Shown piece by piece: positions 1-64,000 of a stretch of DNA of 64,000 bases; within the stretch, counting starts at the first letter, position 1, and every line of letters begins with the position of its first letter. This stretch comes from Phormidium sp. FACHB-1136 (GTDB lineage Bacteria > Cyanobacteriota > Cyanobacteriia > Phormidesmidales > Phormidesmidaceae), in assembly GCF_014697375.1 (NCBI RefSeq), contig NZ_JACJRS010000004.1, forward strand, positions 1-64,000. Direction: 5' to 3'. The position numbers were made by a program, and so were the translations under genes. The notes beneath the pieces are model-generated. The model ran no database searches and was not told the origin of the DNA. It saw nothing but the letters and a program-made list of their open reading frames with translations.

Positions 1-2
1 CC

Positions 3-167
3 TTGCGACACAGTGATTTCAACCTAGGACTTTATGGTCAACGCTGGCGCTGTGCCATGGAAGTCTGGGCGGATCTCGCCTTTCAGTTGATGGCCCTGAA
101 ACCCCACAAGCACCTCTATTTCCAGCGTGGTCTACACGTTCTAGCCCTGATGCAGCAAGCGATCTAG
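3..167 (+). CDS. C-terminal end of an unrecognised protein (partial)
   Basis: The window opens inside a reading frame that runs 54 codons to a TAG stop at 165-167. The visible tail is rich in aromatic and hydrophobic residues (it includes YGQRWRCAMEVWADLAFQLM) and has no motif that I recognise. Codon use looks like the GC-rich neighbours, so it may be the true 3' end of a gene that starts outside the window. With no start and so little sequence I cannot assign a family. It could equally be a chance open frame. Confidence 0.4.
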   Translation: MRHSDFNLGLYGQRWRCAMEVWADLAFQLMALKPHKHLYFQRGLHVLALMQQAI

Positions 168-186
168 CCACGTTGTCACCCGTTAA

Positions 187-285
187 GAAGTTGAACAGGC
201 TCAAAACCGGGCGAAACAGGCCGAGGAACGGGCTGCTCAACTCGCCGAACAACTGCGGGCAACGGGGATTGAAGCCGAGGGCTAA
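187..285 (+). pseudogene. Remnant of a Uma2-family C-terminal tail
   Basis: Thirty-two codons following an in-frame TAA (184-186) and ending at TAA 283-285 encode an alanine/glutamate/glutamine heptad-like tail (QAEERAAQLAEQLRATGIEA). This is the characteristic coiled-coil end of many cyanobacterial Uma2 (DUF820) proteins, which finish in a RLAEQLRALGI-type sequence. The PD-(D/E)XK domain that should precede it is missing, because the sequence before it belongs to another frame. I read it as the last fragment of a deleted Uma2 gene. No promoter or start codon supports expression. Confidence 0.5.
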
Positions 286-322
286 TTCGGTGTTGGTTGG
301 TCAGCCAAGGTGGAGGCTGGGA

Positions 323-1279
323 TTAGCTGGCGAGATATTCGCGGATATCGGACTGGCGTTTGCGCAGTTTGGTGAGGGCTTCTCGCTCAATTTGGCGCAC
401 CCGTTCACGGCTGATAGAGAGACGGTCGCCAATTTTCGCTAGGGTCATGGTTTGACCATCGACTAATCCGAAGCGCAGAGACAGAACCTCCCGCTGCTGG
501 GGGGTGAGTTCGCCCATCAGGCGCTCTAGGTCTTGGCGCAGGGAGGTTTGGGCGGCAAATTCTTCGGGGGAAGGGCCGTCATCCTCCAGCAACTCCACCA
601 GTTCGGTGTCTTGGTTGTCGCCCACCTTGAGATCGAGGGAGAGGGGCTGGCGGGCTTTTTCGAGGTAGTCGCGCACCTGCTTAGTGGTAAGGTCGCACTC
701 GGCGGCGAGTTCGGCGACAGTGGCGGCACGGCCATGTTCCTGGGCTAACTGGCGTTGGGCCTTCTTCAGCTTATTCAGCTTTTCGGTGATGTGGATGGGC
801 AGGCGGATGGTGCGGCTTTTTTCAGCGATGGCGCGGGTAATGGCTTGGCGAATCCACCAGTAGGCGTAGGTGGAGAAGCGGTAGCCCTTGGTGGGGTCAA
901 ATTTTTCGACGCCCCGCTGCATTCCAATGGTACCTTCCTGGATCAGATCCAACAGGTCTACATTGCGCTTAATGTACTTTTTGGCCACGGACACCACCAA
1001 CCGCAGGTTGGCTTCCACCATCTTGCGCTTGGCCAGTTCGCCCTCGCGGATGATTCTCTTTAGTTCCGTCAGGGAAATGGAGGCGGCCTCGGCCCAGTCC
1101 TCTAGGCTGAGGGTTCGTCCGGTGGTTTCCTCAAGGTCGCGCCTTTGGGCCTCCAGCAGGGACAGCCGCTGCACCTGCTTACCCAGAACGATCTCTTCCT
1201 CGTGGGTGAGCAGGGGGACCCGACCGATTTCCTTCAGGTAGGTACGCACTAGGTCGGTGGAATTCTGCAACGTTCTCAT
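323..1279 (-). CDS. sigD: Group 2 sigma-70 factor (SigD-like)
   Basis: An RNA polymerase sigma factor of 318 residues that directs the core enzyme to promoters. In order it shows region 1.2 ([17 protein letters not shown]), region 2 with the core-binding and -10 recognition helix ([38 protein letters not shown]), region 3 and region 4.2 ([18 protein letters not shown]). It lacks the long acidic N-terminus of the primary SigA, which places it in the non-essential group 2 (SigB/C/D/E) of cyanobacteria. The length equals that of Synechocystis SigD as I recall it, so SigD is the best guess; the subgroup needs a tree. I chose the ATG at 1277-1279, just before the conserved region; an upstream in-frame ATG (1364-1366) would add a non-conserved tail that overlaps the preceding small ORF. 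Group 2 factors usually respond to light, redox or stress. Confidence 0.88.
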
Positions 1280-1338
1280 GGCAGGGAGACAACTAAACAG
1301 CAGGGAGAAACAGATCGACCCATGGGGCTGGGCTGCGG

Positions 1339-1485
1339 TTAACGATGGCGATCCTTCACACCGCAATCATTGACAGGGACGGGGATGGGGACTTCCTGGT
1401 GAGCGGTTTCGACCTTGCGGCTAATCAGCAGGTAGCCAGCCCCTAGGGTAATGAGTCCGCTGTAAATTAGAGTTGAAGCGTCCAT
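1339..1485 (-). CDS. Small single-span membrane protein ORF (48 aa)
   Basis: An ATG-started frame of 48 codons lies 59 bp upstream of the sigma-factor start on the same strand. It encodes one hydrophobic helix ([19 protein letters not shown], residues 4-22), then a charged stretch RKVET and a proline/valine-rich tail. The layout (short lumenal N-terminus, one helix, positively charged cytoplasmic side) is like that of many small thylakoid or plasma membrane subunits, but I do not recognise a named photosystem or cytochrome b6f subunit. There is no strong Shine-Dalgarno sequence, which is common in cyanobacteria. It may be co-transcribed with the sigma factor. The alternative is a chance ORF. 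Confidence 0.45.
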
Positions 1486-1848
1486 ATTAGCTATTGCTCA
1501 CTTATTTATGTAAACAAGTGTAACATTTATGAAGGAGAGCGGGAATAGTGATTCCTACTCAATTCAGGATTTTATTTAGCCCAGATGGTTTGCAGCATAG
1601 GGCTTCTAGGGCCACTGGACTGCATCCTTTGCGACATATTTTTTGCGGAAAATCCAAAAACATTCTTAAGCTTTCGCCAGATTATTAACGATTGTTACAA
1701 ATATTTGCGAAAATCGCTGTCGTTCCTGAGTCAGTGCTCAGGCTGAGTTTACGTCTACGGTGTCACTCCCATTGTGGCAGCGTGGCAGAGCCTCGTACTC
1801 TATCCTGGGGAAGATTGACCCCTAGGGCTGGACAAATCTCGGAGAACC
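1486..1848. other. Intergenic region upstream of the sigma-factor unit
   Basis: About 360 bp between the small ORF and the end of sbcC, clearly more AT-rich than the flanks around 1500-1720. It should hold the promoter of the sigma-factor unit. A short dyad (CACTT at 1509 and AAGTG at 1526, arms facing each other) lies just upstream of the small ORF. I see no coding frame with support, no tRNA and no convincing terminator for the region. Confidence 0.5.
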
Positions 1849-4800
1849 CTACACCGAGAGGGTAATCTGAGAGCCCTGGGCGGTTTTGGTAATGTCGAGG
1901 CGGGTGGGGAAGGCTTCGCGCAGGCGGGGCATATGGGTGACCGCCAAAATGCAGGCAAAATCGGGCGCAATGGCGTTGATGGCAGCGATCAGGTGGTCGC
2001 AACCCTGGGGATCTTGACTGCCAAAACCCTCATCAATCATTAACAGTTGCAGGGCCATCCCCGACCGCTGGGCCAGAATGCGGGCCAAGGCCAACCGCAG
2101 GGCAAAGTTAATCCGAAAGGCTTCACCGCCGGAGTAGGTTTCGTAGGGGCGGGTGCCCTGGGCGTCGGCAATCAGAATATCGAGGGTCTCAATTCGCTTA
2201 TCTTGACTTCCCTTGCTGGCCCGCTGGGTGACAAACCGCAGGTGCAGTTGATGGTGGCTGAGCCGGCCCAAGAGGTGGTTGGCTTCGGCCTCCAGTTGGG
2301 GCAGTAGGTTTTCAATCATCAGGGCTTGGATGCCCTTGCGTCCAAAGGCATGGGCGAGTTCTTGGTAAACTTGTTGGCGCTGTCGAGCGGCCTTGAGGTC
2401 TTGCCGATTTTGCCCCATCTGTTGATCCAGGCGATCTAGGTGTTGGCGAGCCTGGGCCAAGGCTCCTAACTGAGCGAGGAGGTGATCTCGCTGCTGCTGC
2501 TGCGTTTCCAAGCGTTGCCTAAGGCGGTCTAGGGCGTCTGGATCGTAGCCCTGGTGGTGCAAGGCCGACTGAAGCTGATCGATCTGGGCGGTGAGGCGGT
2601 CTAGGGTCTGCTGCTGCTCCTGCTGCTGGTGGCGCAAATGGGCACAGCGCTGTTCTAGATGGGGCCAACGTTGGCGGGCCTGGTCTAGGTCTCGCTGCCG
2701 ACTGCGCCAGATCTGGGCTTTTCCCAAGGCCAAACGAACCTGCTGATATTGGGCTAAATCTGCCTGGAGGGGCTGAATCTGTTGCTGAAGAGTCTGGATT
2801 TCTTGCGGCATCGGCCCCTGTTCCAAGGCCAGTCGCTGGGCATCCAGTTCAGCGAGGGTTTGTTCGATCTGGCGCTGCTGATCCCGCAGACGGCGCTGGC
2901 GATGTTGGGCCTGGGTGAGGTCGTGGTGTTTGAGATCGGCCCAGCGCAGGCGATTCACCTGCCCCCGCGCTAGGGCATGATCGCGATCATCGTAGGCCAA
3001 CTGGTGCAGGGTGTGTTCGATCTGAGCCAGTTCGGCTTGGAGGTCGGGGGCATAGTGGCGCTGCTGAAGAGATTGCTGAAGCTGATGACATTCCGTTTCC
3101 AAATCCCGCAGGCGTTGCTGTATGGAGATCTGGGAGGCCCGCTGGGCATCGATCTGGCCCTGGCGGTGCAGCACCGGGCGGTAGAGGGCCAGTTCCGCCT
3201 CCACCGCCCGATATTCCTGCCGCAAAACCTGAATTTCCCGTTCCGAGGCCGCCAACTGTTCGCGAATCACCCAAATCTGATCCTGCAAGTCCTGCTGCTG
3301 CCGTCGATGGCGGTCGGTCACCAGAGCCCGATGGGGGCTGCCGAGGGATCGATCACAGAGGGGGCAGAAGGCGTCGGGCTGGGCCAACATCGACAACTTC
3401 TGGGCAATTTCGGCCATTTGGGTTTCACAGTCCCGCTGGCGGGCCTGAAGGGTGGCCACAAAACTACGCCGCTCCAGTCCCTTATCCCGCACCTGATCCT
3501 GGTAAGCCTGCCGCTGCTCCAGATAGCTCAGGGTTTGCTCCACCGCCTGGGCCGACACCTCTAGGGGCGGATGCTGAGCCTGGGCTTGGCGCAACTGGGC
3601 TAGGGCGGCTTGGGCCTCCTCCAACCGGGTTTGCAGCCGGGTTTCCTGGCGTTGAAGCTGGGACTGGATTTGCTGTTGCCGTTGCCGCAGTGGCCCTACC
3701 TGAAGCTGCAAGGCATCCAGGTGCTTTAGACGCGCCTTGGCCATGGCCAACTGATCGCAGGCCGCCTTCACATTGTCCGTTTGGCCGAGGGTGTCCGCCA
3801 ATTCGTGGCGCTGGGTTAACACCGCCTCCAACTGGCTCTGGGCCTGCTGGTGCTGGGTTTGAAGCGCTTGGGCCTGGGCCTGGTATTCGGTCGTCAACTC
3901 CTCTAGGCGCTGCTGCCAGGTCTGGGCCTGCTGAAGCCGCTGACTCAGATCCTGTTCCTCTGATTCCAAGGCTTGCAGCTTTGCGACCTCAGTTGCAATC
4001 GTGACTGCCGCCGCTAGGTGTTGCTGGCACTGTTGGGCCTCCGCCTCCGCCATGGCCAAGGCCACCTGGGTTTGTTGGCACAGGGCCAAGGTCTGATCTC
4101 GCTGCTGGGTATAGAGTCGCCGCTGTTGCCGCTGTTCTTGGCAGGTTTGCCCCAGGGCTTGGAGGTTCTGGATCTGGGCCTGGGTATCGGCCAGTTCCCG
4201 ATCCAACGCCTGTAAATCGGCCTCAAACTGGGCCCAGGCGGAAACCGTGGTCTCCGCCTGGGCTAAGGTGGCGGTCAACTCCTCTAAATGCTGAGTTCGC
4301 AGGGCGACTTCGGCCTTGGCTTGGCGGGCTTGTTCCCTGGCCCGTTCCGCCAAATCATCGTAGTGGTCGAGCTTGAGCAGTCGCGCCAGCACCGCTTTCC
4401 GTTCGCTGGGGCGCTTTAACATGAACTCATCGGCCCCACCCTGGCGTAGATAGGCACTATTAATAAAGGTGTCGTAGTCTAGTTTGAGGTGGTGGCAAAT
4501 GATCTGCTGGGTGGCCCGAATGCTGCGCTGGGTCAAAACCCGATAGCCCGCCTCCGTCTGCACCTGGAACTCTAGCCCCGCCCCCTGCTGCCGATGGCGA
4601 CTGCGGATCACCCGATAGCAATGATCCCCTTGCTGAAACACGAAGGATACCTTGGCCTCTAGCGCCCCTTGGTGGATCACATCGTCATCCATGGCAACCC
4701 GGCTTTGACCCCACAGCGCCCAGCCCATCGCCTCTAGTAACGAAGACTTGCCTGCCCCATTTTGCCCCGCAATACAGACCACATGCAGGCCGCTAAAATC

Positions 4801-4857
4801 TAAGCTAGCCTCACGGTAGCTCAGAAAATTCCTTAGCGTAATGTGTCTGGGGATCAT
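1849..4857 (-). CDS. sbcC: Exonuclease subunit SbcC (Rad50-like ATPase)
   Basis: SMC-family ATPase of 1002 residues which, with the nuclease SbcD, opens hairpins and processes double-strand breaks. The N-terminus has the Rad50/SbcC hallmark (IPRHITLRNFLSYREASLDF) and Walker A GQNGAGKSS near residue 33. A very long glutamine-rich coiled coil is interrupted near residue 495 by the zinc-hook CPLC that joins two molecules. The C-terminal lobe has the ABC signature YSGGEAFR near residue 910 and Walker B LLMIDEGFG near 940. The length is typical. The partner sbcD is not next to it in this window. The many CAG/CTG-rich codons of the coiled coil produce long antisense shadow frames, which I left out. 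Confidence 0.95.
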   Translation of the reverse strand: MIPRHITLRNFLSYREASLDFSGLHVVCIAGQNGAGKSSLLEAMGWALWGQSRVAMDDDVIHQGALEAKVSFVFQQGDHCYRVIRSRHRQQGAGLEFQVQTEAGYRVLTQRSIRATQQIICHHLKLDYDTFINSAYLRQGGADEFMLKRPSERKAVLARLLKLDHYDDLAERAREQARQAKAEVALRTQHLEELTATLAQAETTVSAWAQFEADLQALDRELADTQAQIQNLQALGQTCQEQRQQRRLYTQQRDQTLALCQQTQVALAMAEAEAQQCQQHLAAAVTIATEVAKLQALESEEQDLSQRLQQAQTWQQRLEELTTEYQAQAQALQTQHQQAQSQLEAVLTQRHELADTLGQTDNVKAACDQLAMAKARLKHLDALQLQVGPLRQRQQQIQSQLQRQETRLQTRLEEAQAALAQLRQAQAQHPPLEVSAQAVEQTLSYLEQRQAYQDQVRDKGLERRSFVATLQARQRDCETQMAEIAQKLSMLAQPDAFCPLCDRSLGSPHRALVTDRHRRQQQDLQDQIWVIREQLAASEREIQVLRQEYRAVEAELALYRPVLHRQGQIDAQRASQISIQQRLRDLETECHQLQQSLQQRHYAPDLQAELAQIEHTLHQLAYDDRDHALARGQVNRLRWADLKHHDLTQAQHRQRRLRDQQRQIEQTLAELDAQRLALEQGPMPQEIQTLQQQIQPLQADLAQYQQVRLALGKAQIWRSRQRDLDQARQRWPHLEQRCAHLRHQQQEQQQTLDRLTAQIDQLQSALHHQGYDPDALDRLRQRLETQQQQRDHLLAQLGALAQARQHLDRLDQQMGQNRQDLKAARQRQQVYQELAHAFGRKGIQALMIENLLPQLEAEANHLLGRLSHHQLHLRFVTQRASKGSQDKRIETLDILIADAQGTRPYETYSGGEAFRINFALRLALARILAQRSGMALQLLMIDEGFGSQDPQGCDHLIAAINAIAPDFACILAVTHMPRLREAFPTRLDITKTAQGSQITLSV

Positions 4858-4968
4858 GGAGACACAAGCACCACTTCCCCAAGTGTACAGTACGTCAGAA
4901 CTTCAAGTACATTCGCTCTGGAAAAGTCGTTCATTTCATCCATGGATGACCCACCCTAGGCTTTGCCA

Positions 4969-6921
4969 TCACAAGGCCTGATCGCCCGCGTCGCCACGCT
5001 TCAGGGACTCTGGGGGCAAAGGTTCAGTGACCACCGGGGCGGGCAGGGGCACATCTTCCACGGCAGGGAGAGTTTCGGGGGTGAGTTTGATGGGTTGAAT
5101 GCCGCCCCCTAGGCGTTTGAGCAGCTTGGGGGTGGCATCATGGAGCAAGTAGATGAGGCGATCCCCCACCTTCCAGATATCTTGTCCCAACGCCACTTGC
5201 AGGGCACCGTCCCGTTCCACCAATAGGGGAATCATTTCGCCGCCGCGTACCAGGGCCGCTAGGTGGGCCTGTTGCAGCTCGGTGGCGTCGGATCGCAGGC
5301 GGGTTTCCCCCAGACGCACCTCGCCATCCGTGAGGTAGCGATTCCATTTTTTGAGGGAGAGGCTGGGGGTTGCGGCTTCTTTAAGCTTGCCTTGGTTCGG
5401 CACCTCACCCAGGTCTTTGTCCGTGGGCATGACAGCGATTACCCTGGGGGGCTGGAATTCCTCTAGGGCGCGTTGGGCTACCACAGCATTCACCTCACCG
5501 TTTTTGGTGATGGCCAGGAACGTCCCCGCCTTGCCCAGTCCGGCCTGTTCGAGCACCCCATGGTCGAGGGCACTGCTAATCAGGATAGGAATGCCATCTT
5601 TGGCAGCTTCGTCCTGGGCGGTTTCGTTGGTGTCAATTAGCACCACGGGGTCGCCATAGTCTTGAATTAGGCGGGCGATGAGCAAACTGAGGGGGTTGCA
5701 GCCCACCACCACCGCCCCCACCGCCTCAGTTTTGGCGATGCCCAGCCAGCGGGCCACCCAGCGGGCGGTTAACCCCTGCACCAGCACCGTCATAATAATG
5801 GTGAGGAACACCAGGGCTTTGATGGCATCGCCGCCGCTGATCCCCTTTTCCGTGAGCAAAATAGCAAATAGGGAGGCCACCGAGGCCGACACGATACCAC
5901 GGGGGGCAATCCAGCTTAGGAAGGTCTTTTGTCGCCAGTTCATATCGCTGGACTGGGTGCAAAGCCAAATGCTGACGGGCCGCACCAGCAGCATCAACAC
6001 CAGCACCGTGCCCACCGCCCCCCAGCCCAGGGCAAAGAGGCTGGCAATGGAGAGATCCGCTGCCAGCAGAATAAACAGCACCGACACCGCCAGTACCGTA
6101 AGCTGACCCTTGAAGCGCCGCAGCAGCCGTTCATCGGGCACTGAGAGGGCGCGTACCACCAGCCCCGCCACCACCGTCGCCATCAGGCCCGATTCGCTCC
6201 GTACCGTTTGGGCGAGGCCAAAAATTCCCCACAGCCCTGCCAGCACCACCAGGTTGCGCAGGTCATCACTCACAAAGCTGGCCCGCTTTAGGAACCAGCC
6301 CATCAGTCCGCCGCCAATGGCCCCAATCACCGTACCAATGCCCAGGCGCAGGGTCAGGCCACCCACCACCGACCCCAAGTCGGCATCGCCGTTGAGGATG
6401 ATGCCCAGCACCACCACCGCCAGCACCGCCCCCACCGGGTCGATCAACACCCCCTCGCCCTCCAGCAGGGTGGAGACCTTGCGATCTACCTGTACCTGAC
6501 GTAGCAGGGGCGTAATCACCGTGGGGCCAGTGACCACCACCAGGGAGGCATAGAGAAAGGCCAGCGACCAGGGAAATTCCCCCAGCCAGTGGGCCGCCAC
6601 GCCGCCGCCAATCAGGGTGACAAACACGCCGATGGTAACCAGATTCCGCAAACTGCTAGACACCTGGCCCAGTTCGCTTAGCTCCAGGCTGAGGCCACCC
6701 TCAAACAAAATCAGCGCCACACTGAGGGAGACCATCACCTCCAGCCCCACTCCCAGCGATTGGGGGTGAATCAGCCCAAAGCCATCCGGCCCCAGGCCAA
6801 TACCAAAGATCAGCAAAAAAATGATGCTCGGCACCCGCGCAAACTCGCCCACCACCTGAGCGGTCACCCCGGCTAAAACCGTCAGCACCATTTGCAGCGT
6901 TAGCTCGAAGGCGTTGTCCAT
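4969..6921 (-). CDS. Cation:proton antiporter (CPA1, NhaP-type) with C-terminal TrkA domains
   Basis: Membrane antiporter of 650 residues, likely exchanging Na+ or K+ for H+ across the plasma or thylakoid membrane. Residues 1-400 are a multi-span Na+/H+ exchanger domain with the conserved ALILFEGGLSLE segment and the acidic motif GVLIDPVGAVLA, in which the Asp is the usual ion-binding residue. Residues ~405-530 form a Rossmann-type TrkA-N/RCK domain (AVVVGCNPLSLLIARLIQDYG), followed by a TrkA-C-like region (~555-620) and a proline-rich tail. The regulatory domains suggest nucleotide or ion gating. The transported ion cannot be read from the sequence. The gene stands alone between sbcC and prmC. 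Confidence 0.88.
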   Translation of the reverse strand: MDNAFELTLQMVLTVLAGVTAQVVGEFARVPSIIFLLIFGIGLGPDGFGLIHPQSLGVGLEVMVSLSVALILFEGGLSLELSELGQVSSSLRNLVTIGVFVTLIGGGVAAHWLGEFPWSLAFLYASLVVVTGPTVITPLLRQVQVDRKVSTLLEGEGVLIDPVGAVLAVVVLGIILNGDADLGSVVGGLTLRLGIGTVIGAIGGGLMGWFLKRASFVSDDLRNLVVLAGLWGIFGLAQTVRSESGLMATVVAGLVVRALSVPDERLLRRFKGQLTVLAVSVLFILLAADLSIASLFALGWGAVGTVLVLMLLVRPVSIWLCTQSSDMNWRQKTFLSWIAPRGIVSASVASLFAILLTEKGISGGDAIKALVFLTIIMTVLVQGLTARWVARWLGIAKTEAVGAVVVGCNPLSLLIARLIQDYGDPVVLIDTNETAQDEAAKDGIPILISSALDHGVLEQAGLGKAGTFLAITKNGEVNAVVAQRALEEFQPPRVIAVMPTDKDLGEVPNQGKLKEAATPSLSLKKWNRYLTDGEVRLGETRLRSDATELQQAHLAALVRGGEMIPLLVERDGALQVALGQDIWKVGDRLIYLLHDATPKLLKRLGGGIQPIKLTPETLPAVEDVPLPAPVVTEPLPPESLKRGDAGDQAL

Positions 6922-7079
6922 AACTCTCTTTAGCGGCGAACCCAGTTAGGGATGATCCCCAACGGTTACCCCGCAAAACCCATGCAGCAAGTCCCGTCTA
7001 GGATAGCATTGTGCCCAGAGCCAAGGCTTTTAGGGCGCAGGGAGAGAGGTAAAGGGGCCAGATCCGGGTGAGGGCTAGA

Positions 7080-7140
7080 TCCCAGGGTTCTCGCGGCTGA
7101 CGCAAGGGCCATCGGTGTGACCCATGAAAGAACCCTGGGA
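7080..7140 (-). terminator. Hairpin downstream of prmC
   Basis: A perfect 12-bp inverted repeat (TCCCAGGGTTCT at 7080-7091 and its complement at 7129-7140) separated by 37 bp, 24 bp beyond the prmC stop. It is well placed to end the proS-prmC transcript. The long loop and lack of a T-run make an RNA-stability role just as likely. Confidence 0.45.
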
Positions 7141-7163
7141 CCTTGGGTTACTGGGGATCTTTG

Positions 7164-8063
7164 CTAGATGCGAAACGCCAGGGTGAAGCGATCCCGTCCA
7201 GCCAGGTCTTCGATTACCTGAATGCCTCGATAGGCTCCTACTTGGGTCAGCAATTCGGTGACCAGTTCCCCCTGACCCGCCATCATTTCCGCCAGCCACA
7301 GCCCGCCAGCAATCAGGTAATCCGGGGCTTGGGTGGCGATGATACGCAGATCATCGAGGCCATCGGGGCCACCATCGAGGGCGGTGGTGGGTTCGTGGGC
7401 AATGACTTCGGGCTGAAGGGTGGGCAAGATGCCAGAGGGAATGTAGGGCGGATTGGATACTACCGCACTGAGTTTGCCCCGGTAGTTGGCCAAGGGCTGA
7501 AACCAAGACCCGTGGCACAGGGTAATGCGGTCGGTGAGGTCGTAGCGCTGGACGTTTTCCTGGGCGATGGCGAGGGCGTCGGCGCTTTGGTCTACGGCGA
7601 GGATTTGGGCATTGGGGAAGGCATCGGCTAACCCGATGGCGATGGCTCCGCTGCCTGTGCCCATATCCACCCAAATTCCGGTAGCGAGGGCGTCCCGTTG
7701 GGGACTGCGTTCCACGGCATCCACCGCGAGATCAATGATTAACTCGGTTTCGGGGCGGGGAATCAGCACCGCCGGAGAGACGTTTAGGGAAAACTGCCGC
7801 CAAGGGGCTTCCCCGACGAGGTACTGTACCGGAACCCGCCGCTGAACCCGTTGCTGCCAGCGGTGTTCTAGGTCGGCTAGGGACAATTTCAAGTCAACGC
7901 CCGCCATTTGGGATAGCCCCAGCCGCAGGGTAAGGCTATCCAAATCGCAGATCGCTCGCAGCAGCCAGTCCACTTCCTGGGGGTCAATGCCTACCGCCTT
8001 GGCCTCGGCCTTGGCCTGGTTGCGCCATTGATCGAGGCTTTTCCCAGAAACCCGCTCCCCCAT
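7164..8063 (-). CDS. prmC: Peptide chain release factor N5-glutamine methyltransferase PrmC
   Basis: SAM-dependent methyltransferase (299 residues) that methylates the glutamine of the GGQ motif in release factors RF1/RF2, which is needed for efficient peptide release. It has the N-terminal helical domain (residues 1-90), then a Rossmann fold with SAM-binding WVDMGTGSGAIAIGLA (~residue 130) and the catalytic NPPY motif in VSNPPYIPS (~205), the signature of N5-glutamine methyltransferases. The start ATG lies immediately after the proS stop codon (no gap), so translation is probably coupled to proS. The gene begins MGERVSGKSL, and no better start is visible. Confidence 0.93.
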   Translation of the reverse strand: MGERVSGKSLDQWRNQAKAEAKAVGIDPQEVDWLLRAICDLDSLTLRLGLSQMAGVDLKLSLADLEHRWQQRVQRRVPVQYLVGEAPWRQFSLNVSPAVLIPRPETELIIDLAVDAVERSPQRDALATGIWVDMGTGSGAIAIGLADAFPNAQILAVDQSADALAIAQENVQRYDLTDRITLCHGSWFQPLANYRGKLSAVVSNPPYIPSGILPTLQPEVIAHEPTTALDGGPDGLDDLRIIATQAPDYLIAGGLWLAEMMAGQGELVTELLTQVGAYRGIQVIEDLAGRDRFTLAFRI

Positions 8064-9875
8064 CTACCCAGCCAGGGCGGCGGCGACTCGGTCTTTGATG
8101 ATGTCTACCACCGCATCTAGGGCGATTTCTTCGGCTTCTCCGGTGGCCCGATCCACCACTTCCACAAAGCCATCGGCCAGGGCGCGTCCGGTGACGATGC
8201 GGTAGGGAATGCCGATCAGTTCGGAGTCCTTGAATTTCACCCCGGCCCGTTCGTCGCGGTCGTCCAGCAGGGTTTCCACTCCGGCGGCGTTGAGGGCGGT
8301 GTATAGCTCGGTGGCGGCTTGCATTTGGTTTGCGTCGCCAATGTTGGGCACGACCACAATGGCGTGGTAGGGGGCAATGGACACGGGCCAGACAATGCCG
8401 TTTTTGTCGTAGGACTGCTCCACCGCCGCCTGGGCCAACCGAGAAACCCCAATGCCGTAGCAGCCCATCACCAGGGGCACGTAGTCGCCGCTTTCGCTGG
8501 TGTAGGTGGCTCCCAGGGCGTTGGAATATTTGATGCCGAGCTGGAAGATGTGGCCGATTTCAATCCCCCGTGCGGTTTGCAAAAGCTGGCCGGGGTCGTG
8601 GACGGCCCGATCTCCTGCCATGGCCTTCCGCACATCCACAGTAATCTTAGGCAGGGTGAAGTCTTGGCCCCAGTTGGCCCCAACGACGTGGAAGCCGGAT
8701 TCGTTTGACCCGGTAACAAAGCCCGTCAGATCAACGGCGGTGGCATCCACCAGGCGCAGGAATTTGGGTTCCAGGTCTTTTACGCCGGATTGAATATAGT
8801 CGTCGCCCAAGTCGGGGGCCATGTAGCCCAGGGGCAGGGGTTTGGCAGCCCATTTGGCCTGGGCTTCCTCGTCGGGCACGGTGAGCGAGAGGAGGGCGGT
8901 GCCGCCGTAGGTGGGGGCCAGTTTGGTGAGTTCGTTGGTCAGCTTTACGTCGTTGACATCCTGATCGCCGCGAATGCTGACGATCACCAGCACCGTCTTA
9001 CCGCTGTCAAACACCGCCTGATAGAGGACGTTTTTGACGATCTGGGTGGGCGAACACTTGAGGAATTTCGCCAGAGATTCGATGGTGGGGGTGTTGGGGG
9101 TGTCGAGCTTTTCAAAGGTTTTGAACTCAGAAGGCACGGCATCGGCGGGCAGGGATACGGCCTTTTCCACGTTGGCGGCGTAGATACCGTCCTCGGTGTA
9201 GAGCACTTCGTCTTCTCCGGCCTCGGCCAGCACCATAAATTCTGTCGAGCCAGAGCCACCAATCGCCCCAGAGTCGGCATCCACAGCTCGGAACTCCAGC
9301 CCGCAGCGGCGCAGAATGGTGCTGTAGGCGGTGTACATCTCGTTGTAGGTCTGCTTCAGGCTGTCCTCATCGGCGTGGAAGGAATAGCCGTCTTTCATGA
9401 TGAACTCGCGCCCGCGCATGAGGCCGAAGCGGGGCCGAATTTCGTCGCGAAACTTGGTTTGAATTTGGTACAGGTGCAGGGGCAGTTGGCGATAGGAGCG
9501 GATCATATCCCGCGCAATGGCGGTGATGATTTCCTCGTGGGTGGGGCCAAGGCCCATTTCCTGCTGACGGCGATCCACCAGGGAAAACATGATGCCCTCG
9601 GCCTTGGTGTAGGTGTCCCAACGGCCCGATTCGCGCCACAGGTCGGCTGGCTGAAGCTGGGGCAGCAAACATTCCTGGGCTCCGGTCGCGTTCATTTCCT
9701 CGCGCACGATGCCGGAAATTTTGGTCAGCACCCGCCACAGCAGCGGCATATAGGCATACACCCCGCTGGCCACCCGCCGAATGTAGCCCGCCCGCAGCAG
9801 CAGCTTGTGGCTGGGGATTTCGGCCTCCGCCGGGTTCTCCCGCAGGGTGACAAACAGCATTTGAGACAGGCGCAT
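8064..9875 (-). CDS. proS: Prolyl-tRNA synthetase, bacterial type with editing domain
   Basis: Class II aminoacyl-tRNA synthetase of 603 residues that charges tRNA-Pro. The N-terminal half carries motif 1 and motif 2 ([22 protein letters not shown], shortened here to its core [12 protein letters not shown]). Residues ~225-400 form the inserted YbaK-like domain that hydrolyses Ala-tRNA-Pro. Motif 3 ([10 protein letters not shown]) follows near residue 467, and the anticodon-binding domain (VVVPNIGD onward) ends the protein. Length and domain order match the bacterial-type enzyme. It is the first gene of a two-gene unit with prmC and is divergent from the tenA-like gene. Confidence 0.96.
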
Positions 9876-10045
9876 GGGAATCTCCAGGATGGGCTAAAGC
9901 AGGTTGACAGGAACGTCCATTCAGCAACGTCCATTAAGCATAGTAATCGATTCTGACTTAACACCTCCCTTCGGACAGAACCGTGCTATTTTCAGCGGCC
10001 TTTTGCTATAGAGTGATTGGCAAACGCAACAATCAGGACGTATCG

Positions 10046-10666
10046 ATGACTCTGACCTGCAAGGATTTGGTCACTATCCATGCCGAGGCCTGGGAACGGG
10101 CCACCGTCCATCCGTTTTTGACCGGATGCCAGCGGGGCACCATCACCGCTGCCCAGTTCAATACCTGGCTGGTGCAGGATTACCTGTTTGTAAAAGACTT
10201 CACCCGCATGGTGGGCAAAATGCTGGGAGCTGCCCCCGATCACCATTTGGATGTGCTGCTGGCGGGGTTAATGGCCCTCAAGGATGAACTGCTGTGGTTC
10301 CAGGCTAAGGCCGAGGAACGGGGGTTGAAGTTGGAGGCTCCGCGCCAGTCCACCTGTTCCCACTACTGCGATTTTATGGCAGGGCTGGTGCTAGAACCCT
10401 ACCCCGTCCAGGCCACCGCCCTGTGGGCCATCGAAGCCGCCTATAACCAGGGCTGGCAAAAACCTGGCCCCATGCCCGCCCCCTACACCGAGTTTGCCGA
10501 CCGCTGGGGTAACCCCGGCTTTACGGACTACGTTAAACTCCTCGCCACCCAGGCCGATGAGGTACTCACCCAAGCCAGCGACCACACCCAAGCCCTCGCC
10601 TCCACCACTTTTCTGCGCATCGCCAACCTAGAAACCGCCTTTTGGCAAATGGCCTTTGTGGCCTAG
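10046..10666 (+). CDS. TenA/THI-4 family protein (thiamin salvage-like)
   Basis: An all-helical TenA-family protein of 206 residues. The family hydrolyses thiamin breakdown products such as aminopyrimidines. Seen here: the FNTWLVQDYLFVKDFTRM segment with the conserved Asp of the active site (~residue 41), ALWAIEAAYNQGW at the position where class I TenA proteins have the catalytic Cys, and the late conserved Glu in IANLETAFW. The Cys is absent, as in the TenA_E class, so the exact reaction is uncertain. I chose the ATG at 10046 because family homology begins there; an upstream ATG (9983) would add 21 unlike residues. It is divergent from proS, and its end meets hisB with a palindrome between them. 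Confidence 0.82.
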   Translation: MTLTCKDLVTIHAEAWERATVHPFLTGCQRGTITAAQFNTWLVQDYLFVKDFTRMVGKMLGAAPDHHLDVLLAGLMALKDELLWFQAKAEERGLKLEAPRQSTCSHYCDFMAGLVLEPYPVQATALWAIEAAYNQGWQKPGPMPAPYTEFADRWGNPGFTDYVKLLATQADEVLTQASDHTQALASTTFLRIANLETAFWQMAFVA

Positions 10667-10688
10667 GGCGAGGAGACCTCGCCCCTAC
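10666..10688. repeat. Convergent-end palindrome, copy 1
   Basis: GGGCGAGG-AGA-CCTCGCCC followed by CTAC. An 8-bp perfect stem with a 3-base loop begins at the last base of the tenA-like stop codon and lies between two convergent genes (tenA-like and hisB). The same sequence in the other orientation recurs at 16557-16578 and 21030-21051. A bidirectional transcription end is the likely role. Confidence 0.7.
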
Positions 10689-10721
10689 CGTTGGTGCAGT
10701 TGGAAAGCGGTGTGGTCTGGT

Positions 10722-11369
10722 TTAGAGGACGCCTTTGGAGCTAGGAATCAAATGGGCGCGGCGGGGGTCAACTTCTACGGCCATCCGCATCGCCCTGGCG
10801 AAGGCTTTGAAGGTGGCTTCGATGATGTGGTGGGAGTTGAGGCCGTCCAGTTGGCGCAGGTGGAGGGTCATTTGGCTGTGGTTGACGATGGCCACAAAAA
10901 ATTCGCGCACCAGTTGGGTATCGTAGGTACCGACCCGCTCGGTGGGGATGGTGAGGCCATAGCTGAGGTGGGGCCGTCCCGAAAAGTCGAGGGCTACCTG
11001 TACCAGGGATTCATCCAAGGGCGCAACAAAATGGCCAAAGCGGGTGATGCCCTTGCGGTCGCCCAGGGCTTGGTGCAACGCCATGCCGAGGGTGATGCCC
11101 ACGTCTTCGTTGGTGTGGTGGTCGTCGATGTAGGTGTCGCCCTGGGCCTGCACATCGAGATCAATTAACCCGTGGGAGGAAATTTGGTGCAGCATGTGAT
11201 CCAAAAAGGGAATGCCTGTGTTAGCGCTGCATTGGCCGCTGCCATCGAGGTTGAGGCTCACCTGTACGTCGGTTTCTCCGGTGGTGCGGCTCACGCTGGC
11301 CCGCCGAGGGGGGAATCCCACCGTAGCGGTGGAGTCAGCAACGGACAGGGGACGATCTTGGGTTTGCAT
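10722..11369 (-). CDS. hisB: Imidazoleglycerol-phosphate dehydratase
   Basis: Catalyses the sixth step of histidine synthesis, dehydration of imidazole glycerol phosphate to imidazole acetol phosphate. It has the family signatures [12 protein letters not shown] and the metal-binding HHTNEDVGI in the first half, and the repeated half motif [17 protein letters not shown] near the C-terminus; the residues bind two Mn2+ ions. It has 215 residues, as expected for the monofunctional enzyme. I chose the ATG at 11367-11369 ([10 protein letters not shown]), since the longer frame to 11444 has no similarity and would overlap the end of the next gene. hisIE lies 7.5 kb away, so the pathway genes are scattered, as is usual in cyanobacteria. 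Confidence 0.95.
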
Positions 11370-11440
11370 GGCAGAGATTGAAACAGGGCCAATCTCTATC
11401 TTATCCCTGGCCGATCCCCTGTGCCTAGGCCAGTCGCCAC

Positions 11441-12286
11441 TCATGGCCCCAGCAGATCTCTCAGTTGTTGGGGGCTGGGCCAGTGGCCCACAATGCGGCG
11501 TACCGGGGGCGGCGACACCTGAATTAGGGTGGGTGTAGCGGTGATGTTGTTGGCTTCGGCCTCGTCGGGGTGGGTAATCACGTCGATCAGATGGAGCGTA
11601 TAGGGGTGGGTGAGGGTGGTCTCCAGGGTATGGCGCAACACCCGCAGCATTTTCTCGGTAGCTATGGTGTCGGCCCCGCTGACAAACAGTTTGAACAGGT
11701 GGGTGGGTTCCCCGTCCAAATCGGTTTCCTGAGGATCATAGATCGGGAGATCTAACCTCTGGGAATCTCTCGATCCCTGGAGGTCGTTGGATGGAGGGTT
11801 GGTGGAATCCTCGGTGAACCGGGTGGGCAACGAAGATCCTAGGGGACTCACCCAGGTAGCCTCCACCCGCATGATCAGATCGTGGCATTCCCAGAGTTCA
11901 GGAAAGGTGGTGCGGTAGGACTCGATCACCCAGACGGAGCAGTCTTCGTGGTGGCTGTAGTTGGGTTGCCAGATTAAATCATCGATGTCAAACAGCACAT
12001 TGAGAAAGGTTTGGAAGCGTAGGGCACGGGGGTAAGCCTCGGCCACGGTAACCAGGGCTTGGCTATTGGGGTCTACCCAGCGATCCACCGTTGCCGTGAA
12101 GCAGGGCAGCAAAAAGTAGGGCGGCTCGGCTAGCCCTAGGGCGCTTTGCAGAGCTGCACAGAGATCCAAATGCCAGTGGCTACGCTTCCGCTGGTCGATG
12201 CAGTACACACAGTCGCCGCCTGGAGTAAAGAGGGCCAGCCCCTTAAAACTGGCGGCGGTGGTGCTGGGGTCAGGTAACTTAGACAC
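11441..12286 (-). CDS. KaiB-like domain protein with a long N-terminal extension
   Basis: A 281-residue protein starting at GTG. The last ~90 residues ([20 protein letters not shown], then [20 protein letters not shown]) carry the KaiB/SasA-type thioredoxin-like fold with the ATPTL and PPPVR.I.G motifs that are diagnostic of the clock protein KaiB. The first ~185 residues ([20 protein letters not shown], tryptophan- and acid-rich, ending in a poorly conserved linker) are of a type that I do not recognise. It is not the ~105-residue core KaiB, and no kaiA or kaiC is beside it. A role in clock output or a redox-like sensing role is inference only. The 4-bp-scale gap to pilT (12287-12291) suggests co-transcription from pilT. 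Confidence 0.72.
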
Positions 12287-12291
12287 GCAAC

Positions 12292-13617
12292 TTAGACACG
12301 ACCTCGCAGCATTTGGGCCATTTCGTTCTGCTTCGGAGCCATTTCCAGGGCCGTTTCCTCGGTGATCCGCCCCGACTCATAGAGGGCGTAGAGGGACTGG
12401 TTCATGGTACACATGCCGTCGAAGGTACACTTGGGAATCAGCGCCTCCACTTCGTCCAGCTTGCCTTGGAGGATGTAGTCCTTAATGGCGTCGGTGTTGA
12501 TCAGGATGTCGTGGAAGGCGGCTCGTTTGCCGTCGGTGGTGCGACAGAGCCCCTGGGCAATCACCGCAATCAGCGATTCCGCCAAGGAGACCCGAATCGG
12601 CGCTTGTTGTTCGGGCTCGTAGAGGTTGAGGATCCGTTCCACCGTTTTCACGGCGCTGTTGGTGTGCAGGGTGCCCATCACCAAGTGTCCGGTTTGGGCG
12701 GCCTTGAGGGCGGTATTCACCGTTTCCTTGTCCCGCATTTCCCCCACTAGGATGATGTCTGGGTCTTCCCGCAGGGAGGCTTTCAGGGCGTTGTCAAACT
12801 TGTGGGTGTGCATTCCCACTTCCCGCTGCTTCACCAGGGAACGCTTACTGGTATGGACAAATTCCACCGGGTCTTCAATGGTGATGATGTGCTTCGGCAT
12901 TTCGCTGTTCACATAGTCGATCATCGCCGCCATGGTGGTGGATTTCCCGGAACCCGTTGGCCCCGTCACCAGAATTAGCCCCTTGTGGTAGTGGCATACA
13001 TCTTTGAAGATGCCATCAAAGCCCAACTGCTCTAGGGTGAGGATCTTCACCGGAATCAGCCGCAGCACCATGGCAGGGCCACGCAGGGTGTCAAAGATGT
13101 TGATCCGGATCCGGGTGAAGTCGTACTGGGCGGCTCCGTCAAAGTCGAGGTTTTGGCGAAATTCTTGGATTTGGTCGGGTCGCAGAATTTCCGACAGCCA
13201 ATTATAAAAGGTCTCCTCATCGGTGACGGGGTATTCCGTCGGGCTAATTTCCCCCCGTTCCCGGAATCGGGGCACTTCCCCTACCCCCAGGTGAATGTCC
13301 GAAAAGCCCTTATCAAAGGCTTCCCGCACGATGTGCTCTAGGGTGGGGCTAGCACTCACCTTAATGGCCTCAGCCGCTGTGGGCATGGGCGGTGGGCTAG
13401 GGGCACGGTGTTGGGCCGCCGCTGGGGGGCGCTGTTGGCCTTGGGCGGCAGGTTGGCCCTGGGGTGGAGCCGGGGGACGTTGGCCCTGGGCGGGGGCGGG
13501 AGGACGTTGCCCCTGGGGCGGGGGCGGCGCGGGAGGCCGCTGCCCTGGGGTAGGTGGGGGAGCCGCCGGACGAGGGGGCAGATTGGGATTGGCCGGAACA
13601 CGAGACGACTCAGCCAT
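12292..13617 (-). CDS. pilT: Type IV pilus retraction ATPase, PilT family
   Basis: Hexameric secretion ATPase (441 residues) that powers pilus retraction, motility or DNA uptake. Residues 1-85 are a low-complexity proline/glutamine/alanine region with repeats of the type GQRPPAP. The PilT core follows, with Walker A GPTGSGKSTTM (~residue 218), the Asp box ITIEDPVEFVH, Walker B ILVGEMRDKETV and the His box GTLHTNSAVKTVERI. The C-terminal AIRNLIRE motif of classical PilT is only weakly kept (DAIKDYILQGK), so it may be the second paralogue (PilT2/PilU-like). It lies directly upstream of the KaiB-like gene. Confidence 0.9.
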   Translation of the reverse strand: MAESSRVPANPNLPPRPAAPPPTPGQRPPAPPPPQGQRPPAPAQGQRPPAPPQGQPAAQGQQRPPAAAQHRAPSPPPMPTAAEAIKVSASPTLEHIVREAFDKGFSDIHLGVGEVPRFRERGEISPTEYPVTDEETFYNWLSEILRPDQIQEFRQNLDFDGAAQYDFTRIRINIFDTLRGPAMVLRLIPVKILTLEQLGFDGIFKDVCHYHKGLILVTGPTGSGKSTTMAAMIDYVNSEMPKHIITIEDPVEFVHTSKRSLVKQREVGMHTHKFDNALKASLREDPDIILVGEMRDKETVNTALKAAQTGHLVMGTLHTNSAVKTVERILNLYEPEQQAPIRVSLAESLIAVIAQGLCRTTDGKRAAFHDILINTDAIKDYILQGKLDEVEALIPKCTFDGMCTMNQSLYALYESGRITEETALEMAPKQNEMAQMLRGRV

Positions 13618-13851
13618 AGAACCAGTTCTCCGTGGTGAATACCGTGATAGATAGTCGATCCGGGTTAGTGATCGGTTGAGACATCCGCACCCGGACTACT
13701 GTTTAGGTTGCCCAAGGATGGGCCAAAATAACGCGGCTTAGAATTTGTTTATGGTGGGTTGGCCCCGGCCCTTCCTCAGACTATACAAACTATACGCGAT
13801 GACTTTCCCTTGGGGATGGACGATCCTAGCTATCTCCCAGGACGACCTAGC

Positions 13852-15018
13852 CTAGCAATACTCCACAGACACCTCCTTTTGGAAGCGCCGCAGCACCGTC
13901 ACTAGATCTTCAATTAGGCTACGGCGAATGGAAATATTTTTGGGCAGCAGCGGGTTTTGGTAAAACTCGTTAATACTTTGCCCCACCAAAAAGTGGATGG
14001 CATCGGCCTGGAGGATTTCGCGGGCTAGGAGATAGGCTCCATTGTTGTCAAAGCGCAGACGGCCTAGATCGCAGTGGCACTGGCGGATGTACTCCGTGGC
14101 TTTGGAGAGGGTCAAAATCCCCTCAGTTACCAAGTCCACGCCGCTCAGCATCCCAATGGGGGGTAATTCTCGCCGCATGGTCGAGAGATCCATTTCTACA
14201 ATTTCCCCCAAATAGCTGGCCACGATATTGCCCGTGGTGCCACCGCAGACCACCTTGCGCCCCTCAAAGTCCAGCAACCGATTCACAAAGGATTCGTCCT
14301 GTCCTTCCTCTAGGGGGGGGCCAGTGAAAATCATCAGCGGGTGGCGCTGACGCACATATAGCCCCACCATGGTGGCATCGTCGCCGATCTGACCCTGGTA
14401 TAGCTCAAAGGTGTGGTCAATCACCCGCTTGACGATGGATCGCGCCGTGTGGGCCTGACTGCCAATTACCCCCTCTACATACTGGGCAATGTTGTCCCAG
14501 CCCCAACCAAAGTTCATGGTCATGCCCATCCCGGCATAGAGCACGCCGTCGCTAATCGCCCCCAAAAAATCCCCTCGGTCGAGTTGTCCTTCGGCGGATT
14601 GCAGCTTGCGGCCTAGAATTTCCTGGGTTTCCATGGCCAGGGGTTCGACGCGGCCCCGGTGACAAAACACCGGAGGCGGATTATCGAAATTAATCACCTT
14701 GAAATGGTTGGTATGGCCATCTACCCAGAGAATCGTGAAGGTGGAATAGGCAATTTTTCGCACCTGACAAATGGGCAGGGTGCCAATCACCGTCTTCAGC
14801 ACCTCCTCCAGGGGCACATCGGCGTTCAGCATGGTGATCAGAATTTCCGTGGTCAGGGTCGCCAAAATGTTGGCCTTTACCCCACTGCCCAACCCATCCG
14901 ACAGCACCACGGTGGTTTGGGTACCCGTTTTGAGATACTTCACCTTGTCGCCACAGAGTTCCTCGCCAAGCTTATTCAAACTGGCGCTGTGGATATCAAT
15001 AAAGGCATCTAGGGTCAT
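13852..15018 (-). CDS. SpoIIE-type PP2C serine phosphatase
   Basis: A 388-residue protein. The N-terminal ~250 residues are a SpoIIE/PP2C-like phosphatase: TVVLSDGLGSGVKAN carries the metal-binding Asp-Gly, GDFLGAISDGVLYAG the second Asp-Gly and QIGDDATMVGLYV the last metal Asp. The C-terminal ~130 residues (GPPLEEGQDESFVNRLLDFE, VVCGGTTGNIVASYLGE) form an extra domain that I know from phosphatases next to sensory FeFe-hydrogenase genes in clostridia. It is the last gene of a three-gene set with a PAS protein and a [2Fe-2S] protein; the gap to the PAS gene is 3 bp. It probably dephosphorylates a protein in response to a redox or ligand signal; the target is unknown. Confidence 0.8.
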   Translation of the reverse strand: MTLDAFIDIHSASLNKLGEELCGDKVKYLKTGTQTTVVLSDGLGSGVKANILATLTTEILITMLNADVPLEEVLKTVIGTLPICQVRKIAYSTFTILWVDGHTNHFKVINFDNPPPVFCHRGRVEPLAMETQEILGRKLQSAEGQLDRGDFLGAISDGVLYAGMGMTMNFGWGWDNIAQYVEGVIGSQAHTARSIVKRVIDHTFELYQGQIGDDATMVGLYVRQRHPLMIFTGPPLEEGQDESFVNRLLDFEGRKVVCGGTTGNIVASYLGEIVEMDLSTMRRELPPIGMLSGVDLVTEGILTLSKATEYIRQCHCDLGRLRFDNNGAYLLAREILQADAIHFLVGQSINEFYQNPLLPKNISIRRSLIEDLVTVLRRFQKEVSVEYC

Positions 15019-15021
15019 TGA

Positions 15022-15678
15022 CTAACGGCCCTCCTCCCTGGGGATATTCCCCTGGGCCAATTCAGCGGATCGGGGATGTCTCGTCTTTAAATCCTGGGGA
15101 TGCACCGCCACGGTGTCCACGGCTTCGTGCTGAAGCATTTGCACAATTTTGAGCAAACTCACCTTAGTTTGGGCGGTGGTTTCCCCCAGCAGCCCTGCGA
15201 TTTCCTGGACCACCTTCATTTGGTTATCTACGACCTGATTCACCTGTTTAATGGTGGTTTCTTTAATGGCCATGAGCTCCCGTCGTTCCGTGAGTTGATG
15301 GCTGTAGTCTGCCATGATGCAAGCAATAATTCCCTCATCGGGAATTGGAAAAATGACCTGATTAACTAATAAATCATGCTGGGCAAATTCTCTGGGTTTA
15401 CCACGATACACTTCCCCCGTTTCCCAGACTCGCCGAAAGTCGCTGACATCATCCAAAATCGTGGCGGCGGGCTGGCCAATGACATCGTCGGGCTGTACCT
15501 TAAACATCCGACAAAAGGCCGGATTCACCAACTTAATGTAAAGATCTGCATCCACCACAATCAGACCATTGGGGTCATATTCCCACAGCAGTTGCCAGAG
15601 GTGATGGTGATCGTGACGGCCACCACCGCCCCCCAAACTGGGCCGAGACGAAGGACTAGGAAAGGTAGAATCTGCCAT
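15022..15678 (-). CDS. PAS-domain protein resembling the tail of sensory FeFe hydrogenase
   Basis: A 218-residue cytoplasmic protein. After a short serine/glycine/histidine-rich head (residues 1-27) it has one PAS domain (~30-135; ILVVD-type start LIVVDADLYIKLVNPAFCRM). A helical stretch follows, with QVVDNQMKVVQEIAGLLGET and TAQTKVSLLKIVQML. That helical motif is the one that ends HydS-type sensory hydrogenases in clostridia, as I remember them, but the hydrogenase H-cluster domain is not present here. It is sandwiched between the [2Fe-2S] and phosphatase genes, with 3-10 bp gaps on both sides, so the three products probably act as one signalling unit. What the PAS domain binds cannot be told. 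Confidence 0.75.
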   Translation of the reverse strand: MADSTFPSPSSRPSLGGGGGRHDHHHLWQLLWEYDPNGLIVVDADLYIKLVNPAFCRMFKVQPDDVIGQPAATILDDVSDFRRVWETGEVYRGKPREFAQHDLLVNQVIFPIPDEGIIACIMADYSHQLTERRELMAIKETTIKQVNQVVDNQMKVVQEIAGLLGETTAQTKVSLLKIVQMLQHEAVDTVAVHPQDLKTRHPRSAELAQGNIPREEGR

Positions 15679-15688
15679 AACAAAATCC

Positions 15689-15964
15689 CTACTGGGCGTG
15701 GGCTAGGGCCGCTTGAATCATCGGCAGAATTCGCTCGGTAAAGATGCTATCTACATTTTGGGGACTAATGCCCAAAAAGCGATGATCCTGAAATTTCATC
15801 ACAATTCCCTGACTGCACGTTTCTAAACAGAACGAGCCCTTCAGTTCAATCACATCCCCTAGGTTGTGAGCCAGGATGAGTGCCTGAAGCTGGGGCAACA
15901 CATCGTAGACCCCCATTTGGTGACAGGCCGAACCCATGCAGAGAAACAGGTTTTCTTTCGCCAT
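15689..15964 (-). CDS. NuoE-like thioredoxin-fold [2Fe-2S] ferredoxin
   Basis: A 91-residue protein with two cysteine pairs spaced as in NuoE/Shethna-type [2Fe-2S] proteins: CMGSAC (residues 9-14) and CLETC near residues 46-50, within LKGSFCLETCSQGIVMKF. It would carry or sense electrons. It is the first gene of the unit with the PAS protein and the phosphatase. I took the ATG at 15962-15964 (MAKENLFLC); the longer frame upstream has no relation to the family. In clostridial gene sets the same protein type sits beside a sensory hydrogenase, and here it may be the redox input. Confidence 0.8.
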   Translation of the reverse strand: MAKENLFLCMGSACHQMGVYDVLPQLQALILAHNLGDVIELKGSFCLETCSQGIVMKFQDHRFLGISPQNVDSIFTERILPMIQAALAHAQ

Positions 15965-16285
15965 GGTGTTGAGGGATGAGACATTAAGGAATACGCGTGA
16001 AGGGATAAGACATTGAGGGCTGAGGACAGGCACAACGATAGTCAGCAAATCCCCCTCTAGTCTAAACAGGTTGCCTTGGGGGTGGTCAGCCAGAACCCAA
16101 GGATTTCCTTAAGAAATTCCCTAAGAAATTCTCCCTGCCCTGCCCTACAACCCGCCCAGACCCTAGGCTAGGATCTGGGTGAACCAGGCCCATCCCCAAA
16201 AACTTTGTGAAAGCCTGACCCACTTTTGGGGCATCGGGATTATCGTTAGGAACAAGAAAATCTGCTACCCCGGTGGGAGGAGCCC
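15965..16285. other. Divergent intergenic region
   Basis: About 320 bp between the divergent [2Fe-2S] gene and the small conserved ORF. It contains a short tandem pair (AAGAAATTC at 16111-16119 and 16123-16131, period 12 bp) that could be a regulator site. No coding frame is convincing. Confidence 0.4.
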
Positions 16286-16501
16286 ATGTCTGCCCCTGAA
16301 TCGCACCCTGGATGCCTCAAAACCCAGGCCATTGTGCCGGAATATCTGGAAGCCTATGCCGAGCAAGATGCCCAGGCCGGACGCCCCAATCCCCGCTTTA
16401 AGCAATCGTCGATTTACAGTAGTCGCTACCTAGCGGTGCGGGCTGACCTGGTGGGGCCAGATCAGTTTAGCGACGCCGAGTGGGATCTAACGCTGTTTTA
16501 G
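16286..16501 (+). CDS. Small conserved-looking hypothetical protein (71 aa)
   Basis: A 71-residue acidic soluble protein beginning MSAPESHPGC and ending FSDAEWDLTLF. A GGAGG-like ribosome-binding site (GGGAGGAG at 16275-16282) lies directly before the ATG, which supports this start over the longer overlapping frame. I do not recognise a domain. It stands alone, divergent from the phosphatase unit and convergent with the pentapeptide-repeat gene. Confidence 0.65.
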   Translation: MSAPESHPGCLKTQAIVPEYLEAYAEQDAQAGRPNPRFKQSSIYSSRYLAVRADLVGPDQFSDAEWDLTLF

Positions 16502-16556
16502 CCCAGTTTTATCCCAAATCCTAATTGGATAACCCCGATTCCCAGCCCAGCAAACC

Positions 16557-16578
16557 GTAGGGGCGAGGTCTCTTCGCC
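16557..16578. repeat. Convergent-end palindrome, copy 2
   Basis: GTAGGGGCGAGGTCTCTTCGCC between two convergent genes (the 71-aa ORF and the pentapeptide-repeat gene). One arm differs by one base from copies 1 and 3. The preceding AAACC and the CCCCGATTC ~25 bp upstream are shared with copy 3, so the repeat unit is ~45 bp. Confidence 0.65.
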
Positions 16579-16585
16579 TTCAAGC

Positions 16586-18829
16586 TTAGAAATACAGCAG
16601 GAGATTGAGGCCGGGGATGGTGCGGGAGAGCGTCCACAGCAGCAGGGCGGTGTAGATCAGCCCTAGTCCCCATTGATACCAGACCAGGGCGGTGACCAAG
16701 CCGGGAACATTGTGGTCGCGGAGGCGGATGTCGTTGAAGCCAAATTTAAGCCAATTGTTGAGGCTGAAGTCGAGGTAGTTCAGCCAGTTCCAGCGACGGT
16801 CTAGCAGGATGGGGGTGTAGCGATCTCGAAAGAAGTAATACTTAGGAATCACAGGCAGGCGGGCGATCAGCAGGCGCAACTGGCGCATACTACCATCTTC
16901 GACCAGGTAGCTATCGTGGAGGTGATCGTGGAAGCGGCCTTGCTTGAGCAGCAGGGCAATCAGTAGCAGGGGCACCGGGAAAATCAGCAGCCCTAGAGAC
17001 AGCAGGGTGAATTGAGGATAGTCGGCGGCACGCAGCAGGTTGCTGAGGCCCAGGATGAGCAACATCCCGCCGCCACCCCCCAGCCATAGACCTTCCCCCA
17101 GGGGCGGCAAAATCGGGGTGGGAAGGCGGCGACGGTAGCGATCCACAAACCAAAACATCCCGGCAAAGAGCGGGATAGCCACCAGGCCAACGCCAAAGAT
17201 CAGCCCAAAGCTGGTGCCGTAGTGGCTGAGGACGATCAAGCTTTCTAACAGCACCCACCGCAGGGCAAGGGTGACCCGTCCGCCCAGGTTGCCCTGACGA
17301 CGGACGAGGACGTGGTCTCGCACCTTGACGTAGGCCGCAAGATCAATGCCCTTCACGTTTAAAATGTCGTCCACACTCAGCAGGGGCTTCTCCTGGCGGT
17401 AGGCGATCAGGGCCTCCGCTTGGGTTTCCTTAAATCCAGCTTTGATGAGGGCGGCCTTGGGAGCCTGGTTGAGGTCGGCCCCAATCAGTTGGCGCTGCCA
17501 GTCCTTCAGCCGCAGCCGTTCGGTGGTGTAGGCGATGCGGTTGGCGTCGCTGATTTGTTCTAACTGGCGAAAGTTGCGCTCTAGGTTGCGCAGTAGGGTT
17601 TCGTTGCCCGCCAACTGCGGCACGGAAAAGGCTCGCCCGATGCGCCCTGGGGTGCCCAAAATTCGGGTCTGCTCCACGCTAAATTCCATTCCGGCCACAT
17701 TCAGGTAGGCGGCGGGTTGGAAGAGGGCATCACCAAAGTCGGCCTCTGGCCCCAGCAGCACATTGCGCAGGTTCACCGGGGCACCAAACCGAGCCTGACG
17801 CAAAATTAGCGGCGCTTCAAAGCGGGCCTCGGTAAAAAACAGGGCTTGGTCAAAGCGATCCCGCAGAAAAAAGGCGGTGCCCTGCCAGAGGGTGCGGGCA
17901 AAGTCGGCGGTACCCTGCCACTGCACCCGGCTAAAGTTCAAATCTCCCGCCAGTTGACTGCCGCTGAAGTTGGCATTGGCCTTAAATTCCGCCCCCTGGA
18001 AGTTGGCCCCCTGGCGAAAAAATCCCTGATCAAACCTTGCCGGGGCAAAGAATATGGCGCTTTTGGCCTGCACCCGTCCGCGAAAGTCGGCCCCGACCAG
18101 ATTCACCTCCCGGTTAAACCGTGCCCCCGCCAGGTAGAGTTCCTGATCAAACCGCGCCCCCTGGGCCAAAATTTGCCCCAGCACATAGGTTTCCCCCGCT
18201 AGAACGGATCCCTCAAAGTGGGTCTGTACCGCCAGCAACGGCCCCCGAAACAGGTAGATATCCTGGGGGGTGCCCTCTGCCTGGATTAGCAGCGATTGGG
18301 ATAACCGACTCAGTTGGGACAACCGCTGCCGATCTCGCTTCAGTTGGGAGAGTCCCTCTGGGCTGAGCAGAGGAGCGAGGGTCTCACCGTAGAGGGGTTC
18401 TCGCTGGCCCAGTTTTTGCAGGTCAAAATCCCCCTGTACCAGGGCATAGCTGAGGTCGAGGACGGGCGGTGTGGCGGGCCGCTGCAAGCCATTACTCAGC
18501 AGACGATAGAAGCTGGTGGCAAAGTCTGAGTCGGTTTTGAGGTCGATGGTGAAGGATCGCAGGTCAACCACCGTGCGGCCCTCCCGCTGGAGAGGGTTAG
18601 CTAGCCGCTGCCGCAGTACCTCCGTGGTGAGCAGAGGATGGGTGGAAACCGGATCCGCCCCGGCCACCGTTGGGAGTGCCACCAGTCCCCCCAGCAAAGC
18701 CACTACGACCATGAGCACAGTCACCCATCGCCACGCCCACCGCTCAAATCCTAGGCCCAGCCCAGATCCTAGACTCAGGAAACGCGATGGTTGGGGAAAC
18801 CGCCAGGGAAAGGGAAGTCTATAGGCCAT
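16586..18829 (-). CDS. Pentapeptide-repeat membrane protein with helix-hairpin-helix segment
   Basis: A 747-residue protein. A hydrophobic segment near residues 34-58 (VTVLMVVVALLGGLVALPTV) is a signal anchor. Residues ~200-370 are a run of pentapeptide repeats of the A(D/N)(L/F) type (ANFQGAEFKANANFSGSQLA), which fold into a right-handed beta helix. Near 440-520 is a segment with a helix-hairpin-helix look (DLNQAPKAALIKAGFKETQA; LLSVDDILNVKGID). Four to five further membrane helices and a tail with two aromatic-rich loops follow. I chose the ATG at 18827-18829, because the upstream extension is charged and not conserved in type. It is a cyanobacterial membrane protein of unknown function; the combination suggests a structural or scaffolding role. 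Confidence 0.75.
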   Translation of the reverse strand: MAYRLPFPWRFPQPSRFLSLGSGLGLGFERWAWRWVTVLMVVVALLGGLVALPTVAGADPVSTHPLLTTEVLRQRLANPLQREGRTVVDLRSFTIDLKTDSDFATSFYRLLSNGLQRPATPPVLDLSYALVQGDFDLQKLGQREPLYGETLAPLLSPEGLSQLKRDRQRLSQLSRLSQSLLIQAEGTPQDIYLFRGPLLAVQTHFEGSVLAGETYVLGQILAQGARFDQELYLAGARFNREVNLVGADFRGRVQAKSAIFFAPARFDQGFFRQGANFQGAEFKANANFSGSQLAGDLNFSRVQWQGTADFARTLWQGTAFFLRDRFDQALFFTEARFEAPLILRQARFGAPVNLRNVLLGPEADFGDALFQPAAYLNVAGMEFSVEQTRILGTPGRIGRAFSVPQLAGNETLLRNLERNFRQLEQISDANRIAYTTERLRLKDWQRQLIGADLNQAPKAALIKAGFKETQAEALIAYRQEKPLLSVDDILNVKGIDLAAYVKVRDHVLVRRQGNLGGRVTLALRWVLLESLIVLSHYGTSFGLIFGVGLVAIPLFAGMFWFVDRYRRRLPTPILPPLGEGLWLGGGGGMLLILGLSNLLRAADYPQFTLLSLGLLIFPVPLLLIALLLKQGRFHDHLHDSYLVEDGSMRQLRLLIARLPVIPKYYFFRDRYTPILLDRRWNWLNYLDFSLNNWLKFGFNDIRLRDHNVPGLVTALVWYQWGLGLIYTALLLWTLSRTIPGLNLLLYF

Positions 18830-18900
18830 CACCGCAAGCTTCCATCCCCGGAATCTCCCATCACCGAACTCTCCCATCACCGGAACCCACCAAGATCGGC

Positions 18901-19551
18901 CTAACGACGACGTTCCTGGAGCTTGCGGTACACGTCCTTGAGGTCTACTCCGTGGTGGGCGAGGGCCACGAGGGTGTGGTAGAACAGGTCGGCCACCTCT
19001 CCGGCAATGGCGGCGGGGTCGTCGTCCTTGCAGGCCATCACCACTTCGGCGGCTTCTTCGCCAATTTTTTTGAGAATTTTATTGTCGCCCCCGGCCAGCA
19101 GCTTGCAAGTATAGGAGTCGGGGTTGGGGTTATCCCGGCGGTCGCAGATCACGCCAAACACCTGGGAGAGGGTATCCGCCGGCGGGGCCACCTTGCCCTC
19201 GTTGACCTGGTGAAAACAGCTTCGTTCCCCGGTGTGGCAGGCCACATCGCCGATTTGATCCACCGTCACCAGTAGGGCATCGCTGTCGCAGTCGTAGCGG
19301 ATGGCCTGCACCCGTTGCACATGGCCAGAGGTGGCTCCCTTATGCCAAAACTCCTGGCGAGATCGGCTCCAAAACCAGGTTTCGCCCGTATCCAGCGTCT
19401 TTTGCAGAGACTCCGCATTCATCCAGGCCATCATCAACACCGTGCCATCTAGGTGGTCTTGCACGATGGCGGGCACCAACCCCTGATCGTTATAGCGAAT
19501 ACGATCCACGGGCACAGCGTGGGACAGCGTTGCGGGGGAAGAGGTGGCCAT
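18901..19551 (-). CDS. hisIE: Bifunctional phosphoribosyl-AMP cyclohydrolase / phosphoribosyl-ATP pyrophosphatase
   Basis: A 216-residue fused enzyme for steps 2 and 3 of histidine synthesis. The N-terminal HisI half opens with [20 protein letters not shown] and contains the metal-binding DCDSDALLV and the Cys-containing [10 protein letters not shown]. The C-terminal HisE half (~residues 125-216) has the MazG-like [14 protein letters not shown] motif and ends in [17 protein letters not shown]. The fusion is common in cyanobacteria and enterobacteria. It starts at ATG 19549-19551. Confidence 0.95.
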
Positions 19552-19637
19552 GACAGACAGGGAATCAAGCTTACCTGTTCACTGTAGGAGATTTCCGGTA
19601 ACCCTGTACACCAGATCCGACCTCTCCAGGGTATGAG

Positions 19638-19919
19638 CTAGGCTTTGCCGTAGAAGTAGGCAATTTCCTTGGGTTTGAGGGGGGCAAAATCCGCCTCAAG
19701 CAGCATGTTATCGAGGTCTTCCTGGGCGTAGTGCTTGGCCCCAATCCGCACAATGCGAGATCGCATGGAGTTGATCACACCGCTGCGTTGGCGCTGGGCT
19801 TCCTTGGCCATCACGGTGTTATAGAGATCGAGCTTGGCGGCGGGAATGGGACTGCCATCGAGATCAACGCCCTGGGCAATGGCGGCGTCAACGGCGTCGG
19901 CTCCGGTGGTTTGAGACAT
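19638..19919 (-). CDS. Conserved-looking small hypothetical protein (93 aa)
   Basis: A 93-residue soluble protein beginning MSQTTGADAVDAAIAQGVDL and ending KPKEIAYFYGKA, with a basic middle (RSRIVRIGAKHYAQEDLDNM). Composition and codon use are those of a real gene. It is transcribed toward hisIE's upstream side as a single gene. I recall similar short proteins only from cyanobacteria and know no function for them. Confidence 0.7.
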   Translation of the reverse strand: MSQTTGADAVDAAIAQGVDLDGSPIPAAKLDLYNTVMAKEAQRQRSGVINSMRSRIVRIGAKHYAQEDLDNMLLEADFAPLKPKEIAYFYGKA

Positions 19920-20116
19920 GGTACGGGCGCTCCAGCGGCGTTACAAGGTACAGGTATCCTATCAAATCCCGTGACCTCGACCGATTTAAGGATTTCTATG
20001 GATGGGATAGGGCTGGCTGGGGGCAGAATCCCTAGAAATCCCTAGCGCTAGGGCGGCATAGACCTTCGCGGCTCAGGCTACACTAGGGGCGCACCGATGA
20101 ATCAGGTTTTGCGGCC

Positions 20117-20983
20117 ATGTCCAGCCATCCCACGCCCCGACAGATCCTAGAGGCGCTGCTGCCCTACCTCAAAACGGCGGGGGCCTATGCCCAGCAGATC
20201 CAGGCCAAAATCCAGGCCCAGCCCGACAAGGCTGATAAGGGCGACAACTTTTTTGCTTCGGCCCTTAGCGACGCCGATCTGTCTATCCAAACCATGATGG
20301 AGGTGGTGCTGTTGGGGCTGTTTCCCCAGGTGCGCTTTTTTGGGGAGGAGTATGAGCAAACCTACAACACCAAGTATTTTCGGGCCATCGACCTAGGGGA
20401 AATGGGGGATTATTTAATTACCCTCGATCCCATCGATGGCACCCAGTTTTACCTGGATGGCCATGCCAACTACCAAATCATCCTCGGTATTCTCAATGCC
20501 GATGACTATGAAGCTGCCATCGCCATCACCCCTGGTCAAGACTGTTACTACTACGCCCTGCGGGGCCAAGGCACGTTTAAGGGTCGCCTTGCCGATGCCC
20601 TAGAGGACTGCCAACGCATCACCGTGAACAATCCCACCCCGGCCATTTGCCTAGGCTGGCAGATGGGTGACCTAGTGCCCCACCTCAGCGACCGCTACCG
20701 AGTCTTCCACACCAAGGCTGACTATTCCAAAACCCATCCCATCCCCAACTTTAACGGGCTGCTCAGCGGCGAGTTGGCCGGGGCCGTGCTAGCCAGGGGG
20801 CAGTTCATCGATGGAGCCGCCATCGCCTTTATGGCCCAGGAAATGGGGCACATTGTCACCACCTTCAGCGGCGATCCCCCGCCCCCCCTCCACACCTGCG
20901 ACGCCTACCAGCGGCCTGGGATGGTCGTGGCCGCCAACCCAACCATCCACAGCGATCTCCTAGCCGCCCTCGCCAAGATTTAA
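20117..20983 (+). CDS. Inositol monophosphatase-family phosphatase
   Basis: A 288-residue Mg2+-dependent phosphatase of the IMPase / 3'(2'),5'-bisphosphate nucleotidase fold. It has the metal motifs GEE (residues 76-78) and DPIDGT (104-109), and a late variant IDGAAIAFMAQEMG in place of the usual WDxAAG, keeping the metal Asp but not the Trp. The substrate could be a sugar phosphate, inositol phosphate or PAP. It stands alone and ends convergent to the transketolase-like gene, with a palindrome between them. Start ATG at 20117; the upstream GCGGCC shows no clear ribosome-binding site. Confidence 0.85.
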   Translation: MSSHPTPRQILEALLPYLKTAGAYAQQIQAKIQAQPDKADKGDNFFASALSDADLSIQTMMEVVLLGLFPQVRFFGEEYEQTYNTKYFRAIDLGEMGDYLITLDPIDGTQFYLDGHANYQIILGILNADDYEAAIAITPGQDCYYYALRGQGTFKGRLADALEDCQRITVNNPTPAICLGWQMGDLVPHLSDRYRVFHTKADYSKTHPIPNFNGLLSGELAGAVLARGQFIDGAAIAFMAQEMGHIVTTFSGDPPPPLHTCDAYQRPGMVVAANPTIHSDLLAALAKI

Positions 20984-21006
20984 CCCCAAACCCGCACTCA
21001 AAAACC

Positions 21007-21052
21007 CCGATTCTCTACCCCAGAAACCGTAGGGGCGAGGTCTCCTCGCCCA
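21007..21052. repeat. Convergent-end palindrome, copy 3
   Basis: CCCCGATTC followed by GTAGGGGCGAGGTCTCCTCGCCC, between two convergent genes (the IMPase-like gene and the transketolase-family gene). The stem GGCGAGG / CCTCGCC is perfect. It matches copy 1 (opposite orientation) and copy 2. Confidence 0.7.
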
Positions 21053-21101
21053 CCCATACCGGGGTCAAGTACCGGGGTCAAACCAACTGGGTTGGATCGG
21101 G

Positions 21102-23306
21102 CTAACCCAGCAACGCCTTGGCCCGATTCACGAAGTTCTCGGCGGTGATGCCGTTGAGGGCCATGATTTGCCCAGCGGTGGCGGTGGTTTCGCCGCGCTT
21201 CCAGGCAAAGGTGTCGCGGGGGGCGGTGCTGCGCAGCATGATCGGTTCCAACATAGCGCTGGAGCCGCCCGTTACGCCAATCACCACGTCGCCGCCAAAC
21301 AGCCGCTCGAATCCAGCATCATCTAGGAAGTTGCTGTCTGCCTCAGAGCACATATCCCAGGCGATATCGGTGGGGCGATAGAGCTGGCGGGGGCTAACTA
21401 CGGAAACAATCCGGCTACCGACGCCCAGGCTGGCCAGTTGTTCAGCGGCCTCAAACACGGGGATTAGGGTCATGTCGCCAATCACCGCAAACACCACGGT
21501 TTTGTCGCCAGGGGTAGAGGCCAGTTCCACCGCGCCCTCGGCGAGGGCTTGGCGGGTTTGCTCGAAGGTGGTGCGGATGGGCAGGGGCGACTTGCTGGCG
21601 GTGATGGTAACGCCCTTGTTAACGGTGCCCAAGGCCCAGTCGTAGCAGACCTGGATGCCGTTGGCGTCGGTGGGGAAGAGGGGGAACACGTTGCCATTGC
21701 GCATCATGCCCGCGAAGTAGTTTTCAATTTCCGGGCGCTGGTGGGTCCAGCCGTTGCGGCCCTGTTCCAGTGCCCCCGCCGTAAACAGGGTGATGGTGGA
21801 GGGGGTGGCGCGGCGCAGTTCGGCCATCGCCTGGGTGACGGTTTGCCAAATGGGCAGGCCGTTGATGGCAAAGGATTCGTAGGAACACCAGAGGGTGCGC
21901 CCCCCAAACAGGGCTTGGGCGGCGGCGAGGCCAGCGCAGGCATCTTCGCTGAGGGGTTCGTAGACCTGGCCCTGGGGCTGCTGGAAGTAGGTGGCGTCGG
22001 TGGTGGGGTGGATAATCTTCAGGGCTTGGTTGATGTTGTTGATGCCCGAAGCCGCGTTGCCGTCGGCGTTCGTCACCACAAAAGTAGGATCTTGCTGACC
22101 GACGTAGCCCACCAGAGCACCCATCGCGGTCGTCGCCACTTGCTTATCACCGCCTACCGGGAATTCGTTGAGGGGGAGCGTTCCCAGATCCGCCAGGGGT
22201 AGTTCTTTCTCGGTGACAGCCACCTGGGAAGAGGGGCCACCCGCCGCCCGTTCGTAATTCGTCCGCACCAAGGCCCAAGCATCGGGGTGCAGGGCACGGG
22301 TCGTCAGGGCACTCACAATATAATCCCGCGTGAGGGAATCGCCGGGATAGAGGTTGTGGGATTGGGCACCGCGCTTGTGAACCCCTGCGCCCTTGAGTTG
22401 CTTCACAATCAGCACCGTCAACGTGCCGCCGAGGGCGAGTTTGGCGGCTTTGTCCGTGGCTTCGAGGACGGCCTGGGTGAAGGCGAACCGCTGAGGGAAA
22501 GAGAAGGCGGTGCTATCGACATAATCCCCAGGCTGGTTGGCATCGTCAAAATCCTTGGCATCCACCAGGATCACCTCCTGGAAGCCGTTGCCGCGCCAGT
22601 AGTCGATCATGGCCTGGTTGCTCTTGGTGGAGACCATGCTGTGGTGCTCCTGGCTATAGCCGTTCCACACCAGGATGGGGAGGAAGTTGGTGGCGCTGGG
22701 GTAGGCGGTATTGAAGTGGCCGATGCTGCTCATGATGTAGGGTTCGCCCAGGCCGCCATCGCCGATGGTGACGGGAAACAGCACACCGGGATGCAGCTTG
22801 GCCCCGGCCATGGCGAAGTGCTGCCCCTGACCGAGGGGGCCAGCGGGGGCGAGGAGGCCCGGAATTTGGCCCGACAGGTGGCCCAGCAATCCGTGGGTTT
22901 CCCGGAAGCGGTCGCATAGGTCTTGGACGGTGTTGATGCCCATGGCCTCTAGGGAGCCATCCAAAAACACGTTGCTATAGAAGCCCGGAGCATGGTGGCC
23001 CACTTCCGTCACGATGTTCTTGTGGCCCAGCATCACCAGGGCGGCGATGGCTTCGGCAATGCTGGCAAAGCCGCCGGGATGGCCCGATTCCTTGCTGGCG
23101 GTCATTTGCAGGGTCAGGTAGCGCAGGGCATCGGCAGCCAGCAGGGTTTGGTAGACGGCAGCGGGGTCGCTGGGATTGGCGATGGCGGTTTGGCCAGGGG
23201 CAATGGCCGCATCTTTACCATGGGTGGCGAAATCTGGGGGCAGATCGCCAAAGTGCTGAATTCCCTCGCAAAATGCCGGAACCGATTGGGTGGTAGCCGC
23301 CGTCAT
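21102..23306 (-). CDS. Transketolase-family thiamin-diphosphate enzyme (phosphoketolase-like features)
   Basis: A 734-residue ThDP enzyme. The first half has the transketolase-type SGHPGG (in KESGHPGGFASIAEAIA) and a ThDP/Mg site GDGGLGEPYIMSSIGHFN. The middle has the pyrimidine-binding region (TNADGNAASGINNINQ) and the sequence GWTHQRPEIENYF, which recalls the HQ-containing loop of phosphoketolases. The C-terminal domain ends with GGDVVIGVTGGSS. It differs from ordinary transketolase (~670 residues) and from true phosphoketolase (~800). I recall a second, divergent enzyme of this kind in Synechocystis, annotated as a phosphoketolase paralogue and not clearly active. The actual substrate is open. 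The start ATG 23304-23306 was chosen over 23324, as the family begins with MTAATT. Confidence 0.78.
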   Translation of the reverse strand: MTAATTQSVPAFCEGIQHFGDLPPDFATHGKDAAIAPGQTAIANPSDPAAVYQTLLAADALRYLTLQMTASKESGHPGGFASIAEAIAALVMLGHKNIVTEVGHHAPGFYSNVFLDGSLEAMGINTVQDLCDRFRETHGLLGHLSGQIPGLLAPAGPLGQGQHFAMAGAKLHPGVLFPVTIGDGGLGEPYIMSSIGHFNTAYPSATNFLPILVWNGYSQEHHSMVSTKSNQAMIDYWRGNGFQEVILVDAKDFDDANQPGDYVDSTAFSFPQRFAFTQAVLEATDKAAKLALGGTLTVLIVKQLKGAGVHKRGAQSHNLYPGDSLTRDYIVSALTTRALHPDAWALVRTNYERAAGGPSSQVAVTEKELPLADLGTLPLNEFPVGGDKQVATTAMGALVGYVGQQDPTFVVTNADGNAASGINNINQALKIIHPTTDATYFQQPQGQVYEPLSEDACAGLAAAQALFGGRTLWCSYESFAINGLPIWQTVTQAMAELRRATPSTITLFTAGALEQGRNGWTHQRPEIENYFAGMMRNGNVFPLFPTDANGIQVCYDWALGTVNKGVTITASKSPLPIRTTFEQTRQALAEGAVELASTPGDKTVVFAVIGDMTLIPVFEAAEQLASLGVGSRIVSVVSPRQLYRPTDIAWDMCSEADSNFLDDAGFERLFGGDVVIGVTGGSSAMLEPIMLRSTAPRDTFAWKRGETTATAGQIMALNGITAENFVNRAKALLG

Positions 23307-23510
23307 ACTCAAACCCCTTAACAAGCGTCAAAATAAGCAAAAACGTTCATTCCTAGGCCGATCCTGACGATAAAAGCCTCATTTTGGCGTCTGCGTCACT
23401 GTATACAATCAGCCAAGGTCTGTTTACCATCCTACACAGGGACGGGTAGCCCTTGATCGAAAGGCCCGGTTTTCACGATAGAAATCCCGTTGGGGGGAGA
23501 TTGATAGAGA

Positions 23511-24704
23511 TTACAACCGTCTCAGGCTTGCCGTCTTTGGCTCATATTGATATTGATCGAGCGTTCCCTCCTTAACTTTTTCAATGGCGGCTTCAATCAC
23601 CCCTAGGGGCAAAAGAAACCACTCTCTGGGCTTAACGGGGATGCCAAAGCGATCCTGCAATTCCACATCCAGTCGGGCTGAGTCAAAGAATTTGTGTAGA
23701 AGCGCCTCAAGCTTGGTGCGGTTGATGTTGGCTAGTTTGAAGGTGGCCACAATCTCTACCCCTGCTAGCAGGTAGGTGGGATCTTTTTCGGCATTAGCCA
23801 CTCGCTTTTTAACATCCCCGCCTGTGACGCCGATTTTGTGAATGATGGATCGATGCTGGGCAACGAAGGGATCGTCGGACTGACTTCTCAGCACATAGAT
23901 GTAGCCCGTTTGGATATCGTTAGCTTCTTCCGTTTGGGAGAACAGGGGGCCAAGGTCTGGGTTCGTGATGCGGCGGCTGACCTTATCTTTGTTTAAGGCC
24001 CGCTGGAGGGAGCGCAGCAGCAGGTTACTTTCCGTGCCGTTGTCGTACACCACGCGCAGTCGGGCATCGGGGCGACCATGATCACCGACAAAAAGCTCGC
24101 CCATGTCGGCCACCAGTACCTTATGACCATCCAGGATGAATAGATCGCCCTGGTTAACGGCGGCGTTGTCCTGGTACTTCAGGGTTTGGCGTACCCCTGA
24201 TTCCAAGTCCTGCTGTACCTGTTTGAAGAGAGGCTTGAACGGCTTGAAGTCTGGGCAAGGGGTTCGTTGGGCGATTTCCTCAGCGGCCTTGATTTCCTGG
24301 CGAGAGCGCACATGGGTTAACTGGGTAATGTCATTCTCAGCCTCGGTATCGATGCCTAGTTCTGCCAGCAGGGCGGCATCATCGAGGTCTTCTTCCTCGG
24401 TGGGGAAGACGGCATCCGTGGCGGCTTCTAGCAGACCCTTGGAGTCCAGAGGCTGGAGGAGGTTGCGGCATTCCTCCAATTCCCTCAGGCGATCTAGGCG
24501 CACGGCATAGATGCGCTCGAAGATGTCCCGGTCTTCGCCGTGCTGGGGTAGGTGGCCCTGCTCTTCCACAAACCGCTCGATTTCCTCAAACCCAGCGATG
24601 ATACGCTCTTCCCTTGGTGTCCGTTGGGCGATTTGGGCGGGGGCGGTGTCGATCCCCAATTCCGCCAGTAGCTCTAAATCTTCGTCGGTGGTGTACTTAG
24701 CCAT
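23511..24704 (-). CDS. GIY-YIG (T5orf172-type) nuclease-domain protein
   Basis: A 397-residue protein. Residues ~1-170 are acidic and helical and contain the repeated phrase LLAELGID (residues ~10-17 and again near 115). The C-terminal ~140 residues hold a GIY-YIG-like fold (TGYIYVLRSQSDDPF, then IIHKIGVTGGDVKKRVANAE), as in the T5orf172/MUG113 branch, with the Arg of KRVANAE in the catalytic helix position and later Glu residues. It overlaps the end of the helicase gene by 8 bp, so the two are translated together. I infer that it is the cutting subunit of a restriction-like complex with that helicase and the methyltransferase 5.5 kb upstream; no such activity has been read from the sequence directly. 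Start ATG 24702-24704, with an upstream AGGA. Confidence 0.78.
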   Translation of the reverse strand: MAKYTTDEDLELLAELGIDTAPAQIAQRTPREERIIAGFEEIERFVEEQGHLPQHGEDRDIFERIYAVRLDRLRELEECRNLLQPLDSKGLLEAATDAVFPTEEEDLDDAALLAELGIDTEAENDITQLTHVRSRQEIKAAEEIAQRTPCPDFKPFKPLFKQVQQDLESGVRQTLKYQDNAAVNQGDLFILDGHKVLVADMGELFVGDHGRPDARLRVVYDNGTESNLLLRSLQRALNKDKVSRRITNPDLGPLFSQTEEANDIQTGYIYVLRSQSDDPFVAQHRSIIHKIGVTGGDVKKRVANAEKDPTYLLAGVEIVATFKLANINRTKLEALLHKFFDSARLDVELQDRFGIPVKPREWFLLPLGVIEAAIEKVKEGTLDQYQYEPKTASLRRL

Positions 24705-26820
24705 TGTTTTCCTCTTTCGCCTTGCGTTGCAGGAAGGCGGCTCCTTCGGCCATGCGTTTTTCCCAAGGGTCGGTGGCCGTGAGGGATGGAGGACGGCCCT
24801 TTTCCCGCTTAAACCGAACCGCCCGTTTGGTGAGTTCTCGCGCCTCTTCGATGGTGAGACTAATGCGCTTAGCTGCAATCACCTCTGCCACCTGACGCAG
24901 CCGTTCTTCGGTCATGGTCTTGGCTAGGATAGCGTAGGCTTCCCCGAACGGGTTGATGCGGTCGATCAAGTCCATGTCGAGGTCGGTGACGGAGAGGGCA
25001 AACTTTTTCACCCCGTCAATTAGGGCCGTATTCCTTGAGGGTTCGCTATCGTCGGTAAGGCTGGTGTTGGTAGAATCGGCAGTCTGGTTAGGATCGACAG
25101 GATCAGCGGCATAGGTTCCTGCCATCTCGCCCACCATCTTTTTGCCCTGCTGCACCAGGTTGAGGGCGGCGATGGCATGTTGTCGAATCGCCTCGTGATC
25201 CTCCTGCTCTAGGCCAGGAAACTTGTCTTGGACAATCTTGCCCATGCGTACCTGGGTCAGTTCCTCCGGTACCGCTTCCTCGTTGAAAAGACCTTGCTCC
25301 AGGGTTTGGGTATCTTGCACAAAGGCCGTTACCAGTTCGGTCAGGTCTTCTTTGCAGATCCGCTGAGCCTCTGGACTTTTAGGTTCTACCAGCCCTTTAA
25401 TTTCAATTTGAATTTGGCCTGTCTCTGGGTTCACGCCGACGTTACAGCCCTCTGGCTGATAGCCCTGATCGCCATAGTCAAAACCCGGTGTGGGGCCATT
25501 GTCCCGTCGTTTGGGGATGAACTCGAAGCGGGGCGCAAGCACCTGTTCCATGAGCAAGCTGGCGGCAATGGCCTTCAGGGTGTCGTTGACGGCCTCGGTA
25601 ACGGCCCCCTCGGAGGCATCGGGTTCGGCGATGAGATTGGTGAACCGGGCACGGGTTTTGCCGGGAGCATCACGGGTGGCGCGACCAATAATCTGCACAA
25701 TCTCGGTGAGGCTGGAGCGATAGCCGATGGTGAGGGCGTGTTCACACCAGATCCAGTCGAAGCCTTCCTTGGCCATGCCCAAGGCAATGATGATGTCCAC
25801 ATGGTCGCGGTTGTCTTTCTGAGTGGAATCTTTCAGGGCGGCGGCAACTTTATCACGCTTGTTAGGGTCGTCGTCCACCAGGTCAGCAATCTTGAGAATC
25901 TCGCCATCACTGGTTTTGACCAGTTGAAACCCGGTATCGGGGTCAATCCCCTGCCATTCTCCTAACTCCTCGATGATGTGCTCCACTTCCTTAATTTTGT
26001 CCTTGGTGCTCTCGCGGGAGTTGACGTTGGGAATGTGCAGGATGGTTTTCTCTTTTGGGTTTAGCACCTGCATGATTTCGTCGGTGTAGCTGCCGGAGTA
26101 GAAGTAGTAGCCGATGTCGAGCTGCTTCAGGTATTGGTAGCCGTTGAGCTGTTCGTAGTAGGTGTAGGTCACAGTCTCGAAGCGGGATTCGTCTTCGGGA
26201 TGCAGCACAAATTCGGCATCGCCCCGGAAGTAGGAGCCTGTCATGGCGATGATGTGGGTTTTGTCGCGGCCCATGAGTTGCCGCACATGGTCGCCCAGCT
26301 TGTTATCGGGGTTGCTGGAAACGTGGTGAAATTCGTCTACGGCAATCAGGCAATCGTCAAAGACCTCGATGCCAAACTTTTCTACGGCAAAGCGAAAGGT
26401 GGCGTGGGTGCAGACCAGGGCTTTATCGTCGCTGGCTAGGAACTTCTTCACCGCATCCACCTTGCCGCCGTTGTCGCCGCCTGGAGCGTCGCACAGGTTC
26501 CACTTGGGCTTAACGTGCCAATCGGCCTCAAATCCAAACTGGCTCAGGGGTTCATCATGGAAGCTAGAGCCGATGGATTTCTCCGGCACAACGATAATGA
26601 CCTGTTTCACTCCCTGGTGTCTGAGCTTGTCCAGGGCGATGAACATCAGCGCCCGACTTTTGCCGGAGGCCGGGGGCGATTTAATCAGTAGGTACTGTTC
26701 CCCCCGCTTCTGGTAGGCCCGCTCTTGCATGGGGCGCATTCCTAGCTCGTTGGCCTTGGTGGAGGTGCCATCTTTGGCATAGGTGACGGAAACGGACGGG
26801 ACAGCGGGTGGTTTGCTCAT
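24697..26820 (-). CDS. DEAD/DEAH-type helicase (ResIII-like) of a restriction-like system
   Basis: A 707-residue SF2 helicase/translocase. Motif I SPPASGKSRALM (~residue 50) is a variant Walker A; motif II is VDEFHH (~165), motif III AMTGSY (~192) and motif VI QIIGRATRDAPGKTR (~385). The region beyond ~420 is unlike any named domain; it holds a short helical tail and ends in a basic KRKAKEENNG. SF2 enzymes of this class are the DNA-translocating subunits of type I/III restriction. The gene overlaps the GIY-YIG gene by 8 bp. Its probable partner methyltransferase is upstream, beyond a set of toxin-antitoxin genes in the same orientation. Confidence 0.82.
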   Translation of the reverse strand: MSKPPAVPSVSVTYAKDGTSTKANELGMRPMQERAYQKRGEQYLLIKSPPASGKSRALMFIALDKLRHQGVKQVIIVVPEKSIGSSFHDEPLSQFGFEADWHVKPKWNLCDAPGGDNGGKVDAVKKFLASDDKALVCTHATFRFAVEKFGIEVFDDCLIAVDEFHHVSSNPDNKLGDHVRQLMGRDKTHIIAMTGSYFRGDAEFVLHPEDESRFETVTYTYYEQLNGYQYLKQLDIGYYFYSGSYTDEIMQVLNPKEKTILHIPNVNSRESTKDKIKEVEHIIEELGEWQGIDPDTGFQLVKTSDGEILKIADLVDDDPNKRDKVAAALKDSTQKDNRDHVDIIIALGMAKEGFDWIWCEHALTIGYRSSLTEIVQIIGRATRDAPGKTRARFTNLIAEPDASEGAVTEAVNDTLKAIAASLLMEQVLAPRFEFIPKRRDNGPTPGFDYGDQGYQPEGCNVGVNPETGQIQIEIKGLVEPKSPEAQRICKEDLTELVTAFVQDTQTLEQGLFNEEAVPEELTQVRMGKIVQDKFPGLEQEDHEAIRQHAIAALNLVQQGKKMVGEMAGTYAADPVDPNQTADSTNTSLTDDSEPSRNTALIDGVKKFALSVTDLDMDLIDRINPFGEAYAILAKTMTEERLRQVAEVIAAKRISLTIEEARELTKRAVRFKREKGRPPSLTATDPWEKRMAEGAAFLQRKAKEENNG

Positions 26821-26834
26821 GGGTTGAATTGTTG

Positions 26835-27416
26835 CTAAATAGCGACTTCTGAAAAGTCAATTCCTCGATAAACTTGCTCGATTGGGAACGTTAGATTAAC
26901 GGATTGTAGTTCCACAATTTCTCCAGCCCGAAAGTTGAGAATTTCCCATCGTCCGGCAGCATTTTTGTGATAAAGATCAATGGCGATATCCTGGGAACTA
27001 ACTAATAGATAGTCTTGTAACTGTGGATTTTGGCGATAGAGAAAAAACTTGTTTCCTCGGTCATAGGCTTCTGTACTGTCTGAAAGGACTTCAATGATTA
27101 AGCAAGGATAGGTAATGTATTGGGTGGTGGTTTTATCCCTGGAATCACAGCTAACGCTGACATCGGGATAGGTATAGTCATTGGTTTCTACAATGTTAAC
27201 TCTGCAATCAGAGTTAAAGACGCGGCAAGGGCCATCTGGCAAGTGATTTTCCAATAAAACGGCGCACTTTAGAGCAATTCGGCTGTGGTTTTGGGTGCCG
27301 CCGCTCATGGCATAGACTTCACCATTGATATATTCATGGCGACAGGGCTGCTGTTCTTCCCAGTCGAAGTATTCAGCAGGGGTCAATTTAGGGGATTTAT
27401 CTGGAGTTAAAGCCAT
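26835..27416 (-). CDS. Uma2-family (DUF820) PD-(D/E)XK-like protein
   Basis: A 193-residue Uma2 protein with LTPAEYFDWEEQQPCRHEYI, YINGEVYAMSGGT, and the nuclease-fold segment DYTYPDVSVSCDS followed by YPCLIIEVLSDSTE, which supplies the Asp and the Glu of the PD-(D/E)XK site (the Lys is replaced, as in many of the family). Members are very numerous in cyanobacteria and their role is not settled. I took the ATG at 27414-27416; an upstream ATG at 27446 overlaps the DUF4926 stop by ATGA and could be used instead through coupling. The helicase lies 14 bp downstream. Confidence 0.83.
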   Translation of the reverse strand: MALTPDKSPKLTPAEYFDWEEQQPCRHEYINGEVYAMSGGTQNHSRIALKCAVLLENHLPDGPCRVFNSDCRVNIVETNDYTYPDVSVSCDSRDKTTTQYITYPCLIIEVLSDSTEAYDRGNKFFLYRQNPQLQDYLLVSSQDIAIDLYHKNAAGRWEILNFRAGEIVELQSVNLTFPIEQVYRGIDFSEVAI

Positions 27417-27442
27417 GTCCTTTTCTGCAATTAGAGCTAGTA

Positions 27443-27697
27443 TCAACTGGCTTTCGCAAAGGAACGGACGGTCAGGATTGCATCGGGGCGTAAACTCTCT
27501 ATCACAGATAGTGGCACAGAAATTACAGCAAGAGACTCACCCACAGCATTAAATACTTCTAAAATACAGCCTTCTTCACCATCGCTAGGATGAGAAACAA
27601 AATCAACTAGCGTGGCAATATCCCCTGCTCTAAGTTTGTACTCTGGAAAGTCACAGGTTAAAGCAACTTCTTGATAGAGTTCTAGCGACATATTCAA
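27443..27697 (-). CDS. DUF4926 domain protein
   Basis: An 84-residue protein with the DUF4926 pattern: VALTCDFPEYKLRAGDIATL, an acidic turn, then CILEVFNAVGES and VISVPLSVIESLRP. These are small beta-rich proteins found beside DUF6883, and the pair looks like a toxin-antitoxin arrangement, though I know of no assay. It overlaps DUF6883 by 4 bp (ATGA) and may overlap the next start in the same way. Confidence 0.75.
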   Translation of the reverse strand: MNMSLELYQEVALTCDFPEYKLRAGDIATLVDFVSHPSDGEEGCILEVFNAVGESLAVISVPLSVIESLRPDAILTVRSFAKAS

Positions 27698-28029
27698 TTC
27701 TCCCTAAACGGTTTTAGTGTCACAAACTGAAATTTTTCATCAACTGGTCGTTGCAGCCATATTGTAACGACCGATAAGATTACACCATTTAAACCAACCA
27801 GTTCTCCTGTTAATCGATAAAAGGTTCCATATTCGTTGTCTCCATCTTTAATAGCCTCATGTATTTTTGTGGGCGACTGAATAGCGTCTTTCAGTGATTC
27901 TGGATTTTCCATTGTAAATCCGGCCTTTGCCAGAAACTTTGATTTGTCATTCCTAGCCTTCTGCACCAACAGGTAACGAGTTATTTTATCATCTGGAATA
28001 ATTGCATCTACTGGGATTCTCATATCCAA
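27694..28029 (-). CDS. DUF6883 domain protein
   Basis: A 111-residue protein whose N-terminus (IPVDAIIPDDKITRYLLVQK) matches the DUF6883 pattern, in which a short proline-aspartate start leads to a KF(L/F)..GF segment (here KSKFLAKAGFTMEN). DUF6883 and DUF4926 commonly occur as neighbours, and here they overlap by 4 bp. A toxin-antitoxin role is inferred from context alone. Confidence 0.72.
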   Translation of the reverse strand: MDMRIPVDAIIPDDKITRYLLVQKARNDKSKFLAKAGFTMENPESLKDAIQSPTKIHEAIKDGDNEYGTFYRLTGELVGLNGVILSVVTIWLQRPVDEKFQFVTLKPFREN

Positions 28030-28073
28030 ATCTCTATAGATTACCTATTATGACTCGTAAATTTTCATTTTTT

Positions 28074-28304
28074 CTATATCTCGATGATACGACGAATTTG
28101 AGCTAAGACAATATCTCCAGGAATAGCTTGGACTGTGCCATTATCAATTTCGGCAAGGCGCTCCTGAGCTTTTTGGATGCCCTCTAGCAAAAGATCTTGA
28201 TCAAATTATTCTGCCATACTCTCAATCAGTTTCTCGATGAGGATGGTTTTGTCGGCATCGGGTAATACGGTGGCTGCGGCGATAAGTTGATCTAGGGTTA
28301 GCAT
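28074..28304 (-). pseudogene. Broken duplicate of an addiction-module antitoxin
   Basis: The same 77-codon frame as the intact antitoxin at 29960-30190, with nearly the same protein (LPDADKTILIEKLIESMAE; GIQKAQERLAEIDNG). The codon CAA that follows MAE in the intact copy is TAA here, so translation stops after 34 codons. No ParE-type toxin follows it, unlike the intact copy. I infer a tandem duplication whose toxin was lost and whose antitoxin then decayed by one base change. Confidence 0.85.
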
Positions 28305-28332
28305 GGGTTTCTCCTCTAGGAATCTGTGTTTA

Positions 28333-28686
28333 TCATTTCGTTCTTTTTCCTTGTTCAGGTGGGATTGTTTCCTTAAGTACCTCAATTAAGTGCGGTACCT
28401 CAGTTTGAATGACATCCCAGACGATATTAAGGTTGATGTCATCATACTCATGAACGAGGCGATTTCTCATGCCATTGATTTCTTGCCAAGCAATATCGGG
28501 TAAGGTTTGTCGAGTTGCTTCTGAGACCCGCTTGGCGGCTTCAGCGATGATTAGCAGTCGCCGAATAACAGAATCTTGAAGCTGTATATTTTGGATAAAG
28601 ATTTCTTTTTCGCACTGGTTGATGTAAATCATCACTAATTCTGCGGATTGCAGCATGTCAAGCAGAAATTGTAGATCCCGTTGCAT
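28333..28686 (-). CDS. hepT: HepT-type ribonuclease toxin (DUF86)
   Basis: A 117-residue HEPN-family RNase with the R-X4-H-X-Y active-site motif at residues 74-81 (RNRLVHEY). In the MntA-HepT systems the toxin cleaves RNA and is neutralised when MntA AMPylates the Tyr of this motif. Its start (ATG 28684-28686, MQRDLQF) lies inside the end of the MntA gene with a 29-bp overlap, as in known pairs. It is transcribed in the same direction as the restriction-like genes. Confidence 0.88.
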   Translation of the reverse strand: MQRDLQFLLDMLQSAELVMIYINQCEKEIFIQNIQLQDSVIRRLLIIAEAAKRVSEATRQTLPDIAWQEINGMRNRLVHEYDDINLNIVWDVIQTEVPHLIEVLKETIPPEQGKRTK

Positions 28687-28990
28687 AAATGACCTGGGCT
28701 GAGGAAAGAATTTCGTTTCGACGGAGGTAGTTTTGGCTAGACTCAATGCCTTGACGGGTGACAAGATCAACCTCCCGATTACACAGGCTTTTAAGTTCTG
28801 CTTCCATTTGTTCTAGGGTGCCGAAGGTGGGGTGGGCCTCTGGGTGGAATTGCACCATGATGTCAATATCGCTATTGGGCCGAAAGTCATCTCGTAATAC
28901 GGAACCGAAGAGGGCCAGTTCTGTGACCTGCCATTTTTGGCAAAAGGTGATGATTTCCTCTGTTGGTAGGTTGAGTTGAATTTGAATCAT
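28658..28990 (-). CDS. mntA: MntA-type minimal nucleotidyltransferase antitoxin
   Basis: A 110-residue nucleotidyltransferase with the GSX10DXD motif: Gly29-Ser30, then D41 and D43 (ALFGSVLRDDFRPNSDIDIM). Family members of this kind AMPylate the HepT toxin. The HepT start is inside this gene. The ATG at 28988-28990 is preceded by no clear ribosome-binding site. The pair is a complete module as far as can be seen. Confidence 0.87.
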   Translation of the reverse strand: MIQIQLNLPTEEIITFCQKWQVTELALFGSVLRDDFRPNSDIDIMVQFHPEAHPTFGTLEQMEAELKSLCNREVDLVTRQGIESSQNYLRRNEILSSAQVIYATGSTISA

Positions 28991-29017
28991 GGGATATGAC
29001 CAAGGTAGGATATACAG

Positions 29018-29330
29018 TTATTTTGGTGTGGGCGAGGGAATGTGAATCTCCGAAATATCAAATATCGTATAGTAGGCGCGAGAAATGGCATATTCTGGAT
29101 AGCCATTAGCAAGCAGAAGTTTTGCAGCGGCTAGGCTTTTCTGGGCTTTTGATTTCTTCGCCAGGGTTGGTCATGGATTGCAAAACAATGAGAACATCGA
29201 TATCTGAATCAGAGGTATGATCTCCACGGGCTTGAGAACCGAAAAGGGTGATGTTTTTTAGATGATCGCCATAGAGTGTGGAGAGGTCTTGTTTTAGGTG
29301 TTGAAGGATGGTTTGAAGGATTGGGGTCAT
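29018..29330 (-). pseudogene. Decayed nucleotidyltransferase/HEPN pair
   Basis: From ATG 29328-29330 the frame encodes a nucleotidyltransferase start with intact motif LFGSQARGDHTSDSDIDVLI (Gly31-Ser32, D43, D45), but it loses its family's C-terminus after ~58 residues and runs into a stop at 29106. From about 29160 another frame reads a HEPN-type start (AQKSLAAAKLLLANGYPEYA, ISRAYYTIF) and stops at 29018-29020, far too short for a HEPN toxin. I read this as an internal deletion that fused the antitoxin start to a piece of its toxin, in different frames. A functional product is unlikely. Confidence 0.75.
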
Positions 29331-29336
29331 GATGAG

Positions 29337-29633
29337 TTAAAGTTGAGCGACAGGAATATGTTCGTAAATTTCTCTATTTTCTTCCTGGGCTTGGCGTAAA
29401 TCATACTGAGACTGTAGGTTCATCCAAAACTGAGCGCTATTGCCAAAATATTTTGATAGGCGCAGGGCTGTATCGGCTGTGATGCTGCGCTTTTCAGATA
29501 AAATTTCGCCAATTCGCGTCTGGGCTACCCCAATATCTTTGCTTAGTCGGTAGGGTGTAATCTCAAGCGGCTCTAGAAATTCTAGCCGTAGAATTTCGCC
29601 GGGGTGAATGTTTGGCAAGCGATCAATATCCAT
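29337..29633 (-). CDS. higA: HigA-family antitoxin (HTH)
   Basis: A 98-residue helix-turn-helix protein opening with the family phrase NIHPGEILRLEFLEPLEIT, then an HTH (YRLSKDIGVAQTRIGEILSE) and the terminal segment FGNSAQFWMNLQSQYDLRQA. HigA binds HigB and represses its own operon. No HigB-type toxin is adjacent; the gene upstream (29673-29963) is a ParE-like protein instead. It is either an orphan or has been paired with a foreign toxin. Confidence 0.88.
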   Translation of the reverse strand: MDIDRLPNIHPGEILRLEFLEPLEITPYRLSKDIGVAQTRIGEILSEKRSITADTALRLSKYFGNSAQFWMNLQSQYDLRQAQEENREIYEHIPVAQL

Positions 29634-29672
29634 AGTAATTTTCTCTCTTCTGCATAACGGGCAAGGTCAGTT

Positions 29673-29963
29673 TTACGAATCCATGCGATCTTTCCAGTAG
29701 TCTGGATCGCGACGACAACTCATGATTGCGGCGATCACGATGCGATCTGGATAGACGCGATAAAAGATGGCATAGGAAAACTTTGGGGTTAAATAACGGC
29801 GAATTTTTCCTTCAACGATGGGCCAACGCTCAGGTGCACCAATAATGCGAAAAATAGATGTTTCGATGGTGTTGATGAAGTCCTGATGGTTGTTGTACTG
29901 AGCAAAGAACTGTACTGCTTCGGCGTATTCTTGCAGGGCGGCTGGATGAAACTCATATTTCAT
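29673..29963 (-). CDS. RelE/ParE-superfamily toxin
   Basis: A 96-residue protein with the ParE layout: YEFHPAALQEYAEAVQFFAQ at the start, then the middle strand phrase YLTPKFSYAIFYRVYPDRIV and the basic end MSCRRDPDYWKDRM. ParE toxins poison gyrase and RelE toxins cut mRNA; which applies cannot be told. Its start overlaps the end of the upstream antitoxin by 4 bp, so the two form a coupled module. Confidence 0.88.
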   Translation of the reverse strand: MKYEFHPAALQEYAEAVQFFAQYNNHQDFINTIETSIFRIIGAPERWPIVEGKIRRYLTPKFSYAIFYRVYPDRIVIAAIMSCRRDPDYWKDRMDS

Positions 29964-30190
29964 GGCTCTAGGAACTGGCGAATTTGAGCTAAGGCAATAT
30001 CTCCAGGAATAGCTTGGATTGTGCCATTATCAATTTCGGCAAGGCGCTCCTGAGCTTTTTGGATGCCCTTTAGCAAAAGATCTTTATCAAGTTGTTCTGC
30101 CATACTTTCAATCAGTTTTTCGATGAGGATGGTTTTGTCGGTATCAGGTAAGACAGTGGCTTCAGCGATAATTTGCTCTAGGGATAGCAT
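29960..30190 (-). CDS. Addiction-module antitoxin (intact copy)
   Basis: A 76-residue protein: MLSLEQIIAEATVLPDTDKT, then KLIESMAEQLDKDLL and GIQKAQERLAEIDNG. It belongs to the small acidic addiction-module family, whose members sit directly upstream of ParE/RelE toxins. It overlaps the toxin start by 4 bp (ATGA). The C-terminal half probably binds the toxin. A near-identical broken copy lies 1.9 kb away at 28074-28304. Confidence 0.85.
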   Translation of the reverse strand: MLSLEQIIAEATVLPDTDKTILIEKLIESMAEQLDKDLLLKGIQKAQERLAEIDNGTIQAIPGDIALAQIRQFLEP

Positions 30191-30214
30191 GGTGTTTTCC
30201 TCTAAGAAACTGTT

Positions 30215-33142
30215 TTAATGATCGTGTCGGGCTGACTTAGGTTTTCGCTGGGCTGGCTTTTTTGATGATGTCTGCTGGCTGGTCATTTTGGTATAAAGCT
30301 CAAATAGCTTCTCTAGGCGTTCGGTGTCGTTTTTGAAGCGGCGACCGATGTAGATGCGCTCTAGGGTTTCGTCGTTGCGCTCGTGGGCAGCACGGACGAG
30401 GGGAAATTCGCTGTCCATGCGGTCGGGGTCATACATATCCGCGATGGTGGCTGGGAAGTAGTGTTCACGGGCTAGCAAAATCTCTTCGGCGCAGCGGGTG
30501 AGGTCGGTTTTGTTTTGTGTGGTGAGGGTGGGGACGGGGAAGGTGTTCCAGCCGAGGGTGTTGGAGTAGGAAAAATCTGTTCTCATCCTTCCACAAACAG
30601 TAGCAATCCAAACCAAGTGTATTTTTGAAGCTAAGATTGCTAGATTCCATAATGGTGCATCGTAAATTGCATAACACTTGAAAGTGACAATTGCCTCTTT
30701 ATCCTTTAAATCACAAGGTAGATATTCTCTATTTTCTGAAGTTGTCTGTGGAACAGCAATGAAATGATTTTGAGCAGATAGTCGATCTCGAAAACGATGA
30801 GGGAAATCTTTAAGAGCTTGTGCTGTTAGATCATTTGTTTTTTTTGTACGCTCTTCCTTTACCAGCATCAATCTCTCTTTAATCCATGATATGCTCATGG
30901 CTTCTTCCACTTCACTATCTTCAATCCAAAGACACGCTCTTGGGCGTCTATTAATAATTTCAGTAGATCCGTAAATTGGACGTATAAATTTCTTTGAGCC
31001 TGGAGTTTGCATAGAAAAATTTCTTGCTGTTGCCCAATCTAAAAGTAAGGCTGAGCCATAGTAAAGATGATTTCCAAAGCTCATTCTTGATAAATTCGAT
31101 ATCGGATCTGGTTGTTTCCTTATATAGACATCAATGGCTGGAATTAAGTAGCCGTTTATGTTCATAGCTTCACGAATAGAGAGATTATTGTTTTCGCTAG
31201 TCTCTATGATTTTAGAGTTTCCAGAAGCTTCTTTGGACAGACCAACAATAATTACTGTGATTCCAGCATTATTAGATGCTAAATTTGACCATTTGAAAGA
31301 CGTGTAAGCAAATTCTATTCTGGCTCCGAGATTCTTTAATAGAGGCCATAAAATAGGTACTTGTCCTCCTTGGCAAATAGAATTGGTCGATACAAAAGCA
31401 ACTTTTCCATCTATAAATCTTAGAAAGTCTGCGGACTTTAAAAACCAGGCCGCAACATAATCCAGATTTCCCCATGTTTTGATTCGGCCTTTAAATGTGA
31501 ATTCTAAGTCTTCTTTTTGATTTGAATTTTGCTTGTTGTATCCTTGATAAGGCGGATTCCCACAAATATAAGTCTCTCCACCCTCATTCTCAAAATCCAT
31601 TTCCACTTGATCGTAGGTTTCACCCCACAGATCCAGCCCCTCATAACGTACCTTCACCCCCGTCCCCGTCGGTGGGCAAATGCTCAACCAATCTAGGCGT
31701 AGGGCATTGCCGCAGGTAATCCAGTTGTCGGCTTTTAGGGGCAAAAACTCTGCTAGGGCGAGTCGTTGTCCTCGGTACAGCACATCGCATTGGTATTCGG
31801 CAATAATCAGCGCCAGTCGTGCAATCTCGCAGGAGAAGTGGCGAATCTCGATGCCCCGGAAATTGGTCAGCGGAATTTCGGTCTTGAGGTCAGGCTCTCC
31901 CCGACGACGGTTAATTTCGGCCTCGATGGCTCTCATTTCTTTGTAGGCAATCACCAAAAAATTGCCCGATCCACAGGCCGGGTCAAATACCCGGATTTTG
32001 GCCATCCGTTTTCGTAGGTTCAGCAGCTTGCGGGGGTTATCGTCCGCCGCCGCCAGTTGTTCTCTCAGGTCGTCCAAAAACAGCGGGTTCAGCACCTTCA
32101 GGATATTGGGCACACTGGTATAGTGCATCCCCAGCGCTCCCCGCTCTTCCTCATCGGCCACCGCCTGAATCATGGAGCCGAAGATATCCGGGTTGATTTT
32201 CGTCCAATCCAGGTTGCCCACATGCAGGAGATAGGAGCGGGCGATCTTGCTAAAGCGGGGGACGCCCTCACCCCCGGCCCCTCTCCCAGGGCGGGAGAGG
32301 GGAGAAACAGCCGCATCTTGTCCCCCTTCTCCCAAAATGGGAGAAGGGGTTAGGGGATGAGGGCCAAACAGCCCCCCATTCACATAGGGGAACCCATTGG
32401 CCCAGTTGCGAATCGCCGCCGATTCCCGTTGAGGGAGCGGCGTGGCCATGGCCCGAAAAATCTCCGCTAGTACCTCATGGGTATTGCTAGAGTCACTGGC
32501 GCTCATCTGGGCGACGGTGCGGGTGAACAGGCCGTCACTGTGGAAGATGTTGGTGTCTTCGGCGAAGAAGCAGAAGATCAGCCGCGCCATGAAGTGATTC
32601 ATTTCCTCCCGGCGTTCTGCGGTGTCCCAGTCGGGGTTTGTCTTCAGCAACTCCGTGTAGAGGCGGTTGAGGCGAGCCGTGGCCTTGATATCAAAGGCGT
32701 TTTCGCGAATCTGCTTAACCGTGGTGATTCCGGCTAGGGGCAGAAAGAACCCAAAGTGGTCAGCAAAATCTGGGTAATCACAGGCGACGGTTTCACCATC
32801 GGCTAGGTTTTCAGCCTGTAGCTCATGGCCATCGGTGGCCAGGATGAATTTAGCCTTGTGCTTGCTGGTGGCAGGGCTTTCCCGTAATGCGGTCAGGGTA
32901 TCGGCAACTTGACCTGGAGGGCACACCTTGAGGTGGATGTTATTGCGCTGGAGGACGCCGCCGAGGTCTGAGTGATTGGAACTGCCCTTCGTACTCCTGA
33001 GCTTCTTGATCGTGGTGGCCTTATTGCCGAAGGCTTCCAGAAAGGCGAAGGGAAACTCTTCAGGGTCAAAGGGGGCTTCGGCTAGTTGGGAAACGGCTTC
33101 TTCGATTTCGACGGCATTCATAGGCAGACTCGCATCGGGCAT
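30215..33142 (-). CDS. Class I SAM-dependent DNA adenine methyltransferase (YeeA/MmeI-like, large)
   Basis: A 975-residue protein with methyltransferase motif I VFDPACGSGNFLVIAY (~residue 385) and catalytic motif IV ICGNPPYQGY (~525; NPPY is typical of N6-adenine enzymes). The N-terminal domain (FLEAFGNKATTIKKLRS, HSDLGGVLQRNNIHLKV) and the C-terminal recognition-like region fit the large single-chain methyltransferases of the type II-like YeeA class. It is presumably the modification and recognition subunit for the helicase and nuclease downstream. A palindromic repeat is inserted in frame near residues 260-293. An alternative start is the ATG at 33119-33121 (MNAVEIEEAV), where family similarity begins. 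Confidence 0.85.
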   Translation of the reverse strand: MPDASLPMNAVEIEEAVSQLAEAPFDPEEFPFAFLEAFGNKATTIKKLRSTKGSSNHSDLGGVLQRNNIHLKVCPPGQVADTLTALRESPATSKHKAKFILATDGHELQAENLADGETVACDYPDFADHFGFFLPLAGITTVKQIRENAFDIKATARLNRLYTELLKTNPDWDTAERREEMNHFMARLIFCFFAEDTNIFHSDGLFTRTVAQMSASDSSNTHEVLAEIFRAMATPLPQRESAAIRNWANGFPYVNGGLFGPHPLTPSPILGEGGQDAAVSPLSRPGRGAGGEGVPRFSKIARSYLLHVGNLDWTKINPDIFGSMIQAVADEEERGALGMHYTSVPNILKVLNPLFLDDLREQLAAADDNPRKLLNLRKRMAKIRVFDPACGSGNFLVIAYKEMRAIEAEINRRRGEPDLKTEIPLTNFRGIEIRHFSCEIARLALIIAEYQCDVLYRGQRLALAEFLPLKADNWITCGNALRLDWLSICPPTGTGVKVRYEGLDLWGETYDQVEMDFENEGGETYICGNPPYQGYNKQNSNQKEDLEFTFKGRIKTWGNLDYVAAWFLKSADFLRFIDGKVAFVSTNSICQGGQVPILWPLLKNLGARIEFAYTSFKWSNLASNNAGITVIIVGLSKEASGNSKIIETSENNNLSIREAMNINGYLIPAIDVYIRKQPDPISNLSRMSFGNHLYYGSALLLDWATARNFSMQTPGSKKFIRPIYGSTEIINRRPRACLWIEDSEVEEAMSISWIKERLMLVKEERTKKTNDLTAQALKDFPHRFRDRLSAQNHFIAVPQTTSENREYLPCDLKDKEAIVTFKCYAIYDAPLWNLAILASKIHLVWIATVCGRMRTDFSYSNTLGWNTFPVPTLTTQNKTDLTRCAEEILLAREHYFPATIADMYDPDRMDSEFPLVRAAHERNDETLERIYIGRRFKNDTERLEKLFELYTKMTSQQTSSKKPAQRKPKSARHDH
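32264..32364. repeat. Palindromic repeat element inserted in frame in the methyltransferase gene
   Basis: A ~101-bp element bounded by imperfect terminal inverted repeats (GCCCTCACCCC on the left, GGGGATGAGGGC on the right) with two internal perfect hairpins: CCCCTCTCCC...GGGAGAGGGG (32278-32302) and a second of 11 bp per arm (32323-32349). Read in the gene frame it yields PHPLTPSPILGEGGQDAAVS and a Ser/Pro/Gly/Arg-rich continuation between FPYVNGGLFG and VPRFSKIARS, without a stop. A related piece lies downstream of glnA (47551-47590). Confidence 0.82.
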
Positions 33143-33195
33143 GGCCGATCACCGGGCCTGGGGGCACCGGGGGCCGCATTTCCCCTAGGGTAGCG

Positions 33196-35226
33196 CTAGA
33201 TCAGGCGAATCCAGTAGCGGTTGCGGCCTCGGCGTTTGGCTTGGTAGAGGGCGGCATCGGCGGCAGCGATCAGTTCCTCCAGGGCTTGTTCGGGGTTGGG
33301 CACCACGCTGGCAATGCCCATGCTCACCGTCAGATAGTCGTTGACTTCAGATTTGGGGTGGGGCAGTTTCAACGCCGCCACCTCCCGTTGGATCGCCTTG
33401 GCCACGTTTTCGGCCCCGGAACGGCTGGTGTTGGGCAAAATTACCCCAAACTCTTCGCCACCGTAGCGGGCCAGCAGATCCACCGACCGTTTCACCGCTT
33501 GGTTGGCGGCTTGGGCAATGGCAATCAGCCCCTCATCCCCCTGCTGGTGGCCAAAGTGGTCGTTGTAGGGTTTGAAATAGTCCACATCAAACAAAATCAG
33601 CGAGAGGGGCCGCTGTTCCCGCACTAGGCGCTGCCACTCCTGCTGGAGGTATTCATCAAAGCGGCGACGGTTGGGAATTTGGGTGAGGCCATCCAGGGTA
33701 GCGAGGCGCTCTAGTTTTTCGTTGGCGGCCTGGAGTTCGGTCTCCATCTGCTTACGGTCGGTGATGTCGATGCAGTTGCCCACCACGCCGTTGACATTGC
33801 CCGCACGGTCACGGAAGGGGTTGACCAACACCTGATACCAGCGGCTCACACCATGGACATCGGCAATTTCCTGCTCCGATTGGTAGGGTTCCTGGGTTTC
33901 CATCACCCATTGGTTAATGCGGTGGCTATCATCGGCCTCCGCCGCCGATACATTGGGGTTCATCTCCACATCGCGCTGGCCCAGCATGGTATCGGGGGTC
34001 ATGCCGTGGAGGGCGGCACTGGCTCGGTTGGCAATTTGAATCCGGTTTTGCCGATCCTTCACCACAATGATGCTGGGGATGCTGTCGATGACGTTCTGCA
34101 AAAACTGCTTTTGGCTGGCCAGGGCGGCTTCGGCCTGCTTGCGTTCGGTGATGTCTCGCACGATGACCAGCACCTCATCCTCGCCGCTGACCACCAGGCG
34201 GGCCTCCTCGTGTCGCCAGCCCTTTGGGGTCTCAAAGCGATACTCATACTGCTGGGGCTGGCCCGTTTCTAGGGTAAGATGGATGTAGCGCAACCGCTCC
34301 GCCGCCATCGCCGGGGGGAGGACTTCCGTGAGGGCACGACCTATTTGGGTATGGGGAGACGCCAGCAGCGCCACAGAACCCTCGCTCAAAATATCGAGGC
34401 AGACGCCATCGCGGTTGTAGCGGATCAGGAGGTCAGGAATGGCCTGGAGGATAACGCGCTGGGTAATTTGGGCCTGCTCTAGGGCGTGGGTACGCTGGGC
34501 CACCATCGCCTCTAGGGTGTGGCTATAGTCCGTTAACACCTGCTGGGCCTGCCGATGGGTGCTAAGGTCTTGGCAAGCGGCCACGGCAAACTCGACCTGC
34601 CCCGCCCCATCAAAAATGGGCGTACTGGCCATCTCAATGGGGATCTTCTGATCCCCCCGCTGGAGAACAATATCGTCGGCCCAGGCTTTTTCGCCGCGCA
34701 GGGATTGGGTAATGGGCAAGGCTTCAAGGGGGTAGGGGCAACCGCCATCGACAGAGTGGGCCGTAAAGGTATCTGCCAAGCCTAGGGGAGGGCGCGAGGC
34801 GAGATCGTCTAGGCCCAAATGGTCTAGGCCCAAGAGTTGACGGGCTTCGGTACTGGCAAACACCATCTGACCACCCCGGTCATAGACCACAATGCCCAGG
34901 GGAATCGCATCCAAAAACTCCCGCCACCGTTCTTCGTGGGTGGTCAACGCCCGGTTTTGGGGCGGAGAGCATGGGGTCTGGGGTACCGTCTGAGCAGTGG
35001 CCTTAAGGGTCTGAAGCGATTGCAACAGGCGATTCACTGCCATGGCCCCCAAGCCCAGGGATAAAACCAAAACCCCCAGACTCAAAACCCCTAGGAACGG
35101 CCAAGCTGAAGCATGGCTGAAAACAACGATGAGCCCCACCACGGCGGCAACTTGCAGCCCCAACACAAGCCGCAACAGCCGCCGCAGCGGTATCCAGGGA
35201 AGAGGGGGGCTCAAGCGCCCAGACAT
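33196..35226 (-). CDS. Diguanylate cyclase with PAS sensor domains
   Basis: A 676-residue membrane protein that makes cyclic di-GMP. Two helices (residues ~18-62, LVLGLQVAAVVGLIVVF and a second) anchor it. Two to three PAS/PAC domains follow (e.g. RWREFLDAIPLGIVVYDRGG; FLQNVIDSIPSIIVVKDRQN). The C-terminal GGDEF domain has the active signature RYGGEEFGVILP, and an inhibitory I-site RSVD placed five residues before it, so product feedback is expected. I chose the ATG at 35224-35226 (MSGRL); a TTG at 35271 would extend it by 15 residues. No phosphodiesterase domain is present. Confidence 0.9.
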   Translation of the reverse strand: MSGRLSPPLPWIPLRRLLRLVLGLQVAAVVGLIVVFSHASAWPFLGVLSLGVLVLSLGLGAMAVNRLLQSLQTLKATAQTVPQTPCSPPQNRALTTHEERWREFLDAIPLGIVVYDRGGQMVFASTEARQLLGLDHLGLDDLASRPPLGLADTFTAHSVDGGCPYPLEALPITQSLRGEKAWADDIVLQRGDQKIPIEMASTPIFDGAGQVEFAVAACQDLSTHRQAQQVLTDYSHTLEAMVAQRTHALEQAQITQRVILQAIPDLLIRYNRDGVCLDILSEGSVALLASPHTQIGRALTEVLPPAMAAERLRYIHLTLETGQPQQYEYRFETPKGWRHEEARLVVSGEDEVLVIVRDITERKQAEAALASQKQFLQNVIDSIPSIIVVKDRQNRIQIANRASAALHGMTPDTMLGQRDVEMNPNVSAAEADDSHRINQWVMETQEPYQSEQEIADVHGVSRWYQVLVNPFRDRAGNVNGVVGNCIDITDRKQMETELQAANEKLERLATLDGLTQIPNRRRFDEYLQQEWQRLVREQRPLSLILFDVDYFKPYNDHFGHQQGDEGLIAIAQAANQAVKRSVDLLARYGGEEFGVILPNTSRSGAENVAKAIQREVAALKLPHPKSEVNDYLTVSMGIASVVPNPEQALEELIAAADAALYQAKRRGRNRYWIRLI

Positions 35227-35481
35227 AGGAGGGTTTGGCACGGGTAGGAGCGGCGAGAGAATTTTCAGCAAAGCACCCTAAACCTTTATTGCTAAAGCCT
35301 ATGGCGCATCCTATCGATAGCAATCTCAAGGTTGTTGCCCTGCGCCCTAGGCATCATAAAAGCTGTCCTCATCGCTGACAGTGATCTAGCGCATTGCCCG
35401 CCCAACTCCGACCATTGAGCCTATCTAGGATGGGCCACCGCCGCCGGTTGCCGAATCAAGCCAAATTGGCTGGGAATAAGC

Positions 35482-35511
35482 CTTAGTCTCCCCTTAACCC
35501 TAGCTTGGCCC
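35482..35511 (+). promoter_or_regulatory. Pho-box-like repeat upstream of pstB
   Basis: Three 8-bp units in the same direction, 11 bp apart: CTTAGTCT, CTTAACCC and CTTGGCCC (35482-35489, 35493-35500, 35504-35511), 80-110 bp upstream of the pstB start. The cyanobacterial Pho box for the response regulator SphR/PhoB is a tandem of 8-bp units like CTTAACCT spaced by 3 bp, so the geometry is right and the middle unit fits best. The surrounding region 35227-35590 is a divergent promoter region between the diguanylate cyclase and pstB and has no gene. Confidence 0.55.
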
Positions 35512-35590
35512 TTCCCTGCCATGATAATGGGGGTCTCTCGCTTTGTTCTACTTTTCTCTAGACCGCCCTGCCCATCGCGTCATTCTGGAT

Positions 35591-36403
35591 ATGTCCATGG
35601 CTAACCTGTCCGAACCTAGCGTCACCACCCGTATTGCCCTCAAGGCCGAGCGCCTCAGCGTCTACTATGGCCCCACCCTGGCCGTGCGCGATGTCAACCT
35701 CGATATTCCCATCCGCGAAATTGTGGCCTTCATTGGCCCCTCCGGCTGTGGCAAAAGCACTGTGTTGCGATGCTTTAATCGCATGAATGACCTCATCTCC
35801 GGTGCCCGTGTCGAGGGTCGTATTACCTTCCACGGCGAGGATATCTACCAGCGCCAGGTCGATCCGGTTAGCCTGCGTCGTCGCATTGGCATGGTATTCC
35901 AAAAGGCCAACCCCTTCTCCCAGTCCATCTACGAAAACATTGCCTGGGCCGCCCGCATCAACGGCTACCAAGGCGACATGGACGAACTGGTGGAAACTTC
36001 CCTGCGCAAAGCCGCCGTATGGGACGAAGTGAAGGACAAACTGCGCGATAGCGGCCTCTCCCTGTCTGGTGGGCAACAACAGCGCCTCTGCATTGCCCGC
36101 GCCATTTCCATCCAGCCCGACATCATCTTGATGGACGAGCCCTGCTCCGCCCTCGACCCCATCTCCACCATCAAGGTCGAAGAAACCATGCAGCAGCTCA
36201 AGGAAGACTACACCATCATCATCGTTACCCACAACATGCAGCAGGCTTCGCGGGTGTCCGACCGCACCGCCTTCTTCAACGCCGAGGCCACCAACCAGGG
36301 CGGCAAAGTGGGCTTTCTGGTGGAATACGACAGAACCGAGGTGATCTTCAACCAGCCCCGTGAGCAATACACCCGCGACTACGTTTCCGGGCGGTTTGGC
36401 TAG
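35591..36403 (+). CDS. pstB: Phosphate ABC transporter ATP-binding protein
   Basis: The ATPase of the high-affinity phosphate importer PstSCAB, 270 residues from ATG 35591 (MSMANLSE; an ATG six bases later is also possible). It has Walker [10 protein letters not shown] (~residue 50), Q-loop region [18 protein letters not shown] typical of PstB, signature [14 protein letters not shown], Walker B IILMDEP and the H-loop HNMQQASRV. The other pst genes are not adjacent in this window, which makes it an orphan locus or a second PstB. The Pho-box-like repeat ahead of it supports induction by phosphate limitation. Confidence 0.93.
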
Positions 36404-36406
36404 GGC

Positions 36407-36444
36407 GGTTTGGCCACGCTTCCCATCAACCCCTAGGCCAAACC
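36407..36444. terminator. Bidirectional hairpin between pstB and the phosphoesterase gene
   Basis: GGTTTGGCC at 36407-36415 and its complement GGCCAAACC at 36436-36444, a 9-bp perfect stem with a 20-bp loop, located 4 bp after the pstB stop codon, between convergent genes. Confidence 0.55.
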
Positions 36445-36458
36445 CGATAGGCCAATCC

Positions 36459-37301
36459 CTAGGCCGCCGTTAGGCGAATGAGGGTAACCTCTGGGGGACA
36501 ACGCCACCGCCCTGGGGCATAGGTGCCTAGCCCTCGGTTGACGTAGATCCATCCGGGACTAGCCCGATTGTGGGGCACCGAGTGTAGCCCTGCCGCCCAT
36601 TCCCAGTGGGCGATGGTCTTCCTTTTCCTGGTTTTGGAGTCAGCCCAGGGTAGCAACCGAGCCATCCCCTGGTACCAGCCCTTCAGGCGGGCGGGCACAA
36701 TACCCAGCCCCGGCACCACAATTTGGCCCCCGTGGGTGTGGCCCGAAAGCTGAAGATCCACCCGCCAGGGCGTCAGGGCATCGGCGCTATCGGGCTGGTG
36801 GGCCAATACCAAGCGTGGCAGGTGGGACGCAAGAGTTCCGAACACAACCGAGGGATTAAAGTCTCGCGACCAATATTCCGCCAGCCCCACCACCGGAAAG
36901 TCTGGCCCCAGGGGATAGACCACCTGGTTCCACAACGCCTGAATGCCCACCCGCCGCAGTTCGCGTAGCACCGTAGCCCGGTTGCCGGGGCGATGGTTAT
37001 CGTGGTTGCCCAACACCGCCACCACCCCACAGCGGCTCTGTAGTTGGCTCAGATGATCCGCCAGTTCGGCCATGGGGGCATGGCTATGGGTCATAAAATC
37101 CCCAGTCAGGGCAATGAGATCGGGCTGAAGCTGGTTCACCTGGGCAATGGCCGCCTGGAGCAGGGGCTTGGCCAATCGCTGACCGTCGTAGTGAAAGTCG
37201 GAAAGCTGGGCAATCCGGCATCCCTCCAGGGCGGGCGGCAAATCCCGCAGGGGAACGGTGACGGTTTCCAGGGTTAAGGGGCCAACCCACAGAGGACGCA
37301 T
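36459..37301 (-). CDS. Metallophosphoesterase (calcineurin-like)
   Basis: A 280-residue two-metal phosphoesterase. It shows the family motifs in order: DFHYDG (Asp/His, ~residue 35), GDFMTH (~62), GNHDNH (~97) and the C-terminal GHTHGGQI (~195). Such YaeI-like proteins act on lipids such as UDP-diacylglucosamine or on phosphodiesters. The substrate is unknown here. It ends convergent to pstB. Confidence 0.9.
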   Translation of the reverse strand: MRPLWVGPLTLETVTVPLRDLPPALEGCRIAQLSDFHYDGQRLAKPLLQAAIAQVNQLQPDLIALTGDFMTHSHAPMAELADHLSQLQSRCGVVAVLGNHDNHRPGNRATVLRELRRVGIQALWNQVVYPLGPDFPVVGLAEYWSRDFNPSVVFGTLASHLPRLVLAHQPDSADALTPWRVDLQLSGHTHGGQIVVPGLGIVPARLKGWYQGMARLLPWADSKTRKRKTIAHWEWAAGLHSVPHNRASPGWIYVNRGLGTYAPGRWRCPPEVTLIRLTAA

Positions 37302-37489
37302 AGGCCAGGAAGGGGGAGGGAATCAGAAGGGGAAGGGAATCAAGGGACGATTGGGACAACGCCCATTACCGTAACATCCACCCATCGTTGCGGCCACGTC
37401 AAGGGCTGGAGTGGATCCCCATCTGGGCAGTTCCTAGGCCGTGGCCTAAAATCGTGGACAGCCCTCTGCCCCCATCGAAAGGTATCCCT

Positions 37490-39586
37490 ATGCCTGTCCC
37501 CATCACCCAGCGCCATGGCCTATTCAACGAAGCGGCCTTTACTCGTCCTGACCCTGGGGCCGAGTTGACCTGCTCCATTTTGGTGGTGGGCGGTTCCACG
37601 GCAGCCTACACCACGACCCTAATGGCCCTGCGGCTGAATTTGGATGTGTGCCTGGTGCAGCCCCAGACGGTGGTAGGCGGACAGTTTACGGCCCAGGCGC
37701 TGCCCGCTTCCGATGACGGCGATTTATTGCGGGCCAAGGCGACGCTTCAGACCGTGGAGGGGGAGCGGTTTGCCATTTCTAGAGCCCAGCGGGAATTTCG
37801 GGAACGGCAGCGGGAACTTCAGCCCGTGGCCCAGCGCAAGGTGGACAATCCGGGGGGCGGCTGGGTGAGCCCGTTGGCCACGACCCCGGTGGTGGCGGCG
37901 ACGGCCCTAAATGAGGCACTAATTCCCTACCTGCGGGACGGGCGACTGACCCTGATTCCCTGGGCGGAACCTGTGGAGGTGGTCTTTGCGACCGATGGCC
38001 CCCGCCCCAAGGTGACGGGGGTGGTCTGCCGCGATACCCAAACGGGAAATACCTTCACGGTCAACGCCAAGGTGACGGTGGAGGCGACGGACTTGGGCGA
38101 TCTGCTGGAGGTGGGGCAGATTCCCTCCCGCGTGGGGCAGGAGGCCCGCCACGAAACCGGAGAGGCGATTTTGCCGGAGGATGCCCGCCCCCAGTGTCAG
38201 CAGTCGATTACCTGGGATGCGGTGGTGGAATGTGCCAAGCCCGGTCAGGGAACGCCTATTCATGCACCGGAGGGCTACGGGCAAGCCAGTTGGCTGACTA
38301 TCCAGGAATTTACCGCTAACTTTTGGACGAAAAACAGTAATACCTGGAAGAAGTGGGGCTTTTTTAGCGATTTTGGCATTTTTCGCTATCGTCGTCTGTA
38401 TCGGGTGAAAAGCCACGACAAGACCGTGACCCCAGGGGATGTGGCGGTGATTAACTGGGGCACCTCCAGCGATCCGGATCGGGCCTTTCGCTGCGGCAAC
38501 GACTATCGCCCCGGACGCCTGGTGGGGGTAAGCCGCGAAGAACGGCAGCAGCATCTCCAGCGGGCAAGGCAGCGCACCCAAGCCTACCTCCACTATTTGC
38601 ACAGCCAGGACGGCATCGACCTCAAACCCAGGGGCGACCTCACCTGGACGACAGACGGCCTCGCCCTAGAGCCCTATATCCGCGAAGCCCGCCGGGGCAT
38701 GGCCCTGACCACCATTCGCCATGAGGATGTGGCCGAGAGCTTTTTTCCCCATCGGGCCAGGGCGCGATGCTTTGATGATTCCGTCGGCATTGGCCAGTAT
38801 CACTACCTCGACCTCCACGGCAACGATGCCCAGGGTCACATCACCCCCAAGGGTAAGGATGTGATTGCACTGCCCTTCACCCTGCCCCTGGGTGCCCTGG
38901 TGCCCGCAGAAACCGACGGCCTAATCCTCTCGGCCAAAAGCATTGGCACCACCCACATTACCAACGCCGCCTACCGTATGCATCCCGTAGAATGGGCCAT
39001 TGGCGAAGCCAGCGGGGTGCTAGCGGCCTTTACCCTGTGGACGGGGCTGAATCCGAGAGATTTGGCCAGAGAAGAGCGTCATATCCGCAAAATTCAGGGA
39101 CTGATGGCCCGCAACGGCATCCCCCTGTTTTGGTTCAACGACATTGACCACACCGACCCCGACTTTGAGGCGATTCAGGTGATGGCGACGGCAGGGATTA
39201 TCCGCAGCGAAAATGCCAACAGTCTCAGCTTCCGGCCCTATGCCACCGTCAACCGAGCCGTGGTGGCCACCGCCTTGGTTAGCGTCCTGAAGCTGCCCAA
39301 ATCTAGCCCCAATCAGCCCACCTTCCAGGACGTACCGCCCGACCACTGGGCCTACGACGCCATCGAAACCCTCTACGCCCACGGCATGGTGGCGGGGATC
39401 AGCCCCACCCGGTTTGATCCCCACAGCCCCATCACCCGTGAGCAGCTTGGCTTTTTGGTCAAACGCGCCATGCCCACCGCCTACGACCAAGCCTTTATGC
39501 GCACCCCAACGGATCGCCAATTTCTCCAGCGGCGGGAACTTTCGCGGGTACTGTATGAAGTCCTAAAAGGTCGATTGGGAATCTAG
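37490..39586 (+). CDS. FAD-dependent oxidoreductase with C-terminal SLH domains
   Basis: A 698-residue protein. The N-terminus has a Rossmann-like FAD site (CSILVVGGSTAAYTTTLMAL), with GGSTAA in place of the usual GxGxxG, followed by GGQFTAQALPAS and a second flavin segment (TVEATDLGDLLEVG), as in the FAD_oxidored family (PF12831). The C-terminal ~150 residues carry S-layer homology repeats (FQDVPPDHWAYDAIETLYAH, GISPTRFDPHSPITREQLGF). SLH repeats usually bind the cell wall or envelope, yet no signal peptide is visible, so the location is unclear. I chose the ATG at 37490, since the preceding 34 residues look untranslated. Confidence 0.85.
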   Translation: MPVPITQRHGLFNEAAFTRPDPGAELTCSILVVGGSTAAYTTTLMALRLNLDVCLVQPQTVVGGQFTAQALPASDDGDLLRAKATLQTVEGERFAISRAQREFRERQRELQPVAQRKVDNPGGGWVSPLATTPVVAATALNEALIPYLRDGRLTLIPWAEPVEVVFATDGPRPKVTGVVCRDTQTGNTFTVNAKVTVEATDLGDLLEVGQIPSRVGQEARHETGEAILPEDARPQCQQSITWDAVVECAKPGQGTPIHAPEGYGQASWLTIQEFTANFWTKNSNTWKKWGFFSDFGIFRYRRLYRVKSHDKTVTPGDVAVINWGTSSDPDRAFRCGNDYRPGRLVGVSREERQQHLQRARQRTQAYLHYLHSQDGIDLKPRGDLTWTTDGLALEPYIREARRGMALTTIRHEDVAESFFPHRARARCFDDSVGIGQYHYLDLHGNDAQGHITPKGKDVIALPFTLPLGALVPAETDGLILSAKSIGTTHITNAAYRMHPVEWAIGEASGVLAAFTLWTGLNPRDLAREERHIRKIQGLMARNGIPLFWFNDIDHTDPDFEAIQVMATAGIIRSENANSLSFRPYATVNRAVVATALVSVLKLPKSSPNQPTFQDVPPDHWAYDAIETLYAHGMVAGISPTRFDPHSPITREQLGFLVKRAMPTAYDQAFMRTPTDRQFLQRRELSRVLYEVLKGRLGI

Positions 39587-39717
39587 TGAAAATCTAGAAA
39601 AATGTTACTGCCTGAAAGGATTAGAAAAATCGATAGGCTCAGTGTGGGCAAGAAACCATTCTGCTTCAATCAAGCTCAATTTCTCCCAACTTTTTTCCAT
39701 GTCATGAGGAAAGACCC

Positions 39718-40527
39718 GTGAGTAATCTGCGCCGAGCGCTATTTTTATCCCATGGGGGTGGCCCATTACCCCTTTTAGGAGATCCTGCCCATAGTGAAAT
39801 GGTGGACTGTTTAAATACCATCATCACCACCATCGAGCAACCGTCGGCTATCATTGTCGTGAGCGCCCACTGGGAAGCCCCTTATCCCACCATTACATCA
39901 GGTTCCAACCCAGCACTCATCTACGATTACAACGGGTTTCCGAAGGAATCCTACGAGATTCAATATCCTTGCCCAGGGGCACCCGAACTGGCCAACACCA
40001 TAGCTGAATGCCTTAATCAGGCTGGTTTTTCGGCCCATCTCAACGGCACTAGAGGCTTTGATCACGGGCTCTTTGTGCCCCTAAAAATGATGTATCCAGC
40101 GGCAGATATTCCCTGTGTTCAGGTGTCGTTGATAAAATCCTTAGACCCAGCAGAGCATATTCAGCTAGGACGAGCCCTTCAAGGCTTGGCTGATCCGTCC
40201 GTATTGGTGATTGGATCTGGGTTTTCATTTCATAATATGCAGGCTTTTTTCAGGTCGGGAACGAACGATGAAAAGGCCATGAACCAAGCCTTTGAAGATT
40301 GGTTGCTAGACACCTGTTCCAACCCAGACTTGACCGAAGAAGATCGCCATCAACGATTCATTCACTGGGATTCTGCCCCCTTTGCCCGCTATTGTCATCC
40401 CAGGGAAGAACATTTGTTGCCCCTGCATGTTTGCTATGGCTTTGCTGAATCGCCCTGTACCAAAACCTATGAATTAAATATTCTCAATCAACGAGCCAGT
40501 ATGTATCTATGGGATACGGGTAGCTGA
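39718..40527 (+). CDS. Class III extradiol ring-cleavage dioxygenase (DODA-type)
   Basis: A 269-residue protein of the LigB/4,5-DOPA dioxygenase family: FLSHGGGPLPLL with the first metal His, ALIYDYNGFPKESYEIQYPC in the middle, then GFDHGLFVPLKMMYP and VIGSGFSFHNMQAFF with later His residues. Non-heme iron or zinc would be bound. The substrate could be an aromatic catechol or DOPA. The start is GTG (39718), with GAGGA at 39706-39710 as ribosome-binding site. The gene is of lower GC than its flanks and is followed at once by a 99-bp inverted-repeat element, so recent arrival is possible. Confidence 0.87.
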   Translation: MSNLRRALFLSHGGGPLPLLGDPAHSEMVDCLNTIITTIEQPSAIIVVSAHWEAPYPTITSGSNPALIYDYNGFPKESYEIQYPCPGAPELANTIAECLNQAGFSAHLNGTRGFDHGLFVPLKMMYPAADIPCVQVSLIKSLDPAEHIQLGRALQGLADPSVLVIGSGFSFHNMQAFFRSGTNDEKAMNQAFEDWLLDTCSNPDLTEEDRHQRFIHWDSAPFARYCHPREEHLLPLHVCYGFAESPCTKTYELNILNQRASMYLWDTGS

Positions 40528-40528
40528 T

Positions 40529-40627
40529 GGGCACCTCGATTAATTGCCTTATTGCGAGTTTCTGGAGCCTGAAACCGTTAGCCTCTCGTAGGCGTTCTCA
40601 ATAGAATCCGTATTTTTCGAGGTGCCC
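40529..40627. repeat. 99-bp inverted-repeat element (MITE-like), intact copy
   Basis: Ends in perfect 11-bp terminal inverted repeats, GGGCACCTCGA at 40529 and TCGAGGTGCCC at 40617-40627, directly after the dioxygenase stop codon. The interior carries CTCGATTAATTGCC and GGAGCCTGAAACC. The same interior words recur at 48260-48352 and 57283-57505. No transposase is nearby. Confidence 0.8.
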
Positions 40628-40890
40628 TGATGGCCTGGGATGCCCGCGAGCGGTGACCATCGGCATCATCGCCCACGAAATTGTGCAAACCCATGAGCTA
40701 GGCAATCCCAACTACGCCAGCAACCCGGTCAACCGCTGTGACGTTTCACTTTTCTGGTGGTGGGCTTCTGCCAACGGTGGGCGGTGTCTCCCCGACTACT
40801 GAGGTGACTTTGGGTTGAGTTACGCCACGCCTTTACAATGATCAACCGTGGGGTAGGTCATACCCACCCGCCCACCCATCCCCTAGCGCC
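40628..40890. other. Intergenic region with a short open frame
   Basis: About 260 bp before egtB. One frame from GTG near 40655 reads ~50 codons (VTIGIIAHEIVQTHELGNP and on) to a TGA, and then the sequence becomes a plain leader. It has no family that I recognise and may be a gene remnant. The rest is probably the egtB promoter. Confidence 0.35.
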
Positions 40891-42189
40891 ATGATTCTGT
40901 CTGTCACCGAGGCCCCTTGTTTAGGCCAAACTCCAGGGCCACACCTGGGAGATGCCTATGCTGCCGTGCGCCAACTGAGCGAAACCCTCTGTCAACCCCT
41001 GGTCATCGAAGACTATGGGGTGCAGAGCATGGCCGACGTTAGCCCGCCCAAGTGGCACCTAGCCCACACCACCTGGTTTTTTGAAACCTTTTTGCTGTCG
41101 GCCCACTTTAAGGACTACACCGTCTTTCATCCCGGCTATGGCTACCTGTTCAACTCCTACTACGAAGCCGTAGGAAGCCGTCATCCTCGGCCCCAGCGGG
41201 GGCTAATTTCCCGACCCACGGTAGCCGACATTTACCAATACCGCGCTTACGTGGATGAGGCCATGGATTGCCTGATTCGCCAGCGGGGAGAAGAACCGGA
41301 TATCGCCGCCCTCGTCACCCTGGGCCTGCACCACGAACAGCAGCACCAGGAGTTGATCCTCACCGACCTGAAGTACAACCTGGCGGTGAATCCCCTCCAT
41401 CCCGCCTATCGGGAAGACTTGGCGCAAGCTGACCGGAAAGCTCCGGCTTTGGACTTTGTGGACTTCGCGGGTGGGCTGCACGACATCGGCTATCAGGCAT
41501 CCGGCACCGCTTTTGACCAGTTCTCCTTTGACAACGAAGGCCCCCGCCACCGGGTTTATTTAAATGACTTTGCCCTGGCCAACCGCCCCGTCACCAATGG
41601 CGAATACCTGGAATTTATCGTCAATGGCGGCTATCGGGCGGCGCAATATTGGCTCTCCGAGGGCTGGGCCACGGTGCAGCGGGAAGGCTGGCAAGCGCCC
41701 CTCTACTGGCAGCAACAAGGTGCTGACTGGTGGGTGATGACCCTCGGTGGCCTGCTCCCCCTCAATGCCAACGAACCCGTTACCCACATCAGCTACTTCG
41801 AGGCCGAGGCCTATGCCCAATGGCGCGGCTACCGTCTGCCCACCGAGGCTGAATGGGAAGTGGCCGCTGCAACGGTTCCCATCCAGGGCAATCTGCTGAT
41901 GAGTGATGCCCTCCATCCCCAGCCTGCCCAAGGCGATGGCCCCCTACACCAACTCTATGGCGATACCTGGGAATGGACCCAAAGCGCCTACCTGCCCTAT
42001 CCCGGCTTTCGCACCGCCCCCGGAGCCGTGGGCGAGTACAACGGCAAATTTATGTGCAATCAAATGGTGTTGCGCGGTGGATCCTGCGTCACGCCCCCCG
42101 GCCATATTCGGCCCAGCTATCGCAACTTTTTTCCGCCCAGTGCCCGCTGGCAGTTGAGCGGTATTCGTTTGGCGCGTTCAATGAGTTGA
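40891..42189 (+). CDS. egtB: Ergothioneine biosynthesis sulfoxide synthase EgtB-like
   Basis: A 432-residue iron enzyme that joins hercynine with a thiol (glutamate-cysteine or cysteine) to give a sulfoxide in ergothioneine synthesis. The N-terminal DinB-like domain has the metal-binding HLAHTTWFFETF and HHEQQHQEL pairs. The C-terminal formylglycine-generating-enzyme-like domain has PVTNGEYLEF, LPTEAEWE, GDTWEWT and LRGGSC. The methyltransferase egtD, which makes hercynine, is not in this window. A possible alternative is an ovothiol or other sulfoxide synthase, as the subtype is hard to call by eye. Confidence 0.88.
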   Translation: MILSVTEAPCLGQTPGPHLGDAYAAVRQLSETLCQPLVIEDYGVQSMADVSPPKWHLAHTTWFFETFLLSAHFKDYTVFHPGYGYLFNSYYEAVGSRHPRPQRGLISRPTVADIYQYRAYVDEAMDCLIRQRGEEPDIAALVTLGLHHEQQHQELILTDLKYNLAVNPLHPAYREDLAQADRKAPALDFVDFAGGLHDIGYQASGTAFDQFSFDNEGPRHRVYLNDFALANRPVTNGEYLEFIVNGGYRAAQYWLSEGWATVQREGWQAPLYWQQQGADWWVMTLGGLLPLNANEPVTHISYFEAEAYAQWRGYRLPTEAEWEVAAATVPIQGNLLMSDALHPQPAQGDGPLHQLYGDTWEWTQSAYLPYPGFRTAPGAVGEYNGKFMCNQMVLRGGSCVTPPGHIRPSYRNFFPPSARWQLSGIRLARSMS

Positions 42190-42219
42190 ATCCGAAGGTT
42201 TTGGGCCAAGCCGTCCGAG

Positions 42220-42292
42220 GAACACCGCCAGAAGCTCGTGTGTGGGCTGGCGGTGTTCAACGAATATCGCGATACGTTGAACACCGCCAGCC
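42220..42292. terminator. Three-arm hairpin region between egtB and the DUF981 gene
   Basis: Three copies of a 12-bp word: GAACACCGCCAG (42220-42231), its complement CTGGCGGTGTTC (42247-42258), and the first form again (42279-42290). The second and third extend to a perfect 18-bp stem (42245-42262 with 42275-42292), whose loop contains the palindrome TATCGCGATA. The first and second can pair instead, so two structures compete. It lies between two convergent genes and probably ends both transcripts. Confidence 0.7.
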
Positions 42293-42302
42293 AGAGTCGG
42301 CC

Positions 42303-42878
42303 CTATCGCATGACGGGGGGTTGCCAATCGCTGAAACCAGAGAGGTGGCTCCAGTAGGCCATATAGCCAATCAAGGCCCAAATCGCCGCTGCCAACAGCA
42401 GCACCACGGCCCCCACGGTGCGCCAAGTTTTGTTTCCCTGCAAATAGACCAGCGTCGGAGCGGCCAAAACCCCTCCCAAGCCCGTCAGGATAAATCCCAG
42501 TCCGGCAATCAGGGGCCGCTGGGTTTGGCCGAGGTTAATAATTCGCGCCCCCACCACCATAGAGGTTAGCCCCGCAAAAAAGGCATAGACCGTGAGGGTG
42601 AGCAAATCCCAGCCCTGGGCAAGGGCAATGGCCGTTGCAAGATACAACCCACCAAACAGCACCGTGGTTTCACCAAAGGAAATATTGAAGCTACCGGGAA
42701 CGGGCCAAGTCCACATCATATGCAGCCCCGTCGCCAGGGCAACGCCCCCCACTAGGCCAAATCCCGGAATCCAACGCTTCAGGTTGGCTCCATCCAGGCC
42801 ACGATAGACAAAATCGGCCAGCAGCACCAGCCCCGCCACCATATTGATCAGCATCAGGGTGATGTAGTCGATAAACAT
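42303..42878 (-). CDS. DUF981 family membrane protein
   Basis: A 191-residue protein with six predicted membrane helices (for example LINMVAGLVLLADFVY, FGLVGGVALATGLHMMW, TLTVYAFFAGLTSMVVGARI, AVVLLLAAAIWALIGYMAYW). The pattern matches the DUF981 family; the helices are separated by short loops and the function is unknown. It stands alone, convergent with egtB and divergent from the threonine aldolase gene. Confidence 0.78.
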   Translation of the reverse strand: MFIDYITLMLINMVAGLVLLADFVYRGLDGANLKRWIPGFGLVGGVALATGLHMMWTWPVPGSFNISFGETTVLFGGLYLATAIALAQGWDLLTLTVYAFFAGLTSMVVGARIINLGQTQRPLIAGLGFILTGLGGVLAAPTLVYLQGNKTWRTVGAVVLLLAAAIWALIGYMAYWSHLSGFSDWQPPVMR

Positions 42879-43055
42879 AGCGCGTTTCTCCCGCTTCCTA
42901 CAACCATAGAGAACAGCGGGCCAAACTCCCGCAATCCGTCAGCATCCTAACAAACTCCCTCCCGTCTGGGCGCACCGCCCTAGGCTCCAACCCCGCCCAA
43001 TCTTGCCTTGGTGGGGAGAATCGGAGTATGCTGCGGCCAAAAGCATTGTGCTGCC

Positions 43056-44114
43056 ATGGCTGCGATTCACCCTTCCGTTGACTTCCGATCCGATACGGTC
43101 ACCTGGCCCACCGAGGCCATGCGGGCGGCGATGGCCTCGGCGGTGGTCGGGGACGATGTGTATGGCGAAGATCCCACCGTATCCGCCTTGGAAGACCTGG
43201 CGGCGGCGATGTTGGGGAAGGAAGCGGGGCTATTCGTGACCAGTGGCACCCAGGGCAATTTGATCGCCGCCCTCAGCCATGCCCAGCGGGGGGACGAGGC
43301 GATTATGGGGGAAGATGCCCACACCTTTTGCTGGGAGGCCGGGGGGATGGCAGTGCTGGGTAGTCTGACTCCACGCCCCCTGCCCACCGATCACCGGGGA
43401 CGGATGGATTTGACCCAAATCCGCCACGCCATTCGGGAGGACGATCCCCATCTGCCCACCAGCCGCTTGATCCTGTTAGAAAACAGCTCCGGCGGCAACC
43501 ACGGGGCGGCCCTTGAGCCTGAGTATTTTGAGGCGGTTCACGCCATTGCCCAGACCCACGGTCTGCGGGTTCACCTCGATGGTGCCCGACTGTTCAACGC
43601 CGCCACCGCCCTAGGTTGTGCCCCCACCGCCATGACCCAATGGGTCGATTCCGTCAGCATTTGCCTCAGCAAAGGGCTCTGTGCCCCCGTGGGGTCGGTG
43701 CTGGTGGGCAGCCAAGACTTCATCCACATGGCCCGTCGTCAGCGCAAGCTTTTGGGAGGCGGGATGCGTCAGGCTGGGGTGCTTGCCGCCGCTGGCGTGA
43801 TCGCCCTCAAAACCATGACCCAACGCCTCCAGGACGACCACACCACGGCTCAACAGTTGGCCCAAGGACTCGCGACCATTCCAGGCATTCTCATCAACCC
43901 CGCCCAAGTGGAAACCAATATGGTCTTTTTTGACCTAGCTGATACCCTGCCCCTTGCGCCCACCGACCTGGTGAACCGCCTCAAACAAGGCTACGACCTT
44001 CACATCGGGGGCTACCACCACCGCACCCTACGCGCCGTCACCCACTATTGGATCACGCCGGAACAGGTCAACCACCTCATTGCCGCCATCCGGGCCATTG
44101 TCCAAGGGGAATAA
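43056..44114 (+). CDS. ltaE: Low-specificity L-threonine aldolase
   Basis: A 352-residue PLP enzyme that splits threonine to glycine and acetaldehyde. It begins VDFRSDTVTWPTEAMRAAM, as the family does (DLRSDTVT). VGDDVYGEDPTVSALED and SGTQGNLIAALSH follow. The PLP-binding Lys is in SICLSKGLCAPVGSVLVG, and HLDGARLFNA supplies the cofactor Asp. I chose the ATG at 43056 because homology starts there; the longer frame from 43008 is not similar. It is preceded by the divergent DUF981 gene. Confidence 0.93.
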   Translation: MAAIHPSVDFRSDTVTWPTEAMRAAMASAVVGDDVYGEDPTVSALEDLAAAMLGKEAGLFVTSGTQGNLIAALSHAQRGDEAIMGEDAHTFCWEAGGMAVLGSLTPRPLPTDHRGRMDLTQIRHAIREDDPHLPTSRLILLENSSGGNHGAALEPEYFEAVHAIAQTHGLRVHLDGARLFNAATALGCAPTAMTQWVDSVSICLSKGLCAPVGSVLVGSQDFIHMARRQRKLLGGGMRQAGVLAAAGVIALKTMTQRLQDDHTTAQQLAQGLATIPGILINPAQVETNMVFFDLADTLPLAPTDLVNRLKQGYDLHIGGYHHRTLRAVTHYWITPEQVNHLIAAIRAIVQGE

Positions 44115-44301
44115 TGGGGGGCCATCCGTGCTCCGCTTGCCCAGCCATGGATGCCTTCAACCTTTGGTGATTCCTCAGTCCGGCCTGGTGGATCCCCTCA
44201 ATGGGCAAGCCGCCGCCATGGCCATTGACCACTACCTGCGCCCGTGGAGCATGGACACCCACCCGTTAGAATAGAAACGTTATTCCTGATCGCCTTGTCC
44301 T

Positions 44302-44583
44302 ATGCCGCCCCGTTGGCCCCGTAAGCCCACCCGCGAAGATCCCGCCTACCGCCGCCTCGAAGACCGCATCAACTTTGCGGTACATGTGGCGGCCTTCATC
44401 GCCGTTAACTCTGGCCTGTGGTTCTTCCACACCCTCAATCCGGCCTGGGTGCCCTGGGTGCAGTGGTTTACCCTGGCCTGGGTGCCCTTGCTGATTGGCA
44501 ACGGCGTCTATATCTTTGCCATTGCCGACTACTCCCCGGCTCCCCTATCCCCCGTAGAGTCCACCGATCAAGGAGAGGCTTAA
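44302..44583 (+). CDS. 2TM-domain small membrane protein
   Basis: A 93-residue protein with a charged head (PRKPTREDPAYRRLEDRINF), then two hydrophobic helices (VHVAAFIAVNSGLWFFH; WFTLAWVPLLIGNGVYIFAI). The YRRLEDRINF...N.GLWF..T pattern fits the 2TM domain. It is two bases upstream of the DUF3181 gene (gap 44584-44585), so both are probably in one transcript. The function is unknown. Confidence 0.75.
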   Translation: MPPRWPRKPTREDPAYRRLEDRINFAVHVAAFIAVNSGLWFFHTLNPAWVPWVQWFTLAWVPLLIGNGVYIFAIADYSPAPLSPVESTDQGEA

Positions 44584-44585
44584 CC

Positions 44586-44891
44586 ATGAGTGCTGGCACC
44601 AGTCGAGCCATTGAAGAACTTGCCGCTGCCATTGGCGACCGTGCCTACATAGATGTGGCTAAGTGGCATTTGTATCTGGGCGACGCCAAACTACACACCC
44701 CCCTCGCCGAAGCCCTCTATCCCCTGATTGACGACGGCACCTTCACCGAAGCAGCCCTCACCAAGGTTTTGGCCAACATTTCTGTGCCCCTAGGCGGCGG
44801 CAAAAAGACCCTGGCCCTAGCGGATCTCATTCCCACAGGCAGTCAGGCGGATTTGCTCAGCGCCATTGAGGACTACCAGCGGGGGCGGTAG
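44586..44891 (+). CDS. DUF3181 family protein
   Basis: A 101-residue cyanobacterial protein beginning MSAGTSRAIEELAAAIGDRA, with the conserved YIDVAKWHLYLGDAKLHTPL and VPLGGGKKTLALADLIP. DUF3181 is restricted to cyanobacteria and plastids as far as I know, and its function is unknown. Start ATG 44586, with the stop of the 2TM gene just before it. It ends at a strong hairpin shared with apcF. Confidence 0.82.
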   Translation: MSAGTSRAIEELAAAIGDRAYIDVAKWHLYLGDAKLHTPLAEALYPLIDDGTFTEAALTKVLANISVPLGGGKKTLALADLIPTGSQADLLSAIEDYQRGR

Positions 44892-44913
44892 TATGGCGGC
44901 TGATCCCGCCCAT

Positions 44914-44957
44914 GAACAAAAGGCATGACCGTCCACCGACAGGCCATGCCTTTGTTC
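44914..44957. terminator. Bidirectional terminator between DUF3181 and apcF
   Basis: GAACAAAAGGCATG (44914-44927) faces CATGCCTTTGTTC (44945-44957), a 13-bp stem with one bulge, between convergent genes. The T-rich/A-rich arms give a U-tract in both directions. Confidence 0.7.
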
Positions 44958-44985
44958 TGAAAGGGCGAAACCTAGCTGAGACTAT

Positions 44986-45495
44986 CTAGACGCTCAGTTC
45001 GCTGAATTCCCGGCACATATAGTCGAAGGGGGCATCCACCACGCTGGGATCGGTCACGCCCGCTTCGGCCACCTTGGCCTTCACAAGATCCTTCATGATT
45101 TGAATGCCGACCACGGTGGGGCCAATGGGCACACCCAGGGAGTTGTAGGTTTCCCGCAGACCCGCCAGCACCCGCTCATCCAGCAGGTCAGAATCGCCAG
45201 CGACCAGGGCATAGCTACCGTAGCGCAGGTAGTAGTCCATATCGCGCAGGCAGGCGGCATAGCGACGGGTGGTGTAGGCGTTGCCACCGGGGCGGATGAG
45301 TTCGGGCACCTGGGCAAATAGGGCAGAACCAGCGGCTTTCACGATTTCCGAGGCGTTGGCACTGATGACGGCTACCGCTTTAATCCGGTCAAGGCCACTA
45401 TCAAAATAGGACTTAATGGAGCTGAGGGCATCCCGGTCGAGGTAGCGCCCCGTGTCGTCGTAGGTCTTGATCAGCGTCGTTACGGCATCCCGCAT
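44986..45495 (-). CDS. apcF: Allophycocyanin beta-18 subunit
   Basis: A 169-residue phycobiliprotein that is a minor subunit of the phycobilisome core and helps pass energy to the terminal emitters. The chromophore Cys is in TTRRYAACLRDMDYYLRYGS (phycocyanobilin). YDDTGRYLDRDALSSIKSYF, RETYNSLGVPIGPTV and IQIMKDLVKAKVA match the ApcF subtype rather than ApcB. The ATG at 45493-45495 begins MRDAVTTLIK, the typical start; the longer upstream frame is not. This gene alone proves that the host is a phycobilisome-bearing cyanobacterium. Confidence 0.95.
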   Translation of the reverse strand: MRDAVTTLIKTYDDTGRYLDRDALSSIKSYFDSGLDRIKAVAVISANASEIVKAAGSALFAQVPELIRPGGNAYTTRRYAACLRDMDYYLRYGSYALVAGDSDLLDERVLAGLRETYNSLGVPIGPTVVGIQIMKDLVKAKVAEAGVTDPSVVDAPFDYMCREFSELSV

Positions 45496-46112
45496 GGATT
45501 GTATCTCCCAACTCTCACTGGACAAACAGCTTTTCTCAAACATGTTCAGACCTAGGGCAAGGGACATTCATCACACCCAGCCAAGTCTGATTCTCGTGAA
45601 AGTTTACCACGGGGGTTTATCCCCCAAGTGCCCCTAGCCCGTTCAGGCAGCCTCTTTATGAGGGAATTGTTACAAAAGCACATATTTCGCGATGAACGGG
45701 TTTACCGGGCAGGGCTAGGTGATCCCTGGAGTAAGGGCATAAACCAGATTCATGACTAACGTGGCTGCACATCGTAACGATTCATCCCAATTGTGGCCTT
45801 GGGGTCTGAATTCCTGGGATAAGGAAGGGTTTATTTGTTGTCATCCCCTGACAAAAGGTAGTTACTGATACAAAACGAGCGTACCCCTATCCATAGGATG
45901 GGTCAGATGAATCAATGCTGTGGCAGTAGCCCTGCTATGTGGTTTGCTTTGGCTCAGCCATAGGGGTTCCCGTTCTGGGGTGGGTTGAGCATAGCCCGTT
46001 GGTTGGCCATTCGGGACATCCAGCGATTCTATAGACCACCAAGCCTCCCTGAAGGGCGAAGGGCATTGATTTACTACACATTTCCACGCTTGTAGAGGTT
46101 AAGGAGTAGTTC
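45496..46112. other. Divergent regulatory region between apcF and glnA
   Basis: About 617 bp without a gene. It contains the apcF promoter region and, on the other side, the NtcA-activated glnA promoter (45858-45899) with a ~200-bp leader. A long antisense frame at 45935-46357 crosses the glnA start and is a shadow. Confidence 0.6.
45858..45899 (+). promoter_or_regulatory. NtcA-activated glnA promoter
   Basis: GTA-N8-TAC at 45858-45871 is an exact match to the NtcA consensus. A -10 box TAGGAT (TAN3T) lies at 45894-45899, 22 bp downstream, the spacing of class II NtcA-activated promoters. Transcription would start near 45906, leaving a ~207-nt leader. The site explains nitrogen-limitation induction of glnA. 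NtcA itself is not in the window. Confidence 0.88.
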
Positions 46113-47546
46113 ATGGCGACCCCAGCAGACATCCTAAAGAAAATTGAGGATGAAGGGATTGAGTTAATTGATCTGAAATTCATCGACATGCCAGGGATTT
46201 GGCAGCACCTCACCCTGCACAAGAGCCAGATCGATGAGAGCAGCTTTACCGATGGCGTGGCATTCGATGGGTCTAGCATCCGGGGCTGGAAGGCCATTAA
46301 CGAATCCGACATGATGATGGTGCCCGATCCCGACACCGCCTGGATCGATCCCTTCATGGCTCATCCCACCCTGAGCATGATCTGCACCATCAAAGAGCCT
46401 CGCACCGGGGAACTCTATTCCCGCTGCCCCCGCGCCATTGCCACCAAGGCCATCGAATACATGAAGTCCACGGGCATTGGCGACACTGCCTTCTTTGGCC
46501 CCGAAGCGGAATTCTTCATCTTTGATGACGTGCGCTTCGACCAAAACGAGCACTCCGCCTACTACTACGTAGACAGCGTGGAAGGCCGTTGGAACACAGG
46601 TAAGGAAGAAAAAGACGAGTTCGGCGTTAGCCGGAACCTGGGTTATAAGCCTCGCTACAAAGAGGGCTACTTCCCCGTTGCCCCCACCGATACCTCCCAA
46701 GACATGCGGAGCGAAATGCTGCTGACCATGGCCCAACTGGGGGTGCCCATCGAGAAGCACCACCACGAAGTGGCCACGGGCGGTCAGTGCGAACTGGGTA
46801 TTCGCTTTGGTCGGCTGGTAGAAGCCGCTGACTGGCTGATGATCTACAAGTACTGCATCAAGAATGTGGCGAAGAAGTACGGGAAAACCGTCACCTTCAT
46901 GCCCAAGCCCCTGTTCAACGACAACGGCTCTGGGATGCACACGCACCAGTCCATCTGGGGCAACGGCCAACCCCTATTCGCCGGAGATCGCTACGCTGGA
47001 CTGAGCCAGATGGCCCTGTGGTACATCGGCGGCATCCTCAAGCACGCCCCCGCTCTGCTGGCGCTGACCAACCCCACCACCAACTCCTATAAGCGGCTGG
47101 TGCCCGGTTTCGAGGCTCCGGTGAACCTGGCCTACTCCCAGGGCAACCGTTCTGCCTCCGTGCGGATTCCCCTCTCCGGCGACAACCCCAAGGCCAAGCG
47201 CCTGGAGTTCCGCTGCCCCGATGCCACCTCCAACCCCTACCTGGCCTTCGCTGCCATGCTCTGTGCGGGGATTGACGGCATCAAGAACCAGATCGATCCC
47301 GGCGATCCTCTGGATGTGGACATCTACGACCTCAGCCCCGAAGAACTGGCCAAGATTCCTTCTACCCCCGGCTCTCTGCTGGATGCCCTGAAGGCTTTGG
47401 AAGCGGATCACGAGTTCCTCACCAGCACAGGTGTCTTCACTCCAGACTTCATCAGCAACTGGATCGAGTACAAGCTCGACAACGAAGTCAACCCCATGCG
47501 CCTGCGCCCCCACCCCTACGAACTGGCCCTCTACTACGATTGCTAG
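46113..47546 (+). CDS. glnA: Glutamine synthetase type I
   Basis: A 477-residue dodecameric enzyme that makes glutamine from glutamate and ammonia. It has the GlnA beta-Asp strand motif [17 protein letters not shown], the metal site [31 protein letters not shown] and [20 protein letters not shown]. The tail ends ELALYYDC. The length and C-terminus fit the cyanobacterial GSI that is inhibited by IF7/IF17; I did not see those genes. Expression is from the NtcA promoter upstream. Confidence 0.97.
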
Positions 47547-47550
47547 AGTT

Positions 47551-47590
47551 CCCTCACCCCCAACCCCTTTCCCACGGGGCGAGGGGAGCC
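47551..47590. repeat. Partial copy of the palindromic repeat element
   Basis: CCCTCACCCCCAACCCCTTT then CCCACGGGGCGAGGGGAGCC, immediately after glnA. The CCCTCACCCCC start and the CCC/GGG stem match the left part of the in-frame element at 32264-32364. Only this part is present. Confidence 0.5.
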
Positions 47591-47610
47591 GGAAAGGGCT
47601 AGGCCACCAA

Positions 47611-47669
47611 CAGCGGACTGTGTTCTACGGAATGCAGTCCGCTGCTGCATTCTGGCGCTTTTTAAGCGC
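47611..47669 (+). terminator. Terminator hairpins downstream of glnA
   Basis: CAGCGGACTG (47611-47620) pairs with CAGTCCGCTG (47635-47644), a 10-bp stem with a 14-bp loop. A second smaller hairpin, GCGCTT with AAGCGC, follows at 47655-47669 with a T-run between the arms. Both stand 65-125 bp beyond the glnA stop. Confidence 0.65.
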
Positions 47670-48259
47670 TATCTTCTAGGATCCATCATCCCTGCTGCTG
47701 GCGCGGCATCCCCCAAGATAGCCCTTGCGACACAACGGGACTTGCCTTCAGGTGGGGAGCCTAATTCCAGTTGCGCCAGCGAAATCCATGCCTATGTGAG
47801 TACGGACAAAATCTGGTAAGCACGGTGTAGGGCGCTATTCAGATCCGTCGGCACATTGACCAAGCTTACGGATGCTTCGATCAATCAATTGTAATCTGGC
47901 TGGAATTGAGAGCGATGGACTCAGTCCCTGCACTGCCGTCTACTCCGTGTCAGGCAAGCTTGTTTATATAACTGACTTGTGCCTACCCGTATTACCCCTC
48001 AAAAGAGTAATCCGTAGTCTCAGGCAGGCAACATAGCAAGAGAAGACATAATACGTAGGTGGTTCAATCCAAGATCTCCGTCTTTATGTGATATTTACCC
48101 TTAAATTCAATCATTTTTTATAGGATTCTTATAACTAAATATCCGTAAAAATCCAGAGAGACAATCGCGTCACATTATCCGTTAGACCTGAATCAGTAAT
48201 AACATCACATTGACAAAAAGTTAAAGATTTTGCCATCTTAAATCTAGGTAATATCCATT
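47670..48259. other. Long intergenic region before the sensor/tubulin island
   Basis: About 590 bp with no convincing gene. A frame covering ~47670-47818 shows ~45 codons that end at a TAA and lacks a family. The second half (48050-48250) is AT-rich and could hold the promoter of the following genes. GC falls markedly from here on, compared with glnA. Confidence 0.4.
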
Positions 48260-48352
48260 GAGTGCCTCGATTAATTGTCCTATTGCGAACCTCAAGAGCT
48301 TAAACCATTAAAATATCGCAATCATTCTTAATGCCGTTTTCGTTCATAGCTC
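48260..48352. repeat. Decayed copy of the 99-bp inverted-repeat element
   Basis: Starts GAGTGCCTCGATTAATTG, shares CCTCGATTAATTG and TATTGCGA with the intact copy at 40529-40627, and ends in TTTTCGTTCATAGCTC, one base before the TPR-gene ATG. The terminal repeats are damaged. It marks the left side of the low-GC island. Confidence 0.6.
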
Positions 48353-48353
48353 C

Positions 48354-49163
48354 ATGGCTTCCTCTCCCTTTCGGCTTTGCTCTGTACCCCTTTCTAGCAT
48401 TGTCCTATTGATTGCCTTGCTTCTAGGCTGTGGGGGAAGAGTCTACGCCAGTACGCCTAGCGTGACAGTCGTTCCCCTCGCGCAAGCAAGCCGATTGGCT
48501 CAGGCCGATGACGCCTTTGATGAAGGACTTCGATTGCTTGACAGGGGTCGAACCCAAGATTTACAGGCCGCTTTAACTCAATTTAACCAAGCTCTCAGGC
48601 TTTATCGAGAAATTGGTAGCCGAGAAGGAGAGGCTGATGCTCTTTTTGAAATTGGCTGGACGTATCATTTATTGGAAAATCATCAACAGTCCTTGGATTT
48701 CTATAATCAAGCCCTGCCTATTTATCGAAATCTCCGAAATCAGAGGAGTGAGGCCAATACGCTCAATAATATTGGCTGGGCTTACTACAACCTAGAGAAC
48801 TATCAACGGGCGCTCAACTTTTATAGTCAATCCCTAGCTGTTTTTCGAGGACTTCGAGATCGCGAGGGAGAAGCGATGGTTCTTCGTAATACGGCCTGGG
48901 CACATCATGATGGAGAGAACTACCGACAAGCCCTAACATTATATAACCAAGTTCTGCCAATTTTTCGAGACATCGGGGATCGATGGGGGGAAGCGGTAGT
49001 TCTCTATAGTATTGGTCTAGCCTACGATGCCCTAGATGATTTAAGACAGGCGTTGACCTTTTACAACCAAGCCTTGCCCATCTATCAGGAGTTAGGAGAT
49101 CAAGAAGGTGTCTCTGAGATACAACGCCACATCAATGAGGTCTACAACTATCTAGGAATATGA
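48354..49163 (+). CDS. TPR-repeat exported protein (possible lipoprotein)
   Basis: A 269-residue protein. A signal peptide is visible (residues ~10-33, LSSIVLLIALLLGCGGRVY), with a lipobox-like LLLGC that could be lipidated. From ~residue 50 there are six tetratricopeptide-like repeats of ~36-40 residues (ALTQFNQALRLYREIGSREG; SLDFYNQALPIYRNL; ALNFYSQSLAVFRGL). The repeats form a protein-binding solenoid, probably outside the cytoplasmic membrane. It is the first gene of the low-GC island and is followed by a sensor-like gene. Confidence 0.75.
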   Translation: MASSPFRLCSVPLSSIVLLIALLLGCGGRVYASTPSVTVVPLAQASRLAQADDAFDEGLRLLDRGRTQDLQAALTQFNQALRLYREIGSREGEADALFEIGWTYHLLENHQQSLDFYNQALPIYRNLRNQRSEANTLNNIGWAYYNLENYQRALNFYSQSLAVFRGLRDREGEAMVLRNTAWAHHDGENYRQALTLYNQVLPIFRDIGDRWGEAVVLYSIGLAYDALDDLRQALTFYNQALPIYQELGDQEGVSEIQRHINEVYNYLGI

Positions 49164-49276
49164 TTTTTATAGCTCTAGGATGTTTTTTTGATTGCTGCTT
49201 AGCGTAATCATCTTGGGACGTTTTCAGTCTATCAAGTATTCAGTTCATTTCAGAGACAGGAGAGAGATTAACGGTT

Positions 49277-50854
49277 ATGAAATCATGGGTATGTAAGGGC
49301 GTTGCAAAAGATGGTCAGCCCCGCTCGAATCAAAGTCCACCCGGTCCCCATGATGAGTTTGAAAACTTTGGGACTGATTGTGCCATCTGTGGGCTGACCC
49401 AAGAGCAGGTAGAAGGCGGTGGCGGCGGTGCTGGCTTACCCATCGCGAAAATCGCAGCGGCGGCAGCAGCCGTCTTGGTGATAGGGGGAATTGGCACTGG
49501 GGTTTTGAGTAGGATTAACCCTGACCCTTGTCAGGGTAATAATCCTCCGCCCAGTTGTAAAATAGACCCTGAACTTTATACTTGGGAGCCTGCCCGATTC
49601 TCCTGGGGACAGCAAACCCTCTTCCCTGGGAATGCCAGTGTACCCCGAACCGAGGGCATAAATGCCTTTAATCAAGGTGACTATGCATCTGCCATAGATA
49701 GCTTTCAGCGGGCCGTTGATGGCAATCGGAATGACCCAGAGGTTTTGATCTTTCTGAATAATGCCCGAGCTCGCCAGAAAGGCAGTCCTTTCAGGTTGGC
49801 GGCAGTCGTTCCGGTGGACAACGCTACAAATTCAGCCCAGGAAATGCTGAGGGGAATTGCCCAGGCTCAAGAGGACTTTAATAAGTCTCGTGGAGACAGT
49901 GAACCACTTCTAGAAATTATCATCGCGAATGATGGCAATGAACCAGAGGTGTCTAAACGTGTCGCTGAGGAATTAGTGAAGGATACCTCCGTTTTAGGTG
50001 TTGTCGGCCATAACTCCAGTGATGCTAGCAAAGCACCACTGGAAATCTATCAAGCGGCAGGTCTAGCCCTGATTTCTCCAACCAGTACCAGTACTGAGCT
50101 ATCCTCCGATGTCTTTTTTAGAACGGTTCCTTCCGACACAATTTCTGCTGAAAGCCTAGCGCAATATGCCAAAGAGGAAATGGATATTTCCAATGTGGTT
50201 ATTTTCTATAACCCCAACAGCAGCTTCAGTCGGAGTTTACAATCAGCCTTTGAGAACAAATTCAAGGATCTAGGGGGTACTTCTAGCAGTCAAGATATGA
50301 CTGATTCAGAGTTTGATGCTGGCATTGCAGTTGCAACCGCCGCTTCCGATGATGGGGCAGAAGCTATTGTTCTTTTTCCCAACACCGACTATCGAAGTGT
50401 TGCGATAGAGATTGCTAAGGCCAATGCAAGACTCCAGAATCGAAAACTGCCACTTCTGGGTGGGGATTCGCTGTATAGCATTGATATTTTAAAGACCGGT
50501 GGGGCCAGTGTGGATGGTTTGATCCTAGCTGTTCCCTGGTTTTCGGGTTCGGGCCAGTTTGAAGCCTTTAGTCAGGCCAGCGAAAAACAATGGGGTGGTC
50601 TCGTCAGTTGGCGAACAGCCACCAGTTTTGACGCGACTCAGGCATTTATCAAGTCTCTCTCTAGTGGGGCCAGTCGATCCACCGTTTTAGACAGTTTGAA
50701 GCAAGTTTCTCTTCCAGCCAATGAAACCTCTGGTCAAGCGTTTGAGTTTACCCCCGACGGCGAAAGACAGAGCGATCCTGTCTTAGTTAAAGTCAGCCGT
50801 GAGCAAAGTGCCGCTTCCGGTGTTGAGTTTGGTTTTGAGTTACTGCTCGATTGA
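49277..50854 (+). CDS. Membrane-anchored ligand-binding protein with cytosolic Cys cluster
   Basis: A 525-residue protein. The first 45 residues lie before a membrane helix (~54-78, PIAKIAAAAAAVLVIGGIG) and hold three Cys (6, 35 and 38; CAIC), a zinc-ribbon-like cluster. After the helix come a possible disulfide (Cys85, Cys94), a TPR-like helical pair (~130-165) and a type I periplasmic-binding fold (~175-525; FRLAAVVPVDNATNSAQEML, VGHNSSDASKAPLEIYQAAG), as in branched-chain amino acid-binding proteins. It is thus a receptor with a cytoplasmic zinc motif rather than an ABC transporter subunit, since no transporter genes are near. The ligand is unknown. The tubulin-like gene follows 88 bp downstream. 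Confidence 0.8.
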   Translation: MKSWVCKGVAKDGQPRSNQSPPGPHDEFENFGTDCAICGLTQEQVEGGGGGAGLPIAKIAAAAAAVLVIGGIGTGVLSRINPDPCQGNNPPPSCKIDPELYTWEPARFSWGQQTLFPGNASVPRTEGINAFNQGDYASAIDSFQRAVDGNRNDPEVLIFLNNARARQKGSPFRLAAVVPVDNATNSAQEMLRGIAQAQEDFNKSRGDSEPLLEIIIANDGNEPEVSKRVAEELVKDTSVLGVVGHNSSDASKAPLEIYQAAGLALISPTSTSTELSSDVFFRTVPSDTISAESLAQYAKEEMDISNVVIFYNPNSSFSRSLQSAFENKFKDLGGTSSSQDMTDSEFDAGIAVATAASDDGAEAIVLFPNTDYRSVAIEIAKANARLQNRKLPLLGGDSLYSIDILKTGGASVDGLILAVPWFSGSGQFEAFSQASEKQWGGLVSWRTATSFDATQAFIKSLSSGASRSTVLDSLKQVSLPANETSGQAFEFTPDGERQSDPVLVKVSREQSAASGVEFGFELLLD

Positions 50855-50942
50855 TAGGAATAGATGGCATGAGCAAATAAATTGCCCTGTGACAGCACCT
50901 CAATAGATCCTCACCGTACAGCCCAGCCAATGGAGAAGTGAC

Positions 50943-53900
50943 ATGGCCGCTCAAGTTCAAGAAAAAAGCATGGTTCCCACCGTTTTAGTGGGTGTTGGGG
51001 GAACGGGTAAGGAAGTTTTGCTCCGGGCTCGCCGCTTAATTGAAGAGAGCTATGGCAGCTTAGATAAGCTACCCATTGTCAGTTTCCTATGGGTTGATAC
51101 TGACCTAAACTATCAGATCAATGAACCCGATGCGGCAGGTTCACCCCTGAAGCCTAACGAGGAGTATTGGGCTAAGGTTACAGGCGAGCAGGTCAATAAT
51201 ATGATGGCCAATATGGGCCAGTACCCTTGGATCAACACCTGGTTTCCTGAGGAACTGGAAAAGAATATGGGAGCCCTAGAGGCTGGGGCAGGGCAAATTC
51301 GGGCTTGTGGCAGATTTGCCTTTTTCTATAACTATCATAATATTAGAACCAAGTTTAATGATGCCTGTCTGAAGGTAAAAGGCCATGATACCTACATGCA
51401 AGATACCTATGGCATTAAGGTACAAGGCGATGGCCTCAATGTTTTTATTACTGGATCCCTATCGGGGGGAACTGGGAGCGGTATGCTCCTCGATATGGGG
51501 TACTGTGTACGCCATTGGCTGAAAGGAGTGAGCAGTCCCTCCATTACGGCTATCATGCCCATGCCTAATGCCTTCGCCAATATTCAAGTGGGTGATAAAG
51601 TTCTGGCGAACGGATATGCGGCGCTCATGGAGTTGAGCTATTTTTCCGACCATCGCACGACCTATAAAGCCCAATTTAGTCAGGGGCTCGTGGATGAGGT
51701 GCAATCAACCCTGCCTCCCTTCGACTTTACCTATCTAGTGGGTACCCAAAATGGCAAGTTTGATCTCGATCAACTGCGAGAGATGATTGCCCAAAATATT
51801 TTTTTCGATCTCACCTCAGACTTTGCTCCCCACAAAAAATCCATCCGAGACAATATGAAGGGGAGTTGGAGTACGGCGGATCCAGGGGGACGCAGTTATC
51901 CCAGAAACTTTATGAGTTTTGGCTTGGCCACCTTTGAAATTCCCATGGCTCAGATTCGGACGAATCTGGTGAATCGGCTAGCGGCGGATCTTGTGAGGTG
52001 GTGGATCAATGATTCGGTTGAGCTGATGCCCAATATTATCGAGCATCTCCAAACCGGAACCCTCAAGTCTATGCGGTTGACCGAGGCGGAGTTACTTAGT
52101 GATCTAGCGTCATCTAACGGAAAATTGCTAATCACGGACATTGCTGCCTGGGTGAATAGTATTCGCAGTGAAATTGCCACGGGAAGTAAACTGCAATGCA
52201 CTTTCCAGGGGGCTAATTTGCTGGGGCCGGAGAAAGGCAATATCTTAGGATTTGTCGATTATCTCAAGGCCAAAGTAGATGGCTATCGTGGTGATAATCT
52301 CCGAGACCTTGACCCGAATGAGAAAGTGCATGGAGCCTTTCTCCAGACCATGTATGGCAACCGCAACAAGATTATTCAGTTAGGACAACGGGAGCTAGAG
52401 AAGGAATTTTACAAAATTATCGAAGATCGTAATCGTGGGCCTAAGTTTGCAGCGGCGTTCATTACCAGTACACGACAGATCTTTTCCAATGCGGCTGAGA
52501 AGTTTCAGCGTGAGTCTGAAAGGGTTTATCAGCCAAATGAAACCAACCGGCAGCGGCAGTACAGTCAAGCCTTAATCGAAATTGCAGAAACACAAACAGC
52601 GTTTGGGATTACGAAACAAGCCCAAATGGAAAAGCTGAATGCTCAGGCTCTTAGTGGTCTTGAAGGTGAGTTGATTGCCTTTATTCAACGAAAAGCCCGC
52701 AACGAGGGGCTGAAAGTGATTGAGCGCTTACAAGATTGTCTCAACCAACTGGAGCAACGCCTAGCCCAACTGACAACAACCTTGATGCAGCTTCGAGATG
52801 GTTTCGCAGAGGCCGCTCAAAAAGAAGCGAATCGTGCTGATGCCCTAGAGATCAATGGTATTAAGCTCTTTGACCTTGGAGAGCTCAATCAGCTTTATGA
52901 TGATTTGATCGAGCGTCAGGTGGGCGAAGATGTTGGTGCGCAGAGCCGGTTTGATGCGGGTCTCAATCAAATTTGTACCATCATGACCCCGGATATTTTG
53001 AAGGAAACCAGTCCGCTCTGGAAGAAAGAGCGCAAAGCCGATGAGGTGATGCAACTCCTGGATATTACGCAGTTACCCCAGGTCAATACCAATGACTTTA
53101 AAGACAAAATTCTAGATCGCGCTCGACGAGTGATCGCGATGGCTCCTGAAGCAAGCCGACTACAGCGAGATTTATCCGCCTGTGATCGCCTCTTCAGCCT
53201 AGCCAATAACAACGATACAGATGTTCGACAAAAAGTAGGCATCGTTTACGAAAAATCTAAGCCGCTGATTGATTTATCCCAGGCTGTTTTAATGGCGGCT
53301 GGGTTTAGTGCCCCACGGGATACCAGGGTCGCTCTCATCGGTGGAAGTAATACAGCTAATCCAGCGGCGATGAAGTTGATTCCCCATGTCCAGACGCAAG
53401 TTGGTCAATCGGATGCCATTTCACCCCTGGGAGCCCAAGAGCGCCACCGGATTATTTTTGTTCAGGAGATTGGTGGATTCTCGCTCCGTTCTATCGCGGG
53501 TATGGAGAATCTCAGAATCCATTATCAAAACTGGAAAGGCCAGATGATCGGAGCAAAGCGGGCTCAACTCCGTGGGGAGCCTGTCGGTTTGCCGATTCCA
53601 GTGCATACCGATAAAAGAATGCCGTTTTGGGATCTCCTGCCGGAAGATCCCAAGATCTATCAGCTTGTGGTGCTTGCCCGTGCCCTAGGAGTTTTGACGC
53701 TGGAGCAAAACCAAAAGACCAAGGAGGATACGATTCGGTACGTCCAAACGGGTGTCATCGGAGATCAAAAGATTGAGATTGCCTCAAGCTGGGTTGATGC
53801 TGTTCAGGTTTTAGCGGTTGCCGCTTGCCGACCGGATTGTGATGAAATTCAACGACAGGTTGACGATCTTCTGGATTCAGCCGATAGCCCAGAGAAGAAG

Positions 53901-54299
53901 GCTCAATGCTATCAACAGCTTATGACCTATCTGAAGCAGCGAGAAAATGAGTTAAAGCAGGATGGGGGTACGGATAGTCCAGACTACAAACGGGAGGCTG
54001 AAATCCTTAAGCAAACCATTGAAAAATATGGCCTAAAGGTAGATAGTCCTATCACAGTACCCAGTTCCTTAGATCAATCTAAGGTTGTGATTCTAAACCC
54101 GTCTTCATCACCAGAACGAGAGGATAGCTATGCTCAATTTGAGCAAGATCTCAAGAAACTTGCAGCTTTGAATATTCCGGTTCCTACGTTTATCGGTATG
54201 GCCAAAGAAAAAGCAACTACCCTGGGTCTAGATCAAGCTAGGGTTCAGATCATCTTGAGAAAGTTTGTGAAACAGACGGATCTCAATGAGGAAGCCTAA
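50943..54299 (+). CDS. Tubulin-like (Tubulin_2/PF13809-type) GTPase
   Basis: An 1118-residue protein. Residues 1-360 look like the tubulin/FtsZ GTP-binding fold: T1-like VLVGVGGTGKEVLLRARR (residues 14-31) and the tubulin signature GGTGSG at 175-180 (FITGSLSGGTGSGMLLDM). The central and C-terminal 750 residues are helical, with coiled-coil stretches around 590-650 (ERLQDCLNQLEQRLAQLTTT) and an end rich in acidic residues. Large tubulin-like proteins of this type are known in bacteria by sequence, but their role is not known to me. Its neighbours, a transmembrane sensor and a ParA ATPase, suggest a signalling or positioning complex. No polymerisation data can be inferred. Confidence 0.82.
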   Translation: MAAQVQEKSMVPTVLVGVGGTGKEVLLRARRLIEESYGSLDKLPIVSFLWVDTDLNYQINEPDAAGSPLKPNEEYWAKVTGEQVNNMMANMGQYPWINTWFPEELEKNMGALEAGAGQIRACGRFAFFYNYHNIRTKFNDACLKVKGHDTYMQDTYGIKVQGDGLNVFITGSLSGGTGSGMLLDMGYCVRHWLKGVSSPSITAIMPMPNAFANIQVGDKVLANGYAALMELSYFSDHRTTYKAQFSQGLVDEVQSTLPPFDFTYLVGTQNGKFDLDQLREMIAQNIFFDLTSDFAPHKKSIRDNMKGSWSTADPGGRSYPRNFMSFGLATFEIPMAQIRTNLVNRLAADLVRWWINDSVELMPNIIEHLQTGTLKSMRLTEAELLSDLASSNGKLLITDIAAWVNSIRSEIATGSKLQCTFQGANLLGPEKGNILGFVDYLKAKVDGYRGDNLRDLDPNEKVHGAFLQTMYGNRNKIIQLGQRELEKEFYKIIEDRNRGPKFAAAFITSTRQIFSNAAEKFQRESERVYQPNETNRQRQYSQALIEIAETQTAFGITKQAQMEKLNAQALSGLEGELIAFIQRKARNEGLKVIERLQDCLNQLEQRLAQLTTTLMQLRDGFAEAAQKEANRADALEINGIKLFDLGELNQLYDDLIERQVGEDVGAQSRFDAGLNQICTIMTPDILKETSPLWKKERKADEVMQLLDITQLPQVNTNDFKDKILDRARRVIAMAPEASRLQRDLSACDRLFSLANNNDTDVRQKVGIVYEKSKPLIDLSQAVLMAAGFSAPRDTRVALIGGSNTANPAAMKLIPHVQTQVGQSDAISPLGAQERHRIIFVQEIGGFSLRSIAGMENLRIHYQNWKGQMIGAKRAQLRGEPVGLPIPVHTDKRMPFWDLLPEDPKIYQLVVLARALGVLTLEQNQKTKEDTIRYVQTGVIGDQKIEIASSWVDAVQVLAVAACRPDCDEIQRQVDDLLDSADSPEKKAQCYQQLMTYLKQRENELKQDGGTDSPDYKREAEILKQTIEKYGLKVDSPITVPSSLDQSKVVILNPSSSPEREDSYAQFEQDLKKLAALNIPVPTFIGMAKEKATTLGLDQARVQIILRKFVKQTDLNEEA

Positions 54300-54493
54300 T
54301 CAGAATGTTGAAGCAAGTTATTCAACCCAATTTCTTCAATTTATTTTGAAGATGTAATCAAGACTAAGACATTAGAAATGGGAGTGGACATAGAGCAAGC
54401 TAAATTATAGAGCGTATTTCTACAGTCTTAAAAGCTTGCTTTATAAGCATTCTAGTGAATTTCAATACATCATGATTTGAGTTTATCGGCAAT

Positions 54494-54859
54494 ATGGTTA
54501 AAAGAAAATTCTGGCATTATGGTCTATTTCAAATACCAGCGATACTGTTGCTCTTTTGCATCATCTTCATCGCAACAGTGAATATCCTGAAGCCAACTTG
54601 CTTAGCGTTCTGGATGACCTTAGCTATAGGGCTATTCATAATCGCCTTGTCTTGGACATTAGTTATGCCTTTAGATCTCTTTCTCAGAGCAGTGATGAAG
54701 TGGAGTATGTCTCTGGCTGGGAGAATTTCCGTCTTGCAAGCCATATTTACATCGACACTTATCAGCATCATTTTAATATCAGATTTACCTACACTTAAGA
54801 GAATATGTAGTATTCCAGAGTCGATGTGGCATCTTCGACTACTGCTGGATTTTCTATAA
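54494..54859 (+). CDS. Small three-span membrane protein, short form
   Basis: A 121-residue membrane protein: KRKFWHYGLFQIPAILLLF at the start, then two more hydrophobic segments and the motif SLAGRISVLQAIF. It is clearly related to the longer protein at 56597-57259, as both open with FW.YGLFQIPAI and share MPLDLFLRAV/IPLDILLRSV and S.AGR.S.L.A. It lacks the C-terminal domain of the long copy, which may be a genuine short form or a truncation. GC is low. Confidence 0.65.
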   Translation: MVKRKFWHYGLFQIPAILLLFCIIFIATVNILKPTCLAFWMTLAIGLFIIALSWTLVMPLDLFLRAVMKWSMSLAGRISVLQAIFTSTLISIILISDLPTLKRICSIPESMWHLRLLLDFL

Positions 54860-54909
54860 TCTTAGACACTTCTATCATTCTTCTCGAGTTCTCTTTGGGT
54901 GGTTAGTCA

Positions 54910-55767
54910 ATGCAGACGATTGCTATCTATCATAATAAAGGCGGAGTTGGAAAAACAACAACAGCTATCAATCTGGCTGCTGCCTTTCGTAAAATGGGTC
55001 AACGGGTTCTTCTCATTGATCTCGATTCTCAAGCCAATTCATCTTTTGGGACTGGACTCGTTAAATTTCAATTTGAGGAAGAAGACGATTTAGTTGGCCG
55101 TAATGTATATCAACTTCTTGAGTCTGTCGATTTTAACTTCATTCCCGACCTTGTCAGAAAATCTAGTGGATTCAACCAACCTGAAATTGATGTTATTCCT
55201 GCCCATATTTCATTGATCGAAAAACAAAGTAAATTATCTGCTTTTGTCAACACTCGATGGCGACTTGATAAAAAGATCCAACAGGTCAAGGATGATTATG
55301 ACATCGTTATTCTTGATGCTCCTCCAGCTCGTGATCTCTATGCCGAGATTGCGTTAATTGCTGCCGACTATCTGATCATTCCCTCCGATATGAAGCCCTT
55401 CGCCAATCAAGGACTAAATAACGTAAAGTCTTTCATTTCTGAGGTAAACGAAACTCGATCTGCAATCGATAAATCACCTTTAGAAGTTCTAGGAGTGCTA
55501 GCCTCGAAAATTTTACCCAATACGCGTTATCTAACTCATACTTTCCCGAGACAAAGAGATAGTGTTATTAATCGCTATGGCTTTCCGATCTTAGAGACTA
55601 TTATTTATGAACGAGTTTCTCTAGCCCACTGTGTTAATCAAACGATATCTGTTGGCATGTTCGATATTCCTAATCCAACATCTATCTTTGAGTTTGATGA
55701 AGCTTGCGAATCAGCGAAAGAGTTTCGCAGTCTTGCTCAGGAAGTCATGAATAAGCTTGGAGTATAG
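54910..55767 (+). CDS. ParA/MinD-type ATPase
   Basis: A 285-residue deviant Walker A ATPase: YHNKGGVGKTTTAINLAAAF (P-loop with the signature Lys, residues ~8-20), switch region LLIDLDSQANSS, Walker B IVILDAPPA and later ADYLIIPSDMKPFANQGLNN. ParA proteins position chromosomes, plasmids or large complexes on the nucleoid or membrane. The next gene, 3 bp downstream, is a ParB-like protein, so the pair looks like a partition-type module, but it lies in a chromosomal island with a sensor and tubulin-like protein and may position that complex instead. Confidence 0.9.
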   Translation: MQTIAIYHNKGGVGKTTTAINLAAAFRKMGQRVLLIDLDSQANSSFGTGLVKFQFEEEDDLVGRNVYQLLESVDFNFIPDLVRKSSGFNQPEIDVIPAHISLIEKQSKLSAFVNTRWRLDKKIQQVKDDYDIVILDAPPARDLYAEIALIAADYLIIPSDMKPFANQGLNNVKSFISEVNETRSAIDKSPLEVLGVLASKILPNTRYLTHTFPRQRDSVINRYGFPILETIIYERVSLAHCVNQTISVGMFDIPNPTSIFEFDEACESAKEFRSLAQEVMNKLGV

Positions 55768-55770
55768 TCC

Positions 55771-56466
55771 ATGATTGAATATTACTTGGTTGATGTTAGC
55801 AGCATTCATTCGACTGTACCTCGATCTCAATTCAGCGTTAATCAAATAGAGATGCTTGCCCAAAGTATCTTATCTGCTGGCAGACTTGTTTCTCCCTTGT
55901 TATTAAAGCAAATGGGGCATGACAAATACGAGGTTCTGAAAGGAGATCTAGAGTACTATTCAGCCCTTCGTGCCAAGGAAATTGATCCCCGAAAAGGTGA
56001 AGTTATCAGCGCTTTTATTATTCCTCCTAATTTAGAAGGTTCAGCTATCGATCAATTGCGCTATCTTTCTCAGATCTCTGATTCACCGCAATCAGTTTCT
56101 ACAAACGAAATAGATTTACGTATTACTCAAATAGAATCTCGCTTAAATATGGTTCTTCATGATTTGGAGATCTCTCATAGGCGCGACATTAAACGACTAG
56201 ATGACGATATCGAAGTTATCAAAACCAAGATTCCCCAACTCATAGAACCTCTAGAAGCCTTCAATAGCCTTAGCTTAGCCGTTTTAGCACAGAAGTTATC
56301 GGCTGCAAATGTACGGGGAAAAACTGCCAAACGAATCCTCGAGCAAATTGATTCTGAGCGACAGAAAGAATCATTTAAGTCCTTTACAGATATTGTTTCA
56401 AGGTTAGACGGAATCAGCGCCAATCGAATGTTAGGCATCCTTGATACATGGAGCAGTTTATACTGA
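55771..56466 (+). CDS. ParB-like partner protein without visible HTH
   Basis: A 231-residue protein. Residues ~5-80 look like the ParB/Srx N-terminal domain (YLVDVSSIHSTVPRSQFSVN, then MLAQSILSAGRLVSPLLLKQ, GHDKYEVLKGDLEYYSALRA), with the usual GE(R/H) box replaced by KGD. A coiled-coil-like middle (~110-160) and a helical tail with a helix-hairpin-helix hint (LSAANVRGKTAKRILEQ) follow. I see no helix-turn-helix of a plasmid ParB. It follows the ParA gene by 3 bp, so the two act together. It could be an adaptor rather than a centromere-binding protein. Confidence 0.65.
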   Translation: MIEYYLVDVSSIHSTVPRSQFSVNQIEMLAQSILSAGRLVSPLLLKQMGHDKYEVLKGDLEYYSALRAKEIDPRKGEVISAFIIPPNLEGSAIDQLRYLSQISDSPQSVSTNEIDLRITQIESRLNMVLHDLEISHRRDIKRLDDDIEVIKTKIPQLIEPLEAFNSLSLAVLAQKLSAANVRGKTAKRILEQIDSERQKESFKSFTDIVSRLDGISANRMLGILDTWSSLY

Positions 56467-56596
56467 AGTATCAGCCTAAAAACAAGTTTCTGGCACAGAA
56501 ATAGGTATTTCAAGGCTCGCATATATGGTTTGCATTGCCCAAGGCTACTGCTGCATTAAATATTAAATTGCGCAATACTACCTAAGTTTAGAAACC

Positions 56597-57259
56597 ATGA
56601 AAAGACCTTTTTGGCGATACGGCTTATTCCAAATCCCTGCAATATTCCTAGCAGCATTTGTGCTGGCGACAGGCATAGCCTATTTGCTCAATCTAGGCTG
56701 TGGTAACTTTTGGGTAGCGCTATTCTTTGGCTTGTCTTGGATAGCCTTAGCCTGGGTGCTGATTATACCCCTGGATATACTCTTGCGGTCGGTATTTAAA
56801 TTTCCGATGTCTTTTGCAGGCAGGTTATCTATTCTACATGCAGTTTTCTGGACAGTTGCAATATCCACCATACTCGCGGCAACTCTACCGTCAATGTGGA
56901 ATCAATGCATGGCTTTAGATTGGGCACAATGGCGTGCCAATATTTGGAATGAGATGTTTTATTACGATCAAAATACTTCTAGCGCCCCTGTGGGTTCCAG
57001 GGCTGAGTTTAGTTTTATCATCAGTGATGATGGCGAAATCTCAGACATTAATATCACTACCTCCACCTCAAACGAACTGGAAAGCTATGTGAGAGCACGT
57101 ATTGAAAGTCTTCAAGGATCCGACGCCCTTGAATTCATTCCCGATACGCGTCGTAGTGAAGTTCTTTATGAAAGCTCTCTTACGATATGTGAGGCGGGCA
57201 GTCAGGGGTGTGGGAAACCAGCCGATGCGAAGGATTATCCGGATCGGGAGATCTTTTAA
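56597..57259 (+). CDS. Membrane protein with TonB-C-like periplasmic domain
   Basis: A 220-residue protein. The first 105 residues carry three hydrophobic helices and are similar to the protein at 54494-54859 (FWRYGLFQIPAIFLAAF; SFAGRLSILHAVFW). The C-terminal ~110 residues (AEFSFIISDDGEISDINITT, then SNELESYVRARIESL) resemble a TonB C-terminal-type domain that would lie outside the membrane; the end holds two Cys. The two related genes flank the ParA/ParB-like pair. It is the last gene of the island. Confidence 0.68.
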   Translation: MKRPFWRYGLFQIPAIFLAAFVLATGIAYLLNLGCGNFWVALFFGLSWIALAWVLIIPLDILLRSVFKFPMSFAGRLSILHAVFWTVAISTILAATLPSMWNQCMALDWAQWRANIWNEMFYYDQNTSSAPVGSRAEFSFIISDDGEISDINITTSTSNELESYVRARIESLQGSDALEFIPDTRRSEVLYESSLTICEAGSQGCGKPADAKDYPDREIF

Positions 57260-57282
57260 TCACTCATCTAGGTTTACTAACC

Positions 57283-57505
57283 GGCATCTCGATTAATTGC
57301 CTGATAGTCCTATTTCGTACAGGCTAGAGAATAATCAGGCGACCTTAAAGACCTTACGTCAGTAGATTGCTGTTTCGGGCTGATTTTTCTCTGACCCGTA
57401 GATTAATACACTACCAATTGCCTTATTTATTGCGAATTCGAGGAGCCTGAAACCCCTGAGATATCCTAGTCATGCTCAATAAGGGTTGCATTTTTCGAGG
57501 TGCTC
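57283..57505. repeat. Two decayed copies of the 99-bp inverted-repeat element
   Basis: A left end GGCATCTCGATTAATTGCC at 57283-57301 and, from 57413, an almost complete right copy (CCAATTGCCTTATTTATTG, GGAGCCTGAAACC, TTTTTCGAGGTGCTC to 57505). The words match the intact copy at 40529-40627. They lie at the right edge of the low-GC island. The remainder of 57260-57637 shows nothing else except the start region of the next gene. Confidence 0.65.
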
Positions 57506-57637
57506 TAACTTCACAGAGGGTAGTACGCAAAATCCCTGCATCTAGCCCAAAACATTGAATCGCCCCTAGCCGAGAATCGCCCCCTTGGATTACTATGCCA
57601 TCGAGTCCCATCAGCACCGCCCCAGGAGGACACCCCA

Positions 57638-58291
57638 TTGGCCAAGGCCAAATCCCCAAAACGCACGATTATTCTGGTGGTTTTGAATGGCAAGGGAGGC
57701 GTGGGCAAAACCACCACCGCCGTTAACCTAGCGGCCATCTATGCCGAAACTCAGTCGGTGCTGTTGGTGGATGCCGATCCCCAAGGGTCTGCCCTGTGGT
57801 GGACGAACCGCAGCCCCAACGCTCTAGGGTTTGAGGTCACCCAGGCGAAGGATCCAAGCGACCTCAGCGAGTTGCCCAGCCTGCGCCAGCACGACCTGGT
57901 GATTGTGGATACGCCCCCCGCCTTGAATTCAGCGGCCTTGGCAGCGGTGATTCCGGTGGCCGACTATATTTTGCTGCCCACGCCCCCCGCCCCCATGGAT
58001 TTGGCTGCCCTAATTACTACAGTCAATGAAGCAGTCACCCCTAGGGGGGTAGCCCATCGAGTATTGTTGACAAAAGTAGATTCCCGCAGCTTGGCCGAGG
58101 CCCTGGAGGCCCAAAACACACTGCTGGAACTGAATATCCCGGCCTGCAATGCCTTTATCCGCACCTACAAGGCCCACGAACGCGCCGCCCTAGACGGGGT
58201 GCCCGTGTTGCAGTGGCGGGGCAAAAACGCCCAAGAAGCCCGGTCAGACTACCACCGAGTGGCGGAAGAAATACAGCGAGACTGGAAGTAA
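57638..58291 (+). CDS. ParA-family ATPase (candidate McdA type 2)
   Basis: A 217-residue ATPase with TTG as probable start (57638). It has the deviant Walker A VVLNGKGGVGKTTTAVNLAA with signature Lys, VLLVDADPQGSALWW and Walker B VIVDTPPA. It is GC-rich, unlike the ParA of the island. The short form and the neighbour (a disordered/coiled-coil protein ending in a Trp) match the gene arrangement described for McdA/McdB, which space carboxysomes on the nucleoid in cyanobacteria. I infer this from context; a chromosome or plasmid segregation role is also possible. Confidence 0.82.
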   Translation: MAKAKSPKRTIILVVLNGKGGVGKTTTAVNLAAIYAETQSVLLVDADPQGSALWWTNRSPNALGFEVTQAKDPSDLSELPSLRQHDLVIVDTPPALNSAALAAVIPVADYILLPTPPAPMDLAALITTVNEAVTPRGVAHRVLLTKVDSRSLAEALEAQNTLLELNIPACNAFIRTYKAHERAALDGVPVLQWRGKNAQEARSDYHRVAEEIQRDWK

Positions 58292-58307
58292 CCCTCTGGA
58301 AAAGACC

Positions 58308-59069
58308 ATGACCAAGAAAAGCCTCTCCGACCTGTTAAAAGAAGAAGTCAGCAAGGCCGACACGCCGGAAGAGGCTCCTGCGCCATCGGATGCGTCTAGC
58401 GAAATCACGGCGACCCCTGAGGCCGAAACCGCCCGTCAGCCCATTCAGAGCCGCCGTAAGACCGCTAGCAGCCGCGCCAAAACTCCCAAAAGTACGCCTG
58501 CTAAAAGTGCTGGACGATCTACATCTCAATCTAAGGCTACTGTCCAACCTAGCGATCAACCCATTATTGCGGCCACCCCAGCGGCCACCCTAGCGGCAGG
58601 CAGCGCCGATGCGCCCCCTATCGCTATCACGCCTAACGAGACTGCTTCAGCAGAATTAGAGGCCACCCTAGCCGCCGTTCAGCAGGAAAAGGCCGACCTC
58701 GAAAAAATTGTGCAGGGGCTTCAGCAAGATCTTGCCGCCCAGCAAACCCGACTGTTTGAACTCACCGACAGCCTCGACCAAGCCCAGGCGGATCTCAAAG
58801 CCAAGACAGACGCCCTTCAGCAAACGGAGAAAGCGCTTGCAGAAGCTAAGGCCACCATCTTAAAGCTCTCTGCCCCCACCCCTGCCCCCGTTGCCCCAGC
58901 CGCCAGCCGCCCCGCCCCACTCCGTCGCTCTGGGGGAGACATTGTGCCCCGCCAGCCCATCACTAGGCCAGCCCAACCGGGTTACGTCCGTGGTGTTCCC
59001 ACCTACACGTCCCAGTCTGAGCAACCCAACCCCATGCTTTCCGATGCGGATATTGGCTGGGTCGATTGA
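58308..59069 (+). CDS. Disordered coiled-coil protein (candidate McdB)
   Basis: A 253-residue protein that begins 16 bp after the ParA stop. Residues 1-110 are a basic, Ser/Thr/Pro/Ala-rich disordered region (SRRKTASSRAKTPKSTPAKS). Residues ~125-195 form a coiled coil (QQEKADLEKIVQGLQQDLAA; LKAKTDALQQTEKALAEAKA). A Pro/Arg-rich linker ends in PNPMLSDADIGWVD, with a Trp three residues from the C-terminus. McdB proteins have exactly this order (disordered head, coiled coil, terminal Trp), as I recall. Not proven here. Confidence 0.68.
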   Translation: MTKKSLSDLLKEEVSKADTPEEAPAPSDASSEITATPEAETARQPIQSRRKTASSRAKTPKSTPAKSAGRSTSQSKATVQPSDQPIIAATPAATLAAGSADAPPIAITPNETASAELEATLAAVQQEKADLEKIVQGLQQDLAAQQTRLFELTDSLDQAQADLKAKTDALQQTEKALAEAKATILKLSAPTPAPVAPAASRPAPLRRSGGDIVPRQPITRPAQPGYVRGVPTYTSQSEQPNPMLSDADIGWVD

Positions 59070-59123
59070 GGCCCAGAGAACCCATGGATCCACAACCTTA
59101 GCTAGCGTAGATTGAGCCTAAAA

Positions 59124-59163
59124 AACCCGCCTGTTTCGGTGAATCTCGACCGACGGGCGGGTT
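59124..59163. terminator. Bidirectional terminator after the McdB-like gene
   Basis: AACCCGCC (59124-59131) pairs with GGCGGGTT (59156-59163), with A-run and T-run on either side, between convergent genes (the McdB-like gene and the DUF2811 gene). Confidence 0.7.
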
Positions 59164-59213
59164 ATTCATGGGCGGGCTTGAGGGGCCGTATCCATAGACT
59201 AGCTGGCGTAAGA

Positions 59214-59429
59214 CTAGCTGGCGTAGTCGAAGAGGGAATCGAGGTAGATTCGATTCACCTCACGACCGCAGTGGCCATTCTGCATCAAAAACAGAGACAG
59301 GGCAGCGCAGAAGACCCGATGTTGGCTCCAGTTGGCATGGCTAGCGAGGTAGGTTTGAAGGGCGTCATGGAGTTCTTCAGGAATTTCGGCCAGTAGGCTA
59401 ACGCGGGTTTCGGTGGTGGAGTTAGGCAT
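59214..59429 (-). CDS. DUF2811 family protein
   Basis: A 71-residue protein of the cyanobacterial DUF2811 family: VSLLAEIPEELHDALQTYLA, then HRVFCAALSLFLMQNG and REVNRIYLDSLFDYAS. The start ATG is 59427-59429 (MPNSTTETR). The function is unknown; many copies exist in cyanobacterial genomes. It is the nearest gene to the DnaA-box cluster. Confidence 0.78.
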   Translation of the reverse strand: MPNSTTETRVSLLAEIPEELHDALQTYLASHANWSQHRVFCAALSLFLMQNGHCGREVNRIYLDSLFDYAS

Positions 59430-59744
59430 CACAGTGGGGTTACCTCCTCAAGGCAAGGTTGATGGGCTGTGGCGAACGGGAAATAGGAAACAGGGTCTAG
59501 ACTCTCAGGCCACACACGATTACACCTGTGCTGCGGCCCTAGAGTGTCTCTAGGTCAGGGTTTTTAGGCACCGCAAAGCAGCGCCACGCCAACATTGGAG
59601 CTTTGTTTTCGAGCCTAACCGACGAAGCGCATCGTCTGCGTATGGCTACCATGTTGGGGCGCATGGTGTTTCCAGTCGCATCATTCTGCCCAACTCCTTC
59701 GGGCCTGTCAATCTTGCACAGAAGCCAAACTTGCGCTAAGCCCT

Positions 59745-59771
59745 AACCCTGATGACGAGAGAATCAGGGTT
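59745..59771 (+). terminator. Hairpin with T-run in the gene-free region
   Basis: AACCCTGAT (59745-59753) and ATCAGGGTT (59763-59771), followed by TTTA. This is a good rho-independent terminator on the plus strand, but no plus-strand gene ends here: the McdB-like gene already has one at 59124. It may end an unannotated small RNA. Confidence 0.55.
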
Positions 59772-59841
59772 TTACCCTCCCCCTGCCGTCTGAACCTGTC
59801 CCATCGGGTCAAATAGTTTCTCCGCAGCCCCTAACCTGAGG

Positions 59842-59914
59842 TTTTCCACAGGTTCTCCCCAAAGCCTGAGACGTCGTTTGTTTCTGTGGAAAACTCCAGT
59901 TTTTCTGTGGAAAA
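59842..59914. other. Cluster of three DnaA boxes (candidate origin region)
   Basis: Three perfect matches to the cyanobacterial DnaA box TTTTCCACA: 59842-59850 (plus), 59885-59893 and 59906-59914 (minus). Beyond them, repeated CCTGGGGAAAG-type units (59918-59948) and an AT-rich stretch (59946-59975) could serve as unwinding region. The surrounding 59430-60050 has no gene on either strand. A ParA gene lies 1.5 kb away. This could be the chromosome origin or a DnaA-controlled promoter or titration site. Confidence 0.55.
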
Positions 59915-60050
59915 TCTGGGGAAAGCCCTGGGGAAAGTCCTGGGGAATAAAAACTTTTGTAACAAAATCTAGCTCGACGACTTGACAGGTTGGGCGTAAG
60001 CTGAATCCATTGTTCTCTCGTGCGACCCTCATGCCTGGGTGAGGATCGCG

Positions 60051-60617
60051 TTAACCTTTCTTAGACTTCTTCGCGAGGCTGAGATCCACAATGCCATCCA
60101 TGGGCAAGGCAGGATCGGGGGGCCAGCGCCAAAAGCCAAACCCCCAGGCGGTGAGGCTAAGCAACAGAGCAAGGCCGAAGGTGGTCAGATGGTCTAGTCC
60201 GGTTTGGGATTGGCTCCAGGCTAGGTCGCTATGGCCCTGTCCAGCCATAAAGCGGGTCAGTTGTTGGGTCACCCCGGCGGCGGGGAGGGGGGTGCGCAGT
60301 TCTGGCAAGGTCACCTGTCGATCCGTCCCCATCAGGGTGAGGCGGTGGCAAAATCGGACGCCCCCTCGCGGATCGTTGTCGCACAGGCTAGAGGTGAGGG
60401 AAAAGTCAATCCAGGTGAAGTTTGCTGTTTGCTTGGGAAGCCAGCCTAGCCTACGGCTCCGTTGCACCTGGCAGTGGGGGGCGAGATCCCCCGTTTGGGG
60501 AGCCTGACAAGACACGCGAATCCCAGGGCTGGGGCTGGCCCCATAGAGGACAAACACCAAGGCGCATAGCACCGCCACCACAGGAATTCGTCGCGCTGTC
60601 CAGGGTGGGAAGGGCAT
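60051..60617 (-). CDS. Hypothetical membrane protein (188 aa)
   Basis: A 188-residue protein with an N-terminal membrane segment (VVAVLCALVFVLYGASPSPG) and a second near residues 145-167 (TFGLALLLSLTAWGFGFWRW), separated by ~110 residues with four Cys (CQAPQTGDLAPHC; SSLCDNDPRGGVRFC), which could form disulfides outside the membrane. It ends in a basic KKSKKG. I know no family. It is 42 bp downstream of the PRC-barrel gene. Confidence 0.6.
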   Translation of the reverse strand: MPFPPWTARRIPVVAVLCALVFVLYGASPSPGIRVSCQAPQTGDLAPHCQVQRSRRLGWLPKQTANFTWIDFSLTSSLCDNDPRGGVRFCHRLTLMGTDRQVTLPELRTPLPAAGVTQQLTRFMAGQGHSDLAWSQSQTGLDHLTTFGLALLLSLTAWGFGFWRWPPDPALPMDGIVDLSLAKKSKKG

Positions 60618-60659
60618 CGTTTAGGGGCTCCAGACCGTGGGGCTAGGGATCAGACCGAT

Positions 60660-61613
60660 CTAGTAATCGAGTTCTTCTTCGTACTCGGTAACTTTTTTCT
60701 TCTGGGGAATATTGATGGGAGTGGGGGTGTAGGGTTCTGCGTCGGTTTCCTCAGACCAAGGTTCTTCGTTGACGACTTGGTAGTCGGCATCCTGCACGCC
60801 ATAGGCGGGGGGGCTGACAGGTTCTTCCCCCCAATTGCTGTCTGGGGTCAGGCTGGCGGCTTGGTAAGTCTCGGCGGCTTGGGAGCGGGCTACGGCCTCC
60901 TCCACCATCTCTGGTTCGCCCCAATCGTCATCGCTCCAGCGCTCCTCGGCGGCGGGGGTACGGGCCTTGGAAAAGTCGGCGGGAGCTTGCACCCCGGAGG
61001 GCAGTTGGTTGGCCGTGGAAACGGGCATGATGTATTCGCTGTCGCTGGTGCGCTCCCAAGGGGCACTGCCAATGCCCAGGCGTTCCAGGAGACCAACGCT
61101 GAGTTGCACCATTTTTTCCTCAGCGCCCTCAAACACAATCAGTCGATCTGGGCCGCTGCTCACTACTTCATCGATGGAAAGCTCGTAGGTGCTGATCACC
61201 TGATCGGGAATTTGGGGCAAGCCAAAGGACGCCACCACGATGGTTTCCAGACGACCATTGGTGACATCAAACTTAAACCCCCGTACTCGCCCTAGGGGTT
61301 CCCCGGTTTCGGTAATCACTTCGCAGTTCACCAGCGTGCTATAGGGGGCAATGTTCACCTCATCATCGAGGGCGGTGTCGTCATCCACCAAGATGACATC
61401 GCCAATTTGGCGAATGCTGCTGAGGGGCATAATTTGCAGCGGAGCTGACACCAAGCTGGACATGATGTTTTCCCGCAGACCCACCGCCACCACTTCACGT
61501 TGATCTACATCGACCCAAACCTGACTAACAATGCCCAGCCGTTGGCCAGAACTGCGCGTGATCACTTGGGTACCCAGAAAGTCGGAGCGGAGACGATATT
61601 TGTCTAAGGTCAT
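60660..61613 (-). CDS. PRC-barrel domain protein
   Basis: A 317-residue cytosolic protein. Two PRC-barrel domains: the first ~5-85 (FLGTQVITRSSGQRLGIVSQ, VDVDQREVVAVGL) and the second ~95-175 (LVNCEVITETGEPLGRVRGF). The tail is acidic, proline-rich and probably disordered, ending EYEEELDY. PRC barrels occur in photosynthetic reaction-centre H subunits and in RNA-processing proteins; related two-barrel proteins are widespread in cyanobacteria. The role is unknown. Starts ATG 61611-61613. Confidence 0.82.
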   Translation of the reverse strand: MTLDKYRLRSDFLGTQVITRSSGQRLGIVSQVWVDVDQREVVAVGLRENIMSSLVSAPLQIMPLSSIRQIGDVILVDDDTALDDEVNIAPYSTLVNCEVITETGEPLGRVRGFKFDVTNGRLETIVVASFGLPQIPDQVISTYELSIDEVVSSGPDRLIVFEGAEEKMVQLSVGLLERLGIGSAPWERTSDSEYIMPVSTANQLPSGVQAPADFSKARTPAAEERWSDDDWGEPEMVEEAVARSQAAETYQAASLTPDSNWGEEPVSPPAYGVQDADYQVVNEEPWSEETDAEPYTPTPINIPQKKKVTEYEEELDY

Positions 61614-61723
61614 GTCGGGTTTATCTCGTGTGCCGAGAGGCTAGATCACTACGGGAACATTGGGCGCTTATCCAGCCAGCGACCGGTGAAATCCATGCCG
61701 TGATGGCGCATTCATTGCACAGA

Positions 61724-61775
61724 TTAGCTTGACTGACCAGCTTGAATCACCAGCTTGACTTACCAGCTTGAATGA
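61724..61775. repeat. 13-bp tandem repeat
   Basis: Four units of 13 bp sharing AGCTTGA: TTAGCTTGACTGA, CCAGCTTGAATCA, CCAGCTTGACTTA and CCAGCTTGAATGA. A fifth, eroded one may follow. It lies in the divergent 61614-61922 region between the PRC-barrel gene and the next gene, which otherwise holds only promoters. Such short repeats occur commonly in filamentous cyanobacteria. Confidence 0.8.
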
Positions 61776-61922
61776 CTATCTTAAACAGAATCGCCCCATT
61801 TTACAGGACGGAAGACCGAACCGCTAGCCAGTTGTTGGGTTGTCTTCCCGGTGGGAGTTGGTTAATGTGTCAGAATGATGGAGACCTCACTGTCCTCTTC
61901 CTGAGCCGAGGTTTAGGGTATC

Positions 61923-62333
61923 GTGCGCACCTACAAGAGCCAGAAGATTGACCACCAGGCTGACTATCCCTGCCCCTGCCGTCGCAGTGGTCGCCTCAAC
62001 CCCATCACCCTGACCGAAGCCTTTGGCTGTGATCGCTGCCAGCAAATTTTTGTCGTCCAGGAGGATGGCTACGTGATGGAGCAACTCTCCACCCACTATC
62101 CCTACAAGCGGGCTTGGCGCTGGACAGGGCAGCAATGGCGGCTAGACCAATCATCCCTGAACTTCAGCTATCCCTCACTGATTGTGATGACGGCCTTTGT
62201 CCTCATGGCCTTTTTCCTGCTGTTGGCCGCTATCCAGTCTCCCCAGGGTGTCCAGGCCATTGCCCAGATCCTGATCACCGTGGGGGTGTTCGTCTTTCTG
62301 GGGCTGGTGTTTTGGCTAGCCGCTCGACGTTAG
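61923..62333 (+). CDS. Membrane protein with N-terminal zinc-ribbon-like Cys pairs
   Basis: A 136-residue protein starting at GTG 61923. Residues ~15-42 have two pairs of Cys (CPCRRSG; CDRCQQIF) that could bind zinc. It continues with a short tryptophan-rich stretch (KRAWRWTGQQWRL) and ends in two membrane helices (LIVMTAFVLMAFFLLLAAI; ILITVGVFVFLGLVFWLAA). The GTG start is unusual, but the frame up to the zinc site is open and no better start is present. It is 4 bp upstream of proA and likely co-transcribed. The function is unknown. Confidence 0.7.
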   Translation: MRTYKSQKIDHQADYPCPCRRSGRLNPITLTEAFGCDRCQQIFVVQEDGYVMEQLSTHYPYKRAWRWTGQQWRLDQSSLNFSYPSLIVMTAFVLMAFFLLLAAIQSPQGVQAIAQILITVGVFVFLGLVFWLAARR

Positions 62334-62337
62334 TGCC

Positions 62338-63594
62338 ATGGTAACTTTAGGATCCCAGGAAGAACTCAGTGCGGTTGTCGGAGACGTGGCCCAGGCGGGC
62401 TATGGGTTGCGTTTGGCGGGTGTGGAAACCCAGAGCCGTCTGCTAGAGGCCATGGCGGATCAGCTTGAAGCCGCCCAAAACGAAATTTTAGAGGCGAATA
62501 CCCTAGACCTAGAGGCCAGCCTGGAGATGGCTGTACCCGATCTGGTGCTGGACTGGCTGAAGCTCACCCCTGAGCGCCTCCACATCGCCAGTAAAATTCT
62601 CAGGCGGTTGGCGTTCCTGGGGGATCCCCGCTGGCTCAATGCCCTGCCCATCAATCGCTGGGCGAAGGCCGCGACGGGCTACAGCCAGGTGGTTCCCCTG
62701 GGGGTGGTGGCCTTGGTCTATGAGGCGTTCCCCGAACTGGCGGCCATCATGGCAGGGTTCTGTGTGCGGACGGGCAATGGGCTCATCCTCAAGGGGGGCA
62801 ACGAAGCCAGCCAAACCAATCAGGCGATTATGGAGGCTCTGCACCGTGCCCTCACCCGCCAGGATCTTCCCGAAGCGACGGTGGTTTCCCTTGCGGACGA
62901 TTCGGGGGATGCGGCTCGATCTTGGCTACTGCAAGATCCCGGTGTTAACTTGGTGATTCCCTACGGACGGCCCAGCCTCGTGAAGCAGGTGATGCGTCAG
63001 GCGGCGGTGCCCGTGCTGCCCACCGCCATGGGCAACTGTTATCTCTACTGGGCGGCCTCTGGCACCTCGTCCACCGTCACTCAAATTGTGCTCGATAGCC
63101 ACCGGGGCGAACCCGACGCCGTGAATGCGCTGGAGAAGGTGTTGATCCATGCTGGCTGTAGTACCGCCGCTGTCGTCCAACTCTGCCGCGCCCTGTGGGA
63201 TCATGGTTTCACCGTGCTGGGTGATGAGGCCATGCAAGTAGACATCCCTGATCTATCGCTGGCCACCCCCAAGGATTGGCAGCAGCCCTTTTTGGCCAAG
63301 CGGGTTGCCCTGAGTCGGGTAGAGGGTTTAGCCGCCGCCGCCACCTGGATCAACCGCCACAGCAGCGGCCATGCCAACGTCCTCGTCAGTGATACCTACT
63401 CCGAAACGGTGCAGTTTCCTCGCCTGGTGAACAGCGCCGTAGTTTACATCAACACCTCTCCCCGGTTTGTGCGCAATCCCTCCCAGGCCGCCGCCATGGC
63501 CCTGGGCATGACCACCCAGCAGGGACGGTGTCAGGGGTTTGTGGGGCTCAATGCCTTGCTCACCACCCAGCACGTCCTCCAGGGGCTCGACTAA
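62338..63594 (+). CDS. proA: Glutamate-5-semialdehyde dehydrogenase (gamma-glutamyl phosphate reductase)
   Basis: A 418-residue NADPH enzyme for the second step of proline synthesis. GVVALVYEAFPELAAIMAGF and LKGGNEASQTNQAI lie near the middle, VIPYGRPSLVKQV at ~205, the catalytic-Cys region (NALEKVLIHAGCSTAAVVQL) at ~265-285, and RFVRNPSQAAAMALGMTTQQ toward the end. Length and motifs are typical. The Asp/Glu kinase proB is not adjacent. Confidence 0.95.
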   Translation: MVTLGSQEELSAVVGDVAQAGYGLRLAGVETQSRLLEAMADQLEAAQNEILEANTLDLEASLEMAVPDLVLDWLKLTPERLHIASKILRRLAFLGDPRWLNALPINRWAKAATGYSQVVPLGVVALVYEAFPELAAIMAGFCVRTGNGLILKGGNEASQTNQAIMEALHRALTRQDLPEATVVSLADDSGDAARSWLLQDPGVNLVIPYGRPSLVKQVMRQAAVPVLPTAMGNCYLYWAASGTSSTVTQIVLDSHRGEPDAVNALEKVLIHAGCSTAAVVQLCRALWDHGFTVLGDEAMQVDIPDLSLATPKDWQQPFLAKRVALSRVEGLAAAATWINRHSSGHANVLVSDTYSETVQFPRLVNSAVVYINTSPRFVRNPSQAAAMALGMTTQQGRCQGFVGLNALLTTQHVLQGLD

Positions 63595-63622
63595 GGGAAA
63601 GCAGATCACCACACTGGTTTGT

Positions 63623-63640
63623 GGGCGAAGGCCTTCGCCC
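63623..63640. terminator. Perfect palindrome downstream of proA
   Basis: GGGCGAAGGCCTTCGCCC, an 18-bp perfect palindrome 29 bp beyond the proA stop. Its GGGCGA core recalls the convergent-end palindromes at 10666, 16557 and 21030, though here the downstream gene is co-directional. Confidence 0.55.
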
Positions 63641-63825
63641 CATCGGCTAGGGCTCCAGCGCTACCTACAGGCGTCGGTTAAGAGAAAGGAGGGATGCTGG
63701 GCCAGTGGATCTGTTCAGAGCGTCGAATCGGTAGGTAAACTCAAACAGGGCTCGTTTTCCCGAACGCTCGGTCTATCTCGATCCACCGCATCTTGTCTTC
63801 CCCTCATTATTGAGAAACTTAGGTT

Positions 63826-64000
63826 ATGGCAGTTTCCTCAGGCCCCATTTCAGCGACCCCGAAGCCCATCAAGTTTGGCACCGATGGCTGGCGCGGCATC
63901 ATCGCCGCCGATTTTACCTTCGAGCGGGTGGCCCAGGTGGCCGCTGTGTCGGCCCACGTTCTCCAGCAGCGCTTTGGGGAAACCACGGGTAGCCGTACCC
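63826..64000 (+). CDS. Phosphoglucomutase/phosphomannomutase N-terminus (partial)
   Basis: The ATG at 63826 opens MAVSSGPISATPKPIKFGTD, and the following FGTDGWRGIIAADFTF is the start signature of alpha-D-phosphohexomutases, which convert glucose- or mannose-1- and 6-phosphates. The window ends after 58 codons. Which sugar is used cannot be told from this piece. The ~230-bp gap from proA should hold its promoter. Confidence 0.9.
   Translation, partial: MAVSSGPISATPKPIKFGTDGWRGIIAADFTFERVAQVAAVSAHVLQQRFGETTGSRT

Follow-up and report, generated by a model that had tools for sequence, protein, structure and literature searches.

A headless HfsABC/HydS-type gene set from Phormidium sp. FACHB-1136 and its possible coupling to the [NiFe] Hox hydrogenase of cyanobacteria

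The closest described systems include the hfs genes of Thermoanaerobacterium. According to the accessible parts of two reports (PMC5707799, PMC11837493), HfsB is an [FeFe] hydrogenase with a PAS domain, and HfsC resembles serine phosphatases. For T. saccharolyticum, the accessible part of PMC5707799 describes a rise in ethanol and adhE upon the loss of hfsA or hfsB, which requires hfsC and hfsD and is interpreted by its authors as regulation, as well as a two- to six-fold decrease in hfsB, hfsC, and hfsD expression in the hfsA deletion. For T. thermosaccharolyticum, hfsD alone, restored in an hfsABCD deletion, gave the high-ethanol phenotype of the hfsB deletion (PMC11837493, accessible part); this phenotype thus does not depend on HfsC in that species, and, together with the decreased hfsBCD expression in the hfsA deletion, this result weakens the genetic support for a signalling module. 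Our comparison with hfsABC(D) refers to these published descriptions. A PAS-containing protein coupled to a [NiFe] hydrogenase is described for the regulatory hydrogenase HoxBC-HoxJ (accessible parts of PMC5707799 and PMC8163306), while RsbU/SpoIIE PP2C phosphatases are controlled by a regulatory domain or a partner protein (accessible parts of PMC5468089 and PMC12143880).

The window analysed here is the whole stretch of 64,000 nucleotides from Phormidium sp. FACHB-1136. Exactly where the original prediction had placed them, at 13852–15964, three ORFs form a tight array on the minus strand: a HfsA-like [2Fe-2S] thioredoxin-fold (NuoE-like) protein (15689..15964, 91 aa), a stand-alone PAS protein (15022..15678, 218 aa), and a HfsC-like SpoIIE-family PP2C phosphatase (13852..15018, 388 aa), with intergenic gaps of 10 and 3 nt, respectively. 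This trio has in common with the HfsABC type a small upstream four-cysteine protein, predicted from its sequence to carry a [2Fe-2S] cluster, a conserved output helix following the PAS domain, and, downstream of the PAS gene, a SpoIIE phosphatase with the C-terminal domain of its family. We consider it probable, at about 0.58, that the trio is a HfsABC/HydS-type redox-signalling module without the [FeFe] head, serving the [NiFe] hydrogenase HoxEFUYH in cyanobacteria. What the analysis shows is sequence homology, a common order of the genes, residues that are conserved, the occurrence of the trio together with hox, adjacency in relatives, and purifying selection.

The hydS locus of Ruminococcus albus 7, which belongs to the sensory group C/M2f [FeFe] hydrogenases, resembles the trio in the [2Fe-2S] protein, the output helix, the phosphatase C-terminal domain, and the gene order. 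Homologues of all three proteins were found there, with two [2Fe-2S] genes at the locus. The window [2Fe-2S] protein had 39% identity (E 1e-18) with one beside HydS, the PAS protein had 33% (E 2e-21) with the PAS part of HydS, and the phosphatases had 37% over 387 aa (E 2e-90). The predicted homology of the trio to the partners of sensory [FeFe] hydrogenases is thus borne out gene by gene. HydS of R. albus is flanked by a kinase-like gene, for which BLAST found a counterpart at 1 of the 97 loci. A conserved kinase neighbour was rejected on this count, and its absence speaks against the proposed signalling module.

Against the Pfam family 2Fe-2S_thioredx (PF01257), the NuoE-like protein scored 15.4 bits (E 0.017), below the gathering cut-off of 24.8, which was passed by one R. 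albus homologue (36.6 bits). Its cysteines 9, 14, 46, and 50 (CX4C...CX3C) were invariant in 65/65 aligned rows, including the window; these rows were picked by BLAST beside the phosphatase at 64 of the 95 loci, and the other loci were left out of the alignment.

The PAS protein matched PAS_9 (1.5e-7, residues 36–92) and corresponds to the C-terminal part of HydS/HfsB (hhalign with the clostridial HydS C-terminus: 100%, E 2.8e-49). Unlike HydS/HfsB, it has neither the H-cluster domain PF02906 nor the FeS domain PF04060, the latter preceding PAS in HydS of loci L029, L033, L073, and L126; it has a Trp helix and a frequent Cys56 instead. The N-terminal Trp helix (residues 27–32; 15583..15600, minus strand) was recognized from the model and the alignment rows: W28 was present in 40/41 and W32 in 39/41 stand-alone rows, W32 in none of the 45 fused rows, and C56 in 37/41 stand-alone rows. 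The alignment comprised the PAS protein beside the phosphatase from 88 of the 95 loci, the rest being left out. In the model (pLDDT 80.7), residues 126–189 form one helix of 64 residues. The core of this output helix (residues 146–175; 15154..15243, minus strand) is the most conserved part of the protein and is common to clostridial HydS; the helix quoted in the original prediction, VVQEIAGLLGET, corresponds to residues 156–167. A161, L164, G165, and E166 were identical in 89/89 rows of three architectures. The motif was found in all 40 stand-alone and in 40 of the 48 longer PAS proteins; among the 6798 remaining ORFs at these loci it occurred once, again in a PAS protein resembling HydS.

The phosphatase matched SpoIIE (PF07228, 4e-18, residues 33–220). 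D24, D41, G42, D157, and D213 were invariant in 49/49 rows, the four aspartates presumably being the metal-binding residues of PP2C (SpoIIE) phosphatases. The model (pLDDT 88.8) superimposed on 3pu9 (VIA Z 25.0, rmsd 2.7, 218 aligned residues). The fold and the conserved aspartates are shared with RsbU/SpoIIE phosphatases; in contrast to these, the PAS protein, as the putative regulator, is encoded by a gene of its own, and there is an extra C-terminal domain (residues 226–388; 13855..14343, minus strand) without a Pfam match. Within the 291 genomes of the class, this domain was confined to this phosphatase family, occurring in the 16 phosphatase-bearing genomes (E<=0.001); a PDB sequence search with it gave a best E of 1.1. 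The VIA rows for 3pu9, 3ke6, and 2isn extend into residues 226–388, a region barely covered by the list.

No [FeFe] hydrogenase (PF02906) was found in the window genome or, at E<=1e-10, in the 22 trio-bearing cyanobacterial genomes. The original description of a set without the hydrogenase therefore holds for the [FeFe] type; the [NiFe] enzyme had been overlooked, as HoxH is present in 22/22 of the trio-bearing genomes. Unlike HydS/HfsB with its own [FeFe] head, the trio has [NiFe] Hox as its neighbouring enzyme in cyanobacteria. HoxBC-HoxJ of the Ralstonia type, as far as its available description goes, likewise combines a PAS protein with a [NiFe] hydrogenase; its output towards HoxA runs through a histidine kinase, whereas that of the trio is a Ser/Thr-type phosphatase. 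Unlike the regulatory HoxBC, the hydrogenase accompanying the trio is the bidirectional enzyme, which we take to be group 3d.

The search in other cyanobacteria, suggested with the original prediction, revealed the phosphatase (E<=1e-60) and the PAS protein (E<=1e-15) in an identical set of 16 of the 291 class genomes and HoxH (E<=1e-100) in 85, including all 16. The hypergeometric P of the phosphatase/HoxH overlap was 9.5e-10 when genomes were counted and 1.3e-5 when genera were (11 of the 130 genera, compared with 50 HoxH genera), both uncorrected for kinship. HoxH without the trio occurred in 69 of the 85 genomes; Hox therefore has no need of the trio. With six genomes of the phylum sample added to the 16, all 22 phosphatase-bearing cyanobacterial genomes had the PAS and NuoE-like proteins as well as HoxH, and neither of these two proteins was found in four HoxH-positive, phosphatase-negative controls.

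The phosphatase lies 0.9–4.3 kb downstream of hoxH in 13/16 class genomes and within 5 kb downstream of hoxH in 15/22 cyanobacterial genomes. Among the best 80 of 565 matches, hoxH was upstream of the trio at 12 of 20 named cyanobacterial loci, and four more had hoxW and no hoxH; within the same best 80 of 565, several named loci had the trio between hoxH and hoxW, followed in some by hypA-hypB, and the genera with the trio in the hox or hoxW-hyp region were Planktothrix, Arthrospira, Okeania, Spirulina, Oscillatoria, and Leptolyngbya. Two HoxW-like proteins matched NCBIfam TIGR00072 and had no Pfam match. Additional ORFs are also known within the hox operon of Synechocystis (sll1222, ssl2420, and sll1225); the accessible part of PMC4963859 describes them as one DUF820 protein plus a toxin–antitoxin pair of the PIN type, and they were rejected on this description as counterparts of the trio.

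In the window genome, hoxEFUYH is located on another contig, and the trio is apart from hox in genome G427 as well; in G187, G151, G109, G119, G264, G000, and G427, the genes are separated from each other or from hox, and all are kept. The dN/dS values of the trio against G427 were 0.033–0.077 (0.042 for the NuoE-like protein), and the trio is under purifying selection. Its decay once apart from hox is ruled out by these values (0.03–0.08) and by the presence of the same trio in G427.

For the proposed Hox-serving module, we infer that the small [2Fe-2S] protein would be oxidised or reduced according to the electron pressure arising from fermentation or from H2 turnover at Hox; the N-terminus of HoxF is the same kind of domain. 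This protein, receiving electrons from Hox and passing them on, or the PAS domain itself, would induce a change in the PAS protein, and the long output helix would then hold or release the phosphatase. The latter would dephosphorylate a putative Ser/Thr phosphoprotein and thereby adjust hydrogenase or fermentation functions. The earlier suggestion that the set may sense another redox signal and act on a phosphoprotein is a reasonable proposal.

A less probable alternative is that the module has an input of its own, a general redox or ligand cue received through a PAS cofactor or through reduced ferredoxin or NADH via [2Fe-2S], with hox merely co-regulated in a fermentation regulon and Hox at most a target. 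The separation of the trio from hox in the window genome and G427 agrees with this, as do the high frequency of C56 and a fold search with the PAS model, in which many PAS domains were alike, flavin-binding LOV proteins among them. Moreover, stand-alone forms lie near Rex-type and NfnAB-like genes in L061 and L071 and near NfnAB-like genes in L065 (Nfn assigned by eye), and genes resembling PFOR, also labelled by eye, occur in six cyanobacterial loci. However, besides the presence of HoxH in every trio-bearing cyanobacterial genome, some hydrogenase was found in 17/18 other-phyla stand-alone genomes (a raw count, uncorrected for a background rate); both counts suggest a tie closer to hydrogenase than to general redox metabolism. 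Considerably less probable is an accessory role in Hox maturation or repair, such as phosphatase control of HoxW processing, in place of sensing. It would fit the position of the trio between hoxH and hoxW, the hypA-hypB neighbours, and G109 and G119, in which the phosphatase adjoins hoxW without hoxH. Yet all three proteins have homologues alongside [FeFe] hydrogenases, which are not known to use HoxW, most Hox-bearing class genomes are devoid of the trio, and the PAS-helix-PP2C anatomy is of a signalling type. A likeness confined to generic PAS, PP2C, and ferredoxin features, with no clostridial link, is what Pfam alone would indicate (general PAS, general SpoIIE, and sub-threshold PF01257 matches); it is refuted, with hardly any probability left, by the R. 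albus locus match and by the specificity of the output-helix motif and the phosphatase C-terminal domain.

Why cyanobacteria keep a bidirectional hydrogenase and how its state is sensed are open questions. With the trio, known genera carry in the hox or hoxW-hyp region a small and conserved set for signalling that lends itself to testing, and the trio splits the output half of the clostridial putative H2 sensor from the catalytic head, so that the contribution of the head can be compared. More tentatively, and with considerable doubt, one phosphatase-output module may have been wired in evolution to unrelated inputs (the H-cluster head of an [FeFe] enzyme, a receptor of the Cache-HAMP-receiver type, or, in the headless form, a working [NiFe] hydrogenase in the neighbourhood), with the cyanobacterial Hox itself acting as the sensor that passes electrons to the NuoE-like protein, and the PAS protein and phosphatase reading its turnover. 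If so, H2 metabolism in cyanobacteria would be directly linked to a Ser/Thr-phosphatase pathway. We found no precedent for such a link in the open-access literature; the accessible parts of PMC2674450, PMC3858816, and PMC5186783 make no mention of the trio.

The headless stand-alone PAS form was also found in several phyla besides cyanobacteria. At 6 of the 18 non-cyanobacterial stand-alone loci among the best 80 of 565 matches, one of them cut by a contig end, the genes for PAS and phosphatase had no detected NuoE-like neighbour; the set may be a pair there. A quick phosphatase tree comprised 95 rows; six of them (L025–L028, L051, and L072), whose own loci gave no PAS architecture, were grouped as "other", and L067 was dropped for its length of under 340 aa. 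In this tree, the cyanobacterial phosphatases nest among the headless forms of other phyla; the tree is unrooted and drawn from its midpoint, which leaves gain and loss of the head unpolarised. Because of this nesting and the headless forms elsewhere, the head was probably already missing before the set reached cyanobacteria, any loss having preceded them. The PAS protein indeed has no catalytic domain, as originally stated; a loss at this locus itself is improbable given that distribution. Inheritance by vertical descent from f30, the relatives of cyanobacteria with small genomes (presumably Gastranaerophilales), is disfavoured, since the six f30 loci examined pair the phosphatase with a fused HydS, confirmed by Pfam at L029. 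The f30 rows were neither inside nor beside the cyanobacterial rows of the quick tree and formed a sister to the whole many-phyla stand-alone set (long branch of 1.84, support 90).

A NuoE-like [2Fe-2S] protein, a PAS protein and a SpoIIE-type phosphatase were encoded as adjacent minus-strand ORFs at 13852–15964 of the window, as in the original prediction. The NuoE-like protein (15964–15689, 91 aa) gave only a sub-threshold match to PF01257 and no other Pfam match; its four cysteines were invariant in all 65 alignment rows, the window included. The PAS protein (15678–15022, 218 aa; PAS_9, 1.5e-7) follows after a gap of 10 nt and was modelled as a PAS domain and a single 64-residue helix (mean pLDDT of 80.7; about 73–82 across the final 40 helix residues). 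The phosphatase (15018–13852, 388 aa; PF07228, 4e-18) follows after 3 nt. Its model had a mean pLDDT of 88.8, and residues 3–225 are the part spanned by PP2C structures (3pu9: Z 25.0, rmsd 2.7, 218 aligned). Residues D24, D41, D157 and D213, which we take to be metal ligands, were kept in 49 of 49 aligned proteins. The C-terminal domain (residues 226–388) has no Pfam match; among the 291 class genomes, this domain was confined to the same 16 that carry the phosphatase. The phosphatase ends in EYC, i.e., in a terminal cysteine, in 34 of 95 loci (13855–13863 in the window).

A protein search of plasmid records returned three records, including Ruminococcus albus 7, with the annotated order Rex, adhE, phosphotransferase, two (2Fe-2S) proteins, [Fe-Fe] hydrogenase, SpoIIE phosphatase, and 4Fe-4S protein. 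We infer that this hydrogenase is HydS, cited in the accessible text of PMC5707799 as a putative H2 sensor adjoining a Ser/Thr kinase. The window proteins resembled their R. albus counterparts: phosphatase, 37% over 387 aa (E 2e-90); PAS protein against the PAS part of HydS, 33% (E 2e-21); NuoE-like protein against a [2Fe-2S] protein, 39% (E 1e-18). HydS proteins combine PF02906, PF04060 and PAS, and the window PAS protein corresponds to the stretch after the FeS domain. In a profile–profile comparison, a set of 33 stand-alone PAS proteins and the last 170 aa of 11 HydS proteins aligned across 166 columns, the output helix included (probability 100%, E 2.8e-49). The helix motif was present in 40/40 stand-alone and 40/48 longer PAS proteins (three of the 48 are Cache-type); the other eight had variants of the same helix. 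Among the 6798 remaining ORFs in these loci, a single one contained it, itself a HydS-like PAS protein (L072). Shared order and homology, the output helix and the phosphatase C-terminus, family-specific within the class sample, thus go beyond generic PAS/PP2C similarity and bear out the suggested clostridial link. Judged by sequence, the trio belongs to the clostridial sensory-hydrogenase family set and is a variant of the HfsABC-type module lacking the H-cluster head; it would work like the output half of a sensory [FeFe] hydrogenase system, yet is no such hydrogenase itself.

HoxH of the bidirectional [NiFe] hydrogenase was encoded in 85 of 291 class genomes (E ≤ 1e-100), the phosphatase in 16 (E ≤ 1e-60), and the PAS protein in the identical 16 (E ≤ 1e-15), all of which carry HoxH (hypergeometric P of 9.5e-10 by genome and 1.3e-5 by genus, kinship ignored). 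In 13 of the 16, hoxH is followed on its own strand by the phosphatase gene at a distance of about 0.9–4.3 kb, the exceptions being the window's genome, G427 and G264. A phylum sample added six genomes (G109, G119, G151, G157, G187, G207). The trio does occur in other cyanobacteria: the PAS protein, the NuoE-like protein and HoxH were present in all 22 phosphatase-bearing genomes; the phosphatase was near hoxH in 15, and the trio genes were scattered in several, none missing. Neither PAS nor NuoE-like protein was found in four HoxH-positive, phosphatase-negative genomes. We failed to find an [FeFe] hydrogenase in the 22 genomes, in agreement with the portion of a published survey available to us (PMC5186783). 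The set was originally described as lacking its hydrogenase; this holds for the [FeFe] enzyme (0/22), but Hox accompanies it in 22/22, and the cyanobacterial partner is most likely a [NiFe] hydrogenase. No published description of the trio in cyanobacteria was found in the open-access literature. In four f13-family genomes (G187, G151, G109, G119; L025–L028, L124), all trio genes are retained, dispersed around the genome; in two of them, the phosphatase adjoins hoxW without hoxH.

Among the best 80 of 565 confirmed candidates, hoxH was upstream of the trio in 12 of 20 cyanobacterial loci. Four further loci (L039, L041, L042, L049) had hoxW without hoxH; in L050, L051 and L067, less than 1 kb of sequence precedes the phosphatase match, and no hox gene was found in the stretch of L037 examined. 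In L021–L024, the first four cyanobacterial relatives with all three genes, the trio comes right after hoxH; in L036, the nearest relative among these 80 (phosphatase 90% identical), hoxH immediately precedes it. Genes were labelled by BLAST with L021/L023 proteins; Pfam/NCBIfam checks covered HoxH, HoxY and HoxF from the window's genome, HoxH (L036), HypA (L042), Hcp (L023) and three HoxW-like proteases, while hoxE, hoxU and hypB are presumed identities based on BLAST. A hybrid cluster protein gene lies between hoxF and hoxU in L023 (11149–12798, PF03063), L047 and L053, Planktothrix and Arthrospira included; the accessible part of PMC2674450 reports the same placement for Lyngbya.

In the window's genome, contig C191 carries the complete hoxEFUYH set and contig C195 the trio, which is thus missing from its place after hoxH. 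In G427, of the same genus, the trio is 730 kb from hoxH and flanked on one side by proS-hisB-pilT, as in the window (gene names by eye). Pairwise dN/dS values between the two were 0.042 (NuoE-like), 0.077 (PAS) and 0.033 (phosphatase); the trio separated from hox is therefore under purifying selection. A quinone-oxidoreductase-like ORF (341–355 aa, identified by eye) lies between hoxF and hoxU in both genomes (L118, 6400–7467; L121, 11294–12319).

We propose, with a probability of roughly 60%, that the trio is an HfsABC-type redox-signalling module without the [FeFe] head, serving Hox in cyanobacteria. Electrons from Hox or its carriers would reach the [2Fe-2S] protein, the state of the PAS protein would then change, and its invariant output helix may dock on the phosphatase and control it, the target being a putative Ser/Thr phosphoprotein. 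Weak points are the absence of hox adjacency in the window's genome and the 69 of 85 Hox-bearing class genomes without the trio. That the trio is merely co-regulated with hox and senses a redox or ligand signal of its own is a rather unlikely alternative. Genetics of the hfs set in other organisms is mixed. According to the available text of PMC5707799, ethanol increased when hfsA or hfsB was removed from T. saccharolyticum but not when hfsC and/or hfsD was deleted, a pattern that its authors interpret as regulation; loss of hfsA also reduced expression of the genes downstream. When hfsD alone was restored to an hfsABCD deletion of T. thermosaccharolyticum, the high-ethanol phenotype appeared (PMC11837493, as far as accessible), so HfsC is not required for it there; this result makes service to Hox slightly less likely and co-regulation slightly more so.

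Outside cyanobacteria, 12 of 18 stand-alone loci had a detected NuoE-like gene next to the PAS and phosphatase genes; none was detected in L056 (truncated by the contig end), L060, L064, L065, L068 and L071. The set adjoins an electron-bifurcating-type [FeFe] hydrogenase (PF02906 + Fe_hyd_SSU) in L054 and L066 and similar gene sets in L064 and L076; several other of these loci had no hydrogenase near. An [FeFe] and/or HoxH-like [NiFe] hydrogenase was encoded in 17 of the 18 genomes, a figure not set against a background rate; neither was found in G474 (Planctomycetota). In deltaproteobacterial L087 (7704–10004), the output helix follows a Cache-HAMP-receiver receptor in the hydrogenase's stead (Pfam), and L100 and L114 encode proteins of similar length. 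Three Verrucomicrobia (G465, G470, G472; L058, L063, L065) combine the stand-alone PAS–phosphatase set with a HoxH 68–69% identical to the cyanobacterial query; joint transfer is possible.

Stand-alone PAS proteins share residues unusual in HydS: W28 (40/41 rows), W32 (39/41 versus 0/45 fused rows) and C56 (37/41, including 23/23 cyanobacterial), position 56 being E, M, R or Q in 40/45 fused rows. In a quick maximum-likelihood tree of 95 phosphatase rows with midpoint rooting only, the 28 cyanobacterial rows formed one group (SH-aLRT 100) inside a 45-row group (40 stand-alone and 5 unlabelled rows; support of 94, under the tool's threshold of 95) that takes in Chloroflexota, Verrucomicrobiota, Desulfobacteraceae, Armatimonadota, Planctomycetota and others. 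HydS-linked rows fell outside it, as did one stand-alone row (L076). By this nesting, the module probably arrived in cyanobacteria without its head, whatever the direction of the first change; the catalytic domain is indeed missing, as originally predicted, but its absence probably predates cyanobacteria. Family f30, of small genomes in the same phylum, accounted for 83 of 93 genomes with the phosphatase in the phylum sample; its six examined loci (L029–L032, L034, L035; HydS-like labels Pfam-based for L029 only) pair the phosphatase with a fused HydS-like protein and have a second HydS-like protein nearby.
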